From Deltaproteobacteria bacterium (GTDB taxonomy: Bacteria > Desulfobacterota > Syntrophia > Syntrophales > Smithellaceae), in assembly GCA_026388535.1 (NCBI GenBank), contig JAPLJP010000168.1:1-53868 (forward strand): a stretch of DNA of 53,868 nucleotides, read 5' to 3'. Positions 1 to 53,868 of this stretch are shown here, in pieces. Each line of letters begins with the position of its first letter. The first letter of the stretch is position 1. Both the position numbers and the translations under genes were made by a program. The notes under the pieces were generated by a model that was not told where the DNA came from, searched no databases, and saw only the letters and a list, made by a program, of their open reading frames with translations.

Positions 1-99
1 TATTTTAGTTTTATGAAAACTCGTTATCGTGATCATCGAGGACTTTCACCTTTAAAACGCAAGGCATTTTTTAACTGGTTCTTTTATCTAAAACAGTAA
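1..99 (+). CDS. 3' end of an unidentified gene, cut by the window edge
   Basis: An open frame enters from the left edge and ends at TAA 97-99. The visible tail is 32 residues, basic and aromatic, and ends in AFFNWFFYLKQ. No family is recognisable from so short a piece. It lies upstream of a thiolase fragment and a dehydrogenase, so it may be the tail of another gene of the same catabolic island or another remnant. That it is coding at all is an inference from the open frame reaching the edge. Confidence 0.35.
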   Translation, partial: YFSFMKTRYRDHRGLSPLKRKAFFNWFFYLKQ

Positions 100-181
100 A
101 AAACAGCACACATTTTTTACCATTACACCCGCAATGACAAATAAATATTTAGAAATTAATATTATAAATCGGAGTAATTTA

Positions 182-262
182 ATGAGAGATGTTTATATTA
201 TCGGCGTCGGCATGACGCCGTTTGGAAAACACATGGATAAAAACTATTTCCATGAACTGTAG
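182..262 (+). pseudogene. Truncated thiolase N-terminus (26-codon remnant)
   Basis: The frame starts with MRDVYIIGVGMTPFGKHMDK and meets TAG after 26 codons. The intact thiolase at 1838 starts with almost the same residues, and the DNA matches over about 63 bases from the ATG before it diverges abruptly. An upstream CGGAG sequence resembles a ribosome site, so a short peptide could still be made. The fragment ends 11 bases before the next dehydrogenase. It is best read as a duplication scar in which the rest of a thiolase copy was lost. Confidence 0.8.
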
Positions 263-273
263 GATGTGTACGT

Positions 274-1041
274 ATGAAAAAGAGTATTTTTATTACCGGG
301 GCCGCGGCCGGAATTGGAAAAGCAACTGCTCTTCTTTTTGCCGGCAAAGGATGGTTTGTCGGCATTGCCGATGTTAACGCCGCTGGTCTCGATGATCTGA
401 AAAAATGCACGGGCGGGAAGATAGGCTTCTCAGCGCCTCTTGATGTAACGGATGCGGAAAAGGTTTCATCGGTATTGAAGGAGTTTAACATGGCCGCGGG
501 TGGAAGGATGGATGTGTTGTTCAATAACGCGGGCATTCTTCGAACAGGTCCTTTTGAAGATATCTCTCTTAAAGATCACCATGCGATTCTCAACATAAAC
601 GCGGGAGGAATGATTAACTGCACGTATCAAGCTTTCCCATATCTGAAAAATACCGAAGGATCACGTGTAATCAATATGGCTTCCGTCGCGTCGGTTATAG
701 GAGCCCCGACTGAAGCGACATACGCCGCATCAAAGTTCTGGGTGAGAGGATTTACCGAGGCGTTACATGTTGAATGGAAACGATACGGAATACATGTTTG
801 TGACGTCATGCCCTGCTATGTTAACACCCCCATGGTTGAACAGAATCCGGGTAAATTTGTCGATAGTGTCGGTGTTTATATAACAGCGGAAGATGTGGCG
901 GCGACCGTTTGGAAGGCCGCACAGCGCAAACGTCTCCACTGGGTAATCGATAGGTTTCACAACAGACTTTATTACCAGTTTAGAAGCTTTGTTCCCTATT
1001 CACTGGAAAAATTTGTTCTGAGAAAAATGGCGGGCTTATGA
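274..1041 (+). CDS. Short-chain dehydrogenase/reductase (SDR)
   Basis: A classical SDR of 255 aa with a Rossmann fold. The glycine motif TGAAAGIG lies near residues 8-15, the NNAG motif near residue 90, and the catalytic Tyr-Lys pair is in YAASK near residue 152. It should oxidise a hydroxyl or reduce a carbonyl with NAD(P), possibly the 3-hydroxyacyl step preceding the thiolase cleavage encoded downstream. The substrate is not readable from the sequence. It begins 11 bases after a truncated thiolase start and is followed at 1111 by a GXWXG-like protein. A second SDR at 11351 sits in a similar setting, also behind a thiolase remnant. Confidence 0.88.
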   Translation: MKKSIFITGAAAGIGKATALLFAGKGWFVGIADVNAAGLDDLKKCTGGKIGFSAPLDVTDAEKVSSVLKEFNMAAGGRMDVLFNNAGILRTGPFEDISLKDHHAILNINAGGMINCTYQAFPYLKNTEGSRVINMASVASVIGAPTEATYAASKFWVRGFTEALHVEWKRYGIHVCDVMPCYVNTPMVEQNPGKFVDSVGVYITAEDVAATVWKAAQRKRLHWVIDRFHNRLYYQFRSFVPYSLEKFVLRKMAGL

Positions 1042-1110
1042 AAAAAGCCGAGTCTTTAACCATAGACCATTGCTGACATGTTTAGAACAAAGAGATGAGG
1101 AATGATTTTG

Positions 1111-1761
1111 ATGAGTAAAGACAAATCTATCAAACGTTTTCATGGTAAAGATTTAGAAGACCTCAGATATGAAGATTTGATGAAACTCAACCGCAAGCAA
1201 CTCATGGATTTGTTCTTTCTGCTTGACGCCCCGTCCATGTCGGAAATGAAAGGTGAATATCGTGCATCCCTGTTGGACAGCGGATATATAATAAATAACT
1301 TCCTTGCCAAGCTCTATCTTCATTTTACCTGGGGAGACTGGCAGCACAAGGCCTTTGAGCCGCTGGGAGCAACGCATGGTCACGGGTACAATACTTTTGT
1401 TACGACACAGTCGAAACTTTATGAGAATTATTTTGCAGCAGTCTTCATTAAAATGTTGAGCATTGTCCGTTCACTTTTCCGGCTGAACTCTCCCCAAAGA
1501 ATGGCCCGGATTATGCTCAATAAAACATCCATAGTGTCTTCAGTTTTTGATGCGAAACCTTCATTTCAACTCAGCTATCGGGATTACAATACCTTTTATA
1601 CTAACACCATGACCGACGAAGTCCGTAAGGTGAACGACAAACTATACTTGGGCATAGGAAGGTTGACAGTTACTTTCGGCAAGTTCAATCCGATGCCTTT
1701 TATGATGATAGGTTCGCCTGATCCATGGGTCGGTCCTGATATTGAGTACCCGAACAAATGA
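1111..1761 (+). CDS. GXWXG/DUF4334-like protein A
   Basis: A protein of 216 aa with no signal peptide and no confident family. It shares an ordered set of motifs with the gene at 4857: a Leu-rich lead, then APSMSEMKGEY, WGDWQHKAF, GYN, a DAK-x-F-x-L-x-Y stretch, and MTDEVRKVNDKLYLGIG near the C-terminus. That order (GxWxG-like turn, W-x-GK-F, then D-x-(F/V)RK and LG) resembles GXWXG plus DUF4334 proteins, which suggests a lipocalin-like ligand-binding barrel; this is inference from pattern only. An ATG at 1102 lies too close to the GAGG ribosome site, so 1111, with a 10-base spacer, is the preferred start. It sits between an SDR and a thiolase. Confidence 0.7.
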   Translation: MSKDKSIKRFHGKDLEDLRYEDLMKLNRKQLMDLFFLLDAPSMSEMKGEYRASLLDSGYIINNFLAKLYLHFTWGDWQHKAFEPLGATHGHGYNTFVTTQSKLYENYFAAVFIKMLSIVRSLFRLNSPQRMARIMLNKTSIVSSVFDAKPSFQLSYRDYNTFYTNTMTDEVRKVNDKLYLGIGRLTVTFGKFNPMPFMMIGSPDPWVGPDIEYPNK

Positions 1762-1837
1762 TTTAGAGGAAAAAGAATAAACTGCAAAAAAATTAAAATT
1801 ACCATGCACAGGGATTTATTTTATTAGGAGGTTATAG

Positions 1838-3106
1838 ATGAGAGATGTTTATATTAATGGCGCCGGCATGACGCCGTTCGGAAAACACATGGATAAAAAT
1901 ATGAAGAGTCTGGCAGCGGAGGCGGTCAATGCGTCTCTTCAACATGCTGGCTTGACCAAAGAAGCCATTCAAACAGCGGTCGTCGGCAATGCCTACCAGG
2001 GTATTGTGACCGGTCAGGAATCAATCCGCGGGCAGGTGGTGCTTCGGGCGATGGGAATAGGAGATATTCCCGTGACCAATGTTGAGAACGCCTGCTGTTC
2101 TTCCGCGACAGCGCTCCAGGTTGCCTGGATGGATGTCGCTCTTGGACTTCATGATGTCGGGCTCGTGCTCGGCATGGAGAAGATGTATATGGACGATCGG
2201 GAGAAGCGACTGAAGCTGTATTCTTCATCGGCTGACGTCGAGATCGTGGAGTTGTTCGTCAAGGCGATGAAGGAGGACGCCGAGCGCCGACGAAAAGACG
2301 CTGAAACGGCTGAAAAGACTGCGGCGCCGAGCGGCGAGAAAAAAAAGGAGAAGGTCGAGGGAAGCGCCTTCATGGAGATATACGCCATGGCAGCGCGACT
2401 TCACATGGAGCAATATGGTATTACCCAGCGTCAGCTTGCCGTCATCAGCTCCAAGAACCACGCCCACAGCGTGCATAATCCTTACGCGCAATACCGCACC
2501 TCCTTTACTGTCGACGAGATTCTCGCGGCACCCTTGGTTGCCTTCCCGCTGACCCGTCCCATGTGCTCGCCGGTAGGCGATGGCGCGGCGGCCCTGATTG
2601 TCTGCTCTAAGGACTATGTGAAGAAAATCGGCGCGAAAAAACCGGTGAAGATACTGGCCACAGTACTTGGCGGAGGCGTGGACAGAGACTTTTTCGCACC
2701 GGACATCGGGGAGCGCCTCTCGAAAATAGCTTATGAAAAGGCGGGCGTCGGGCCTGGAGATATCGATGTGGCCGAAGTCCATGACGCAACGGCCTTCGGC
2801 GAGCTTCGCGCGACGGAAGACATGGGTTTCTGCCCGAATGGCGAGGGCGGAATCTTCGCGGAGCAGGGCCATACGGCCATAGGGGGCAGGCTTCCCGTCA
2901 ATCCCTCTGGTGGCCTTGAATCGAAGGGTCATCCGGTCGGGGCGACTGGTGCAGGCCAGATTGCCGAGCTCGTGTGGCAGCTTCGGGGAGAGGCGGGCGG
3001 GCGCCAGGTTGAAGGGGCCCGCGTTGCCCTTGCAGAGAACGGCGGCGGGAATATCGGCGTGGAAGAGGCGGCCATGGTAATTACAATTCTTCAGGCGGAT
3101 TTCTGA
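1838..3106 (+). CDS. SCP-x-type thiolase (acetyl-CoA acyltransferase)
   Basis: A thiolase-fold protein of 422 aa. The nucleophilic cysteine is in NACCSSATAL (Cys86 or Cys87), a catalytic histidine in VHDATAFGE (His315), and the second in GHPVGATG (His365). The C-terminal Cys of biosynthetic thiolases is replaced by an NGGG stretch, as in the SCP-x branch. It should cleave 3-ketoacyl-CoA with CoA. Residues 142-174 form a highly charged Lys/Glu/Arg insertion in the lid region. AGGAGG precedes the ATG by 6 bases. Its GC content is visibly higher than that of its neighbours, and a long antisense open frame results, which suggests separate origin. A 26-codon copy of its start lies at 182. Confidence 0.9.
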   Translation: MRDVYINGAGMTPFGKHMDKNMKSLAAEAVNASLQHAGLTKEAIQTAVVGNAYQGIVTGQESIRGQVVLRAMGIGDIPVTNVENACCSSATALQVAWMDVALGLHDVGLVLGMEKMYMDDREKRLKLYSSSADVEIVELFVKAMKEDAERRRKDAETAEKTAAPSGEKKKEKVEGSAFMEIYAMAARLHMEQYGITQRQLAVISSKNHAHSVHNPYAQYRTSFTVDEILAAPLVAFPLTRPMCSPVGDGAAALIVCSKDYVKKIGAKKPVKILATVLGGGVDRDFFAPDIGERLSKIAYEKAGVGPGDIDVAEVHDATAFGELRATEDMGFCPNGEGGIFAEQGHTAIGGRLPVNPSGGLESKGHPVGATGAGQIAELVWQLRGEAGGRQVEGARVALAENGGGNIGVEEAAMVITILQADF

Positions 3107-3156
3107 TCGACTAGCGGTGATGCACTCATCTAAACACGGATGCAATGGAGAGAACA

Positions 3157-4779
3157 ATGTCAAGTGAGTTGAAGAATTTTCCTTTATTTAAATCGTTATG
3201 GCTGGCGGTGAAAGAACCGGACAAAGTAGCTTTGATTATCGCCAACGATGATGGAAGTGATGAGCGGATAACCTACGCCGGGATTTTTGAGAACACCAAC
3301 AGGATTTCCCGTGTTTTAATCAAGGCTGGAATCGGAGAAGGTGACGCATTTGCAGTTATTATGAGAAATCACCCGGAGTTTCTCTACAGTCTTTCCGCGG
3401 CGCTGTCCATCGGCGCGATTATGGTGCCTATTGATCCCCGCTCCAGAGGAGCGAAGCTTTCTTTTCAGATAAAAAACACTAAATGCAAGGGAATTATCAT
3501 CTCCGATGAATTTATCGGCAATGTAAAGGAAATTGAAAACGACATCCGGGACGTTGGGATTATCGGAGTCGTGTACAAAAAACATCACGGAATTCCCGTG
3601 AACTCCGCATTTCCGGCACTCAATGATATACTTAGTCGCGAAAGCGGCTCTCTTCCGGATAAGGCAAAGCCTATGAATTTGAAGCGGCCGGTGCAGATAA
3701 TTCATACATCGGGGACCACCGGCGATCCCAAAGGAGTTATTCTCCGGGGACAGCGCTTTCGGGATTCCGCTTTACTGGGAAAGCTAATCTACAAATATAA
3801 AAAAGACGACATTCTTTACAATGGTCTTTCCATGACGCACGGAAACTGCCAGTCTGTCACCCTGCTTCCGGCTCTTTCCAAAGGCATAACCGCCGTCATC
3901 GGGGAGAGATTCACCAAAAGCAAAATATGGGATATCTGCCGTAAATACGGCTGTACGTCTTTTTCTTCTCTCGGCGGCATGATGGCCGGAATTTACAACG
4001 AACCGCCCAAACCCAATGACGCGGATAATCCGGTTCGCGTGGTGGTGAGCGCCGGAACACCCGTGGCCATCTGGGAGGATTTTGAAAAACGTTTCAACGT
4101 AAAAATTCACGAGTGGTACGCCGCCGTCGAAGGGGGGCTCGCACATAAGCCGCCGGAAAAAGGACCCATCGGTTCATTTGGCAAGCCGAACTTTTTTATG
4201 TACCGGATGAAAATAGTAAATGAGAACGATAAGGAGGTTGGGCCGTTTGTCAAAGGCGAACTTATCAGCAAAATGACTTTTCGTCCCACGAAGGTGGATT
4301 ATTTCGGGAAGAAAAAAGAATCCGACGAAAAAACAAAAGGCGGATGGCTGCGCAGCGGCGATGTATGTCACAAGGATGAGAAAGGATTTCTTTTCTTCGA
4401 TTTCAGAAAAGGAGGCGGTCTGCGCAGGCAGGGTGATTTCATCCAGCCCGATTATGTCGAAAAAATAATCGGTGAGCATGAAAGCGTTTCCGAAGTCTGT
4501 GTTTATGGAATTCCGGCGGCATCGGGAGCTCCCGGTGAAAGCGATCTGGTGGCCGCTGTTACACCGTTTCCCGGTAAAAAAATAGATGTGGATTCATTGA
4601 GTGCTCTTTGCGTGAAAAAGCTCGAACGCAATTCCGTTCCATCATATTTCCAATTGGTGGATGAAATTCCAAAAACAATAACGGAAAAAGCTTTGGACAG
4701 AATTCTCAAAGAGCAATTCCGGCCGGACGCGCCCAATGTTGTGAATGTTCAGAAACAGATGTCTGCGAAATCCGTGTAG
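3157..4779 (+). CDS. AMP-dependent acyl-CoA ligase (CaiC/FadD-like)
   Basis: An adenylate-forming ligase of 540 aa. The phosphate-binding motif HTSGTTGDPKG lies at about residues 182-193, and the hinge motif GWLRSGDV at about 396-403. A C-terminal lysine within ITEKALDRI near residue 508 fits the catalytic A10 position. It should activate a carboxylic acid with ATP and CoA. The aromatic motif that usually reads YG(S/M)TE is YAAVEGG, which may indicate an unusual acyl pocket. The upstream ATG at 3145 lacks a ribosome site, whereas GGAG 6 bases before 3157 supports this start. It directly follows the thiolase and probably shares its transcript. Confidence 0.9.
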   Translation: MSSELKNFPLFKSLWLAVKEPDKVALIIANDDGSDERITYAGIFENTNRISRVLIKAGIGEGDAFAVIMRNHPEFLYSLSAALSIGAIMVPIDPRSRGAKLSFQIKNTKCKGIIISDEFIGNVKEIENDIRDVGIIGVVYKKHHGIPVNSAFPALNDILSRESGSLPDKAKPMNLKRPVQIIHTSGTTGDPKGVILRGQRFRDSALLGKLIYKYKKDDILYNGLSMTHGNCQSVTLLPALSKGITAVIGERFTKSKIWDICRKYGCTSFSSLGGMMAGIYNEPPKPNDADNPVRVVVSAGTPVAIWEDFEKRFNVKIHEWYAAVEGGLAHKPPEKGPIGSFGKPNFFMYRMKIVNENDKEVGPFVKGELISKMTFRPTKVDYFGKKKESDEKTKGGWLRSGDVCHKDEKGFLFFDFRKGGGLRRQGDFIQPDYVEKIIGEHESVSEVCVYGIPAASGAPGESDLVAAVTPFPGKKIDVDSLSALCVKKLERNSVPSYFQLVDEIPKTITEKALDRILKEQFRPDAPNVVNVQKQMSAKSV

Positions 4780-4856
4780 CGCGTAATTGAATTTTTTTTG
4801 ATTGGAATACCGTGTGTTAGTTAAAATAACATGAATAATCATACGGGGGAAAAGAC

Positions 4857-5420
4857 ATGAGAGGGAGAGAACTGGACAGAAAGTTCAGTCTGTCACAAGT
4901 ATGGACGGTTGAAAAGTTGCATCAGTTAGGAACAAGCGGGATAGTAGAATTATTTAAGACTTTATCGGCGCCGGTTCTGCGGGAGATGAACGGAGAGTAC
5001 CAGGGGCATTACTTCGGTGCCGACAATCATCCTATTAGTAATATCCTTTGGCATGCAAGCGCTAATTGGAATTTATTCAGCGGCAAATGGCAGGGCAAAT
5101 CCTTTCAGCCAATTTCAGACACAACGGGATACGGGTTCAACAACATGAAGAAATTTGGAATGATCGTCCGCCGATGGCCCATGAAAACCAGCATAGGACC
5201 ATCTCGTTATGACGGCAAAGAAGCGTTTGCTCTTAATTATGGTTATTATTATTCCGCAGCCGGAATGGTGAGTATGCAGGATGAAATACGTAAAATACAG
5301 GAAGGTCTGTATCTGGGAGTAGGTCATTGGCGATTGCCTGTCGGTATCTCCATGACATCGGTGTGGTTTGGCTTGACGGGTCCCGTTGGAGTTTTCGATT
5401 CCACCGGTGGGAGATTATAA
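4857..5420 (+). CDS. GXWXG/DUF4334-like protein B
   Basis: A protein of 187 aa, distantly related to the gene at 1111. Shared points are APVLREMNGEYQG, SGKWQGKSFQP, GYGFNN, a KEAFALNY stretch, and MQDEIRKIQEGLYLGVGHW. The pairing of a GEYxG turn with W-x-GK-F and a later DEIRKI plus LGVG resembles the GXWXG/DUF4334 arrangement. A small cytosolic ligand-binding barrel is therefore a reasonable guess, but no reaction can be named. It lacks the roughly 30-residue basic segment that protein A carries in its middle. A GGGGGA ribosome site precedes it. It lies between the ligase and the nitroreductase. Confidence 0.7.
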   Translation: MRGRELDRKFSLSQVWTVEKLHQLGTSGIVELFKTLSAPVLREMNGEYQGHYFGADNHPISNILWHASANWNLFSGKWQGKSFQPISDTTGYGFNNMKKFGMIVRRWPMKTSIGPSRYDGKEAFALNYGYYYSAAGMVSMQDEIRKIQEGLYLGVGHWRLPVGISMTSVWFGLTGPVGVFDSTGGRL

Positions 5421-5554
5421 TTCGGAATATTTATAGAGTAAATAAATATGACATTTATTTACCCCGATAATTAGAGAATAGAAAAATAGTTAATGGGGAA
5501 CAAGTTTAGAACGTAATGAGGAGAAAATCTAATTTAACACAAAGAGGAGGGAAT

Positions 5555-6316
5555 ATGGACGTAATAAATGAATCTCTTTCCCCGCTCGGCACCTACAAGG
5601 AAGGAATGCCGTGGAATCCGGTGGAAAAGGTAATAATGGAACGCCGGAGCGTACGGCGATTTAAGAAAGAGCCACTGCCCGACAATCTAATCAGGAGAAT
5701 TCTTGAGGCCGCGCGGTTTGCTCCTTCAGCGGGCAACGGTCAGCCTTGGAAATTCCTCGTGATTAAGAGTCCGGAAATCATCGCGGAGATGGAGAGGGAC
5801 GCGACGAGAATTACGAAGTTCTTTATGTTTTTTTACGGATACACCATGTACTGGGGGCTAAGAAGACTAATTACAAAAATAATGGCGACATGGAGCGTAT
5901 TACGTTTGTACAGCAATGAATTCAGCGCGCCTCCTTTTTTCGCTATGACGCAAGCGGCAGAAGATCAGACAGTTTACTATCAGGGTGCGCCGGTCGTTAT
6001 TATTATTCTTGAGGATAAACGGGGCGTTTCCAATCCGACTATTGATACTGGCGTTGCGGGCGAGAACATAGTGCTGGCCGCGCACAGTCTTGGAGTTGGG
6101 GCATGTTGGATGGGGTTTACCAGGCTCTTAACGTATTATCCAAAATGGAGGAAAAAATTCGGTCTCGGCAAATATCCTTACAGGTTCGGGAATAGCATCT
6201 GCCTGGGGTATCCGGCAGCGAATGTTAATCATGAAGTCCCCCGCGAGGTGCAACTCGTTGAATGGTATGAAGGGGGTATGAAAGACTCTCCGAGAATTGA
6301 CAGACAGGGGGAATAA
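5555..6316 (+). CDS. Nitroreductase-family FMN oxidoreductase
   Basis: A nitroreductase-fold protein of 253 aa. The FMN-binding ERRSVRRF motif lies near residues 28-35, followed by APSAGNGQPWKFLV, and by the C-terminal GVGACWMGF and LGYP motifs. The family reduces nitro groups, quinones, enones or other electrophiles using FMN. The open frame extends to an ATG at 5516, but AGAGGAGG ends a few bases before 5555, which sets the start. Its stop is one base from the start of the ferredoxin gene, so the two are coupled and the ferredoxin may deliver electrons. A truncated copy of its N-terminus is present at 12230. Confidence 0.88.
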   Translation: MDVINESLSPLGTYKEGMPWNPVEKVIMERRSVRRFKKEPLPDNLIRRILEAARFAPSAGNGQPWKFLVIKSPEIIAEMERDATRITKFFMFFYGYTMYWGLRRLITKIMATWSVLRLYSNEFSAPPFFAMTQAAEDQTVYYQGAPVVIIILEDKRGVSNPTIDTGVAGENIVLAAHSLGVGACWMGFTRLLTYYPKWRKKFGLGKYPYRFGNSICLGYPAANVNHEVPREVQLVEWYEGGMKDSPRIDRQGE

Positions 6317-6317
6317 A

Positions 6318-6698
6318 ATGAAATATTTCACATTATATGAAAAATATAAAATTCCGACGTATGACAATCCGGAGCACATTCAGGCTGCGGAGATTGTTTT
6401 CGATTACTCAAAATGCAAGCAGTGCGGATTATGCATAACCGCTTGTGCGTGGGGTACTATTAGCACTAATCAGTGTACCAGGGCTGATATTATAACAGGA
6501 AAGTTTAAGGGGGGAAAGGTCGGCCAGCTCCGCGTTAAAAAGGTGGACAATGAAAAGGTAAATATTTGCATGGGGTGTATGACATGCGCGGCAGCTTGTC
6601 CTAATGGCGTCATTTCAATAAAAAAGAGTTTCCGTCCCGGGTATCGCTTGAAGAAAATATGCCAGGCCACTGAAATGACGTACCCGAAGCGCTATTAG
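6318..6698 (+). CDS. 2x[4Fe-4S] ferredoxin
   Basis: A small iron-sulfur protein of 126 aa with two binding motifs, CKQCGLCITAC near residue 33 and CMGCMTCAAACP near residue 81. The spacing suits two [4Fe-4S] clusters. An unusual basic linker of about 35 residues separates the motifs, and the C-terminus is basic (ending PKRY). The GGGGGA site supports ATG 6318 over an upstream TTG at 6297. It is translationally coupled to the nitroreductase before it and should act as that enzyme's electron carrier. A DNA copy of its last 20 codons is found at 8968. Confidence 0.85.
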   Translation: MKYFTLYEKYKIPTYDNPEHIQAAEIVFDYSKCKQCGLCITACAWGTISTNQCTRADIITGKFKGGKVGQLRVKKVDNEKVNICMGCMTCAAACPNGVISIKKSFRPGYRLKKICQATEMTYPKRY

Positions 6699-6745
6699 AT
6701 AAAAGTAAACGGAAGATAGCCTGTAAATTGAAAGGCATTAGGCTG

Positions 6746-6765
6746 GATGAGAGAATGTTTTCTAA
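6746..6765 (+). repeat. 20-bp direct repeat, copy 1
   Basis: The 20 bases from 6746 recur exactly at 7703-7722. The two copies flank the nitroreductase-like gene at 6792. Both are preceded within about 15 bases by AGGCT, so the similarity is a little longer than the perfect core. They look like a duplication or recombination scar. Confidence 0.75.
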
Positions 6766-6791
6766 AAATAATGTAAAAAAGGAGGGGCGCG

Positions 6792-7649
6792 ATGCTTTTC
6801 AATAAACCAGTCACAGATATTATCCGGCAGCGTAAATCAATACGAAGCTACACGGATAAACCGATTGAAGAAGAGAAAAAAGAGGCATTGACAAAGTTCC
6901 TATCGGCGAACACAACCGGACCGTTTGGAACCAAATCGCGCTTCATCTTTATAAAAGCCACTGGGCAAGACAAGGAAGCCTTGAAAGGGCTTATTACTTA
7001 CGGAATGATAAAAAATCCCATGGGGTTTTTTATCGGCACGGTCGAAAAAGCCCCGCACAACCTGGAGGACTTCGGCTATCTGATGGAAAAAAATATTCTG
7101 ATGGCGACTGATCTGGGTTTAGGTACTTGCTGGATGGGAGGAACATTCAGTACAAGCCGATTTGCGCAAAAGATAGCCTTAAAAAATAATGAAATCTTGC
7201 CGGCGGTAACACCAGTAGGTTACGCGATACAAAAGCTTACCGTTAGAGATTCTGTTATTCGCAATTTTTCCGGAGCAAACAATCGCAAACCTTGGAGCGA
7301 GTTATTCTTCCATGGTGATAAAACTCTTTCGACTGAGGAAGCCGGAGGTTATGCTACACCACTCGAAATGGTCCGCCTTGCTCCTTCGGCAAGTAACTTC
7401 CAACCATGGCGGATAATAAAGGAGCCGCAGTCGAATACATATCATTTCTACATAAAACGCTCGCCTCTCTTAAAACAATTCTTTTTTATGAAAGAAGACC
7501 TCCAGCTTTTGGATATAGGTATCGCCATGTGTCATTTCGAGCTTGCGTCTAATGAGCAGGGATTAAAAGGAAACTGGAAAATCAATAATCCCAATTTGAG
7601 AGGCATGACCGATAAATTAGATTATATCGTTACCTGGATAGGCAATTAG
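6792..7649 (+). CDS. TM1586-type nitroreductase-like protein
   Basis: A protein of 285 aa resembling the putative TM-nitroreductase family, in which two nitroreductase half-domains are fused in one chain. The N-half has RQRKSIRSY near residue 12 and LGTCWMGGTF near residue 115. The second half has RLAPSASNFQPWRI near residue 195, then LDIGIAMCHFELA near residue 240. FMN-dependent reduction is likely and the substrate is unknown. GGAGG lies a few bases before the ATG. It follows the ferredoxin gene and is flanked by an exact 20-bp direct repeat. Confidence 0.8.
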   Translation: MLFNKPVTDIIRQRKSIRSYTDKPIEEEKKEALTKFLSANTTGPFGTKSRFIFIKATGQDKEALKGLITYGMIKNPMGFFIGTVEKAPHNLEDFGYLMEKNILMATDLGLGTCWMGGTFSTSRFAQKIALKNNEILPAVTPVGYAIQKLTVRDSVIRNFSGANNRKPWSELFFHGDKTLSTEEAGGYATPLEMVRLAPSASNFQPWRIIKEPQSNTYHFYIKRSPLLKQFFFMKEDLQLLDIGIAMCHFELASNEQGLKGNWKINNPNLRGMTDKLDYIVTWIGN

Positions 7650-7702
7650 GCTCTTTATTCGAGAAAAACATAAATCGTTTTTTTTAATAAGGCTCTAGAT
7701 TA

Positions 7703-7722
7703 GATGAGAGAATGTTTTCTAA
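7703..7722 (+). repeat. 20-bp direct repeat, copy 2
   Basis: Exact second copy of the sequence at 6746-6765, located 54 bases after the stop of the gene at 6792. Confidence 0.75.
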
Positions 7723-7834
7723 TCATTGTTAGTATAAAATGGTAAATATTTTGATTCCGATTAATTTATTATCACGACTGGTTTTTTAGCATTTCTGAAG
7801 ATGGTTATCTAGTCTATGCCCTAATACAAAAACC

Positions 7835-7897
7835 ATGAAGAAGGATGCCCGCACTAAACGAAAAGCTGGACCTCGAAAAACACAACGAAAACAATAA
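7835..7897 (+). other. Short basic open frame, possible gene remnant
   Basis: A 20-codon frame starting with ATG and encoding a Lys/Arg-rich peptide ending in GPRKTQRKQ. It ends 18 bases before the alpha/beta hydrolase. In this island other gene tails survive as short fragments, so it may be one more tail. No parent gene is present in the window, and it may be chance. Confidence 0.25.
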
Positions 7898-7914
7898 CCG
7901 GGAGAGGGAAAATC

Positions 7915-8958
7915 ATGAAAAAAGATATATTAAAGAAAATTTATTTTGTTGGGATGGTAATGTTTATTATAATTTTAAATCCGATCAGTAAAGTCCATTC
8001 TGCAAGTTATGAATCAAATCCCTTCTGGCAAAAACAACAGGCCTTTTTGCCTGAAGACATGAGATTTACCGACACTTACCGTCCCTCAGAAGAGACATGG
8101 GAATGGAATGGCCATAAAATCCATATTGATCGCTTTAAAAACGATAAGGCGCCGGCGAAGCTGATTTTACTGCATGGCGTTGGCACCAACGGACGCCAGA
8201 TGTCTCTGATCGTGGGCGGTCCTCTATGGAAAAGAGGATATGAATGCATTGCTCTGGACATGCCGGGTTATGGCATGACTGAAGTGAATCCTAATCGTCC
8301 GGTAACGTATACCGACTGGGTGCAGATTGTCAGTGATTTTATCGATACAGAAAAAAAGAAGGATAATCGCCCCATTATTCTGTACGGATTAAGCGCCGGA
8401 GGTATGCAGACCTATCATGTGGCGGCGAAGAACAGTCACGTCGCTGGCATTGTAGGCATGACATTTTTGGACCAACGGATAAAAATGGTCAGAGACAGAA
8501 CAGCCTATAATTTATTTATGAGTCGGGTGGGTGTTCCTTTTGCAGAGTTATTTTCTCATATACCGTTATTACGCGACATTAAGATTCCCATGCGGGTGGC
8601 TTCCAAAATGTATACTTTGGTAAATAATAAAGAAGCTCTAAAGGTGTTTCTCTCTGATAAATCATCGTCAGGCAGCTGGATGTCTATGCTTTTTCTGGCG
8701 GATTACATGAAATATGTTCCGGCAATTGAACCGGAAAATTTCACTCTTTGTCCGGTGCTTTTAACCCAACAGGCGATGGACAGATGGTCGCCGCTGGAAT
8801 TGAGCCAGCCCTTTATCGCAAAATTTACCAAGGTGAAAGTAAAAGTGGTAATGCTGGATAACGCGGGTCATTATCCCCTGGAGATGCCGGGCCTTAAGGA
8901 GATGGAAAACGCGATCGCAGTCTTTACGGAGGAAATAATTGACAGTATAAAAAAATAA
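7915..8958 (+). CDS. Exported alpha/beta hydrolase
   Basis: A protein of 347 aa with an N-terminal signal sequence: a KK-rich start, a hydrophobic run over residues 10-24, and a likely cut after VHSA near residue 30. The mature part is an alpha/beta hydrolase. An HGVG oxyanion motif lies near residue 86, the nucleophile serine in GLSAGG near residue 161, and the catalytic histidine in NAGHYPLE near residue 321. It probably cleaves an ester, lactone or thioester outside the cytoplasm, which would suit an uptake step before the acyl-CoA ligase. A GGGAGAGGG site precedes ATG 7915. The tail copy of a ferredoxin gene follows it. Confidence 0.85.
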   Translation: MKKDILKKIYFVGMVMFIIILNPISKVHSASYESNPFWQKQQAFLPEDMRFTDTYRPSEETWEWNGHKIHIDRFKNDKAPAKLILLHGVGTNGRQMSLIVGGPLWKRGYECIALDMPGYGMTEVNPNRPVTYTDWVQIVSDFIDTEKKKDNRPIILYGLSAGGMQTYHVAAKNSHVAGIVGMTFLDQRIKMVRDRTAYNLFMSRVGVPFAELFSHIPLLRDIKIPMRVASKMYTLVNNKEALKVFLSDKSSSGSWMSMLFLADYMKYVPAIEPENFTLCPVLLTQQAMDRWSPLELSQPFIAKFTKVKVKVVMLDNAGHYPLEMPGLKEMENAIAVFTEEIIDSIKK

Positions 8959-8967
8959 ACCGATTTC

Positions 8968-9033
8968 ATGCCAAAGTATCGTTTAAAGAAACTTTGTCAG
9001 GCGTCGAAAATGACTTTTCCGAAGCGCTACTAG
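8968..9033 (+). pseudogene. Ferredoxin C-terminal remnant
   Basis: A 21-codon frame ending in YRLKKLCQASKMTFPKRY then TAG. The ferredoxin at 6318 ends in YRLKKICQATEMTYPKRY then TAG, and the following bases are also alike (ATAAACGTAAACGG against ATAAAAGTAAACGG). This is the tail of a second ferredoxin copy, the rest of which is gone. Confidence 0.85.
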
Positions 9034-9147
9034 ATAAACGTAAACGGTATCTTTTATTAATTGGAGAATATAAAGCTCCAGTTTCCAATTATTCTTGTTC
9101 TTTTCTTTCATATGAGGGAAGGGAAGCGGAGAAAGTTTTTTCTTCAG

Positions 9148-10053
9148 TCAATTTTTCTTTTCGGACAGAATTGCCACCTTTTTGCCTATGGGCAAGATCT
9201 GTAATTCAAAAAAGGCGCAATGTCTGTTCGCTACAGCGAGAAATTCCTTGAAATGCGCTGTTAGTAGAATTCTCATTTTTTTTTCGAGTGGCACAAAGAA
9301 ATTATCAAAGTGAATTGGGATAACAAGTTTGGCGCCAAGTTTGAGAGGAACATTTTTAAGATAAGTTTCCGTATCGCCTCTGCCGGCAATGCCCAACAAA
9401 ACAACATCAGAGGTTACTCCTTCATACATTCCGGGTATGAATCCTGCGCTTCCATGATGTGCTATTGTACCATACGGATGCGATATCAAAATAGCATAAG
9501 TCTGTCCCAGTTTATAATCCCCGGCGGGGCGAGGTGGAAACAAAGGTTTATCAATTGTGCCGGGATAAGGCACTCTTCCCAGAAAAACAGGCCCGTGAAT
9601 GCTCTCGATGAATTTGAGCTTGAACTCACCCACGGTTATTTCTCTGTCAGGCTTTACCGCCTCCAGTTGCGCCTCTACAAGAGATGCTCCTCTGCCGACA
9701 TTCAAAGTGCTTTCCGAACCCATCAGGGGAGCGCCCGTTTCCAGAGCGAAATAAGGAGCGTCAAGGCAATGATCAAAGTGGGAGTGACTCACGGCTATTG
9801 CCTGAATGTGGTTTTTCCCAAGACGCGCAACCCATTTCTTTATAGCTTCTTTATCCGATTGCAGGGGTAATCCCATAGCTATTTTTAAAATTCCGCAACG
9901 GCTGACATAGGGATCAATCAGAATTCCTGTTTGATTGTCGGATATCAAAACTCCGGCGGTGCCGAGCCAGGTAATACTTACGGCGTTGGTCTCTCGCTTT
10001 TTGCTCTGTTTTATTCCTTCAATCTTCTTTGGATGGGGATCGGTACTTTCCAT
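9148..10053 (-). CDS. UlaG-like metallo-beta-lactamase-fold hydrolase
   Basis: A metallo-hydrolase of 301 aa. WLGTAGVLIS lies near residue 29, the metal motif HSHFDHCLD near residue 89, then GSAGFIPGMY and the C-terminal VIPIHFDNFF that would supply the remaining metal ligand and substrate side. The fold is that of UlaG (ascorbate-6-phosphate lactonase) and related cytosolic enzymes. The substrate here is unknown; a lactone or phosphoester is possible. It is convergent with the alpha/beta hydrolase and runs in the same direction as the GntR regulator, 36 bases behind it. No strong ribosome site is visible before the chosen ATG. Confidence 0.82.
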   Translation of the reverse strand: MESTDPHPKKIEGIKQSKKRETNAVSITWLGTAGVLISDNQTGILIDPYVSRCGILKIAMGLPLQSDKEAIKKWVARLGKNHIQAIAVSHSHFDHCLDAPYFALETGAPLMGSESTLNVGRGASLVEAQLEAVKPDREITVGEFKLKFIESIHGPVFLGRVPYPGTIDKPLFPPRPAGDYKLGQTYAILISHPYGTIAHHGSAGFIPGMYEGVTSDVVLLGIAGRGDTETYLKNVPLKLGAKLVIPIHFDNFFVPLEKKMRILLTAHFKEFLAVANRHCAFFELQILPIGKKVAILSEKKN

Positions 10054-10089
10054 AATTAATTATTAACGTTTTATTAAATTAGAGGAGGA

Positions 10090-10854
10090 TTATTCCTGCG
10101 GCTGCGTTGCACTTTGCGGCAGTGTGTTTTGAGTCAGCCTGCTACGGGTAATTTGGCGTTGCGCCATAAGTATCGAGCGGTATTGTTCCACGTAAATGTC
10201 CATCTCTTTGCCGGAACTCGAGAGAAAATCCATTAACAAAGATTTCTTGGATGTAATAAATTTCTCCAGATCGACCTGACTGACAGAGTCCATAAATATC
10301 CTGAGCATGTTCCTGCGCAGAGGGCGTGATGAATTGAACAGAAGTGATAATACCATATTGTTGACCGTTGCGGCAATAATGTCCTGCTGTTCCAGCCAGA
10401 GTTCAATCAGTTTGTCTTTATGATCTTTGTATTTAATTTCTATATCCATCGAATCGGACAGTGTCTTTAAATCGCGGGAGGAGCCTCGCTGTCCGGCCAT
10501 TCTGATCATGTCGGGAAACAGGGTTATCCACCATTCCCACACTTCATCAATCATAAACATATCAACGGCCAATTCGTCTTCGGGAGCGTTATTCTGGGAA
10601 AAAAGCACCCGCAGAAAATCAATACCGGCATTTTTTAAGAAGTCTTTTACATAGATTCCGTCTCCCGGACGAATGTCTAGTAATTCCATTGATTCAAGCT
10701 GTTTGAGCGCTACGCGCAGAGAGGTTCTGTCTACATTCATAGAGGCGGAAAGTTCTCTTTCCGGGGGCAGTTTTTGTCCCGGTATTATTTTATGGAAAAA
10801 AATATCGCGCATGAGAGAAGTAGCAACTTTCTGGTGAGCCTGTTTATTGGCCAT
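10090..10854 (-). CDS. FadR-type GntR transcriptional regulator
   Basis: A protein of 254 aa. The N-terminal winged helix includes LPPERELSASMNVDRTSLR near residues 27-46, the signature of the GntR family. An all-helical effector domain follows from about residue 80. The family represses catabolic operons and releases DNA on binding an acid or acyl-CoA. A perfect ATTGGT-TAA-ACCAAT palindrome lies 91 bases upstream in the divergent promoter region and fits the TGGT-N3-ACCA site of FadR-subfamily proteins. It is therefore the likely controller of the island. GGAGG sits about 12 bases before the ATG. Downstream lies the UlaG-like gene. Confidence 0.87.
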   Translation of the reverse strand: MANKQAHQKVATSLMRDIFFHKIIPGQKLPPERELSASMNVDRTSLRVALKQLESMELLDIRPGDGIYVKDFLKNAGIDFLRVLFSQNNAPEDELAVDMFMIDEVWEWWITLFPDMIRMAGQRGSSRDLKTLSDSMDIEIKYKDHKDKLIELWLEQQDIIAATVNNMVLSLLFNSSRPLRRNMLRIFMDSVSQVDLEKFITSKKSLLMDFLSSSGKEMDIYVEQYRSILMAQRQITRSRLTQNTLPQSATQPQE

Positions 10855-10917
10855 TTACTTTTAGAACCTCCAAATTAAATTTATTAGACCGGTGTTGTTA
10901 ATTATGTATTTATTTGC

Positions 10918-10946
10918 TTGACAAAAGCAAGTGCAAAATATATGCA
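10918..10946 (+). promoter_or_regulatory. Sigma70-type promoter, divergent from the GntR gene
   Basis: TTGACA (10918-10923), a 17-base spacer and TATGCA (10941-10946). It points right, toward the thiolase remnant at 11005 and the SDR at 11351. Its -10 box touches the palindromic operator. Confidence 0.65.
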
Positions 10947-10960
10947 TTGGTTAAACCAAT
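10946..10960 (+). promoter_or_regulatory. FadR/GntR-type operator
   Basis: The 15-base perfect palindrome ATTGGT-TAA-ACCAAT matches the TGGT-N3-ACCA arrangement known for FadR-subfamily operators. It lies immediately over the expected transcription start of the promoter at 10918, so binding would block it. The adjacent divergent gene encodes such a regulator. Confidence 0.72.
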
Positions 10961-11004
10961 ACTAGGAATAGATGAAACCAACATAAAATAAGAGGTTCAA
11001 TGCT

Positions 11005-11133
11005 ATGAGAGAAGTATACGTCATTGGTGCCCATACTATTAAATTAGGCAAATGTCTTAATCAAAGTATTAATGACCTAACCGCAAGCACAGTAACTTCC
11101 TGTCTTAAAGACGCCGGTAAAGCGTTTCCGTGA
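11005..11133 (+). pseudogene. Decayed thiolase N-terminus
   Basis: A 42-codon frame starting MREVYVIGAHTIKLGK and ending in TGA at 11131. It follows the thiolase start pattern (M-R-x-VYI-x-GA, then GK) of the gene at 1838 over about 37 residues, including a match to the ASLQHAGL region (SCLKDAGK). It has an AGAGG site before the ATG and lies right behind the regulated promoter. The catalytic part is absent. Confidence 0.7.
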
Positions 11134-11208
11134 CGCCAAACACGCGCAGGCGTTGCTGGGTCTGGCACAGATGCGTAAATTGTCCTTTATCAGAGAATTA
11201 ATGGCATA
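11130..11208 (+). pseudogene. Tail fragment of an unidentified gene
   Basis: In another frame a stretch reading RDAKHAQALLGLAQMRKLSF and ending RELMA then TAA directly abuts the thiolase remnant. It looks like a genuine protein C-terminus, but no family is identifiable. It suggests that two gene ends were joined by deletion. Confidence 0.35.
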
Positions 11209-11350
11209 AAGATATTGTAATGGTCCTACCCCCCCCCAAAAGTCGGTAGGTAACCGAAGGGAACCCCTGATAGCGCTTTAGAGCTCTATTGGGGGTTTCT
11301 GGCTATTCAAAAGATAAAGCTTAAATAAAGATATTAAGTGAGAAAACTAA
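11209..11350 (+). other. Intergenic region with hairpins and a C9 tract
   Basis: It holds CCTACC and GGTAGG facing each other around a run of nine C, then AACCCC (11262) facing GGGGTT (11292) with a 24-base interior. There is no T-tract, so a terminator is doubtful. The C9 run could be length-variable. No gene is seen. Confidence 0.4.
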
Positions 11351-12214
11351 ATGCATTTGAACAAGAAATTTCCGGGGAAAAGGGTCGTGATTACCGGAGC
11401 CGGCAGCGGCCTCGGAAGGGCGTTAGCCCTTGAATTCGCGAAAAGGAATTGGAACATCGCCATTGCTGAGATCAACAATGAACGGGCTAGAGAGACGGCT
11501 GAAATGGTAAAACAGGAAGGCGGAAAGCCTCTGGTGGTGCACTGTGACGTGACGAAGCCGGAAGATCTTGACAATGTTCTAAAAAAAGTACTGAAAGAAT
11601 GGCATGGAGTGGACATTTTGATCAATAACGCCGGCGTTGCCTCGGCCGGCTGGTTTGAAAAGATTCCGCTGGAAAAATGGGATTGGATCATCGGGCTTAA
11701 CACAAACAGCATCATTCACGGATGCCGCTCGTTTATCCCCTATTTTAAGGAGCGGAAATCGGGATATATAGTCAATGTGGCGTCGAACGCCGGTATCGCC
11801 TCACTGCCGGAGATGGCGAGCTACAACGCGACCAAAGCCGCGGCGATATCACTCACCGAAACGCTTAGAATCGAGCTCTCCGCGAGCAATATAGGCGTGT
11901 CCGTCGTATGTCCCACGTTCTTCAAAACGAACCTTATGGACCAGTTCTCGTCGCCGGATGAGCGCCAGCGCCAGCTTGCCGATACATTCTTCGGAAATGC
12001 CAAGGTAACATCGGAAAAAGTAGCGCATCATACAATTAAATCAATTGAGAAAAACCGCTTCTACATCATAACCCAGAAAGACGGCAGAAACATGTGGCGT
12101 ATGAAGCGTTGGACTCCGGAACTCTACTTTAAAATATTCGGGCTTATCTACAAAACAGGATTTTTTGACAGGCATCTCGTAAAATTATTAAAAGTACTAA
12201 ATGTTGTCGGATAA
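11351..12214 (+). CDS. Short-chain dehydrogenase/reductase (SDR)
   Basis: A classical SDR of 287 aa. TGAGSGLG lies at about residues 14-21, NNAG near residue 93, the catalytic serine in NVASNAG near residue 139, and YNATK near residue 157. A C-terminal extension beyond residue 250 is basic and hydrophobic (FFDRHLVKLLKVL) and may attach to a membrane or partner. It lies downstream of the GntR-controlled promoter and of a thiolase remnant, and it is followed 15 bases later by a truncated nitroreductase start. Reaction type is likely hydroxyl/keto conversion on an acyl or ring substrate; the substrate is not readable. Confidence 0.88.
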   Translation: MHLNKKFPGKRVVITGAGSGLGRALALEFAKRNWNIAIAEINNERARETAEMVKQEGGKPLVVHCDVTKPEDLDNVLKKVLKEWHGVDILINNAGVASAGWFEKIPLEKWDWIIGLNTNSIIHGCRSFIPYFKERKSGYIVNVASNAGIASLPEMASYNATKAAAISLTETLRIELSASNIGVSVVCPTFFKTNLMDQFSSPDERQRQLADTFFGNAKVTSEKVAHHTIKSIEKNRFYIITQKDGRNMWRMKRWTPELYFKIFGLIYKTGFFDRHLVKLLKVLNVVG

Positions 12215-12229
12215 AATTAAGGAGGAGAT

Positions 12230-12373
12230 ATGAGTAAAGATAATGAAGATCTTGCCCCTCTCGGCACTTGGCAGGAAGGAATGCCTTGGAACCCGGTGGA
12301 AAAGGTCATCATGGAGCGCCGGAGCGTGCGGAACCGCCTGCCCTCATGGCGCTATCACATTGCCTCCCGATAA
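12230..12373 (+). pseudogene. Truncated nitroreductase N-terminus
   Basis: A 47-codon frame with a strong GGAGG site. Residues 8-34 (APLGTWQEGMPWNPVEKV, then IMERRSVR) match the nitroreductase at 5555 (SPLGTYKEGMPWNPVEKV, then IMERRSVR). After the last Arg the sequence leaves the family and ends at TAA. It is a remnant of a second nitroreductase copy and may still be translated. Confidence 0.85.
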
Positions 12374-12403
12374 ATTATTATGCGCAGATAACTCAATATT
12401 TGA

Positions 12404-12432
12404 TTGACAGACAAGACACTTCTTAATATGTT
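12404..12432 (+). promoter_or_regulatory. Sigma70-type promoter before the QueG-like gene
   Basis: TTGACA (12404-12409), 17 bases, TATGTT (12427-12432). It lies 49 bases before the ATG at 12482 and just after the nitroreductase remnant. Confidence 0.62.
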
Positions 12433-12481
12433 TTCACATCTTTAATTCCTTTCAAGTCTTTTATTCCATAAAGGAGAGTTT

Positions 12482-13291
12482 ATGCAGAATAATATCATTA
12501 ATGAAATCAATTCCCGTGCGGATAGAGATGGTGTCATTATTGGGGCTGCTCCAGCCGAAGTTCTAAACACAGAAGCGCCCGAAGGTTTTCGACCCGGGGA
12601 CATGCTGCCAGGCGCCAAGACAGTGTTGGTGTTTGCTAAATCTCTGCCTTGCGCTGTTTTCCAGACACCGGATGATTATAGAAATCTTTTCTACCAGAGG
12701 TCTGCCTATGTGCACTACCTCCTCATGGATAAACTTGCCAATGATATAAGCCTTATGCTTCAGGATGCCGGTTATCAATCGCTTCCTATTCCTTCCTACA
12801 GCCCCTTACGTTTTTTTGAAGGTGAGCCGCGCGGCGTCATCAGCCTGAAGCATGTCGCAGTTCAGGCCGGGCTTGGGAGTATGGGACGCAATTCCCTGCT
12901 CATTCATCCGCAACACGGAAATGTGATGCGTCTGGGGGCGCTCGTAACCGAGATGGAGTGGCCGCAATATCCCGCAATCAATGATGAGAGCCCCTGTCCG
13001 GATGGATGCCGTTTATGCGAACGAGCCTGTCCTGTTGGCGCTATAAAGGATGGGCATATTGATAAGACCGCCTGCATGGGAAAATGCATCAAACATATTC
13101 TCCTTCCGCCCGCTTTTATGCAGCCGCTGATGAAACGTACTGTGGCGGCAAGCAAACTGATGACAAAATTTATGGAACTCATATCGCTTAACTTTTTTGA
13201 GACCTACGGCATTGAATGCGCAGCCTGTCTAAAGGCATGCATTCATTTCCCGGGAAACAAGGCGGCTAAAAATCCGCGCGCGCGTGATTAG
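12482..13291 (+). CDS. QueG-like iron-sulfur protein (4Fe-4S double-cluster)
   Basis: A protein of 269 aa resembling the epoxyqueuosine reductase/reductive dehalogenase-like superfamily. LRFFEGEPRG and GLGSMGRNSLLIHP near residues 115-142 recall that family. Iron-sulfur ligands are in CPDGCRLCERACP (about 171-183) and CAACLKACIHFPG (about 246-258), with an extra CMGKC. It is shorter than QueG and lacks its C-terminal HEAT-like part, so a tRNA-modification role is unlikely. An electron-transfer or corrinoid-linked redox role within the island is an inference. AAGGAGAG precedes the ATG, and a strong promoter lies 49 bases upstream. Confidence 0.78.
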   Translation: MQNNIINEINSRADRDGVIIGAAPAEVLNTEAPEGFRPGDMLPGAKTVLVFAKSLPCAVFQTPDDYRNLFYQRSAYVHYLLMDKLANDISLMLQDAGYQSLPIPSYSPLRFFEGEPRGVISLKHVAVQAGLGSMGRNSLLIHPQHGNVMRLGALVTEMEWPQYPAINDESPCPDGCRLCERACPVGAIKDGHIDKTACMGKCIKHILLPPAFMQPLMKRTVAASKLMTKFMELISLNFFETYGIECAACLKACIHFPGNKAAKNPRARD

Positions 13292-13339
13292 GTGTCCAGG
13301 CAAAAAGTTAAAAGGATAAGAAGAGGAGTTTACATTTCA

Positions 13340-13368
13340 TTGACATAAAAAACCGTTCTTCTTATACT
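13340..13368 (+). promoter_or_regulatory. Sigma70-type promoter before the FATP-like ligase
   Basis: TTGACA (13340-13345), 17 bases, TATACT (13363-13368): near-consensus. The ligase starts at 13452, leaving an untranslated leader of about 75 bases. Confidence 0.7.
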
Positions 13369-13451
13369 TTGTTTCATGAGAAGTAGTTTCTTATCCGAGG
13401 CGATTTCTGTTTGGCAATAACGATATATTTTTTCGGGGGGGAGATAAATTA

Positions 13452-15308
13452 GTGAAACAAATAAATCTGAAAACAATCATACGAAAAGTCTTCGGTTTTG
13501 TGAACTTCGGCAACATGATAAAAGTTACTCTTTGGTGGCTTTGCTTCAGGCGTAATCGCGTGTTTTTCATATTTGAAGGCCGAGGATACACCTATCGAGA
13601 AGTTTATCAACAAGCTCAGCGCTATGCGGGATTTTTTCTGAGTGTAAGAAAAAAGCTTGTGGACAGCGGAAAGCTGGATAAAAATAAGCGGCTCTCTTTT
13701 GGCGTCTACATGGATAATACCCCCGAATTCCTTTTTGCCGCTTTCGGCGCGGGCCTAAGTAATTCTATCCTCTTCGCCATCAATTCCGGATTTCGGGGGG
13801 AAACACTCGCCAAGGTTATGGATCAGGCTGGAATATCGTTTCTGATTATCAACGACAGCACCTTGAAAGAAGTGGAAGGCGCAATAAAAAATATTCAGGT
13901 AATCGGCCCTGAAAATGTTTACTTCATTGGGGATAAGAAAACTTTTCAATCAAGCGGATTCCAGTCACTGGAGGATGCGGTTGAGGAATCCCAGTGCGTT
14001 ACAGTGCCCGGGAGCTATCGAGTCAAGGTGGATAATTTCAGTCCGGTAATTGTTATCTATACCTCGGGCACATCGGGCATGCCCAAGGGGGTGCCGTGCA
14101 CTCATATCAAAATGTTCGGTGCGGGTTTTGTTGTGCAATCGGCTGTTCATCTTAACAGTAGGGACAGAGGTTATATTTCGATGCCTTTGTTTCATTCCAA
14201 CGCCTGGTATATTGGAATACTGCCTCAGATGATTGTGGGCGGCAGTTTTGTCCTGAAGAGGCGTTTTTCCGCAAGCGCCTTTGAGGAAGATATGCTCGCC
14301 CATGGAGTGACCTTTCTTAACTATGTCGGTCAGCCGCTTCATTACATAATTGACGCTCTTGAACGCAAATACGGCAGCGGCGAAGCGGTAGAGGCCGCCC
14401 TGGCCAAACATCCTCGCAACAAGTTCCGCAGTGCTTACGGCAACGGTGCCACGGTCAACGATCGTATAAAATTCAAACACTATCTGGGGATGGAGCATAT
14501 TTATGAAATATACGGTTCTACCGAGGCGGTTATCACTACGGCCAACTGTCCCGGAGACCCGGTTGATTCGGTAGGCCGAGTGGATTCATCCATTTGTATC
14601 TTGGATGAAGAGGGAAACGAATGCGCGCCGGGGGTTGTGGATGCGAGCGGCGCGCTTACCAACTATGATAAAGCCGTGGGCGAAATCTGCCGCAAGATAG
14701 GTGATAACAACCTCAGGTTCGAAGGGTATTTCGGCAATGAGGGAGCGACCAGTCAGAAATTCCGCGAAGGCTGGTATCATTCAGGCGATTTAGGTCATGT
14801 AAGGATTGTAAACTCAAAGCGCTATATGTTTTTTAATGGCCGCACCGATGACTGGATTCGCAAAGACGGAGAGAATTTTTCAGCCGAGAGTGTTCTTTGT
14901 TTTGCCCAGAATATTCCGGTCGTGGATTGCGCCATTGCCTACGGCGCACCCTGTGAAGTCGCCGATGAGAAGGTTATGGTTACCGTCCAGCTTAAGGATG
15001 GCTTCGCATTTGAACCGGATAAAGTCTATGCGTGGTTTATCAAACAGCAGAAAGAAGGCGGTATGGACCCCAAATGGATGCCTGATTATATCCGCATCAT
15101 CGAGAGTTTTCCTGTTACTGATACCCAGAAAATTATGGTGCGGCCTTTCAAACGCGAAAATTTCAACCTTGAAGGCAATCCCGGCATGCAGATTTATTTC
15201 AGACAGCGCGGCGATAATACTTATCGCCGGCTCACGCCTGACGAGTTCAATAAAATCAAAGAGGAGTTCAAGTTAAACGGCCGGGAGGCGATTTTAACCG
15301 CGCGCTGA
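13452..15308 (+). CDS. FATP/long-chain acyl-CoA synthetase-like ligase
   Basis: An AMP-forming ligase of 618 aa. YTSGTSGMPKG lies near residues 202-212, EIYGSTEA near 352, GWYHSGDLG near 440, and the FNGRTDDWIRKDGENFSAE stretch near 458, all typical of the FATP (SLC27-like) and FadD branches. It should make acyl-CoA from a fatty, bile-type or other bulky acid. The start is GTG behind a GGGGGGGAG run. A hydrophobic stretch near residues 20-33 (VTLWWLCF) could contact the membrane. It is the second acyl-CoA ligase of the island, and only about 30% similar by eye to the one at 3157. Confidence 0.9.
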   Translation: MKQINLKTIIRKVFGFVNFGNMIKVTLWWLCFRRNRVFFIFEGRGYTYREVYQQAQRYAGFFLSVRKKLVDSGKLDKNKRLSFGVYMDNTPEFLFAAFGAGLSNSILFAINSGFRGETLAKVMDQAGISFLIINDSTLKEVEGAIKNIQVIGPENVYFIGDKKTFQSSGFQSLEDAVEESQCVTVPGSYRVKVDNFSPVIVIYTSGTSGMPKGVPCTHIKMFGAGFVVQSAVHLNSRDRGYISMPLFHSNAWYIGILPQMIVGGSFVLKRRFSASAFEEDMLAHGVTFLNYVGQPLHYIIDALERKYGSGEAVEAALAKHPRNKFRSAYGNGATVNDRIKFKHYLGMEHIYEIYGSTEAVITTANCPGDPVDSVGRVDSSICILDEEGNECAPGVVDASGALTNYDKAVGEICRKIGDNNLRFEGYFGNEGATSQKFREGWYHSGDLGHVRIVNSKRYMFFNGRTDDWIRKDGENFSAESVLCFAQNIPVVDCAIAYGAPCEVADEKVMVTVQLKDGFAFEPDKVYAWFIKQQKEGGMDPKWMPDYIRIIESFPVTDTQKIMVRPFKRENFNLEGNPGMQIYFRQRGDNTYRRLTPDEFNKIKEEFKLNGREAILTAR

Positions 15309-15344
15309 TTAAATGCACCGTCTCATATATGGTGGCTATATTCA

Positions 15345-15373
15345 TTGACGTGAAAGATACTTCATTATATATT
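15345..15373 (+). promoter_or_regulatory. Sigma70-type promoter before the ClpB-like gene
   Basis: TTGACG (15345-15350), 17 bases, TATATT (15368-15373), about 70 bases before the ATG. No heat-shock sigma32 motif was recognised. Confidence 0.62.
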
Positions 15374-15441
15374 TCCAGTGTAAAAAGGAAATTTCATATC
15401 AAAAAATATCAAGCAAAATAAATCTTCGGAAAAGGATTCGC

Positions 15442-17901
15442 ATGCAAAGAGACAGGATGACGAAGAAGGTTCAGGAAGCTCTTGCCGCTTCCCAAGCCAA
15501 GGCAATTCATTTGTGTCATGCCATTGTGGATGTGGAGCATCTGCTCGTGACCTTGATTGAACAGCCCGGCAGCGTTGTGCCGAAACTATTGACTAAAATG
15601 GATGTCTCGCTGGATTCCATGCTTGCCGAACTGGAAAATGGCCTCAAACGCCGGCCATGCGTTTCGGAGACGGATGGGAGGCGAGGCACAATATACCTGT
15701 CTCAGCGGCTCAGCAGGATTTTGTCGAAATCAGAAGGTGAAGCGCGACGGCTCAATGATGAAAATATCTCCGCCGAACATGTGCTTTTGGCCATGGTGGA
15801 AGAGGGCAAAACTAATTCATCGGGTCGCGTGCTGAGCGAATTCAATGTGAACAGGGAACGTCTTTTGGAGGCGATAGGCGCGCTTAACGGCGGCCGGCGT
15901 AAGGCTAGCTCCGCGGTTACAGGTGAGGATCTTGCGCCCTACGGCGTTGATCTTGTCGAACAGGTATCACTCGGAAGGCTTGATCCGGTAATCGGACGCG
16001 AGGCCGAGATCAGACGGGTTTTACGCATTCTGGCGCGCAAAACAAAAAACAATCCGGTGCTGATCGGTGAGCCGGGTGTAGGCAAGACAGCCATTGTTGA
16101 AGCTCTGGCTCAGCGTATTGCGGCCGGCGATGTTCCCGAAGGTTTTAAAGACAAGACCATCTTCGCGCTGGATATGGCATCCCTTTTGGCCGGAACAAAA
16201 TTCAGAGGCGAATTTGAGGAACGCTTGAAGGTGGTTATGAAAAAGGTAAAGTCCAGCGAAGGCCGAATCCTTTTGTTTATTGACGAACTGCACACCATAG
16301 TTGGGGCTGGCCGCGCTGAAGGTTCAATGGATGCCGGAAGCATGTTCAAGCCAATGCTGGCCCGTGGTGAACTGCACTGTATCGGCGTAACCACTCTGGA
16401 CGAATACCGAAAATATATCGAGAAGGACGCGTCTCTGGCACGGCGCTTTCAGCCGGTCATGGTTGATCCTCCTTCGGTCGCCGACAGCGTTTCCATTCTG
16501 CGGGGAATCAAAGAGCGTTTCGAAAACCATCACAGCGTCAAAATTATGGACGGGGCGATTGTCGCCGCCGTGGTCATGTCCAACCGCTATATCACCGACC
16601 GGTTTCTGCCCGACAAGGCCATTGACCTGATTGACGAGGCTTGCGCTCTGATTCGCACCGAGATCGACTCCATGCCCGCTGAACTCGACTCCTTAATCCG
16701 CAGAGTCCGGGAACTGGAGATAGAGGAAACTCTGCTTAAAATGGAGACCGATAAGGCCAGCCGGGGGCGTCTGGAGAAACTGCGTCAGGGATTAAAGGAG
16801 TTTAAACAGCAGGCGGATATTCTCACCAAACAGTGGGAACAATCGCGGTCTAAAAATTCTAATGAATCAGGCGCAGCGGGCCTGGTGGATAAAAAAGTTG
16901 CTGAAGATACCATTGCCGAGGTTGTCGCGCGCTGGACAGGAATTCCCGTGACCAGGCTGGTAAAGGGCGAACGCGACCGTCTGCTCATGCTCGATGTCAT
17001 ACTGCATCAGCGGATCATCGGTCAAGAAGAGGCCGTACAGGCCGTAACCGACGCGGTCCTGCGCGCGCGTGCGGGTATTCAGGACCCACGACGCCCTGTT
17101 GGTTCGTTCATCTTTCTCGGGCCTACGGGAGTTGGCAAGACTGAACTGGCCAAGGCTCTGGCCGCTGTTCTCTTTCAAAACGAAAACGACATGGTGCGCA
17201 TTGATATGAGCGAATACATGGAAAAGCTCGCCGTTTCGAGACTCATCGGTTCAGCGCCGGGTTATGTAGGCTATGAAGAAGGCGGTCAACTGACCGAAGC
17301 TGTCAGACGCAAGCCCTATTCCGTGGTGCTGTTCGACGAAATTGAGAAGGCTCACCCTGACGTATTTAATATACTCCTGCAGGTTCTGGACGACGGGCGT
17401 TTGACTGATTCTCACGGCCGCACTGTGGATTTCAAAAACACGGTTATCATCATGACTTCGAATATCGGTTCGCATTCACTGGTCAAGGGCGTAGATAAGG
17501 ATGGTGCGATAAGCGAAAAAGCGCGAACAACTGTTATGGAGGAGATGCGTGCCCATTTCCGCCCTGAATTCCTCAACCGCGTGGATGAAATCGTACTCTT
17601 CAAGACTTTGAGCTTGGCGGATATCAAGGCCATAGTCGTGCTTTTAATTGGGGAGATACAGCGGCGTCTCAAGGAAAGGGACATTGCTCTCGCTTTATCT
17701 GAAACGGCTCTGGAATTTATCGCCCGCGAAGGTTTCGATCCGGTCTATGGCGCGCGTCCCTTGAAGCGTTTTTTGAAGCGTGAATTGGAAACCAGAATTA
17801 GCCGCGCCATTATCGCCGGCGACATCATGGAAGGCGCAACTATTTCGGTAAGTATTGATAACGGAAGCCTGAACTTTATCGTTGATCAGCCCGGTTATTG
17901 A
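15442..17901 (+). CDS. ClpB-like AAA+ disaggregase with a short middle domain
   Basis: A double AAA+ ATPase of 819 aa. A Clp N-domain covers about residues 1-145. The first Walker A is GEPGVGKT (209-216) and the second GPTGVGKT (560-567); Walker B motifs are LLFIDELHT and [11 protein letters not shown]. Class signatures WTGIPVTRL and [11 protein letters not shown] are present. The coiled-coil middle domain spans only about residues 412-485, much shorter than the roughly 120 residues of ClpB. No IGF/VGF ClpP-docking loop is visible after SNIGS, so it probably does not feed ClpP. It most likely remodels or dissolves aggregates. ClpC without its ClpP loop is the alternative. Confidence 0.88.
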
Positions 17902-17998
17902 TAAATGAGAATGCTCCTGCACGGGAATAGTTAAGATTAAGATATTGTTAATTATTTGTTCAATTTATACAAGCTGGCGGATACCATTATAAATAGCT

Positions 17999-18027
17999 TT
18001 GACAATAGCGGGCGACTTTGGTAGAAA
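17999..18027 (+). promoter_or_regulatory. Probable promoter before the HhH-repeat gene
   Basis: TTGACA (17999-18004), 17 bases, TAGAAA (18022-18027), about 57 bases before the ATG at 18084. The -10 box is only a partial match. Confidence 0.5.
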
Positions 18028-18083
18028 TCTAAACACTAATCTTATCAGTTTAAAAAAGTTTTTAATTAATGCAAGGAGGCACT

Positions 18084-19016
18084 ATGTTTAAAAAATCAGG
18101 TTTTGTATCGTTGAATAAGTTTTGTTTGTTGTCTTTTGTCTTGATTATGAGCGCTGTGTTTATTTTGGGGATGGGAATAACTCCGGCGCAGGCCGCCAAG
18201 AAGGCTGATACTCAGAAGAGCATTTCCGGACTAGTGGATATCAACAGCGCGTCGCAGAAAGAACTGGAAGACGTCAAGGGCGTAGGCCCGGCAACGGCAA
18301 AAAAGATTATTGCCGGACGTCCGTACAAATCAGTGGATGAACTTTCCAAGGCGGGAGTAAGCGCCAAAGCGGTTGATTCGATGAAACCATTTGTAACGGT
18401 CGGAAAGGCGCAGACTGCTCCCGTGGCAGCAGCGGCAACAAAGGCAACAACCGCGGTGAAGGAAAAGAAATCTGAAGCAACAAAAGGCGTTGCCGTTGGT
18501 CTTGTTGATATCAACAATGCTTCGCAGAAAGAACTGGAAGCCCTCAAGGGTGTAGGACCGGCATCGGCAAAAAAGATTATTGCCGGCCGTCCGTACAAAT
18601 CAGTGGATGAACTTTCCAAGGCCGGATTGAACGCCAAGGCAGTTGATTCAATTAAGCCCTTTGTGACGGTCGGAGGCGCGCAGAGTGCTCCTGTGGCAGC
18701 AGCGGCAACAAAAGCGACAGCCGCAAAAACATCTGCCGCCGCGACAACAACCGCCGCTTCTTCCGAAGTGACCAAGTCCGCGAAGAATGTGCAGACAACA
18801 GCTAAATCCGCCGCCGCGAAACTTGCTCCGGGCACAAAAATCAATATTAACAATGCAGACCAGTCAACGATTGAAAAGCTTCCTGAAATTGGACCCGTAA
18901 AGGCAAAGGCTATCATTGACGTCAGGCCATACAATTCTATCGAAGATGTTATGAAGGTCAAAGGCATTAAAGGTAAAACCTTTGACGCGATCAAGGATTA
19001 TATTGTTGTCAGATAA
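18084..19016 (+). CDS. Exported triple helix-hairpin-helix (ComEA-like) protein
   Basis: A protein of 310 aa with a signal sequence or N-terminal anchor (hydrophobic residues 13-31, then ITPAQAA). Three ComEA-type helix-hairpin-helix modules follow, at about residues 50-105, 140-195 and 255-308. Each has an (I/D)INxA start and a GVGPAxAKKI or EIGPVKAKAI core. Ala/Thr/Lys-rich linkers separate them. Such modules bind DNA without sequence preference, so a periplasmic DNA-binding role (uptake or surface DNA) is likely. The first two modules plus linker are nearly identical in DNA. An AAGGAGG site fixes the start at 18084. No other competence gene is adjacent. Confidence 0.85.
   Translation: MFKKSGFVSLNKFCLLSFVLIMSAVFILGMGITPAQAAKKADTQKSISGLVDINSASQKELEDVKGVGPATAKKIIAGRPYKSVDELSKAGVSAKAVDSMKPFVTVGKAQTAPVAAAATKATTAVKEKKSEATKGVAVGLVDINNASQKELEALKGVGPASAKKIIAGRPYKSVDELSKAGLNAKAVDSIKPFVTVGGAQSAPVAAAATKATAAKTSAAATTTAASSEVTKSAKNVQTTAKSAAAKLAPGTKININNADQSTIEKLPEIGPVKAKAIIDVRPYNSIEDVMKVKGIKGKTFDAIKDYIVVR
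18237..18731 (+). repeat. Two near-identical 225-bp in-gene repeats, 270-bp period
   Basis: Unit 1 (about 18237-18461) and unit 2 (about 18507-18731) encode the first and second helix-hairpin-helix modules and part of the following linker. They differ at few positions, which indicates a recent in-gene duplication. The third module is diverged. Confidence 0.8.
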
Positions 19017-19053
19017 GCGTTAAGTAATTTAAACTTAAAGGAGGATAGTGGTT

Positions 19054-19347
19054 ATGAAGAAAATTTTGATTTTTGCGTGTGCATTCCTTTTTGTCGCGGC
19101 AGTCGCGTTTGCCGCGGGACCAAAGACTTATCAGGTAACAGGACCAGTTTTGGAAGTAAATGCGAGTACTATCGTTGTACAGAAGGGTAAAGACAAATGG
19201 GAAATCAACCGTGATGCGGCAACGAAGGTAACAGGCGATCTGAAAGTCGGTTCCAAAGTAACTATCGAATACACGATGAAAGCGGCAACCATTGAAGTGA
19301 AAGAAGCGAAAACGGCCGCCGCCAAGAAAGAACCCAAGAAGAAATAA
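19054..19347 (+). CDS. Small periplasmic protein with OB-like beta core
   Basis: A protein of 97 aa with a clear signal peptide (KKILIFACAFLFVAAVAFA). The mature part is about 55 residues of alternating beta strands (YQVTGPVLEVN, TIVVQKGKDKWEI, KVTIEYTM) and a Lys/Ala-rich tail ending in EPKKK. The strand pattern is that of small periplasmic OB-like or DUF5666-type proteins; no function can be given. A GTG at 19048 is too close to AGGAGG, so ATG 19054 is chosen. It sits 37 bases after the HhH gene and may share its transcript. Confidence 0.75.
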   Translation: MKKILIFACAFLFVAAVAFAAGPKTYQVTGPVLEVNASTIVVQKGKDKWEINRDAATKVTGDLKVGSKVTIEYTMKAATIEVKEAKTAAAKKEPKKK

Positions 19348-19372
19348 TTATATCAAGTTGATCTAATAGAAA

Positions 19373-19405
19373 CCGGTTGCTCCTGCTGTTCTCTGGAGCA
19401 ACCGG
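19373..19405 (+). terminator. Strong hairpin after the small periplasmic gene
   Basis: An 11-bp perfect stem (CCGGTTGCTCC and GGAGCAACCGG) with an 11-base loop. No T-tract follows, so it may be a transcript-end stabiliser or a factor-assisted terminator. Confidence 0.55.
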
Positions 19406-19447
19406 CAATTCCAAAACGCAAACATCACAGCTAAACAAGGGGGTATT

Positions 19448-19861
19448 ATGGGATTACTTGATAAAGTAGCGTCTATGTTCGGCAGTAATGTTCCCGGAGT
19501 CGAAGCTCACGGCGGCCTCTTTGATCAGGTCATCGGCCTGATTAATAATCCGGAGATTGGCGGACTTTCCGGCCTGATCAGCAAATTTGAAAAAGGCGGA
19601 TTAGGCGATGTGGTATCTTCCTGGGTGGGAACCGGGGCAAACGCTCCTGTTTCCAGCGAGCAGGTCACCAATACTCTGGGTGCTGATAAAATTCAGGAGA
19701 TTGCCGGTAAGCTCGGAATTTCCGATGGTCAGGTGTCCGGCGGGCTGGCGGCTTTGCTTCCCCATATTATTGACAAGCTTACACCAGACGGAAAAGTTCC
19801 CGAGGGCGGCGTTTTGGAACAGGCTTTAAGTGCTTTTACTCAAAAGTTCACAAAGGGTTAA
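19448..19861 (+). CDS. yidB: YidB/DUF937-family protein
   Basis: A protein of 137 aa that starts MGLLDKVASMFG and has the family's GLxxLISKFEKGGLGDVVSSWVG segment near residues 40-60 and the later LGxxKIQEIAGKLGISxxQVxxGLAxLLPHIIDKLTPDGKVP segment. This is the pattern of YidB. The family is small, soluble and widespread in proteobacteria, with no established function. A GGGGG site precedes the ATG. It is bounded by a hairpin upstream and by a shared terminator downstream. Confidence 0.85.
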   Translation: MGLLDKVASMFGSNVPGVEAHGGLFDQVIGLINNPEIGGLSGLISKFEKGGLGDVVSSWVGTGANAPVSSEQVTNTLGADKIQEIAGKLGISDGQVSGGLAALLPHIIDKLTPDGKVPEGGVLEQALSAFTQKFTKG

Positions 19862-19867
19862 TAAACC

Positions 19868-19910
19868 AAAACAGCAAATGTGAATATTCCCCATTTGCTG
19901 TTTATCTTTC
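19868..19910. terminator. Bidirectional terminator between convergent genes
   Basis: A 10-bp stem (ACAGCAAATG at 19871 and CATTTGCTGT at 19892) with an A-run on the left and TTTATCTTT on the right. It serves the yidB-like gene (+) and the membrane glycosyltransferase (-). Confidence 0.75.
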
Positions 19911-19923
19911 ATCTGCTTTGCGT

Positions 19924-21600
19924 CTAGGATGTTGGTTGGAAAGGACTACCTTTTGGTATTGTAATGCCCTGAAGAGTATAAATAGTTTCATACTCTCCCC
20001 GTAAAACATCCCTCAACTGCAAAATCGAACCAGTATTGCATACTAATTTATCACCATTTTTTTCAAACAATTTACCCTGAAAAATTATCCGATCACCATA
20101 ACCTTTGGAAATGACATCTTCAATCAAGAAAACTTTTGTCCAAGTGTGAAACTCTCCATTAATAGTATCATAAAAATAAGCTTCTCCATAAATTTTTCGG
20201 AGTACTTCGGAATGCAGAGCTTTTGTAAAATAATTACCAAATGCCAGCGCGGAATCGGAATGCAGAGCTTTTGTATAATAATTACCAAATGCCAGCGCGG
20301 AAAGGGGAGAAGAGGCACGAATCAAGAAAATTTTAAGATAATTTTTATACTCACTTTCTGCTTTCAGATGAACTGCCAACGATTCTTGTTTTATCGTCAT
20401 ATTTTGTATAAACACATTCTTGATGTCCACTATTCTCCATACACTGCTGAAAATAAAAAAAATACCAATAAAAAAAACAATATTTTTGGTATCAAAACGG
20501 TTAAAATAATTAATTCTCTGCAAATACAAAAACATTAAAAATAACACGAATCCGGAGAGACTCAAGGCTGGTAACAAATAGTAGTCAGAACTATGCTTAG
20601 CAATCATCATAACGGCACACAGTTGCGCAACCACCACCGCCGCTAAGACTCTAAAGGAGATGTCTTGCCAGGCAATCTTTCTCGTTGCCGAAAACAAGCC
20701 GAATCTAAAGATAAAGCCGAGGGCAACAAACCAGATTAGAAAGAATAAAGGATTGCCCCCGAATAGATACAGAAGATTTTGGAAATAGACACCGATATCT
20801 ATTATCCCGGATTTGCCGAATCCATAGTGGCCCGTATGAGTGAAGATAAGGTAAAACCATCGATAGATACGTTCATACTGCGAGATGATTGGCCATGTCC
20901 ACAAAATGACACTTAACCCGGTCAAGAATAGAAAACCAATTTTATTTCGTAATCTTGGTAAAACGAACAAGGGAATAATCAGCAGAGGAATGAAGGTCAC
21001 TTTGGTGGCTATTCCAAAACCTGAAACCAGGGCCAAAGTTATCAGATACCAGTGAACAGATTTAGGGAAACTTTCGCTAACGACCATCATCACTAAAATC
21101 AACACCAACAGCAAACTTGAAAACAGCAAGAGAGGTTCACAGGAAATTCGAGGCAACCCCTGGGTTAACATGGCATTAGAAAGAAATGGCGAAAATTGCA
21201 ATAAAAGGCTTAGCCAGATATTTTTGGTTAGAATAAAAGTCGCCAAACCAATGATGCATAGCAACAGTGTATTGAAGGTTATTAGTACCATATTAAGAAC
21301 GGTCAAATAAAATTCAGGATTCTTGAGAACCGCAAATTCCAGGTTGTCTTTTGCGGAAAAGTTAAGGGCGTGTGAAATTTTCAAAGTGGCCGCTCCCAAC
21401 AATTGGAGCGTTGCACCAGGATGGTCAGAAAGAATCATTTGTTTCGATTCAGCCAGGACAAGAGAACTTATTAGATAAGGATACTCAGGATCATTGTTAT
21501 AAGATATCCAATAGGGACCGTGAGCATGGTGTAAAAGCATAGCTGTAATAAATAATATTGCCGGCAATATCAGCAGCACAAACACGGGTAATTTTTTCAT
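19924..21600 (-). CDS. GT-C-type membrane glycosyltransferase-like protein
   Basis: A polytopic membrane protein of 558 aa. About ten hydrophobic segments lie between residues 5 and 385, followed by a hydrophilic C-terminal domain of about 170 residues. The first outer loop carries NNDPEY near residue 36, placed like the acidic motif of GT-C glycosyltransferases (ArnT/PMT type) that use polyprenyl-phosphate sugars. The donor and acceptor are unknown. The C-terminal domain contains a tandem duplication of 16 residues (SALAFGNYYTKALHSD). The gene is convergent with the yidB-like gene. Confidence 0.7.
   Translation of the reverse strand: MKKLPVFVLLILPAILFITAMLLHHAHGPYWISYNNDPEYPYLISSLVLAESKQMILSDHPGATLQLLGAATLKISHALNFSAKDNLEFAVLKNPEFYLTVLNMVLITFNTLLLCIIGLATFILTKNIWLSLLLQFSPFLSNAMLTQGLPRISCEPLLLFSSLLLVLILVMMVVSESFPKSVHWYLITLALVSGFGIATKVTFIPLLIIPLFVLPRLRNKIGFLFLTGLSVILWTWPIISQYERIYRWFYLIFTHTGHYGFGKSGIIDIGVYFQNLLYLFGGNPLFFLIWFVALGFIFRFGLFSATRKIAWQDISFRVLAAVVVAQLCAVMMIAKHSSDYYLLPALSLSGFVLFLMFLYLQRINYFNRFDTKNIVFFIGIFFIFSSVWRIVDIKNVFIQNMTIKQESLAVHLKAESEYKNYLKIFLIRASSPLSALAFGNYYTKALHSDSALAFGNYFTKALHSEVLRKIYGEAYFYDTINGEFHTWTKVFLIEDVISKGYGDRIIFQGKLFEKNGDKLVCNTGSILQLRDVLRGEYETIYTLQGITIPKGSPFQPTS
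20211..20306 (-). repeat. 48-bp tandem duplication inside the glycosyltransferase gene
   Basis: Two 48-bp units (20211-20258 and 20259-20306) are nearly identical over their first 43 or so bases, with one clear A/T difference. They encode SALAFGNY(Y/F)TKALHS(D/E) twice, in frame. The Tyr/Phe change shows that the two units have begun to diverge. Confidence 0.9.
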
Positions 21601-22025
21601 ATTTTCTCCAACACAATATAAAATCGGATGAATTCCAGTTTAAGGTGCACCACTTCTTGATTGCCAGAAGATCTTATGCGGTGTCTGGTGGTCAAGACAC
21701 TTTCTGCGCCGATTATTTAGTTTTTTGACAATTAATGCAATATCTTTTTATGGGATATTTAAAAATCAGTCTCTCTGAGGACGTTGATTTCTCTGGGGAA
21801 AATTTATCTTGACGGGAACAGAAACATGCTTCAATCTTTATTAGAATTTCTTTGCAGGTAAGCTATGTGGAAATCACGCAGATATACTGCTCCATACTGG
21901 TGAAGATACTGGTGAGAAGGCAAATATAGCGGAAAATAAATTTCAAATTGACAAAAAGAAAAAATAGATTTGTTTGTTATTGTTCATTTTCCGAAATAAT
22001 AAATTTAAAATTACCTGGATAATTT
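21601..22025. other. Intergenic region without a visible gene
   Basis: AT-rich spacer between divergent genes. TTGACA motifs occur at 21725 and about 21949 but neither has a convincing -10 box at the right distance. A short reiteration (ATACTGG twice near 21895-21912) is present. No coding frame or RNA was recognised. Confidence 0.4.
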
Positions 22026-23456
22026 ATGAAACCTAAGGTTATATTTTATCAGCAATACGGCACTCCATACTTTGGCGTGATTTCGCTCATGTCTTATTTA
22101 AGCTTTCATGGAATCAAATCGGACGTAATTATTCAGTCCTTTGAAAGCGATCCCTTGCACAAAATCCAGGAATTATCCCCGGCAATTATTGGAATATCCG
22201 TACTTTCTACAGAACATCTGTGGCTAAAAAAAACAGTACACGAACTAAAAAAGATATTGCCGCATAGTCTAATAATCGCAGGCGGCATGCATGCAATTCT
22301 TTATCCCGAGGATATTCTTCAATCCACGGAGGCTGACCTTGTATGTAACAGCGAAGGCGAAGACGTTTTATTGAATGTGATGAATGAACTGGATAAACCA
22401 TCGCCTGACTGGAAAGAAATTAAAGGACTAACGTTTCGTGATAAAAACGGCAACATTCACTCGAATGAAAGAGCGCCCTTGTTTTCGTTCAGAGATGACT
22501 TCATTGAAAACAGGGAAACCTATTTTGCCCGATATCCTCAACTTGCCAAAGAAGGCGTGCATAGATTTATGTCGAGCAGAGGCTGTCCGAATCGATGCAG
22601 CTTTTGTTACAATGACAAAATTCACGACCTATTTAAGGGAAAAGGATCCTATGTCAGAAAAAAATCGCCGGAAAATTTTGTGCGTGAAATAGAAGCGCAA
22701 CACAATGTACATAAACTCAACACGATCTATTTTTTTGATGATGTTTTTACTCTCGACGAAGCATGGCTGGAGAGTTTCACGCGTTTGTACAAGCAGCGAA
22801 TCAATATTCAATTTGTCTGTATTACGACTGCCAACTTGTTAACGGAAAACAAAGTTAAATTACTCAAAAATGCCGGATGCATTACCATATCTTTCGGACT
22901 GGAAAGCGGTAATCAGGAACTTCGGGAGACTATTTTGAAGAGATTCATTTCAGACGATCATCTCATCCGTTGCGGGAATTTAATTAACAAATATGGGTTA
23001 CAATCTCTTACAACAAACATGTTTTGCCTGCCAACCGAAACAGCCGCAAAAGCATTCCAGACAATTGAACTCAATATAAAGGCAAAAGTGTCGTTTTTTA
23101 CATCATCTATATTTGTGCCTTTCCCTAATCTCATGATCACGGATTATTGTATAAATGCCGGTATTTTGAAACCGGATTGGAGTCTGAATAACTTACCCCG
23201 ATCCTTTAGGAGTTACGATAGTTGTATTGATCTGAAGGACAGAGACCTTATTATAAATATCCATTTCCTAGCTTACTTCTTTGTCCGCTACCCCTGGTTC
23301 TACAAGTTTTTTAGAAACATAGTGCATTTTAAATTTTTGAAAAGATTATTTTATTATATTTTTTCATTTAGCAGTATAATTCAACATAAACATGAAAGAA
23401 AAGTGACATGGTATCAGACTTTTGCCTACGCGTGGAGAATGCGTAATTCTTTTTAG
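22026..23456 (+). CDS. B12-binding-type radical SAM protein
   Basis: A protein of 476 aa. The N-terminal 150 residues show the cobalamin-binding-like Rossmann pattern (IIGISVLS, IIAGGMHAILYPE) but without a clear DxHxxG motif. The radical SAM cluster motif CPNRCSFCY lies near residues 187-195, followed by a TIM-barrel core and TISFGLESGNQE near residue 288. The C-terminal part is basic and aromatic. Such proteins methylate or rearrange lipids and natural products; the substrate is unknown. It is convergent with the sugar operon at 23527-27424 and close to a membrane glycosyltransferase, so a cell-envelope glycan or lipid target is possible. Confidence 0.85.
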   Translation: MKPKVIFYQQYGTPYFGVISLMSYLSFHGIKSDVIIQSFESDPLHKIQELSPAIIGISVLSTEHLWLKKTVHELKKILPHSLIIAGGMHAILYPEDILQSTEADLVCNSEGEDVLLNVMNELDKPSPDWKEIKGLTFRDKNGNIHSNERAPLFSFRDDFIENRETYFARYPQLAKEGVHRFMSSRGCPNRCSFCYNDKIHDLFKGKGSYVRKKSPENFVREIEAQHNVHKLNTIYFFDDVFTLDEAWLESFTRLYKQRINIQFVCITTANLLTENKVKLLKNAGCITISFGLESGNQELRETILKRFISDDHLIRCGNLINKYGLQSLTTNMFCLPTETAAKAFQTIELNIKAKVSFFTSSIFVPFPNLMITDYCINAGILKPDWSLNNLPRSFRSYDSCIDLKDRDLIINIHFLAYFFVRYPWFYKFFRNIVHFKFLKRLFYYIFSFSSIIQHKHERKVTWYQTFAYAWRMRNSF

Positions 23457-23526
23457 TCAGGATATTTGTATCAATAAAAAATGCGCATTGCGGAAGCATA
23501 CAGTTTAAAATAGAAATAGAAAATTC

Positions 23527-24558
23527 TTACTGCTTATAGAGATGCCTTTGCCACTCAATGGTTCTTTCAAGGGCTGATCCAAAGGACATAAGTTTTAGTG
23601 GTCCAAATTCCTTCTCAAATCGGGATACATCGAGTATGACGGAATCAGGCGCTCCGGGAATGCTTTGAGGGTTTTCTGGAAGTGCCACGGGAATATTTAG
23701 GTTTGATCCAATCATTTTAGCGAGTTCCAGAATTGAAACTATGTCTTTGCCTCCCACATTGTAAATGGATTCGTGTCCAAATAGGAGAACTCTCCACATC
23801 ATCTGAACCGCATCCGATACATAAAGAAAAGTCCGTCGAGCCCTACCTTCATCGAGTAAAGCGACTGAACCTTTCAGACCTTTTTCGATCAAAGAATTTA
23901 AGACACGTGTATCTCCCTTGCGGGTGCCGGGCCCAAAAATTAACCCCAACCGCGCAGACTTGGCATCTACTCCATTTCGAAAATAAATATGACACGCCGT
24001 TTCTCCCGTTTTCTTTCCTTCAATATAGCAGGCTCTGGGATGCCCAGGACCAGTCGTTCCCACTTGATCTTCCCGAAAAGGAAAAGATGTCAACCCTGTA
24101 TAAACATCTGCTGAACTGGCAAAGAGAAACTTTCCGCCCGGCTTCAGCTTCTGCAAAAGGGAAATAGTGCCAACCGTGTTGATACGCAGAGTTCGGAGAG
24201 CATCAGACATGAATCGGTTTGGCTGAGCATATCCCGCAAGATGGAGAATGTAATCCGCAGGTAACAGTTTATGACAGTATTCTTCGTCCGATAAGTCCCC
24301 TCGAATTATTTCGATATGATTTCCTTTGAGGAAATAACGGGCGATAGTGTCCGGCTCGGAATGGATGTTCGCCTGAACTTTTATTCTCAACTTTTTTTGC
24401 ACAACCAGATGTTTAATGCAGGCAAGAAAATGCAGTCCCAGAAGACCAGTGGCTCCTGTGATCAGAATTGTTTTGGAGTTAAGACCTGAAAAATCGATCT
24501 GCCCGCAGGCATATGAGGCATCTTTCGCAATGATCTCTGAAGGACGGCTGGCGCTCAT
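23527..24558 (-). CDS. NAD-dependent sugar epimerase/dehydratase
   Basis: An extended SDR of 343 aa. TGATGLLG lies at residues 34-41, the Ser of ASSADVY near 148, and the catalytic Tyr178-x3-Lys182 in YIEGKK. LGLIFGPGTRKGD and RTFLYVSDAV resemble UDP-glucuronate decarboxylase and CDP/dTDP-hexose dehydratase relatives. It likely acts on a nucleotide sugar. It is the last gene of a minus-strand operon, 6 bases after the E1 beta gene, which suggests coupled translation and one pathway. Confidence 0.85.
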   Translation of the reverse strand: MSASRPSEIIAKDASYACGQIDFSGLNSKTILITGATGLLGLHFLACIKHLVVQKKLRIKVQANIHSEPDTIARYFLKGNHIEIIRGDLSDEEYCHKLLPADYILHLAGYAQPNRFMSDALRTLRINTVGTISLLQKLKPGGKFLFASSADVYTGLTSFPFREDQVGTTGPGHPRACYIEGKKTGETACHIYFRNGVDAKSARLGLIFGPGTRKGDTRVLNSLIEKGLKGSVALLDEGRARRTFLYVSDAVQMMWRVLLFGHESIYNVGGKDIVSILELAKMIGSNLNIPVALPENPQSIPGAPDSVILDVSRFEKEFGPLKLMSFGSALERTIEWQRHLYKQ

Positions 24559-24564
24559 AAAATC

Positions 24565-25629
24565 TTAAAAAGGTCCTTTGAAAGTTTCTTCCATGAAAGA
24601 TCGATCCTGGATTGGTTTCCAATCCTGGCCGGTCGGATTTAGAATCTTGTATCCCGTTTGGGCAATTGTTACCGAGCTCGGATAAAATAACCGTTCAAGG
24701 ATCGGCGACGGTGAACACGTAGTTGGCGCGAAGCCCATGCGTCGAATCACTATACCGTCAGTGGATGAAATTTTTTCAACGACTCCGGCAGCTATTTCAG
24801 CGCTGGCGCCGCAACTAGTCCAACCGTTATCCACTATCAATAGATTTTTTGTTTTCCTTACGGACTGCAGAATTGTCTCCAGATCAAGAGGAACCAATGT
24901 GATCGGATCAATAACCTCCGCTTTTATTCCTTGTTGAGTAAGAAGTTTTGCGGCTCGCAGCGACTCATTAACCATCTGAGAGATTCCTACTATAGTAATA
25001 TCCTTACCGGCGTTGCATATCCGGGCTTTTCCGAATTGTACAGTGTAGGATTCAGTCGGGACTTCACTCTCCGTGCCGTACAAAAGGCGATGCTCAAAAA
25101 ACATTACAGGATTATCATCCCTGATTGCGGAAATTAGGCAGCCTTTTGCATCATGGGCGTTTGATGGCATAACAACTTTGAGTCCGGGAACATGCATGAA
25201 CATGGACTGAAGTGCCTGGGAATGCTGGGCACCTTGTCCCCATGATTTTCCGATTATAGATCGAATCACAAGGGGGACTTTTGCCGTGCCCCCGTACATG
25301 TAATGATATTTTGCAGCAACATTGATGATCTGATTCATGCAAAGCATCAGAAAATCAGTACGAGTGTGAACATGAACCGGACGCAGCCCAGCAATGGCGG
25401 CCCCAATGGCAACTCCGGTCATGGCATCTTCGGACAAAGGCGTGCAAAAAATTCTTTCAGCCCCAAATTTTTCAACAAGTCCCCGTGTCGATCCAAAGAT
25501 CGCTTTATGATCGTCAACATCAAGACCCATCACAAAGACTCCGTGGTCTCGTTCCATCTCCTGCTCCAGAGCTTCCCGGATTGCATCACCATATTTCAAA
25601 TTACGATGTTGCTGATTACGCAAAGACAT
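24565..25629 (-). CDS. Thiamine-diphosphate 2-oxoacid dehydrogenase E1 beta-like subunit
   Basis: A protein of 354 aa with the transketolase-like pyrimidine-binding domain (about 10-190: KYGDAIREALEQEM, FCTPLSEDAMTGVAIGAA, GGTAKVPLVIRS) and the C-terminal transketolase domain (KDITIVGISQMVNESLRAA, IDPITLVPLD, LIVDNGWTSCGASAEIAA). It should pair with the E1 alpha gene, with which it overlaps by 14 bases. No lipoyl E2 or E3 gene is near. With an epimerase and a glycosyltransferase in the same operon, acyl transfer to a sugar in place of classical 2-oxoacid oxidation is an inferred option. Confidence 0.85.
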   Translation of the reverse strand: MSLRNQQHRNLKYGDAIREALEQEMERDHGVFVMGLDVDDHKAIFGSTRGLVEKFGAERIFCTPLSEDAMTGVAIGAAIAGLRPVHVHTRTDFLMLCMNQIINVAAKYHYMYGGTAKVPLVIRSIIGKSWGQGAQHSQALQSMFMHVPGLKVVMPSNAHDAKGCLISAIRDDNPVMFFEHRLLYGTESEVPTESYTVQFGKARICNAGKDITIVGISQMVNESLRAAKLLTQQGIKAEVIDPITLVPLDLETILQSVRKTKNLLIVDNGWTSCGASAEIAAGVVEKISSTDGIVIRRMGFAPTTCSPSPILERLFYPSSVTIAQTGYKILNPTGQDWKPIQDRSFMEETFKGPF

Positions 25630-26572
25630 GGGTACCTAGCTCCTCTGGGCCTGGGAAAGGGGACTTTTCAGCAAACTCTACAGCTAAAGCGATCTGGCGC
25701 TCAATATCCCCATCAATGGCGTTACGACTTTCGGCATCGAGCATCTTGCCAACTCGTTCCACTTGATCAATTTTAACCCAACGTTCAAATTCCTGACGAG
25801 ACCTATATGCTTCATCGTGATCATCATTAGGTCCAACATGTTCTCGCCAGCGGTACGTCTTGCACTCTATAAAGAAAGGTCCAATTTCTCCTGATCTAAT
25901 TTTCTGGGCGGTCTGGTTGGTGATTTCCCGAATTCGAAAAACGTCACCATCATCTACAAAAGCGGTCTGGATGCCAAATCCTTTCACTCTGGCGCAAAGA
26001 TCCTCGGATGCCCAACGCTTGGAAAGCGGGGTATGAATAGCAAGCCCATTGTTTTCGCAGACAAAGATTACTGGAAGTTTGTGAAGAGCTGCGAAATTCA
26101 GGCTCTCATAGAAAACGCCTTCTTCAGTCGCGCCATCACCAAAGAATACAGCCGAAATTCTCTGTTTTCTTTCTCTCTTTAGCGCCAGCGAATAGCCGAC
26201 GGCCACAGGAATACTGGTTCCGACAATCGCAGAAGTGCCGAGTATGCCCTTGTTCGTCTCGACCAAGTGCATGGAGCCGCCTTTTCCCGCTGAACAGCCA
26301 GTTTGCTTTCCATAAAGTTCTGCGAAAAAGCGCCCCAAGTCTCCGCCTTTAGCAAGATAACTTGCATGACTGCGATAAGTTCCGGCCACAACGTCATCTA
26401 CATGCAATGCTGTGCAAACGCCTACCGTTACAGATTCCTGACCAATAGAAAGATGTATGGGACTCTTTATCTTATCGCTTGGATAGATCTCAGCAACTTT
26501 TTCCTCAACTCTTCGTATATAGCGAAGATTACGGTATATAAGTTCAGTTAATGTTTTTCGTTCCATAGGCAT
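25616..26572 (-). CDS. Thiamine-diphosphate 2-oxoacid dehydrogenase E1 alpha-like subunit
   Basis: A protein of 318 aa. The ThDP motif runs from GDGATEEG (145-152) to ENNG (173-176). YRSHASYLAKG near residue 66, KGGSMHL near 97 and the phosphorylation-loop region (THVGPNDDHDEAYRS-like, near 245) match the PdhA/AcoA family. It combines with the downstream beta subunit to decarboxylate a 2-oxoacid. Without E2 and E3 nearby, the acceptor of the acyl unit is not clear. It follows a GT2 gene after 117 bases. Confidence 0.87.
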   Translation of the reverse strand: MPMERKTLTELIYRNLRYIRRVEEKVAEIYPSDKIKSPIHLSIGQESVTVGVCTALHVDDVVAGTYRSHASYLAKGGDLGRFFAELYGKQTGCSAGKGGSMHLVETNKGILGTSAIVGTSIPVAVGYSLALKRERKQRISAVFFGDGATEEGVFYESLNFAALHKLPVIFVCENNGLAIHTPLSKRWASEDLCARVKGFGIQTAFVDDGDVFRIREITNQTAQKIRSGEIGPFFIECKTYRWREHVGPNDDHDEAYRSRQEFERWVKIDQVERVGKMLDAESRNAIDGDIERQIALAVEFAEKSPFPGPEELGTHVFA

Positions 26573-26689
26573 CTATTCTTTTATCGCTTACGTTAAATAA
26601 TCCAACGTTGAAATTCATCCTATTCTTTTCATAAAAGAGACAGCTTACTCACTGTCAAAATTATTAAATTTGAGACACTCATTTACAGT

Positions 26690-27424
26690 CTATTTCCCAT
26701 CTACAACAGATGCGTAATAAGATCGCTGTGGAAATACCTCCCGAATAATCTGGTAAAGGAATCCCAACCCCCATCGGAACATTTCGAGTTTTCGAACTCC
26801 TCCGATCCTGGCAGGCTCGTCACCGGGAATCTCGGAAATCTTACATTTTCGGCGGGCGGCCCTTACCGAAAGCAGGGGTTCAACAGGTATTTTAGTTTTG
26901 AAGAGGCGTTCCGGGGTGCGATAGCCCCGGTCACTCAAAAGATCAAGTTCCAGCAAAAGACTCTTCCTATAGCCCCTGAACATCACAAATGTATCCGTGT
27001 ATTTTGCTTTATGCAGTACGTTTATCAGTTTCGTGAAAAACCAGTTTCCAAATCCGGTTAACAAGTCATCGTCCTGACTGCTGGCCGGAGGCAAGTAGCG
27101 GGAGACAATAACCATATCATATCCTTCTTTCATTTTTGTCACCAATAGAGGAATGCGATCAGCAAGTGAATTGCCATCCGGACTGAATGTAATGATGACG
27201 TCCCCCTTGATATAGTCCAATGCTTCCAGATAAGCCTGCCGTAGCCCTTTTTTTTTCTGAATTATTACTTCATATCCCTGGGATTGTGCCCACTCTACAG
27301 TTCCATCCTTTGAGCCGCCATCTACTACCAGAATCTGATCGCAGCAGGATTTATCTATAAGCGGCATAACTTTAATCATGCTCTCATATTCATTTAGTGT
27401 CGGAACAAGCAGGGTGACTTTCAT
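26690..27424 (-). CDS. GT2-family glycosyltransferase (DPM-like)
   Basis: A protein of 244 aa with a GT-A fold: LVPTLNEYES at residues 5-14, VVDGGSKDGT at 33-42, and a metal-site-like FSPDGN near 80. There are no C-terminal membrane helices, so it resembles the soluble dolichol-phosphate-mannose-synthase type. It probably transfers a sugar from a nucleotide donor to polyprenyl phosphate or a lipid. It is the first gene of the minus-strand operon with the E1 subunits and the epimerase. A GAAGGAAG site lies just before the ATG. Confidence 0.82.
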   Translation of the reverse strand: MKVTLLVPTLNEYESMIKVMPLIDKSCCDQILVVDGGSKDGTVEWAQSQGYEVIIQKKKGLRQAYLEALDYIKGDVIITFSPDGNSLADRIPLLVTKMKEGYDMVIVSRYLPPASSQDDDLLTGFGNWFFTKLINVLHKAKYTDTFVMFRGYRKSLLLELDLLSDRGYRTPERLFKTKIPVEPLLSVRAARRKCKISEIPGDEPARIGGVRKLEMFRWGLGFLYQIIREVFPQRSYYASVVDGK

Positions 27425-27975
27425 ATTACTTCCTTCATTTTCGGCAAGAAGGCTTAACTAATTACAAGGACAGATACTTATGCCGTATCATTACAAAAAA
27501 AGCAAGATTTTGGAATAGTTGGCAGTGTCACAATTTGAATGTGTTTATCCATAAATATTGAATCCAGTAGTTTGATAAGGAATTTTATATTTCTCTTAAT
27601 ATCACTCTGATTTCCACAGAAGATAACCGAATTCGCCTCACTTATCTAATCTAATTGCACACTCTTAACGCCCCATCTGCTCAATGTGAGAAATATTTTT
27701 GATTTTTGTCATATATTATTTTGATGAGATTGACTATAAGAAGAACCAGCTTGTGTGTCAATGAAAGATTAATTAGAAAAGTCAAAACTTAACTTTGTCG
27801 ATCTGAATATTGTGAAGACTTTGTATTATAAATCTAATTAAAAAAAGCTTGGGTAATAGATTTTACCTGGTAGTCCTACTATTTCAAACAATCTTCAAGA
27901 ACAACCCTGAGCTTTAGAAATATATTTTCATAATCCTTTTGCTGTCCTTTTGATCTCATAAAAAACAAGAACTGC
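27425..27975. other. AT-rich intergenic region without a visible gene
   Basis: A gene-poor stretch between divergent genes. No coding frame of credible composition, RNA gene or clear repeat was found. The only regulatory signal noticed is the promoter at its right edge. Confidence 0.5.
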
Positions 27976-28004
27976 TTGACAATTTGATTTCAAAAAAGCA
28001 TATT
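27976..28004 (+). promoter_or_regulatory. Promoter before the PDZ lipoprotein
   Basis: TTGACA (27976-27981), 17 bases, CATATT (27999-28004). The start codon lies 68 bases further. Confidence 0.55.
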
Positions 28005-28071
28005 AAACGAACTTTGTTTTATGAACAAGCAGACAGGAAAAAGTATTTTCAAAATTATAAAGGAGTTTGCC

Positions 28072-28479
28072 ATGAAAAAACTATTTTTATTCTGTATATG
28101 TGTTCTTCTAATGGGTTGTGTCGAAGGTGCTGTAACTAGTACGTCGATGGATCAGCAACAACAAATCTCAAAAACTAACGAACCAATGAAGGCTCTCACC
28201 AAACTTCAACACGGAATTGTCTTTGCAGATTATTGGGAATATCCAGATATTAACGCAAATGACCGCGGGGCTATATTACACGTCAAAGTTAAATATGTTA
28301 AACCAAACTCCGTAGCAGACGAGGCCGGATTTAAAGTCGGTGACGAAATAATAACTATCAACGGTGAAAATCCGTGGGACCATAACTGGAATACATATTT
28401 AATGAGTGGCGATAATCCAGTAACTTATACCATGCGCAGAGGTAAAGACGAATATAAGACAAAATTAAATCCGATTTAA
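28072..28479 (+). CDS. PDZ-domain lipoprotein
   Basis: A protein of 135 aa. MKKLFLFCICVLLMGC is a lipoprotein signal with the lipobox Leu-Met-Gly-Cys at residues 13-16. A PDZ-like domain follows (KYVKPNSVADEAGFKVGDEI at about 77-96, then ITINGE). It should be anchored to a membrane on the periplasmic side and bind a C-terminal peptide or partner; there is no protease domain. The open frame extends to an ATG at 28021, but AAGGAG at 28060 and the clean signal sequence favour 28072. A strong terminator follows, so it is a single-gene unit. Confidence 0.82.
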   Translation: MKKLFLFCICVLLMGCVEGAVTSTSMDQQQQISKTNEPMKALTKLQHGIVFADYWEYPDINANDRGAILHVKVKYVKPNSVADEAGFKVGDEIITINGENPWDHNWNTYLMSGDNPVTYTMRRGKDEYKTKLNPI

Positions 28480-28535
28480 TTTGTTACGAGCGAGATGGTA
28501 ATTCTTTTTTTTGCTCCCCTTAAAGTATAAAATTC

Positions 28536-28560
28536 AGGCCGGGCAATGCCCGGCTTTTTA
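28536..28560 (+). terminator. Rho-independent terminator
   Basis: A 7-bp GC stem (GCCGGGC at 28538 and GCCCGGC at 28548), AAT loop, then TTTTT. It ends the PDZ lipoprotein transcript. Confidence 0.88.
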
Positions 28561-28670
28561 ATGCTGAAAAAATCTGATTTTATGGCTAAATGTTGGAAAT
28601 ATACTCGGGAAAGTTATATTATAAAAAGGTTGATAACTATTAAAATCTTTATAAGTAATTGAATTCTTCA

Positions 28671-28713
28671 TGGTAGTCCCAAGGGGAGTTGAACCCCTGT
28701 CTCCGGCGAGAGA
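28671..28713 (-). repeat. tRNA-Glu 3'-half copy, probable att site
   Basis: On the minus strand this is the 3' part of a tRNA-Glu: end of the anticodon arm (GCCGG), variable loop, an intact T-arm (AGGGG, TTCAACT, CCCCT) and the acceptor strand TGGGACT-A-CCA. The 5' half is missing; similarity to the full tRNA at 31132 ends in the anticodon loop. Differences from the full copy in the T-stem are compensated, so it derives from a functional tRNA. It looks like the displaced end of a tRNA split by integration. Confidence 0.78.
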
Positions 28714-28826
28714 GAAGAAACTGAAAGATATCTAAGTCACCTGTTTTATTATAATTATTTGATTTTATTAAAGTCTGTGTGTCCCTCTGTGTAATCTTGT
28801 ATAGCCTTTTACTCTCAAATTCAAAT

Positions 28827-28848
28827 AAAAGGACACCCCAAGGGACAC
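28827..28848 (+). repeat. AAAAGGACACCC / AGGGACAC pair, left copy
   Basis: Two adjacent motifs recur near the other end of the putative element (31072-31083 and 31062-31069), there in the opposite order. Their position inside each tRNA-derived end suits arm-type recombinase binding sites; that role is inferred. Confidence 0.5.
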
Positions 28849-29049
28849 ACCTTTGAACGTGCCGTTTCTTTCTTACTGTAATGTTGTTTTGCTTATTTTC
28901 CTAATTAATACAACATTTCAATCGGAAATAATCAAAGCTGCTGAACTCCAAATTAATATGTGGTAGAAGTATCAAAGGCAGGTCAACATTTCCATTAAAT
29001 TACATATTACTGCATAATCGAGTTACAAATGCCATGAGGAATAATCACC

Positions 29050-30876
29050 ATGACAGATGAAATCCTCGACATCACTCGTGATGAACATAATGATTTCAAT
29101 AAATACTACATCATGTACAATCCTTCGACAATCAACCTCATGGAAAAAATCTGTGTGGATAATTTTACTATAACGGATGTTATTGAATATTTGACAGGGA
29201 AAAAACTTGAAACATGTATTGAGAGAAACTACACCGAATTCCTGACATTCAACATAAACCTTCTAAGAAAGGGTGGGCTTGAGCAACTAGGGCTCGAATC
29301 GTACACTTCGTACTATATCGCCAACCAGATATGCAAGGCTGATCCAGCCGCAAGAGTGATACTGGCTGATGATAACCGCAGGACCATCGGGAAGATCATC
29401 TCCGGGGAAAGAAAAACACCGGCCGCTGTTTTTATGACAGCCATGAGTGCAAGTTTTCCGGCCGCCTGCGCGGCAACCCTTGTTCTGAACAGGGTGAATA
29501 TTCCGGTCATAATCGGCGGAATCCATGTATCGACAAGCCCATTTGATATTGACACTTATATACGCGGCCATATATCCCGTCCCGAACTTGTTTCGCATGT
29601 GATAGGTGCGGGTGATTCATCCACGATAAAAGAAATTGTATCCGACATTATCGAATCCCGGTTAAAAAATGAATACAGGGGGTCAATACCCATCGAGGAC
29701 GGCGTATGGGGAAATCCGCGTGTAAGAGAACTACCGAAAATGAAACCACCCTTTGTCAATAAACTCCCGATTGCCGGTCCAATTCTTTCACGCATGATCG
29801 AAACAAACGTTACAGCCCCTTTTCTCGGATGCCCCTTTTCATGCAGTTTCTGCTCAATATCGTCATTTCCCAGGGGAAAAAGAAAATTCACATCTTGTTC
29901 GCCTGAGGATTTTACAACTGAACTCATGGATAAACAGAGGGGCGGTGTCAACTTCAAAAACAGATTTTACTGTATCACACCTGATAATCTTCTGGTAGGC
30001 GGAAAACGACTACACGATGTCCTGGATAAGATGATAGAGAGTCCTTTGTCAATCAACTACGCGGCACAGATCAGCATTGAAGTTGCTGACGATGAAAAAC
30101 TGCTCAAAAAACTCAGGCTGTCCGGCGCGTCGCATTTTTTTATCGGACTGGAATCACTTGATATAAGAAACCTCGAATTTGTCGGGAAAAACATCGTCAA
30201 AAAAATTAAAAAGGAAGGAACAACAGTTGAAGAATACTATTCAACACGAATCAAGAAAATTCAGGATTACGGTATTTCCGTGCACGGCGCATTCATGTTT
30301 GGTATGCCTTACGACTATTTTAAATCATTAGCGGATCACTCCGGGAAGAAGATTGCCGAGTTTTGCATAAAAAACAAAATTGGTCTCCAGCCTACATGTC
30401 TGAACAATTTGCCGGGTTCACTTGATTTTATCGATGGCCTGAAAAAAGATGAATTAATTTACGGCAATCCCGGTTCAATGGATTATTTCTGTTCCCTTTC
30501 CATCGCGGATCTGACAGAATCTAATCGCAAAATTCCTGATTCTTTATTTAACAGTCCACTGGTTGCCTTTTATATCCTTCATGATACGATAAAAAAAGTC
30601 GGATCTTATTTCAACGCCTTGAATTTTGGTTTTTACATGGCACGAAAAGCATGGAATATGCCTACAACAACCGGTGTTCTTAATATTAAAGAGCGCGCTG
30701 TGGATGCTTTAGCCGGCATGGCATTTCAACTAGGCTCAAGTACCTACCTGAAGTTATACAATGATCTTGCTCATTCAACCAAGTGGTTACAAGGAATATA
30801 TGAAAGATTATATAAATTGGAAAAAAATCCCGAGATAAAAAAACTCTTCCATAAACACATAAGGGCCTTTATATAA
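29050..30876 (+). CDS. Radical SAM protein, cargo of a tRNA-bounded element
   Basis: A protein of 608 aa. The N-terminal region, about 230 residues, resembles a degenerate B12-binding-like domain (VIIGGIHVSTSPFDIDTY near 160). The cluster motif CPFSCSFC lies near residues 262-269, followed by a barrel with FFIGLESLDIRN near 372 and HGAFMFGMPYD near 415. The C-terminal 150 residues are not recognised. No partner enzyme or precursor peptide is adjacent. It stands alone between the tRNA-Glu fragment and the tRNA-Glu gene. The substrate is unknown. Confidence 0.82.
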   Translation: MTDEILDITRDEHNDFNKYYIMYNPSTINLMEKICVDNFTITDVIEYLTGKKLETCIERNYTEFLTFNINLLRKGGLEQLGLESYTSYYIANQICKADPAARVILADDNRRTIGKIISGERKTPAAVFMTAMSASFPAACAATLVLNRVNIPVIIGGIHVSTSPFDIDTYIRGHISRPELVSHVIGAGDSSTIKEIVSDIIESRLKNEYRGSIPIEDGVWGNPRVRELPKMKPPFVNKLPIAGPILSRMIETNVTAPFLGCPFSCSFCSISSFPRGKRKFTSCSPEDFTTELMDKQRGGVNFKNRFYCITPDNLLVGGKRLHDVLDKMIESPLSINYAAQISIEVADDEKLLKKLRLSGASHFFIGLESLDIRNLEFVGKNIVKKIKKEGTTVEEYYSTRIKKIQDYGISVHGAFMFGMPYDYFKSLADHSGKKIAEFCIKNKIGLQPTCLNNLPGSLDFIDGLKKDELIYGNPGSMDYFCSLSIADLTESNRKIPDSLFNSPLVAFYILHDTIKKVGSYFNALNFGFYMARKAWNMPTTTGVLNIKERAVDALAGMAFQLGSSTYLKLYNDLAHSTKWLQGIYERLYKLEKNPEIKKLFHKHIRAFI

Positions 30877-31131
30877 TTGATACTAATAGATAGGAAGCGA
30901 GGTTACAATTCGTTATATATACGATGCGGTGGACAATTTGTTGTTTGATGCGGAGCGTTACTCTCTTTCAATTGGTATTCTTCAGCTTTTCCAACTTCAT
31001 TAATCTATTTGTTTGTAGGTGTAAGGTTTATTTATCTGTTGGTTTGAAGCTTTTAGACAAAAGGGACACTCAAAAGGACACCCAATCAATAAATGAAAGC
31101 AGCACAAATTTTTACAAATGATTGATTTGCT
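30877..31131. other. Right flank of the putative integrated element
   Basis: No credible gene. It contains AGGGACAC (31062) and AAAAGGACACCC (31072), which also occur at the left flank, next to the 3' end of the tRNA-Glu gene. Confidence 0.5.
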
Positions 31132-31206
31132 TGGTAGTCCCACGGGGAGTTGAACCCCGGTTTCCGGCGTGAGAGGCCAGCGTCCTAACCACTAGACGAT
31201 GGGACC
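31132..31206 (-). tRNA. tRNA-Glu (anticodon CTC)
   Basis: A 75-base cloverleaf on the minus strand with an encoded CCA end. The acceptor GGTCCCA pairs with TGGGACT (one G-U), the D-arm contains AGTGGTTAGGAC, the anticodon stem CTGGC pairs with GCCGG around CTCTCAC (anticodon CTC), and the T-stem CGGGG pairs with CCCCG around TTCAACT. It lies 172 bases downstream of gltX, on the same strand. Confidence 0.93.
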
Positions 31207-31209
31207 ATT

Positions 31210-31283
31210 TGGCTGGGGGTCAAAGATTCGAACATGGGCGGCAGGGTTCAGGGTCTTGGTTCCTGCCGCCAGACTATTCCTCA
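31210..31283 (-). pseudogene. Degenerate tRNA-Gln-like sequence (anticodon CTG)
   Basis: A 74-base minus-strand stretch keeps the tRNA-Gln layout: ATAGTCT and GGCAGGA of the D-arm, a CTG anticodon in CCCTGAA, TTCGAATC of the T-loop and an ACCCCCAGCCA end. However, the acceptor stem has about three mismatches, and the anticodon and T-stems two each. It is probably a decayed gene lying 3 bases upstream of tRNA-Glu. Confidence 0.55.
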
Positions 31284-31378
31284 GCAAAGTTGAGGGCTGA
31301 GTATCTATTTAATTCGACTTTAAAAGTCAAGATGAAATTGACGCGGTTTGTAGAACACCGCAACTCCCTCGAGCAGAC

Positions 31379-32782
31379 CTATTTATTCTGAGCTTCAATG
31401 TAGTCAATCGCGGCGTTGATTCTTTGAATGACCCGTTCCTTGCCCAGAGTGACCATAACTTCGTCAATGCCGGGGCTGACTGTTTTTCCAGTCAGCGCTA
31501 CCCGCAGTGGCTGGGCGATTGCCTTGAACTTTATATTTCTTTCTTGCGTAAAATTCTTGAAAAATTCTTCCAACCCTTCTTTGCTGAATTTCTGCATTGA
31601 CGGAATAGCGGAAACCATAGCCTTCAAATGGGCCAAAACATCAGAGGTTAAAAATTTTTGAGCGGCCTGTTCGTCATACTGAATCTGATCGGCAAAATAG
31701 AAATCTGCCATATCGGCCAGTTCAACCAGCGTTTTGACGCGCGGTTGTAAATCCGCAATCACTTTTTGAGTGAAAACGGCATCACCAGTATCGGTGCCTT
31801 CAGACCACAGCAGTTTCATTTCTTCCATTAACCGCTCAGTGCTTGCTTCCTTTATATAGTGCGCGTTGAGCCACAGAAGTTTTTCGGGATTGAAAACAGC
31901 GGGTGATTTGCCGACGGCTTCCAGGGCGAAGTGTTCAATCAAATCTTTCTGCGAAAAAATTTCCTGATCCCCATGAGACCAGCCCAGACGCACCAGATAA
32001 TTAACCAACGCTTCCGGCAGGTAACCCATCTCTTTATAAGCCATAACGGAAGTGGCCCCGTGACGCTTGCTCAGACGAGCCTTGTCCGATCCTAAAATCA
32101 TCGGGACATGGGCAAATTTGGGCACATCAAAGCCCAGCGCCTGATACATCAAAATCTGGCGGGGCGTATTGTTAACATGATCATTGCCGCGGATTACATG
32201 CGTGATGTTCATAAGCGCATCGTCTACAACGACAGCAAAATTATAAGTGGGGTACCCGTCGCCGCGTTCGATAATCAAATCGTCCAATTCATCATTATTG
32301 AAACTTATATTCCCTTTAATGAGATCTTCAACGATTGTTATGCCGGTTTGCAAGCCGCGGAAGCGTACTGCACTGCCGGACGATTTCTTTAAATTCTTGT
32401 CGCGGCAGGTGCCGTCGTATTTGGGTTTTTTGCCTGTCGCCAGGGCTTGTTTTCTCTTAGCTTCAAGTTCTTCGGGAGTGCATTTGCAATAGTAAGCTTT
32501 TCCTTCATTAATCAGCTTTTGCACCATTTCACGGTGCAATTCGACACGCTGTGCCTGAAAATATGGGCCTTCATCCCAGTTTAGACCCAGCCAAGTCATT
32601 GCACTCAGAATGGCCTTGGTTGATTCTTCTGTGGAACGTTGCTGATCCGTATCTTCAATTCTCAAGACAAATTCGCCGCCGTTGTGGCGTGTGTAAAGCC
32701 AGTTAAAAAGAGCGGTTCTCGCTCCGCCGATGTGCAAATAACCTGTTGGAGAGGGGGCGAAGCGGGTTCTGATTGTTTTCAT
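31379..32782 (-). CDS. gltX: Glutamyl-tRNA synthetase
   Basis: A protein of 467 aa, typical in length for bacterial GltX. The class I HIGH motif is in APSPTGYLHIGGAR near residues 8-21. The KMSKS-like loop is DKARLSKRHG near 240. A zinc-type Cys set (YYCKCTPEE) lies near 105, and an all-helical anticodon-binding domain fills the C-terminus. It charges tRNA-Glu, and possibly tRNA-Gln for later amidation. A longer frame reaches 32839, but ATG 32782 starts at the conserved KTIRTRFAPSP and has an AAGGGA site. tRNA-Glu lies directly downstream. Confidence 0.96.
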   Translation of the reverse strand: MKTIRTRFAPSPTGYLHIGGARTALFNWLYTRHNGGEFVLRIEDTDQQRSTEESTKAILSAMTWLGLNWDEGPYFQAQRVELHREMVQKLINEGKAYYCKCTPEELEAKRKQALATGKKPKYDGTCRDKNLKKSSGSAVRFRGLQTGITIVEDLIKGNISFNNDELDDLIIERGDGYPTYNFAVVVDDALMNITHVIRGNDHVNNTPRQILMYQALGFDVPKFAHVPMILGSDKARLSKRHGATSVMAYKEMGYLPEALVNYLVRLGWSHGDQEIFSQKDLIEHFALEAVGKSPAVFNPEKLLWLNAHYIKEASTERLMEEMKLLWSEGTDTGDAVFTQKVIADLQPRVKTLVELADMADFYFADQIQYDEQAAQKFLTSDVLAHLKAMVSAIPSMQKFSKEGLEEFFKNFTQERNIKFKAIAQPLRVALTGKTVSPGIDEVMVTLGKERVIQRINAAIDYIEAQNK

Positions 32783-32809
32783 TATTTTCTTTCCCTTATT
32801 TTTTGTAGC

Positions 32810-32839
32810 TTTATAGGATTGAGATAGCCTTTTTGTCAA
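32810..32839 (-). promoter_or_regulatory. Promoter of gltX
   Basis: On the minus strand: TTGACA (32839-32834), 18 bases, TATAAA (32815-32810), about 28 bases before the ATG. Confidence 0.68.
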
Positions 32840-33024
32840 GCAACTTGATTTTTTTGCTAATTAGTGAATTTTTTATAAGGGGAATTATTTCCATTATGTT
32901 TAAAACATAAAAAGAGGTTTCTATCCGGAATATTTGTAGACTTATTGAGTCAAAAGATGACACAGATAAATAAAACAATTTGAGATTTTTCTATTAATCC
33001 CTCAGTAAAACTAGCAAATTATAC

Positions 33025-33058
33025 TTGACAATGTGGGAAAATTATAATTTACTCCCAC
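33025..33058 (+). promoter_or_regulatory. Possible promoter/operator before yceD
   Basis: TTGACA (33025) and TATAAT (33043) are both consensus but only 12 bases apart. The inverted repeat GTGGGA (33033) and TCCCAC (33053) encloses the palindrome AAATTATAATTT. It could be a regulator or hairpin site; function is uncertain. Confidence 0.4.
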
Positions 33059-33101
33059 GGTTAATTAATCAGGTAAAATTATTAAAGACAGTAGGCTTCA
33101 A

Positions 33102-33644
33102 ATGGCTAATTCTTTGAAAATTAACGTGTTTCTCCTTCCGGAAGAAGGGCAAAGCTTCATTTTTTCCGAAGGTAATGCCTGGTTTAAAGATTGCTTCAGT
33201 GATAGCGAAAAGCCTGATTTTATTTTGGAGAAGGTTGATGTAAATTGTCTGATAACAAAAACTTCCGGCACTGTTTTTATTAAAGGTTCATTTTCCGCGC
33301 TTATTGATATTGATTGCAGCCGCTGTCTGGAGCGCGCAAGCCTGCCAATTGGCAGTGATTTCGCTTACACGTTATATCCCGCGCAAGCTGAAAGCAGAGA
33401 AGATTTAGAGCTGATGCCGGAAGAGTTGGAAGTAAGCTATTATCAAGGCGATATTATTGATCTTGCGCCTATTATCTGTGAACAGATAATTTTGCAGATA
33501 CCGATGAAGGTGCTTTGCAGTGAAGAATGCAAAGGTTTATGCCCGCATTGCGGTGCTAATTTGAATACTTCTTCCTGTAAATGCCATTTAAATTTTGTTG
33601 ATGATCGTATGGCTGTATTAAAAAATTTTAGAGTAAAAAATTAA
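33102..33644 (+). CDS. yceD: YceD/DUF177-family protein
   Basis: A protein of 180 aa. The DUF177 core CSRCLERASLPI lies near residues 70-81, and the acidic D(L/I)APIICEQIILQIPMKVLC stretch near 126-145. A C-terminal zinc-type cysteine group (CSEECKGLCPHCGANLN) follows. The family is coupled to rpmF across bacteria and is involved in 23S rRNA maturation. Here too rpmF follows 19 bases later, which supports the call. A promoter-like region with a palindrome precedes it. Confidence 0.88.
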   Translation: MANSLKINVFLLPEEGQSFIFSEGNAWFKDCFSDSEKPDFILEKVDVNCLITKTSGTVFIKGSFSALIDIDCSRCLERASLPIGSDFAYTLYPAQAESREDLELMPEELEVSYYQGDIIDLAPIICEQIILQIPMKVLCSEECKGLCPHCGANLNTSSCKCHLNFVDDRMAVLKNFRVKN

Positions 33645-33663
33645 TTATAAAGAAGGATAATTT

Positions 33664-33849
33664 ATGCCAAATCCGGTAAAGAGACATTCCAAAACCAGAC
33701 GTAACCAGAGAAGGGCGAATGATTTTTTGAAGTCACCTTCATTGTCTTTATGCCCGCAATGCAATGAGCCGAAATTGCCTCATCGCGTCTGCCCGACTTG
33801 TGAAACCTATAAGGGCAGGGAATACAAAAAAGCAGAAAAGAATGCCTAG
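33664..33849 (+). CDS. rpmF: Ribosomal protein bL32
   Basis: A protein of 61 aa beginning PNPVKRHSKTRRNQRRA, the typical bL32 start, with a zinc ribbon CPQCNEPKLPHRVCPTC near residues 36-52. It belongs to the large ribosomal subunit. AAGGA precedes the ATG. It is usually followed by plsX and fab genes in related bacteria; here a gene-free gap and then acpP follow. Confidence 0.95.
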   Translation: MPNPVKRHSKTRRNQRRANDFLKSPSLSLCPQCNEPKLPHRVCPTCETYKGREYKKAEKNA

Positions 33850-34178
33850 TATCAGAATTCTCGTGATGTTTTAGGCCGCGCCAGTTATTCCAAGCTATAA
33901 TCAGGACATTTTTTTACTTAGGAAAATATCCGCTCTTGTTGCTAAATTAAAAAGTTTTATATTCGGCAATGGACGGCAAACAATGGAAAGGCGGGTTTTC
34001 GCAGGCGTAGAAACAATTGTCTGATTTGAGAGGGAAAGAACGCGTTAGACCTTATGTAAATAAAAATATTCTCTTAACAATCGGGGAGGAAACAGGTTTT
34101 CTGTAAAAAAGATAAGATGCTTTCCTCATAGAAAAAAATAAGGAATTATTTTTAAAAAAAAGGTAAAAGAAGTATAAC
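33850..34178. other. Gene-free gap between rpmF and acpP
   Basis: About 330 bases with no credible coding frame. In many relatives plsX, fabH, fabD and fabG occupy this place. No recognisable fragment of any of them was found by eye. Confidence 0.55.
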
Positions 34179-34206
34179 TTGATTCACTTTTTTTAGGCAA
34201 TAATAG
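34179..34206 (+). promoter_or_regulatory. Promoter of acpP
   Basis: TTGATT (34179-34184), 16 bases, TAATAG (34201-34206), with AGGAGG and the ATG at 34225 close behind. Confidence 0.5.
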
Positions 34207-34224
34207 AATGTAGGAGGATTTTTC

Positions 34225-34461
34225 ATGTCATTAGAAGAGAAAGTCATTAAACTTATTATGGAACAACTTGATGTAACCAAGGAACAATGCGTTCTGGAAG
34301 CATCTTTTATTGACGATTTGGGAGCGGACTCCTTGGATATTGTTGAGCTCCTTATGGAAATGGAAGAGGCTTTTGGCATAGAAATAGCTGATGAAGAATT
34401 GGAAAAAATTAGTACAATTAAAGACGTAGTTGATTTTCTTAAGCAAAAAGGCGTTAAATAA
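34225..34461 (+). CDS. acpP: Acyl carrier protein
   Basis: A protein of 78 aa, acidic and helical. The phosphopantetheine serine is in [13 protein letters not shown] near residue 37. It carries growing acyl chains in type II fatty acid synthesis in the cytosol. GTAGGAGG gives a strong start. fabF follows 23 bases later, the usual order. It has a few non-standard features (Cys17 and a KQKGVK end) but the full motif is intact. Confidence 0.96.
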
Positions 34462-34484
34462 TTCGCCGTGCAGGATTATATCCG

Positions 34485-35732
34485 ATGAAAAGGCGTGTTG
34501 TTGTAACAGGTCTTGGGGCGTTGACTCCCTTGGGAAATTCCGTTAATGAATCATGGGAAGGCGCAATTGCGGGCAAATCAGGCATCGGCCCGATTACCAA
34601 GTTTGATTGCAGTTCTTATAAATCCAGAATTGCCGGCGAAATAAAGAATTTCGATCCGATGCAATTTGTCAACAAGCAGGAAGTCCGCCGCTACGATGAT
34701 TTCATCCTCTATTCTCTTGCGGCTTCAGAAATGGCTATGGCTGACGCGAATTTGACGATCAGTCCGGAATTCTCTGAGCGTGCCGGTGTGATAGTTGGCT
34801 CTGCAATTGGCGGCCTGTCAACACTGGAAGAAGAATTAAAAAATCTGTTTAGCGCGAATCCCCGCAAAATTTCTCCATTTGCCGTTCCGGCAATTCTTGC
34901 CAATCTCGCTTCCGGTCACGTCTCTATACGATTTGGAGCCAAGGGTCCCATAAATTGTGCCGTAACCGCCTGCGCCGCGGGAACATCGGCCATAGGCGAC
35001 GCTTATAAAACCATTGCCTATGGGGATGCCGATATAATGATTACCGGCGGTGTCGAAGCGGCGGTAACGCAATTGTCAGTAGGCGGCTTTGGCGCCATGC
35101 GCGCGTTGTCAGTGAAAAACGATGAGCCGCAGAAAGCCAGCCGTCCGTTTGATAAAGATCGTGACGGTTTTGTAATAGGAGAAGGATGCGGTATAGTTAT
35201 TCTGGAAGAATTATCGTTTGCCCTGAAAAGAGGTGCACGTATTTACGCGGAACTTGCCGGTTATGGATGCACATCCGACGCTTTTCACATGGCCGCTCCG
35301 CCTCCCGGGCATGAAGGTGCCGCCCGCAGTATGCGGGTCGCGATAAAAGACGCCGGATTAAATCCCGAGGATATTGATTACATCAACGCCCACGGCACAT
35401 CAACGCCGCTGAATGATTTGTATGAAACTCAGGCCATCAAATTTCTTTTTGGAGAACACGCCAGAAAACTCATTATCAGTTCTACAAAATCAATGACCGG
35501 CCACATGCTGGGAGCGACGGGAGGAGTGGAAGCCATTTTCGCGATTAAAGCCCTGCAGGAAGGCATCATTCCGCCCACGATTAATCTGGATAATCCCGGC
35601 GAGGAATGCGATCTTGATTACGTGCCTAAAGTCGCCCGGCGCAAAGAAATAAATACAGCCATGTCCAACACTTTTGGTTTTGGCGGCGTCAACGCTGTTT
35701 TGCTATTCAAAAAGTTTAATGACACTCGCTAA
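34485..35732 (+). CDS. fabF: 3-oxoacyl-ACP synthase II
   Basis: A condensing enzyme of 415 aa. The catalytic cysteine is in TACAAGTSA (about 163), histidines in [11 protein letters not shown] (about 304) and [10 protein letters not shown] (about 341), and the C-terminal NTFGFGGVN is present. It elongates acyl-ACP with malonyl-ACP. It follows acpP, as is common. After the stop begins a repeat-like hairpin region that separates it from glyA. Confidence 0.96.
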
Positions 35733-35846
35733 GAACGAGCATAGCGAAGTTCGAAGCGCAAGTGGAATTATCCCCTGAGCGAAGCGAATGGGGATTGTGA
35801 AATACAAGTGAAAGGGTTGAAGACCCGAGATACATAGAAATAAAGA
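35733..35846 (+). repeat. Hairpin-rich spacer, possible partial copy of the intergenic repeat family
   Basis: GAAC and GTTC enclose 12 bases at 35733, and ATCCCC (35770) faces GGGGAT (35790). The wording GAATTATCC..GCGAAGCG recalls the repeat copy at 51995. It starts directly at the fabF stop. It may be a shortened or related element. Confidence 0.45.
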
Positions 35847-35867
35847 ATGAAGGAGAAAAAAGTTTTC

Positions 35868-37121
35868 ATGTCTTTTTTAGAAAAAGTTGATTCGAAAGTC
35901 AGCGAGGCCATTGATCTGGAAACACGCCGGCAGGCGGGGAAAATTGAGCTGATCGCTTCAGAAAATTTTGTCAGTGAAGCGGTATTGGAAGCGCAGGGCT
36001 CTGTTATGACCAATAAGTATGCCGAGGGTTATCCGGGGAAGCGTTATTATGGAGGCTGTGAATTTGTTGACATTGTGGAAAGTCTGGCAATTGAACGCTG
36101 TAAACAGCTTTTTGGAGCGGATCATGTCAATGTTCAGTCGCATTCCGGCACTCAGGCCAATATGGCCGTTTACTTCGCAGCTGTACAACCGGGCGACACT
36201 ATTTTGGGAATGAATCTGTCTCACGGCGGACATCTATCTCATGGAAGCCCGGCCAATTTTTCGGGTAAATTTTATAAGATTGTTCCCTACGGTGTCAGCA
36301 AAGACACAGAAACAATTGATTTTGACGAAGTTGAGAAATTGGCCAAGGAACATACGCCTAAAATGATTATTGTCGGTGCCAGCGCTTATCCGCGGACACT
36401 TGATTTTCAACGGTTCCGAGAAATAGCCGATGAAGTCGGCGCTGTAATTATGGCGGACATTGCTCATATCGCCGGGCTTGTCTGCACGGGACTGCATCCT
36501 TCCCCTGTTCCCGTTTGTGAATACGTTACGTCCACAACTCATAAGACTTTGCGTGGGCCACGCGGCGGTTTGGTCATGTGCAAGGAAGCTTACGCCAAAA
36601 CATTAAACAGCAGAGTTTTTCCCGGGATGCAGGGCGGACCTTTAATGCATGTCATTGCCGCTAAAGCTGTTGCTTTTCAAGAAGCGCTTCTGCCGGAATT
36701 CAAGGAATATCAAAAGCAAATAATTAAAAACGCTCAGGCAATGGCGGATGAATTAAAGAATCAGGGATTCAGGCTTGTTTCGGGAGGAACGGACAATCAT
36801 TTGATGCTGGTTGATTTAACGTCCAAGGGTGTTACCGGGAAAGATGCGCAGGAAGCGCTGGATCGCGCAGCAATAACTGTCAATAAAAACGGTATTCCCT
36901 TTGATACACAGGGACCCCAAGTAACCAGCGGAATCAGAGTCGGCACTCCTGCTGTGACGACCAGAGGTATGAAAGAAAACGAAATGCGTTTAATTGCTTC
37001 CTATATTGCCGACGTAATTAAAGACATCAACAATGAGCGGAACATTAAGGCTGTTGCTGAAAAGGTAAAAACTCTTTGCGATCAGTTTCCCCTTTATCAA
37101 GGCAGGATTAAGAAAGTTTAA
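35868..37121 (+). CDS. glyA: Serine hydroxymethyltransferase
   Basis: A PLP enzyme of 417 aa, full length for Gly[12 protein letters not shown] lies near residue 24, [10 protein letters not shown] near 90, and the PLP lysine is in [12 protein letters not shown] near 226. It interconverts serine and glycine and loads tetrahydrofolate with a one-carbon unit. The frame opens at 35847 but AAGGAG lies just after that ATG and before 35868, which also matches the normal N-terminus. It precedes the deaminase, nrdR and rib genes in one direction. Confidence 0.96.
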
Positions 37122-37163
37122 AAAACTGGAGCGGAAATTGAGCTTCAATAAGGCGTAAATAAT

Positions 37164-37649
37164 ATGGCCCCCAAAAAAGTATCTTCAGCCCCTTCGCCGA
37201 AGAAAATTAATAAAAGGCCCGATTGGGATACTTATTTTATGGACATTGTCGAACTGGTATCCAAGCGCAGTACCTGCCTCAGGCGCTCTGTGGGGTCGGG
37301 ATTGGTGCGTGATCGCCGGATTCTGGCCACCGGCTATAACGGAGCTCCCTCCAAGCTTCAGCACTGTCTGGATATAGGATGTCTGCGCGAGCAACTCCAG
37401 GTTCCTTCAGGTGAACGTCATGAATTATGCCGCGGACTGCACGCGGAACAAAATGTGATTATTCAGGCCGCCATGCATGGAGTTATTACCAAAGGATCAA
37501 CGCTTTATTGCACCAATCATCCCTGCGTTATTTGCGCTAAAATGATTATCAATGCTGGAATTGTCCACATCGTTATCCGCGACGGCTACCGCGACAAATT
37601 GGCCGCCCAGATGCTGAAGGAAGCGGGAATCAGCGTAAAACAACTTTAA
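37164..37649 (+). CDS. Deoxycytidylate deaminase family protein
   Basis: A protein of 161 aa. The zinc motif is split as LHAEQN (near residue 92) and [12 protein letters not shown] (near 113-124), the dCMP deaminase (ComEB) signature, with TGYNGAPS near 52. It should convert dCMP to dUMP for thymidylate supply. The N-terminal 20 residues are a basic extension. It lies between glyA and nrdR, matching its usual place in deltaproteobacteria. Confidence 0.9.
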
Positions 37650-37669
37650 GAAATTAAGGCGATAGAACT

Positions 37670-38131
37670 ATGAAATGCCCGTTTTGCGGTCATACGGAAA
37701 ACAAGGTTATTGACTCGCGTATAAGCAAGGACGGGAAAGCCGTCCGTCGCCGCCGTGAATGTCTGGGCTGCGCCAAACGTTTTACCACTTATGAGTATGT
37801 CGAAGATGTTCTGCCCATGGTCGTAAAAAAAGACGGCCGCCGCGAACAGTTCGATCGGCAGAAAATATTGAATGGCATAAAAAAAGCCTGCGAGAAGCGA
37901 CCGATAAGTATGGAGGCTATAGATAAACTTGTCGAAAACGTGGAGCAAGCCTGTCAGGAAATGCAAGTAGAAGAAATTTCGTCGACGCTTATTGGAGAAA
38001 AGATAATGAATGAATTGAAGGCTTTTGATGGCGTTGCCTATGTTCGGTTTGCCTCGGTTTACCGCCAGTTTCGTGATGTCGGCGAATTCATGTCTGAACT
38101 GAAAGATTTATTGAGCAAGGGTAAAAAATAA
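37670..38131 (+). CDS. nrdR: Transcriptional repressor NrdR
   Basis: A protein of 153 aa. The N-terminal zinc ribbon has CPFCG and [12 protein letters not shown] pairs (residues 3-6 and 31-42), and an ATP-cone domain spans about 47-137 ([16 protein letters not shown]). It senses ATP/dATP and represses ribonucleotide reductase genes. Two bases separate it from ribE, so translation is likely coupled. In related genomes ribD usually lies between them. Confidence 0.96.
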
Positions 38132-38133
38132 TT

Positions 38134-38763
38134 ATGTTTACCGGAATCGTGGAAGGATTAGGCAAGGTAAAGCGTTTGACGATGAAAGGCGCTGATGCTG
38201 TTTTGGAGATTGAATCTGGTATAAATCTGACAGATGTTTCCGTCGGAGACAGTATCGCTGTAAACGGCGCCTGTCTTACCGTTACCTCCAAAAATCAGCA
38301 AAATTTTCAGGCTGATGTTTCCGCCGAAACGCTGGCCAGAACGACTCTTAAATTATTGCAGGCGGGACATAAAGTTAATCTGGAAAAATCATTGCGGGTC
38401 GGCGGATTTGTCGGCGGTCATTTTGTTTTGGGCCATGTTGATGCCACGGGCAGGATTCTATCGCAGGCGCAGAAATCCGGTTCGCTGATTCTGGCTGTCG
38501 AAATGAATGATAATCTTTCGCGCTATATTGTGGAAAAGGGTTCGGTGGCCATAGACGGCATCAGTCTTACCGTGAACAAACTTGAAAAAAGCAGGTTTTA
38601 TGTTAATATAATTCCGCATACGGCGGCAAACACTACTTTAGTGACGAAAAAAGAAGCCGATTTTGTTAATATTGAAACGGATATTCTGGGCAAGTATGTG
38701 GAAAAATTATTGCAATCTAACAAGGGAATAGATAAGGATTTCCTGGCACAACATGGTTTTTAG
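38134..38763 (+). CDS. ribE: Riboflavin synthase, alpha chain
   Basis: A protein of 209 aa with two lumazine-binding repeats: MFTGIVEGLG and VNGACLTV in the first, FVLGHVDATG and IDGISLTV in the second. It converts two 6,7-dimethyl-8-ribityllumazine molecules to riboflavin. Its TAG stop is immediately followed by a copy of the intergenic repeat, which separates it from ribBA. No FMN riboswitch was recognised upstream. Confidence 0.95.
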   Translation: MFTGIVEGLGKVKRLTMKGADAVLEIESGINLTDVSVGDSIAVNGACLTVTSKNQQNFQADVSAETLARTTLKLLQAGHKVNLEKSLRVGGFVGGHFVLGHVDATGRILSQAQKSGSLILAVEMNDNLSRYIVEKGSVAIDGISLTVNKLEKSRFYVNIIPHTAANTTLVTKKEADFVNIETDILGKYVEKLLQSNKGIDKDFLAQHGF

Positions 38764-38932
38764 ATCACGGGTATTAACCCCGGGGCAAGACCTTCGCAAG
38801 AGGCAGGGTATCATACCCTCCGCTTGGATTGTTATATTGTCCCGCTAAGCTTCGCACGCGGGATAATTCGACCTGCAAGTTTCAGTGCACTTTGTTTCTG
38901 AAACTCGGGTCTCATTAAAATTTGAGTCTCAC
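38764..38932 (+). repeat. Intergenic repeat family, copy A (forward)
   Basis: It starts ATCACGGGTAT and contains ATACCCTCCGCTT, GGGATAATTCGAC, GTCTCATTAAA and GAGTCTCAC, the same blocks found in copies B, D and, inverted, C and E. Hairpins: TCCCGC (38840) with GCGGGA (38858), and AGTTTCAG (38878) with CTGAAACT (38898). Confidence 0.8.
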
Positions 38933-38951
38933 AATAAGTAAGGATAATAAA

Positions 38952-40154
38952 ATGGCGATCAGCAGTATTCGGGAAGCAATTGAGGACATCAAAAATGGGA
39001 AGATGATTATTCTCGTTGATGATGAAGACCGGGAAAATGAAGGCGACATTTGCATGGCGGCGCAATTTGCTACGCCGAAAACAATCAATTTCATGGCCCG
39101 TTATGGGCGCGGTTTGATATGTTTAACACTTAATGAAGAAACTGCGGATAAACTTCACCTGAAGCAGATGGTTCAGGATAATCAGGCTCGTTTCGGAACA
39201 GCGTTTACCATTTCCATTGAAGCTCGGCATGGTGTTACCACCGGTATTTCCGCCGCGGACAGGGCGACAACAATTCAGGCCGCTGTCAATCCGCTGGCCA
39301 AGCCGGATGATTTGGTCAGCCCCGGACATGTGTTTCCTATACGCGCCAAGAAGGGTGGTGTTCTGGTGCGCACAGGGCAGACGGAAGGGTCGGTGGATTT
39401 ATGCCGTATGGCTGGTTTGACGCCGGCCGGTGTGATTTGCGAAATCATGAAAGATGACGGCACAATGGCGCGCATGCCGGATCTGGAAGTTTTTGCCCGG
39501 GAACATAAATTAAAAATTGTTACAATTGCCGATCTTATTGATTACCGAATGCAAAACGAATCTCTCATCAGACGAATGGCGGAAGCGACAATTCCAACCA
39601 ATTTCGGCGGTGATTTCAAAATGATTGTTTACGAAAATGATGTTGATGATTGGCAGCATATTGCCCTAGTTAAAGGCGAGATTAAAGAAGAAGATGAAGT
39701 GCTGGTGCGTGTCCATTCGGAATGTCTCACCGGTGATCTTTTCGGCTCCAAGAGATGCGATTGCGGTGATCAACTTCATCGCGCGATGAGTATGGTGGAA
39801 AAAGAAGGTAAAGGCGTAATCGTTTACATGCGTCAGGAAGGCCGTGGCATCGGTCTGGTCAACAAGATCAAAGCCTATGCTCTGCAGGAAGAGGGTAAGG
39901 ATACGGTTGAAGCCAATATAGCCCTCGGATTTAAGGAAGATTTGAGGGATTATGGCATCGGAGCGCAAATCCTTGCTGATCTGGGTGTGCGCAAGATGCG
40001 TCTGTTAACAAATAACCCCAAGAAGATTGTCGGGCTGGAAGGTTACGGAATAGAGATCACTAAACGAGTCCCCATTGAAATAAATCCCAATGAAGATAAC
40101 ATAAAATATATGAAAACAAAACAAAAGAAGATGGGGCATCTTTTAAAAATATAA
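38952..40154 (+). CDS. ribBA: Bifunctional DHBP synthase / GTP cyclohydrolase II
   Basis: A two-domain protein of 400 aa. The N-half has [10 protein letters not shown] near residue 26 and the [13 protein letters not shown] loop near 96 (dihydroxybutanone phosphate synthase). The C-half has the zinc site [19 protein letters not shown] near 259-277 and RQEGRGIGL near 298 (GTP cyclohydrolase II). Both halves keep their catalytic motifs, so both entry branches of riboflavin synthesis are covered. The start at 38952 follows an AAGGA site; the longer frame from TTG 38922 runs into the repeat and is rejected. Confidence 0.95.
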
Positions 40155-40202
40155 AGTTTCCCATACGGATTATAAAATTAAACATAAGGATGGTAATGAA
40201 CT

Positions 40203-40667
40203 ATGCCGAAAATAATTGAAGGAAAAATCGTCGCCAAGGGAATGAAGTTTGGTATCGTGGCCAGCCGTTTTAACGATTTTATTTGCGGCAGGTTGATTGA
40301 AGGAACCATTGACGCGTTGATGAGAGCCGGCACGGAAGAAAAAGATATTACGATTTATAAAGTTCCGGGTTCTTTTGAATTGCCGCTCACGGCAAAGAAA
40401 CTGGCAAAAAGCGGCCGCTTTGACGCCATAATTTGTCTGGGCGCGATAATTCGCGGCGCGACTCCGCATTTCGAGTATATAAGCGCCGAGGTATCCAAAG
40501 GTATTGCCAGCGTTGGATTAGAGACGGAAGTTCCGGTGGTTTTCGGAGTGTTGACGACGGATACGATAGAACAGGCGATTGAGCGTGCGGGAACCAAGTC
40601 GGGAAATAAAGGCGCCGACGCGGCTCTGACGGCGATAGAAATGGTTGATTTATTCAAAAAGATTTAA
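40203..40667 (+). CDS. ribH: Lumazine synthase
   Basis: A protein of 154 aa. Substrate-site motifs are SRFND near residue 20, [14 protein letters not shown] near 55, and [15 protein letters not shown] near 80-94, with the catalytic histidine in that last motif. It joins the ribityl pyrimidine and dihydroxybutanone phosphate to make lumazine. It follows ribBA after 48 bases and precedes nusB, a common order. Confidence 0.95.
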
Positions 40668-40747
40668 TGTTAAACTGCCATCATCTTATGGCTAGAGCAT
40701 AAAAGATAATGCGGCAACCTAAGAGTTCTTTGAGGTTTTATAATTAA

Positions 40748-41203
40748 ATGCGCGGTCGAAGAAAGGCACGGGAAGTTGCCTTACAGGTTCTTTACAGTCT
40801 TAATTTTGTGGATATTGATTCGCGGGACGCTTTGGATCTTTTCTGGGGCAATTTTGTCGCTCCAAAAGCGGCTAAAGAATTTGCCGCGTTTCTCGTGCAG
40901 GGCACATGCGAACACAAAGAGGAATTCGACAAGCTCATTGCCGGTTGTTCGGATAACTGGTCTTTGGGACGTATGTCCAAAGTTGATATAAATATTTTGC
41001 GTCTGGCCGTATTTGAGTTTCTCTACTGTGATGATATTCCCCCGAAAGTCACTTTAAATGAAGCGGTTGATCTGGGTAAAACTTTCGGTTCGGAAAATTC
41101 CGGATCTTTTATTAACGGCATATTGGACGCGCTTAATCTACAATTAAATAATAAAAATGCAACTAAACCTCTCGACAGAAAATCCCGATCTTCCAAAATA
41201 TAA
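40748..41203 (+). CDS. nusB: Transcription antitermination factor NusB
   Basis: A protein of 151 aa. RRKAREVALQVLYSL at the start, the MSKVDINILRLAVFEF segment near residue 80, and VTLNEAVDLGKTFGSENSGSFINGILD near 100-126 define NusB. It supports rRNA transcription antitermination with NusE. The last 47 bases overlap the next gene in another frame, giving NusB an unusual Lys/Arg-rich tail of about 12 residues. Confidence 0.95.
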   Translation: MRGRRKAREVALQVLYSLNFVDIDSRDALDLFWGNFVAPKAAKEFAAFLVQGTCEHKEEFDKLIAGCSDNWSLGRMSKVDINILRLAVFEFLYCDDIPPKVTLNEAVDLGKTFGSENSGSFINGILDALNLQLNNKNATKPLDRKSRSSKI

Positions 41204-41726
41204 ATGTCTGGCATTGGGTATTTTCGCGGATGAAAAACCGCCTCGCGGAATTGGCGGTTTCATTGACTGGCGCCTCAACGGCATGATTTCCAGAGAAGTC
41301 AAGGAAGGAAGAATCAGCGGAGGATTTGAAGAAAAAACAGTCATTCCCTTTCCCCGGCGCATTGGTTCCGAAATTCTTCTTCTCTTTGGTTTGGGAAATG
41401 CTTCCGAGATAAATTACGATAAGATTTATAATGCAGCTTACATCATCGCCCAAGCCGTTGATGGAATGACTCTTAATAGCTTTGCTTTTGACCTTTTTGG
41501 AGCAGGCCGCTCGAATCTCGTCACTGCGCATATCGTGGAAGCAATGGTCACCGGCTTTTTTGATTCTTTATCCGCGGATATAAATAAGCTCTCCAATATG
41601 ACTGCTTGTATCGTTACTTCTCCTAACAATCTTGAAAACGTATCTTTGGGAATCAGACAATTCAAGACCAATGTTAATGACAGAGGTTCCGTGGATGTCG
41701 GCGCGTTAGAAAATAGTTTTTCCTGA
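41157..41726 (+). CDS. Stand-alone M17 leucyl aminopeptidase N-domain-like protein
   Basis: A protein of 189 aa that matches only the N-terminal macro-like domain of M17 aminopeptidases: GIGGFIDWRLNGMISREVKEGRISGG-type start, then RRIGSEILLLFGLGNASE near residue 68 and a NAAYIIAQAV helix. The C-terminal metallopeptidase domain is absent and no continuation follows in any frame before the minus-strand gene. It cannot be an aminopeptidase alone. A ligand-binding or regulatory role is possible. The frame begins inside the end of nusB (47-base overlap), with no strong ribosome site, suggesting translational coupling. Confidence 0.75.
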   Translation: MQLNLSTENPDLPKYKCLALGIFADEKPPRGIGGFIDWRLNGMISREVKEGRISGGFEEKTVIPFPRRIGSEILLLFGLGNASEINYDKIYNAAYIIAQAVDGMTLNSFAFDLFGAGRSNLVTAHIVEAMVTGFFDSLSADINKLSNMTACIVTSPNNLENVSLGIRQFKTNVNDRGSVDVGALENSFS

Positions 41727-41823
41727 TGTGCTGTTTGGCAGTTGACAGCCGACGAAATTAAGGATCACACAAGTCGGAAGATTCTGTTGCTGTTGGGATT
41801 AAAATTCATTTTAATTGATCAGC

Positions 41824-43947
41824 TTATTTAGTTTTCTTTTTGGGATGGCTTTTGTGCTTGCGCAGAAGTTCGGCAAACTGATCAGGCGCGATAGGCTTGC
41901 TGAAATAAAAACCCTGCATCTGATCGCAGATTTGTTCCCGCAGAAAATTTTCCTGTTCCTTAGTTTCCACGCCTTCGGCGACAACTGTAAGCTTTAGATT
42001 TTTACCCAGGATAATGACCGCTTCTGTAATTGCCTTGTTTTCGGTGTCTTGTGGAAGATTGCGAATGAATGATCTGTCTACCTTGAGCGTGTCGATAGGG
42101 AAGTGTTTGATCTGGGCGAGAGAAGAATAGCCTGTACCGAAATCATCAATGGCGAGCCGCACGCCCATTTCCTTGATTTTGTTCAGCACCGCTATCAGAC
42201 GCGTGGGATTATGCATTACCGTGCTTTCGGTTATTTCCAGTTCTAAAAAATTTGGCGCCATGCCGGATTCTTCCAGAATGGTTCGAATGTCTCTCAATAA
42301 GTTATCGTCTATTAGTTGACGGAGCGATAAATTTACCGCCATGCAGACAGGGGGCAATCCCTGACGTTGCCATGCGACATTCTGGGCGCAGGCTGTTTTT
42401 AAAACCCATCTGCCGATTGATACGATCAGCCCTGTTTCTTCAGCTACAGGAATAAATTGCGTGGGAGTTATTGAACCCAAGTAAGGGTTATTCCAGCGCA
42501 GCAAAGCCTCCACCCCCGTTATCATTCCGGTTCTGAAATCCAGCTGTGCCTGATAATTTAAAAAAAACTCATTGCGCTCCAGCGCGCAACGCAGATTTGT
42601 TTCGATAGACAGGCGTTCATTTGCCACCGACTGAATATCCGTGGAGTAGAATTGGTAGTTGTTCTTGCCTTGTTCCTTGGCAAAATACATGGCTATATCA
42701 GCGTTTTTCATCAGTGATTGTTCGTCTTCTCCATCACGGGGATATATGCTGATGCCGATACTTGCTGTCACGCGGCATTCTTCACCCCTAAGAACCATCG
42801 GTTTAATAGTAGTTGTAAGTATCTTGTGGGCCAGAGTGGCTGTTTGATTCAAGTCGTTCACGTCCTCGATCATGATGACGAATTCATCTCCTCCCATACG
42901 GCTGACAATATCAACTGTACGCAGTGATTGCTGAAATCGTAGAGCCATTTCTTGCAGAAGCTGATCTCCTGCGTCGTGACCCAGAGAGTCATTGATAGTT
43001 TTGAACCGGTCAAGGTCAATGAATAAAACCGCTAATTGTTTTTTATTCCGGTGCGCGGACTGAATCGCGTGGTTCAAGAGTTGGCTGAACATCGCACGGT
43101 TGGGCAATCCAGTCAGGGCGTCGTGCGTTGCCATGTGATTTAGTTCCTGCTCTATACGTTTGCGTTCGGTTATGTCGCGTATAACTCCCTTAAACCCGAT
43201 TGGTCTGTTCGATGAATCTTTTCGTAAAGATACCGACGCTTCAATGTATCTTTTAGTGCTGTCTTCCCTTATAATCTCCCAATCAAATCCTTCGGTGGGC
43301 TCGCCCGTGTTGTAAACTTTATTAAACGCCTTGAAAGCTTTCTTTGACATTTCTTGATTTGAAAACTGTCTGTAATTAACTCCGGTCAATTCCTCCCTGT
43401 TGACACCTGCGATCCGGCACATAGAATCGTTGAAGAAGGTAAAGTTTCCGGCAAGATCAACCTCAAAATATCCTTCCTGAATGTTTTCCAGAATGGTTCG
43501 ATATTTCCCCTCGCTCTGGCGAAACGCTTCCTCCATATTTTTACGCTCGGTGATATCCATGAAGCTCCCCAGCGTTGCTCGTTCGCCATTATACTCGATG
43601 GAAGTGATCGTCTCTAAAACCCACATTATCTCATTATTCTTCCTGACGAACCTGTATTCATAAGGCTTAAAGCTCTCTTTTTTTAGACATCTTATCGCCT
43701 GATTTCTTACCTTTTCTTTGTCATCGGGATAAATGTTTGTGAGAGAATTCTTGCCGATGAGTTCTTTAACTTTGTATCCGGTTATTTTTTGATATAGCTC
43801 GCTGACATAGACAAATTTGCCATGCTGTACGACGTATATTCCGACTCCGGCGTTTGCTATAATGGCTTTTGCAAGGAGGGAGAGGTTATCCTCAGGGGAA
43901 AGTTTCTTTTTAGGCTTTGCTGATTTCGGTTTGGTTGTCATCGTCAT
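41824..43947 (-). CDS. PAS-PAS-GGDEF-EAL c-di-GMP signalling protein
   Basis: A protein of 707 aa with two PAS domains (about 20-135 and 145-265, each followed by DITERK linkers), a GGDEF domain (about 270-435) and an EAL domain (about 450-695). The GGDEF motif is intact, with an RTVD inhibitory site five residues before it. The EAL motif (EALLRW) and DDFGTGYSSL are intact as well. Both synthesis and breakdown of c-di-GMP are possible. No membrane segment is visible, so it is a cytosolic sensor. It is convergent with the nusB-side genes. Confidence 0.93.
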   Translation of the reverse strand: MTMTTKPKSAKPKKKLSPEDNLSLLAKAIIANAGVGIYVVQHGKFVYVSELYQKITGYKVKELIGKNSLTNIYPDDKEKVRNQAIRCLKKESFKPYEYRFVRKNNEIMWVLETITSIEYNGERATLGSFMDITERKNMEEAFRQSEGKYRTILENIQEGYFEVDLAGNFTFFNDSMCRIAGVNREELTGVNYRQFSNQEMSKKAFKAFNKVYNTGEPTEGFDWEIIREDSTKRYIEASVSLRKDSSNRPIGFKGVIRDITERKRIEQELNHMATHDALTGLPNRAMFSQLLNHAIQSAHRNKKQLAVLFIDLDRFKTINDSLGHDAGDQLLQEMALRFQQSLRTVDIVSRMGGDEFVIMIEDVNDLNQTATLAHKILTTTIKPMVLRGEECRVTASIGISIYPRDGEDEQSLMKNADIAMYFAKEQGKNNYQFYSTDIQSVANERLSIETNLRCALERNEFFLNYQAQLDFRTGMITGVEALLRWNNPYLGSITPTQFIPVAEETGLIVSIGRWVLKTACAQNVAWQRQGLPPVCMAVNLSLRQLIDDNLLRDIRTILEESGMAPNFLELEITESTVMHNPTRLIAVLNKIKEMGVRLAIDDFGTGYSSLAQIKHFPIDTLKVDRSFIRNLPQDTENKAITEAVIILGKNLKLTVVAEGVETKEQENFLREQICDQMQGFYFSKPIAPDQFAELLRKHKSHPKKKTK

Positions 43948-44431
43948 GCAATTTCCACTTCTTTTATGATGAATGTTTTCAAATTACGTCTAGTCAATCC
44001 AGATCCAGTATTTTTTGTATTTATTTAGATAGATACTTTCAGCCGGCCATCTTAAATATTTTCAGCAATTTATATGCCCAATGCAATTAAATCTATATCT
44101 ATATCCCCAGTAATTAAAGGAAATTTAAATTAGCATGTAAAATCAAAGATAAATGTTTATTAAGCATCTGCATAGCAATAAATATAAATAATATTGTATA
44201 ACAAAAAAAATGGTGATTTTCACCAAAACAACGTTATTTCGACCGTAATTCAAGTGCTAATTATATGAAGAAAATGGCGTATGTCAAGAAAATAAAACAC
44301 AAAAATGTAACTTTCTCTACGACTGAATATACCGGTTTCTCAAAAGCAATTACGGGATTGGTTATTTGTCGTGCTTCGCTTACATCGAATGACGCAAAAA
44401 TAATTGATGATGATTACTGTGTTGGAAATTT
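43948..44431. other. AT-rich intergenic region without a visible gene
   Basis: A low-GC spacer between the c-di-GMP gene and the binding-protein gene. No RNA, repeat or convincing coding frame was found; a 90-codon frame at 44265 overlaps the neighbour's 3' end and has poor composition. Confidence 0.5.
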
Positions 44432-46066
44432 TTATCTGGTCATGGTGTATTTTTGTTCATCTTTGGGGACGTACCATTTGATGAAATTGTATTCCAAGCC
44501 GATAGGCGCGGGTTCAATGCCCCGGAAACGATTGTGAGTTATGATCAGGGCTTCGGGAACATAGAGAAAAGTATAGGGTTGATCTTCCGCAAGGATTTCC
44601 TGAAAGCGGTCATAATATTTTTTTCTTTCCTTCTGGTCGAAGGTGCTGCGTCCTTTTTCCAGCATTTTGTCCGCTTCCGGATTATTGTAGGAAACAAAGT
44701 TAAGTTCTTCCGGCTTTGTTTTGCTGGAGTGCCAGACGTCATAAGCATCGGGATCAAGCGGAATAGACCAGCCCATAATCACCGAATCAAAACGACGTTT
44801 GTTGATAAAGTCCGTCACAAATGCCGACCATTCGAGTATACGGATTTTCACGGTGATACCAACTTCCGCAAGCTGTCGCTGAATGATTTCGGCGCATTTC
44901 TGCCGTGTTTCATTGCCCTGATTGGTAACTATTTCAAAAACAAATGGCTTGCCGTCTTTTTCCAGAACGCCGTCGCTATTCAACTTCGTCCACCCTGCCT
45001 CACGCAACAGTTCGCGGGCCTTTTGCGGATTGTAATTGTAGATTTTAACTTTATCATTGTAAGCCCAGGTACCGTGCTTGTAAGGGCCACTTGCCGGTTT
45101 TCCCAGTCCAAGCAGTACGCCGCTGATAATTTCATCTTTATTAATGGCATACGAAATTGCCTGCCTTACTCTTTTGTCGGTAAAAAGCGGATTTTTCAGA
45201 TTGTAACCAAGATAGGTGTACGCAAAGCTAAGATATCGGTATTTATTAAAATTATTTTTAAACAAGTTGTTTTCTGTTTGTCGTTTATATTGCAGGGGTG
45301 TCAGGCCCATCATGCCGAGGTTCTGAGCGCGCAACTCCAGAAACATTGTGGCGGTATCGGGAATAATGCGCGTGATCTGCCCATCGATATAGGGCCGTCC
45401 TTCAAAATAATCAAGATTGGAAACAAGAACAATTTTTTGTCCGGTCACCCATTCCTTGAATTTGTAAGGTCCTGTGCCTATAGGATGACGAGCCAGCGGG
45501 CTTTTGGTGATATCTTTTCCCGAAAGTAGATGACGGGGCAGGATGGAACTGCTCCAACTGATTAATGCGGGAGCGAAGGGTTTGTCGTATGTCACCCGGA
45601 AAGTGTAATCATCAGGTGCCTCCGCTTTTTTTACCGTTTTAAAATCTTCCGCGTAAGCTGTGGGCGTTTTCGGATCAACTGTTACCTGGTAGGTATAGAG
45701 AACATCAGTCGCGGTAAACGGTTGGCCGTCGTGCCATTTCACACCCCGGCGCAGATGAAAAGTAATGACCAGACCGCTGCCTGTTATATCCCATGATTCG
45801 GCCAGATCGCCGACAATATTCATATCCTTGTCGTATTTCACCAGGCCGTTGTAAACCATACCGGCAATATTGTGGGAAGCCGAATCGGAAGCCAGAAGCG
45901 GAATCAAATTGCTGGCGTCGCCTATGTCGCCTCGCACCAGAATATCTCCATAAGCGGGTTGTTTGGCCGATAAAGACTGAGCCTTATCCGCCGCGGGATT
46001 TTTATCGCATGCAGTTAAAGATATGATTATCAGGGATAAAAAAAATAAAAGACGAAACGAGCGCAT
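44432..46066 (-). CDS. Peptide/solute-binding lipoprotein (SBP family 5)
   Basis: A protein of 544 aa. The lipobox SLTAC near residues 16-20 follows a hydrophobic signal. Family 5 binding-protein signatures are present: YNGLVKYDKDMNIVGDLAESW near 92, RRGVKWHDGQPFTATDV near 126 and HPIGTGPYKFKEW near 190. It should bind peptides, nickel chelates or similar solutes for an ABC importer. No permease or ATPase gene is near, so it is an orphan or works with a distant importer. Confidence 0.88.
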   Translation of the reverse strand: MRSFRLLFFLSLIIISLTACDKNPAADKAQSLSAKQPAYGDILVRGDIGDASNLIPLLASDSASHNIAGMVYNGLVKYDKDMNIVGDLAESWDITGSGLVITFHLRRGVKWHDGQPFTATDVLYTYQVTVDPKTPTAYAEDFKTVKKAEAPDDYTFRVTYDKPFAPALISWSSSILPRHLLSGKDITKSPLARHPIGTGPYKFKEWVTGQKIVLVSNLDYFEGRPYIDGQITRIIPDTATMFLELRAQNLGMMGLTPLQYKRQTENNLFKNNFNKYRYLSFAYTYLGYNLKNPLFTDKRVRQAISYAINKDEIISGVLLGLGKPASGPYKHGTWAYNDKVKIYNYNPQKARELLREAGWTKLNSDGVLEKDGKPFVFEIVTNQGNETRQKCAEIIQRQLAEVGITVKIRILEWSAFVTDFINKRRFDSVIMGWSIPLDPDAYDVWHSSKTKPEELNFVSYNNPEADKMLEKGRSTFDQKERKKYYDRFQEILAEDQPYTFLYVPEALIITHNRFRGIEPAPIGLEYNFIKWYVPKDEQKYTMTR

Positions 46067-46110
46067 GAAAATAAATTAGCGCAGTAACCAAACCATTGCA
46101 ATAAAAATTT

Positions 46111-47385
46111 TTATTCTCGATCGTGGTGTGTGTGTCGGTCTTCGTGTTTCTTGAGAGGATGATGGGCTTTGTGCTGTTTCTTCGCGTGCTGGCTATTTTT
46201 GTTCCTTTTAAATTTGGTGACAAATTCTTTTGAAGCAAGATATTTGTCCGCGAAAGAAACGATGAAGGATTCCTTATATTTCGGCGGAACCAGAGTAAGC
46301 GGCCACATATGCTTTATAACAATATCTTTTTCGATATCATTTAAAGTAAAATGTTTTTCGGCATTGACGAGGGCTATCTTGGGATGTTCAATGCCGTGAA
46401 ATTTTTCCTCGGGAAGATCAGGAACGTCATGATTTCTCCAGTCGTAAAGGAAAAAATCGTGAAGGAGCGCGCCGCGGGCGGCGGATTGGTAATCTAGCTT
46501 TAGAAACTTGCATGCCCTGTATGAGAAATAAGACACATCCATAACGTGCTCGTAAATTGAAGAATTATGATGATAATGCTCTTTGAGCTTCAGAACTTCA
46601 TCATGTTCGTAAATGTCGTTGATTATGTCGTAAAATTCATGTTCAAAGGGTTTCCGTCCCTCCATGTTCAAGCTGATCTTGCTCAGAATGGATTTTAAAA
46701 ACGTACTAATCCTGCTCTTGATCTTCATGTCGATGTTATTATCGATATACCTTCTCAGATTGGGGTAAGCGGAGCGGAGACGTTGAAAGGAACTAAATAT
46801 CTTCTCAATTTCAGCGTCACTCAGATTAAAATATTCAGAATACAGATAGGCGATCTTTCTCCTGAAAGCGGTAATAGTGGTAATGGAAAAAACAAGGTCC
46901 GTGGTGCCATAGATCAAAAGAACAATGGAAACAACGCGGAGAAATGATCCGTCTTGCGATTGGACATGCCGCAAAACAGCCGGATGGATCAATGTGACGA
47001 ATGCCAGAGCCATGATTGTCCAGAAAAGTGAAAAAAGCAGGCAGACTCTTCCGTGTATATTAAACCTGCTATCCGAATAGTCCCACAATTTTAATTTGAA
47101 TACTTTTTCGAATATTAAGCCGGTGAAATATTCGGTTAAGGTCAAAACGAGGCCGTAAATTATCAGCTCTATTGGCAGAGGCCATGGATGGATTAAAGAT
47201 TCTAAACTGATAATAAAAGCGGCGCCGAACCCGTAAATTGGGATGAATGGACCGTATAAAAAACCGGCGTTGATAAATTGGCGTTCAGAGATAGACCGGT
47301 ACACGGCTTCTATGATCCACCCCATGAACGAGTAGATCGCGAAAAGGACGATAGCCTGGGATATGTTTATATTATCAAATATCAT
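46111..47385 (-). CDS. CmpB-like membrane domain fused to an HD hydrolase domain
   Basis: A protein of 424 aa. Residues 1-175 contain about five membrane segments in the putative ABC-transporter type IV (CmpB, PF06541-like) pattern: SFMGWIIEAVYRS, NAGFLYGPFIPIYGFG and LTEYFTGLIFE. A linker of about 80 residues leads to an HD domain (HHNSSIYEHVMDVSYFSY near 272, LLHDFFLYDW near 308, and a later HMWPL). The tail from about 400 is rich in His and Lys. The HD domain may be a phosphohydrolase under membrane control. No transporter ATPase is nearby. Confidence 0.75.
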   Translation of the reverse strand: MIFDNINISQAIVLFAIYSFMGWIIEAVYRSISERQFINAGFLYGPFIPIYGFGAAFIISLESLIHPWPLPIELIIYGLVLTLTEYFTGLIFEKVFKLKLWDYSDSRFNIHGRVCLLFSLFWTIMALAFVTLIHPAVLRHVQSQDGSFLRVVSIVLLIYGTTDLVFSITTITAFRRKIAYLYSEYFNLSDAEIEKIFSSFQRLRSAYPNLRRYIDNNIDMKIKSRISTFLKSILSKISLNMEGRKPFEHEFYDIINDIYEHDEVLKLKEHYHHNSSIYEHVMDVSYFSYRACKFLKLDYQSAARGALLHDFFLYDWRNHDVPDLPEEKFHGIEHPKIALVNAEKHFTLNDIEKDIVIKHMWPLTLVPPKYKESFIVSFADKYLASKEFVTKFKRNKNSQHAKKQHKAHHPLKKHEDRHTHHDRE

Positions 47386-47576
47386 TAGATATATTCATCA
47401 CATCTTCAGGTGTTTAATATCAGAGTCTTGTCTGTAATCTAAAGTTTAGTGCTCTTAGTAAACATCATTAATTAAACGGATTGGGTAAAATATCTATAAT
47501 ATTAATTGCCTATTGTCAATTAATCTCTGCCGCGCCGATTGCGCTTAAAATTAACTAATATTAACATTTATTTAAA

Positions 47577-47785
47577 ATCACGGGTATAAACCCAAAAGCA
47601 AGCTACGGAGTATTTATATCCATGCTTATGCAGGATAGTTCAACTAACAAATTTTAATTCACTACGTTCTTAAAATTTGTGTTTCACTACCCTCCGCTTC
47701 ACGGGATAATTCGACTAACGCCTCAAACTTCATCCCGACTCGTCGGTATTCGTTTTCAGCGAGTCTCATTAAATTGGAGTTTCAC
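47577..47785 (+). repeat. Intergenic repeat family, copy B (forward)
   Basis: It starts ATCACGGGTATAAACCC and holds CTACCCTCCGCTTC, GGGATAATTCGACTAAC and GAGTCTCATTAAA, ending TTGGAGTTTCAC. Hairpin AAATTTTAA (47649) with TTAAAATTT (47670). Its right end carries the stop codon of the minus-strand gene at 47769. Confidence 0.82.
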
Positions 47786-49307
47786 GAACAAAAAACGGAG
47801 CGTGGTTGGAAGTGAAAAATTCCGGTGTGCGTCTGATTACAGGAACTATTGCCGGATGCTTTTTAAAAGTTTTCTCCAGGAAGTTGCGCACGGCAGACCT
47901 CTGCCAGCCGAGAGGATGCTGAAAGTTTTTGTAAAGAGATAAATCGCCTTCATAAAAATCATGAGTGGAGAGGCTTCGTGCCTCGACGCTTCGCGATGGC
48001 AAATTAAAAATCGCCAAGTTTAAAAAATCAATGCACTCATGATGTCTGGCAACGAAATCCATTGTTTTCAACGCGCTTTCTTCATTTTCCGGCGGCGTGC
48101 CGAGAAGAAAATAACAGTAGACAGCAATGCCTGATTTCTTAAGCGTTTTTAAAATGGCGGAAGCCGTCGACAAATCAATTCCTTTGTTTAATTGATCAAG
48201 AACTCTCTGGTCACCGGATTCGATTCCCAACTTAAGCATGGCACAGCCGCTGCGTTTTAAGGATAAACAAAAATCTTCATCAGCTAAATGTTTGGTTATG
48301 CGGGTAAAACCGTACCATGGCTCCCCCGGCGGGCTTTGCGCCAGAGCGCCAAGCAGTGATGGCGAAATGGAACTATCCAGAATATGAATCAATGAAGGAT
48401 TCGTCTGCCGGTTCAATATCTGAAGTTCCTCTGTAACCTTGGAAACCTCAAGTGGCAAATAAGCATTGCCTTCCGCTTTTTCCGGGCAAAAGGCGCATTT
48501 GTGCCAGTAACAGCCGCGTGCTGCGCTGTAAGGTAGAATCAGGCCGGGCGATAAATATTTATTAAGCGGGAAACCATCGTAATCGGGCGGGGAATTGTTT
48601 GAGCCGTTTTTAACGTTCAGAATCTCCAGCAATTTTTTTTCTCCCGCGCCTTCCACCATGTAATCCACAAGGCCGCGAAAAATATTTTTGCGCGCGCCGA
48701 GTTTGATCCATGAGGTAATCAGAGATCCGCCCAGAATAATTTTTTGCCGCTGCTGAATTTGTTTGATAAAGCCGATCATGGCAAAAGTGCAGAGAGCCTG
48801 GCTGAGATAGTTCATGGAAAAACCGATAAAATCAGGATTGCTTTCCAGCGCTACCATCAGGCGATTTTGAAAGTAAGGATAGAAAGGATTGGCCTGTGGT
48901 TTTTCAGCTGCGGATATTAAGTCGGAACTCTTTACAGGGGATAAATTTTGATCGTGATAATCGGCAAGCGATAGGTCAACGTGCCATGATTTAGCCGCCA
49001 CATTTAAAAGATGGTTAATATCCATAACTGCCCGCTGATATCGGCTTTGGTTTTGATAAGTGTCTATATTTCGCAACGCGGCAAGATTTCTTTCCAGATT
49101 TTTTATCGCACGCGTTGTCCAGCGGTCTGCAGTTGTATTTTTATCGGAAGTATGCTTCAGCAAAAAGAGTATACCTTCAAGATTAGCATCAATAACATCA
49201 TTTGAAATGCCGTTTTCATTTAGACAGGATGATAATTTAGCGATGCCGGCGGGCGGTTCTGAGCATTTGGCAACCGGCGGATGAATTAAAATTATTTTTG
49301 GTGACAT
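47769..49307 (-). CDS. B12-binding-type radical SAM protein (CYW subfamily)
   Basis: A protein of 512 aa. The N-terminus (IILIHPPVAKCSEPPAGIAKLSSCL) is of the B12-binding radical SAM type. The cluster motif GCYWHKCAFC at 265-274 has C-x4-C-x2-C spacing, a variant known in proteins with a GCYW start. MLKLGIESGDQRVL near 345 and a YCYFLLGTPPE strand follow. The final residues (RETPI) and the stop lie inside repeat copy B, so the original C-terminus may have been altered by insertion of the repeat. The substrate is unknown. Confidence 0.85.
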   Translation of the reverse strand: MSPKIILIHPPVAKCSEPPAGIAKLSSCLNENGISNDVIDANLEGILFLLKHTSDKNTTADRWTTRAIKNLERNLAALRNIDTYQNQSRYQRAVMDINHLLNVAAKSWHVDLSLADYHDQNLSPVKSSDLISAAEKPQANPFYPYFQNRLMVALESNPDFIGFSMNYLSQALCTFAMIGFIKQIQQRQKIILGGSLITSWIKLGARKNIFRGLVDYMVEGAGEKKLLEILNVKNGSNNSPPDYDGFPLNKYLSPGLILPYSAARGCYWHKCAFCPEKAEGNAYLPLEVSKVTEELQILNRQTNPSLIHILDSSISPSLLGALAQSPPGEPWYGFTRITKHLADEDFCLSLKRSGCAMLKLGIESGDQRVLDQLNKGIDLSTASAILKTLKKSGIAVYCYFLLGTPPENEESALKTMDFVARHHECIDFLNLAIFNLPSRSVEARSLSTHDFYEGDLSLYKNFQHPLGWQRSAVRNFLEKTFKKHPAIVPVIRRTPEFFTSNHAPFFVRETPI

Positions 49308-49341
49308 AATTTACATATTTATTGTTAAATCTGTTTTATTT

Positions 49342-49503
49342 GTGAAACTCCAATTCCGAAAGCGAATCGTATAGCCTAAAGGTCACACGTCGGAATTGGT
49401 AAGTTGAATACCGACGCTGTCGGGACAAAGCGGAGGGTATAATCCCCCGCAGCTTGCTGCGGAAACTTTTCCCAAAGCTTGCTTTGGGGTTCATACCCGT
49501 GAT
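49342..49503 (-). repeat. Intergenic repeat family, copy C (reverse)
   Basis: Reads on the minus strand from ATCACGGGTATGAACCCC to GGAGTTTCAC. Hairpins: CCAATTCCG (49350) with CGGAATTGG (49391), CCGCAGC-TT-GCTGCGG (49447), and CCCAAAGC-TT-GCTTTGGG (49471). Confidence 0.85.
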
Positions 49504-49689
49504 TTGTCTGCTACCCCTTTAGTATCTAATTATTGCTTGCGCAAGGCCAATTTTTACAGTTCAGATTTGCCACTTGACAGGTGACGATCTTTACGCAATA
49601 GTCACACCTGTTGAAAAAGCAGGAAGGCTGTAATAACGATCTTCTATTATTAAGACCATTGAATATTCGATATTATCTTTTGGTAATTT

Positions 49690-50469
49690 GTGAAAATTAA
49701 TTTTTTTGACAATAGAGTTAAAATAATATTGGCTCTGGTTATCGCGTTATTTGTTACGCTTATAGCCGGCACAACATTTGCGGTGGAAAAATATCCGGCG
49801 TCACGGGGTGCTATCAATGATTTTGCCAATGTCATTGATCAGGAAAACGCCGCTAAAATGGAAGCCCTGGCGAGAGAAGTATTGCAGAAAACAGGCACGG
49901 CGGTTGTTGTGGCAACAGTTGACACTATAGGCGAGAATGAAGATTACAATCTTTATGCCAATGGTCTTTATCAAGCGTGGGGTATTGGGAAAAAAGGAGA
50001 AGATAAGGGTGTTTTAATCTTTCTTGCCGTCAAAGAAAGAAAAATCCGTATTGAAACAGGCTATGGTGTGGAAGGAATATTGCCGGACGGTTTAGTCGGT
50101 GAAATTCTGGATAAGTATGTTCTTCCTCTTCTTAAGGAGGGCAATTACGGCAAAGGACTTTATAACGCGATGTATGCATGTTCTGCCTACATTGCCAAAG
50201 AGGCCAATGTTCAAATAAGCGATTCGCCTGCGCCATACCGGACGATGGTCCGGTCAGGGAAAAGAAGCATCGGCATTTTTGAAATTATTATTTTCCTGAT
50301 TGCGGCTGTGTTACTTTTAGGCACAAGAACGGGCAGGTCAATGCTACCCTGGTTGATGCTTATATTCTTGAGTGGAGGCCGTGGCGGTGGTGGCGGCGGT
50401 TTCGGTGGCGGGTTTGGCGGATTTGGCGGCGGTGGAAGCGGCGGCGGCGGAGCCGGCCGTAGTTTTTAA
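49690..50469 (+). CDS. TPM-domain (YgcG-like) membrane protein
   Basis: A protein of 259 aa. A signal or anchor segment covers residues 9-30 (IILALVIALFVTLIAGTTFA). The TPM domain spans about 32-165 (INDFANVIDQE, GIGKKGEDKGVLIFLAVKERKIRIETGYGVEG, LPDGLVGEILD). A membrane helix follows near 200-225, then a long Gly-rich tail (GGGGGFGGGFGG). The family is found beside LemA and may act in membrane or envelope quality. Here LemA is two genes on. The start is GTG with a weak ribosome site. Repeat copies flank it in inverted orientation and its TAA stop overlaps copy D. Confidence 0.85.
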   Translation: MKINFFDNRVKIILALVIALFVTLIAGTTFAVEKYPASRGAINDFANVIDQENAAKMEALAREVLQKTGTAVVVATVDTIGENEDYNLYANGLYQAWGIGKKGEDKGVLIFLAVKERKIRIETGYGVEGILPDGLVGEILDKYVLPLLKEGNYGKGLYNAMYACSAYIAKEANVQISDSPAPYRTMVRSGKRSIGIFEIIIFLIAAVLLLGTRTGRSMLPWLMLIFLSGGRGGGGGGFGGGFGGFGGGGSGGGGAGRSF

Positions 50470-50606
50470 TCACGGGTATAAAACCCAAAGCAAGCTTTAG
50501 GATTTTATACCCTCCGCTTTGTCCCGACAGCGTCGGGATTCAACTTACCAAGTCCGATGCGCCTATAGTGACCTTTAGATTATACGCTTTCGGACTTGGA
50601 ATTTCA
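50469..50606 (+). repeat. Intergenic repeat family, copy D (forward)
   Basis: It starts ATCACGGGTATAAAACCC. Hairpins: TCCCGAC (50522) with GTCGGGA (50532), and CCAAGTCCG (50548) with CGGACTTGG (50591). The second stem has the same place as in copies C and E but with one T-A pair replaced by G-C. Confidence 0.85.
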
Positions 50607-50631
50607 GCAATAAATTTTTAGGGTGAATAAA

Positions 50632-51357
50632 ATGTCAAAAATACCGAATAAACCACAGGATGTTTTTGTTCCTTTAACTCAAGACTATCTGAAAGTATTC
50701 GGCAGAGATCTGATTTCTCTTATTCTTTACGGGAGCGCTGCCGGTGGCTCTTATGTAAAAGGAAAATCGGATATTAATCTGCTGGTCGTTGTTACGCCGG
50801 AAGGCATCAAAAGGCTGGAAGATTCTTTGTCCACGGTTAAACATTGGAGAAAGTGCCGTGTGTCTGTGCCACTTATTATGACAAAGGCGTTTATGGAGAA
50901 TTCTCTGGATTGTTACCCGATAGAATTTTTGAATATGAAAAAAAGCCATATTTTAATTTATGGCGAAGATGTTTTGGAACAATTAAATTTTAAGCCGGAA
51001 GATTTACGTCTGCAAATTGAGAAAGAATTGAAAGGGAAGCTGATTTTGTTGCGCCAGGGTTATCTGGAAACGGAGGGGAACACGAAGCAGTTGAAACAGC
51101 TTGTCAGCCGGTCATTTACGGCTTTTATTTCCATATTCAATGCTCTGCTTTATTTGAAGCAGAAATTGGCGCCGCAGAAGAGACGCGATATAATAAAAGA
51201 AGTGGCTAAACTTTTTGCGGTTGATGCGGAAGTATTTTTAAGTTGCGCCGACATTAAAGAAGGTGTGGATAAGCTCTCCGGCGAAGAAGTCGCGGATGTC
51301 TTCAAAAAATATCTGCACGAAGTCGAAAAGATTTGTAACATCGTTGATGTTTTATAA
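50632..51357 (+). CDS. Nucleotidyltransferase-fold protein
   Basis: A protein of 241 aa. The N-terminal nucleotidyltransferase signature is LYGSAAGGSYVKGKSDINLL near residues 34-53, with GS and the D-x-N pair; in typical enzymes the motif is GS-x(8-10)-DxD, and here the second Asp is Asn (SDIN). Catalysis is therefore doubtful. The rest is helical. The frame opens at GTG 50623, but AGGGTG suits ATG 50632. It sits 33 bases before lemA and after the TPM gene, between repeat copies D and E. Confidence 0.75.
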   Translation: MSKIPNKPQDVFVPLTQDYLKVFGRDLISLILYGSAAGGSYVKGKSDINLLVVVTPEGIKRLEDSLSTVKHWRKCRVSVPLIMTKAFMENSLDCYPIEFLNMKKSHILIYGEDVLEQLNFKPEDLRLQIEKELKGKLILLRQGYLETEGNTKQLKQLVSRSFTAFISIFNALLYLKQKLAPQKRRDIIKEVAKLFAVDAEVFLSCADIKEGVDKLSGEEVADVFKKYLHEVEKICNIVDVL

Positions 51358-51389
51358 TTTATAAACTTAACATAATGCAGGAGGTAAAA

Positions 51390-51965
51390 ATGGATTCAAA
51401 AAAGAAAACTTTAATCATCGTGCTGGCAGTAATTGTGTTTTTGGCTATCGCGGCTTATTCTTTTTTCGCGGGCAATTACAATAAATTTGTCAAGTTGGAT
51501 ACGGCAATAAAAAGTTCTTGGGCGCAGGTGGAAAATCAATTACAGCGACGTTATGATCTGATTCCCAATCTGGTGGAAACTGTAAAGGGTTACGCCAAGC
51601 AGGAAAAAGATGTTATGGTGGAAGTGACCAACGCCCGCGCTAAAGTCGGCGGCGCCGGAACTGTTCCCGATAAGATCGCGGCAAATAATGAATTGTCCGG
51701 CGCATTGAGCAGAATGCTTTTAGTTGTGGAGAAATATCCCGATCTGAAATCCAATCAGAATTTCATGCACCTGCAGGACGAGTTGGCGGGAACGGAAAAC
51801 AGAATCGCCGTGGAGAGAATGAGATACAACGAAGCGGTAAAAATTTATAATCAGACAATAAAATCATTCCCGGCCAATTTACTAGCCGGTATGTTTGGTT
51901 TTAAAGAAGCTGTATTCTTTGAAGCGCCGAAGGAAGCCAAAGAAGCAGTAAAGGTTAAATTCTAG
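51390..51965 (+). CDS. lemA: LemA family protein
   Basis: A protein of 191 aa. One N-terminal membrane helix (LIIVLAVIVFLAIAAYSFFA) is followed by the helical LemA body: YNKFVKLDTAIKSSWAQVENQLQRRYDLIPNLVE-type start, ENRIAVERMRYNEAVKIYN near 130, and FPANLLAGMFGF near 160. An in-frame ATG at 51375 is rejected because AGGAGG lies after it and before 51390. LemA and TPM proteins often form one operon; here a nucleotidyltransferase gene separates them. Confidence 0.92.
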   Translation: MDSKKKTLIIVLAVIVFLAIAAYSFFAGNYNKFVKLDTAIKSSWAQVENQLQRRYDLIPNLVETVKGYAKQEKDVMVEVTNARAKVGGAGTVPDKIAANNELSGALSRMLLVVEKYPDLKSNQNFMHLQDELAGTENRIAVERMRYNEAVKIYNQTIKSFPANLLAGMFGFKEAVFFEAPKEAKEAVKVKF

Positions 51966-51994
51966 CCGCGAATTTAATTTGTGATATTTTATTG

Positions 51995-52202
51995 TTGAAA
52001 CTCCAATTCCGAAAGCGTATAACCTAAAGGTCACTATAGGCGTAGCGGAATTGGTAAGTTGTAATGAGACTCAAACTTTAAAAGCTAAGTACATTAAAGT
52101 TTGTTAGTCGAATTATCCAATAGCCAAAGGCTATTGGGAACAATCCCGCGAAGCGGAGGGTTTAATACGTCACAGCCTGCGTTGGGGTTCATACCCGTGA
52201 TT
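51995..52202 (-). repeat. Intergenic repeat family, copy E (reverse)
   Basis: Reads on the minus strand from ATCACGGGTATGAACCCC to GGAGTTTCAA. Hairpins: CCAATTCCG (52003) with CGGAATTGG (52046), AAACTTTAA (52073) with TTAAAGTTT (52094), and CCAATAGCC-AAA-GGCTATTGG (52117). It is the longest copy with the most hairpins. Confidence 0.85.
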
Positions 52203-52250
52203 CACCCCTGAATCTTTTTTAATATAAGGTTCAGGGGTGATTTTATTTAT
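52202..52250. terminator. Bidirectional terminator between lemA and the Nudix gene
   Basis: An 11-bp stem (TCACCCCTGAA at 52202 and TTCAGGGGTGA at 52230) with T-rich right flank (TTTTATTTA). It overlaps the end of the Nudix gene. Confidence 0.72.
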
Positions 52251-53130
52251 AGAAAGCTGTCTTCCACACGCCGTTTTCACTTAAAATGCGGGACGGTTCA
52301 TCAGGCTTTGGCGGCCTTTTATAATCTTTGATACTGTATTCTGGATCGTGCGGTAATTTTAGGATATTCCCTGCCAATTGCGGCAGAATGGGATAGATTG
52401 TTTTTGTTTTAGCCGCGGAGAAAAGCTCATCAATATCTCTAAAGGCGGATAACTCTTCTGTTGTTTTTAATGTGGGCGGCATTAAAATAATTTCTTTTTG
52501 GCGATTCATTTCCAGCGCGTTTTGAGGCGTTATCCAGAGAGATTCCGCAAGTTCCATCGCATCGGCCACAGGGGTTTGGCCGGGCGGCAATTTGGCCAGA
52601 AAAAAACGGGTGCTAAATCTCTTTTTTACAAATTCCGGCGTAATCCAGTGAGAGTAAGGAATCAGCGCTTCAGGGAAAAATGAAATTTCTTCTTTTCGGA
52701 CAATTTCCGCCAGTGTAATTTGAAAGGCGTTAAGCTGAATTCTATATTGATTAAATTTTTGAATAGTTTCTTTGTTGTTTAATAAAATATAATTGCCGAT
52801 AGTTTTACCGCCTAAAAGAATTCCAGTCTCTTCGAAAGTTTCCCTGATAGCGGCGATAAAAAATCCCAGTGCCTTTTCTCTTGGCAGGCTTTCGTCCCGC
52901 AAAAGTCTTCCGGGATGAAAAACATCAGATGTCTTGATATGTTGTTCAAGATGAGGATCGCTGTCGGCTTCTTCGAGTTGTCCACCGGGGAAGACATACG
53001 CGCCGGCCATGAAATTCTGATTCTGATGCCGCCGCGCCAAAAATATTTCCCAGTGACCGGCTTTCGATGGCCGAATTAAAATCACGGTTGCCGCGTTTTT
53101 CAAAACAGTTTTACTTGTCGTTGAATTCAT
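52243..53130 (-). CDS. NUDT19-like Nudix hydrolase
   Basis: A protein of 295 aa. The Nudix box is interrupted: FPGGQLEEADSD near residues 47-58 and RETFEETG at 96-103, with an insertion of about 35 residues between them. That is the NUDT19/RP2p-type arrangement, in which the enzyme cleaves CoA or acyl-CoA diphosphates. The C-terminal half (ESLWITPQNALEM) matches the same group. The ATG lies inside the end of the TusA-like gene (20-base overlap), which suggests coupling. Confidence 0.85.
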   Translation of the reverse strand: MNSTTSKTVLKNAATVILIRPSKAGHWEIFLARRHQNQNFMAGAYVFPGGQLEEADSDPHLEQHIKTSDVFHPGRLLRDESLPREKALGFFIAAIRETFEETGILLGGKTIGNYILLNNKETIQKFNQYRIQLNAFQITLAEIVRKEEISFFPEALIPYSHWITPEFVKKRFSTRFFLAKLPPGQTPVADAMELAESLWITPQNALEMNRQKEIILMPPTLKTTEELSAFRDIDELFSAAKTKTIYPILPQLAGNILKLPHDPEYSIKDYKRPPKPDEPSRILSENGVWKTAFYK

Positions 53131-53341
53131 AAGGTTTCAGAAGAAGTTTATATTCTTCTTCTGCTGTAGTTTCAATCTCTATTGAATATTTTTTCGATTC
53201 CGCCAACCGCGAGACATTCTCTTTGGCCACGTTGCTGTCCACCAAAACAGTAATTTCCCCTTTTGGATTATTTTCCATAGCTTGTTTTGTTTTTACAACA
53301 GGTATCGGGCAGCCAAATCCACGCGCATCTATTTCAGTCAT
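53111..53341 (-). CDS. TusA/SirA-like sulfur carrier protein
   Basis: A protein of 76 aa with the family motif DARGFGCPIPVVKTKQAM near residues 5-22, where the cysteine of CPxP carries persulfide sulfur. It may hand sulfur to tRNA thiolation, molybdenum cofactor or redox enzymes; the partner is not identifiable here. It lies between a YjeF-like gene and the Nudix gene on the minus strand, overlapping the latter by 20 bases. Confidence 0.88.
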   Translation of the reverse strand: MTEIDARGFGCPIPVVKTKQAMENNPKGEITVLVDSNVAKENVSRLAESKKYSIEIETTAEEEYKLLLKPYEFNDK

Positions 53342-53363
53342 AAAATAACTCCATTATTTATTT

Positions 53364-53868
53364 TTATTTGCCCAGTACATAGGGAATCGCCTGCACGATC
53401 TGGCAGATTTTAGTCGCTGGTGTCGCCCGCGCGTATTTCCCTGCTTCGCGATTAGCTTTTAGAGCGGTGATTGCGGCTTCGCGATGTTTCCATCCCGCGT
53501 CAATCAGAGCGCCTGCCATGCCGCTGATGGTATCTCCTGTTCCGCCTATTGCTTCCAGCGCCGGTATGTCCGGCTCAGAAATTGTAAAGATAATTTTACC
53601 GTCTTCAACAACGTGGTCGGTCGCGCCTTTTATGATTAAAGTTTTAGCCGCGTTTTTTTGCTGGTACGCGGCGGTGATTAATTCTTGCGTTTGGGCAATC
53701 TCCGCGCTGAAGAGGTGCCTGCTGATGTAGGCTGGATGGACGGCGTCTGTATCAGCCAGAAAAGCCATTTCACAAAGATCCGGCGTAAATATATCAAATA
53801 AAGGAGCCAGTCCCGCCGCTTTTGCTGCATACATCGAAGAAGCGTCCGCGATCATAACCGGCATTTTT
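53364..53868 (-). CDS. NAD(P)HX dehydratase-like / ribokinase-fold protein, 5' end cut by window
   Basis: The C-terminal 167 or so residues of a kinase-fold protein. TPDLCEMAFL, AKTLIIKGATDHVV and the GGTGDTISGMAGALI motif match the C-domain of YjeF (ADP-dependent NAD(P)HX dehydratase) and related carbohydrate kinases. The start lies beyond the right edge: the frame is open through the last base. It precedes the TusA-like gene by 22 bases and is probably in its operon. Confidence 0.8.
   Translation of the reverse strand, partial: KMPVMIADASSMYAAKAAGLAPLFDIFTPDLCEMAFLADTDAVHPAYISRHLFSAEIAQTQELITAAYQQKNAAKTLIIKGATDHVVEDGKIIFTISEPDIPALEAIGGTGDTISGMAGALIDAGWKHREAAITALKANREAGKYARATPATKICQIVQAIPYVLGK

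Follow-up and report, generated by a model that had tools for sequence, protein, structure and literature searches.

A dispersed hairpin repeat of Smithella relatives, with covarying stems, is probably a mobile element that moves as folded DNA

We analysed a window of 53,868 nucleotides (contig JAPLJP010000168.1 of assembly GCA_026388535.1) that carries copies of a dispersed, non-coding, modular repeat family, whose hosts are this MAG and its Syntrophaceae/Smithella relatives. The repeat is probably a non-autonomous mobile element, made up of hairpin modules, that moves as folded DNA. A first-pass annotation had quoted stems from several copies in which bases differed on both sides of a pair; these stems are present in the sequence, and the paired changes are real. 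Among the literature matches listed, which cover subscription papers poorly, no description of the family was found. The copies and hairpins in the window are as follows.

38764..38937, minus strand: element copy (copy A), left end GTGAGAC, right end ATACCCGTGAT
38898-38905 / 38878-38885, minus strand: nested ATGAGAC hairpin in copy A, arms AGTTTCAG/CTGAAACT, outside the range quoted in the first-pass annotation
47577..47791, minus strand: element copy in the mem-RSAM gap
47648..47679, plus strand: second-type hairpin within the 47577 copy, arms AAATTTTAA/TTAAAATTT at 47649-47657/47670-47678
49336..49504, plus strand: element copy in the divergent RSAM-TPM gap
49346..49405, plus strand: left hairpin of the 49336 copy, AACT + CCAATTCCG (49350-49358) / CGGAATTGG (49391-49399) + TA bulge + AGTT; loop of 32 nt, that is, 14 plus one 18-nt unit (around 49370-49389)
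50468..50613, minus strand: element copy in the TPM-NT gap
50548..50599, minus strand: left hairpin of the 50468 copy, compensated pair in arms CCAAGTCCG/CGGACTTGG (50548-50556/50591-50599); loop of 34 nt (length from arm coordinates) with a 20-nt unit near 50562-50582
51989..52202, plus strand: element copy 3' of LemA, with two hairpin modules
51999..52060, plus strand: left hairpin of the 51989 copy, arms CCAATTCCG/CGGAATTGG at 52003-52011/52046-52054; loop of 34 nt with a 20-nt unit near 52020-52040
52072..52103, plus strand: second-type hairpin CAAACTTTA/TAAAGTTTG of the 51989 copy, 14-nt loop, arms AAACTTTAA (52073-52081) and TTAAAGTTT (52094-52102)

Copies treated as complete (120) range from 79 to 388 bp, and 95 of them overlap called ORFs by 25 bp at most, though 82% of the sequence is coding. 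Elements run from a left end TTTATT(N)GTGAAAC to a right end CCCGTGAT, and the two ends are not inverted copies of each other. Tabulation of the ends, which took in 108 of the 120 copies, gave a consistent context of TTTATT on the 5' side and GTGAT on the 3' side (T in 106/108); the +2 base was other than T in 19/108 and the left mirror base in 6, with end placement ambiguous by 1-3 nt. A strict target-site duplication was unsupported by this tabulation; a target duplication of 2-3 bp may exist, the element boundaries being uncertain by 1-3 nt.

The copies are dispersed, mostly intergenic, variable between species at the same site, and adjoin TTTA. Among the comparisons listed, empty sites in relatives show the target TTTA/TT (slash, insertion point): the 49336 copy has an empty site in G008 (TTTTTA/TTTGTC); the mem-RSAM gap that holds the 47577 copy is empty in G012 and G001, with elements also in G008, G009, G002 and G006; and the TPM-NT gap that holds the 50468 copy is empty in G003, G008, G012, G014, G001 and G004, with another copy in G010 and a different element in G002, G006 and G011. 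The comparisons listed also include one G012 copy that is missing at the matching site in G001, G008, G004 and G009, and a related-type insertion (left end ATGAGAC) that is present in G008 and absent from G001, G009 and G004. The flanks of the latter site are 95-97% identical between G008 and G001, and G008 has acquired this insertion since the two diverged.

That pairing is kept while sequence changes, as the first-pass annotation had claimed, was borne out in two hairpin sets, in both of which it exceeded a tree-based null. The first set comprised 144 hairpins chosen by flanks and loop length only, giving 127 rows once identical rows were removed, and the second comprised 14-nt-loop hairpins taken without regard to pairing (98 distinct from 104). 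An earlier, pairing-aware set (258 anchored hairpins, reduced to 215 with at least 5 pairs and 187 with at least 7) used the best-pairing right anchor and was biased towards pairing, which the 127- and 98-row sets avoid. Some genomes seem to have been entered twice in the per-genome hairpin counts, the hairpins themselves being de-duplicated by context. The null was a custom, R-scape-like tree simulation, not R-scape itself, and phylogenetic signal in the hairpin sets was strong.

The 144 hairpins (127 distinct rows) had a mean of 8.15 Watson-Crick pairs out of 9, compared with 5.82/9 when right arms were shuffled among copies (maximum 6.26 in 1000 shuffles). On the tree, 18 both-side changes were reconstructed in the 127-row set, where 200 null simulations averaged 2.3 and never exceeded 8; in the 98-row set there were 25, for a null that averaged 1.7 and peaked at 6. 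The 12 best covarying column pairs of 903 in the 98 distinct hairpins all belong to a single fold, where the null placed 0.3 on average and at most 2; eight of these 12 come from the stem that had been proposed in advance and the other four were added after the ranking had been seen, the tested 16-pair fold containing such later additions. A covariation test across copies had been proposed as a check in the first-pass annotation. The total of both-side changes was above the null in both sets, but few pairs were significant singly: at E<0.05, none of the 8 variable stem pairs in the 127-row set (E 0.06 to 3.97; the ninth pair is invariant on its left side), and 4 of the 16 helix pairs in the 98-row set, of which two belong to the part of the fold added later.

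The covarying fold consists of 4 bp, a 2-nt bulge, 9-10 bp and a GCGNAGC-type tip. Loop positions 4 and 10 pair in 90/98 hairpins and positions 5 and 9 in 91/98, with G at position 6 in 72/98 and A at position 8 in 91/98; the excerpted text of PMC4686876 describes DNA mini-hairpins with a GNA loop, for example GCGAAGC, as unusually stable. Stem sequence differs widely between copies, with compensation (mean entropy 1.05 bits), and the loop shows no greater variability (0.93). Most loops measure 14 nt or add to this length hairpin units of 18, 20 or 21 nt, sometimes nested (lengths found: 14, 32, 34, 35, 50, 53 and 54 nt), and at one orthologous locus three exact 20-nt length steps separate orthologues. 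The nested hairpin units in loops, like the varying presence of copies between species, lay beyond the reach of the first reading.

Covariation is often taken as evidence for RNA; what it reflects in the Smithella repeat is more likely a DNA fold. Three options had been offered at the outset, a folded RNA, a DNA hairpin or cruciform, and template-switch correction of palindromes, and it is the second that fits best, the first finding no support and the third being unneeded. Were the copies transcribed and their fold selected in RNA (as terminator, mRNA stability element or small RNA), the covariation, which is real, would be explained, and an RNA of this shape, a bulged helix with a conserved tip, could be bound by a protein. 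We nevertheless regard this as highly improbable, given that copies are present or absent at orthologous sites and show no preference of orientation or position relative to genes. Setting aside 25 copies that overlap a called ORF and 16 without a near neighbour gene leaves 79 of the 120, found in all four gene contexts; 52 of the 79 have neighbour genes that run in one direction, with 22 copies oriented like the genes and 30 opposite to them (p 0.33). Mismatches of the G.T and A.C kinds number 38 and 31 (p 0.47), compared with 10 and 3 in a control of 18 tRNAs, a weak test on a small sample, whose difference from the repeats is not significant (p 0.20). At gathering score, the sole Rfam match in the whole window is a tRNA at 31135-31206, the repeat copies being unmatched. 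Because G.T is about as frequent as A.C and orientation is unbiased, selection on RNA is unsupported and a DNA hairpin favoured; the form in which the repeats are maintained appears to be a DNA hairpin, not an RNA. A DNA hairpin or cruciform is likewise favoured by the combination of a mobile element, a GNA-type tip and symmetric mismatches, indirect evidence in that the tip motif and wobble symmetry are also compatible with an RNA role.

Near-equal G.T and A.C point to a process at work on either DNA strand, which template switching at quasi-palindromes would be, one arm being copied onto the other with no selection for the fold; such correction is known in yeast (excerpts of PMC3820800). For the Smithella repeat we consider it rather unlikely. 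In the pairing-aware set, 20 of 21 distinct perfect stems are one pair-change away from another, so that stem changes look stepwise rather than blockwise, and both bulge and tip are maintained. Nor are broken pairs quickly repaired: on the tree of the 127-row set, 80 changes from Watson-Crick to non-Watson-Crick outnumber both the 25 in reverse and the 18 compensated ones. Orthologue comparison for arm correction yielded only 8 cases, of which the 1 clearly orthologous was unchanged.

Searches for the mover detected no Y1/RAYT, reverse transcriptase, IS110 or over-cut-off integron integrase in the element-rich genome G008, and each of these four went undetected in some element-rich genomes. 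The last three were searched in 36 genomes (G022-G035 left out). Reverse transcriptase was rejected, being found at E<=0.001 in 9 of 19 genomes that bear the element, with 7 passing the cut-off, as was IS110 (8/19); integron integrase (TIGR02249 over cut-off) occurs in 12/19 element-bearing genomes and 3/3 element-free family members of that set, and was rejected as not exceeding that cut-off in G000, G001, G003, G008, G010, G011 and G014.

Membership of a REP/REPIN or IS200/IS605-derived (Y1 transposase) family is unlikely, for all that the repeat combines absent inverted terminal repeats with subterminal hairpins, a T-rich 5' target and a stem bulge, and that the source genome has 3 Y1 genes. 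An element copy also lies about 30 nt past the stop codon of a RAYT/Y1 gene in G021 (L150; one of 20 loci, on one side only), and right-end motifs lie 1.25 kb upstream and 1.47 kb downstream of a related gene in G000 (L043). Y1 genes are, however, present in 26/32 element-bearing and 18/28 element-free genomes, and within the family in 23/29 element-bearing but also 5/7 element-free ones. As the mover, Y1/RAYT is disfavoured: PF01797 is unmatched in 6/32 element-bearing genomes (G003, G008, G011, G012, G026 and G034), and 0/20 Y1 loci have element ends close on both sides, though at L187, L191, L194, L195 and L200 the sequence covered on one side extends no further than 41-424 nt. The RAYTs of the source genome carry other REP-like flanks. 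Loss of Y1 after the last insertion may also explain why Y1 went undetected in G008. In the fetched stretches, the search for an autonomous parent, with element ends around a gene, gave 4 candidate intervals with no shared ORF, one of them lacking any ORF of 80 aa.

IS200/IS605 elements insert 3' to a fixed T-rich target of 4-5 nt. Their non-autonomous derivatives resemble the Smithella repeat in having no TIRs, subterminal hairpins and a fixed 5' target, here TTTA in empty/filled pairs and tabulated copies, and would work similarly if the single-strand model is true; they differ in that no cognate transposase was found for the Smithella repeat in these searches. Integron attC sites carry inverted R''/R' boxes (RYYYAAC/GTTRRRY) around a hairpin; this identity was rejected, the left GTGAAAC and right GTTGAAC not being inverted partners and the integrase being over cut-off in 12/19 element-bearing genomes. 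The nearest known systems are REPINs and very small mobile repeats. Among the latter, the SDRs of Elhai et al. 2008 reportedly form hairpins and enter hairpin loops. A paper that cites them (PMC2884548) describes cyanobacterial repeats of about 20 nt that might be mobile, and the likeness, one of description and not of sequence, is that of a unit of ~20 nt which occurs scattered and also within the loops of hairpins; Smithella units differ in host phylum and in sitting within a larger covarying element and in each other, in 18/20/21-nt steps.

REPs and REPINs, mobilised by RAYT (TnpA_REP), are likewise short, intergenic, palindromic, non-coding and numerous. In the excerpted sources, a REP is defined by a GTAG or CGTC tetranucleotide at one palindrome end and its family stems vary at complementary positions (PMC3733652), and a REPIN consists of two inverted REP copies forming one hairpin, with frequent compensatory changes in the hairpin spacer (PMC3116915). 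The Smithella repeat, in contrast, is longer, with a TTTA site and nested modules; it has no GTAG or CGTC tag at its ends, which are not two inverted REP copies, and no RAYT among the 20 loci is flanked by it on both sides. Those compensatory changes in REPINs, together with the stem bulge that E. coli REP requires for recognition by its transposase (PMC8266576, excerpted text), give the hairpin model precedent. Mitochondrial GC clusters and repetitive hairpin elements are also described, in parts of PMC4478555 and PMC2800124, as hairpins that are mobile, show presence/absence, merge and insert in tandem, and two sponge hairpin types lie a few complementary substitutions apart (PMC2800124); there, changes concentrate in loops, whereas in the Smithella repeat the stems are highly diverse and compensated.

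We propose that the element would move as folded single-stranded (or cruciform) DNA, and that a recombinase would recognise its shape, namely the stem, the 2-nt bulge and the GNA tip. A stem of any sequence would stay mobile as long as it pairs, so stems would drift pair by pair with compensation and flanks and tip would stay fixed, and copies losing pairing would stop moving and then decay. A tentative extension, which we think possible if somewhat improbable, is self-nesting mobile DNA, in which hairpins of 18-21 nt would insert just 3' of the GNA tips of DNA hairpins, their own included, and elements would grow like nested dolls; the carrier would be a larger TTTA-targeting hairpin element and the mover either a universal host recombinase or a protein whose family has so far no known link to repeats of this kind. 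In this probable mobile repeat of bacteria, covariation makes selection on a DNA fold, not on sequence, readable; presence or absence between species allows insertions to be dated, and the fixed loop steps and nesting make insertion into the tips of hairpins a concrete case that can be tested.

The stems in question belong to a dispersed, non-coding modular hairpin repeat, five copies of which, in both orientations, lie in the window (at 38764, copy A, and at 47577, 49336, 50468 and 51989), which is contig C142 of a 2.86-Mb MAG. Searching this genome with one copy returned 58 matches across many contigs. The full element runs from TTTATT(N)GTGAAAC through a left hairpin, optional further hairpins and usually AGCGGAGGGT to the right end ATACCCGTGAT; the 120 copies treated as complete measure 79–388 bp (median 150), and the element ends are not inverted repeats. 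Four window copies have flanking genes with Pfam matches (ABC_trans_CmpB, Radical_SAM, TPM_phosphatase, LemA and NUDIX); for the 244-aa protein at 50623, Pfam gave none. In a search of relatives, the repeat was present in 32/60 genomes, comprising 16/17 of the genus, 13/19 of the rest of the family and 3/24 of the rest of the order, these last three with weak matches. A pattern scan of named genomes yielded 36 stretches, all from records titled Syntrophaceae, Smithella or Deltaproteobacteria. The window also holds a direct tandem duplication of 48 bp (20207–20302, 98% identical).

The first-pass annotation had claimed that pairing in these stems is kept while their sequence changes; its quoted stems were found within 47649–52102 as annotated, except for those of copy A, which are present but lie at ~38.8–38.9 kb. 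Our first extraction, with the right anchor picked for best pairing, gave 215 hairpins with at least 5/9 pairs, 90 of them perfect; of the 21 distinct perfect stems, 20 differ from another by a single pair-change. Because this choice of anchor is biased towards pairing, hairpins were re-extracted using only their flanks and loop length, which gave 144 contexts and 127 distinct rows. Pairing in this set was 8.15/9, compared to 5.82 with shuffled arms; the eight variable pairs showed a mean covariation of 59.4 (null maximum 22.6), with 0/8 below E 0.05 singly, and 18 both-side changes were counted (null maximum 8). The null, part of our own R-scape-like test rather than R-scape itself, places the parsimony number of changes randomly on a FastTree tree. 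Among 98 distinct hairpins with 14-nt loops (45 columns), 25 both-side changes were inferred (null maximum 6), 4/16 helix pairs had E<0.05, and the 12 highest-ranking column pairs (of 903) all fell within one nested fold. Eight of these 12 lie in the 9-bp stem already proposed in the first pass, and the null maximum of 2 for 12/12 is partly circular, because the outer pairs, tenth pair and tip were identified from the covariation rankings themselves. The both-side changes in the two sets bear out the claim that pairing persists despite sequence change; covariation beyond phylogeny holds for the pairs jointly, but singly for four pairs of the smaller set.

The covarying fold begins with an outer helix, [AG]AC[TC] with [AG]GT[TC] (columns 2–43: G-C 48, A-T 47, A.C 3), followed by a 2-nt bulge on the 3' side, nine to ten pairs and a tip, GCGNAGC or ACGNAGT, whose closing pair also covaries (G-C 49, A-T 41, 8 others). 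Exceptional stability as DNA is described for mini-hairpins with a GNA loop, GCGAAGC for example (PMC4686876), and the activity of E. coli REPs requires a stem bulge (PMC8266576). The bulge and GNA-type tip are suggestive of a putative protein-recognised DNA hairpin. Mismatches (13 pairs, 127 rows) were 38 G.T vs 31 A.C (p 0.47), with 10 vs 3 in 18 control tRNAs of the same loci, not significantly different from the hairpins (p 0.20). Copies between co-directional genes (n=52) lay along them in 22 cases and against them in 30 (p 0.33), and no Rfam family covers the window copies at gathering score. An RNA role, the folded RNA among the first-pass readings, is therefore not supported, and is judged unlikely rather than refuted.

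Loops of at most 16 nt without a unit occur in 117 of the 187 hairpins with at least 7 pairs, 113 being exactly 14 nt; 56/187 loops hold a CCTRAAGG-type unit and 14/187 other kinds. Unit-holding loops measure 32 (18 cases), 34 (7), 35 (6), 50 (10), 53 (1) or 54 nt (5), besides nine others, the named lengths being 14 plus 18, 20 or 21, once or twice. Read by eye, one orthologous element in three relatives (G011, G002 and G006) differs by exact 20-nt steps, from GCGAA/GCC (slash marking the junction) to GCGAA[TAACCTAAAGGTCACTATAG]GCC to a second 20-nt unit inside the first, with a third 20-nt step in another hairpin of that element. Judged from the repeated unit, these steps are putative insertions. 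The unit core has an element module within 130 nt in 70/81 distinct occurrences; by our own pattern, 11/81 lack one, two of them (in relative G010 and in the window's own genome) within a different inverted repeat. In the fetched stretches L142 and L021, from two species, the 21-nt loop unit (GGATTCCCGCCTGCG...CGGGAATGAC) sits inside a different inverted repeat.

Comparison of a syntenic locus across 13 genus genomes revealed occupied and empty sites. At the position of the window copy between TPM and the following gene, G003, G008, G012, G014, G001 and G004 are empty; another copy fills this gap in G010 and a different element in G002, G006 and G011, so it has been used repeatedly. The 49336 copy is absent from the corresponding site of G008 and the 47577 copy from those of G012 and G001, and a G012 copy occupies a site empty in G001, G008, G004 and G009. 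A related-type insertion in G008 (left end ATGAGAC, right end GCCCGTGA) is missing from G001, G009 and G004, the surrounding sequence of G008 and G001 being 95–97% identical. The insertion target is TTTA/TT, and GTGA is followed by T in 106/108 copies and then by another T in 89; strict target duplication is not supported, although placement is ambiguous by 1–3 nt. In gap A of the own genome, G008, G009 and G002, elements share similar right ends with unlike interior modules, which suggests module exchange or repeated insertion. Two near-identical copies with similar flanks, ~4 kb apart in L021 (near 1500 and 5500), are probably a duplicated segment.

As candidate mover, we considered a Y1 transposase of the RAYT family, whose gene (Y1_Tnp) occurs in 26/32 element-bearing vs 18/28 element-free genomes. 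In L150 (relative G021), an element copy starts ~30 nt 3' of a RAYT stop codon, and the related RAYT of L043, from the own genome, has a right-end motif on each side, at distances of 1.25 and 1.47 kb; against this, element ends flank the gene closely on both sides in none of 20 Y1 loci (3 own, 17 relatives'), though in five of these one flank is short. L150 raised our estimate slightly, to a level at which this mover is still unlikely. The own-genome Y1 genes (L044 ~930–1440 and ~1920–2110, L042, L043) have their own, different REP-like flanks, among them palindromes of the GTAGGG and AAGGGGTCAAGTCT types; two of these genes have hairpin modules of the ACTCGCTGAAAACGA type upstream. Among the 19 element-bearing genomes searched, 9 carry a reverse transcriptase (7 over cut-off), 8 carry IS110 and 12 an integron integrase over cut-off; integron integrases exceeded the curated cut-off in 21/36 genomes searched. 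G008 (98% complete, ~10 contigs) has no Y1_Tnp, reverse transcriptase, IS110 or integron integrase over cut-off. A universal host recombinase may move the element; co-occurrence does not argue against one. G016, the sole one of 17 genus members without an element match, retains the gene order of the studied locus for the genes found, and is a useful comparison when seeking the mover.

Compensatory changes in the hairpins of small mobile repeats are described for REPINs (PMC3116915), and because of this precedent such change is not new in kind. The element differs from REP/REPIN systems in having no REP tags, no paired inverted REPs and, among the Y1 loci read, no cognate RAYT flanked by the repeat. 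The nearest parallel to the loop units is the very small mobile repeats reported in cyanobacteria. We file the element as a new variant among mobile hairpin repeats, and its most unusual feature is the nested loop units.
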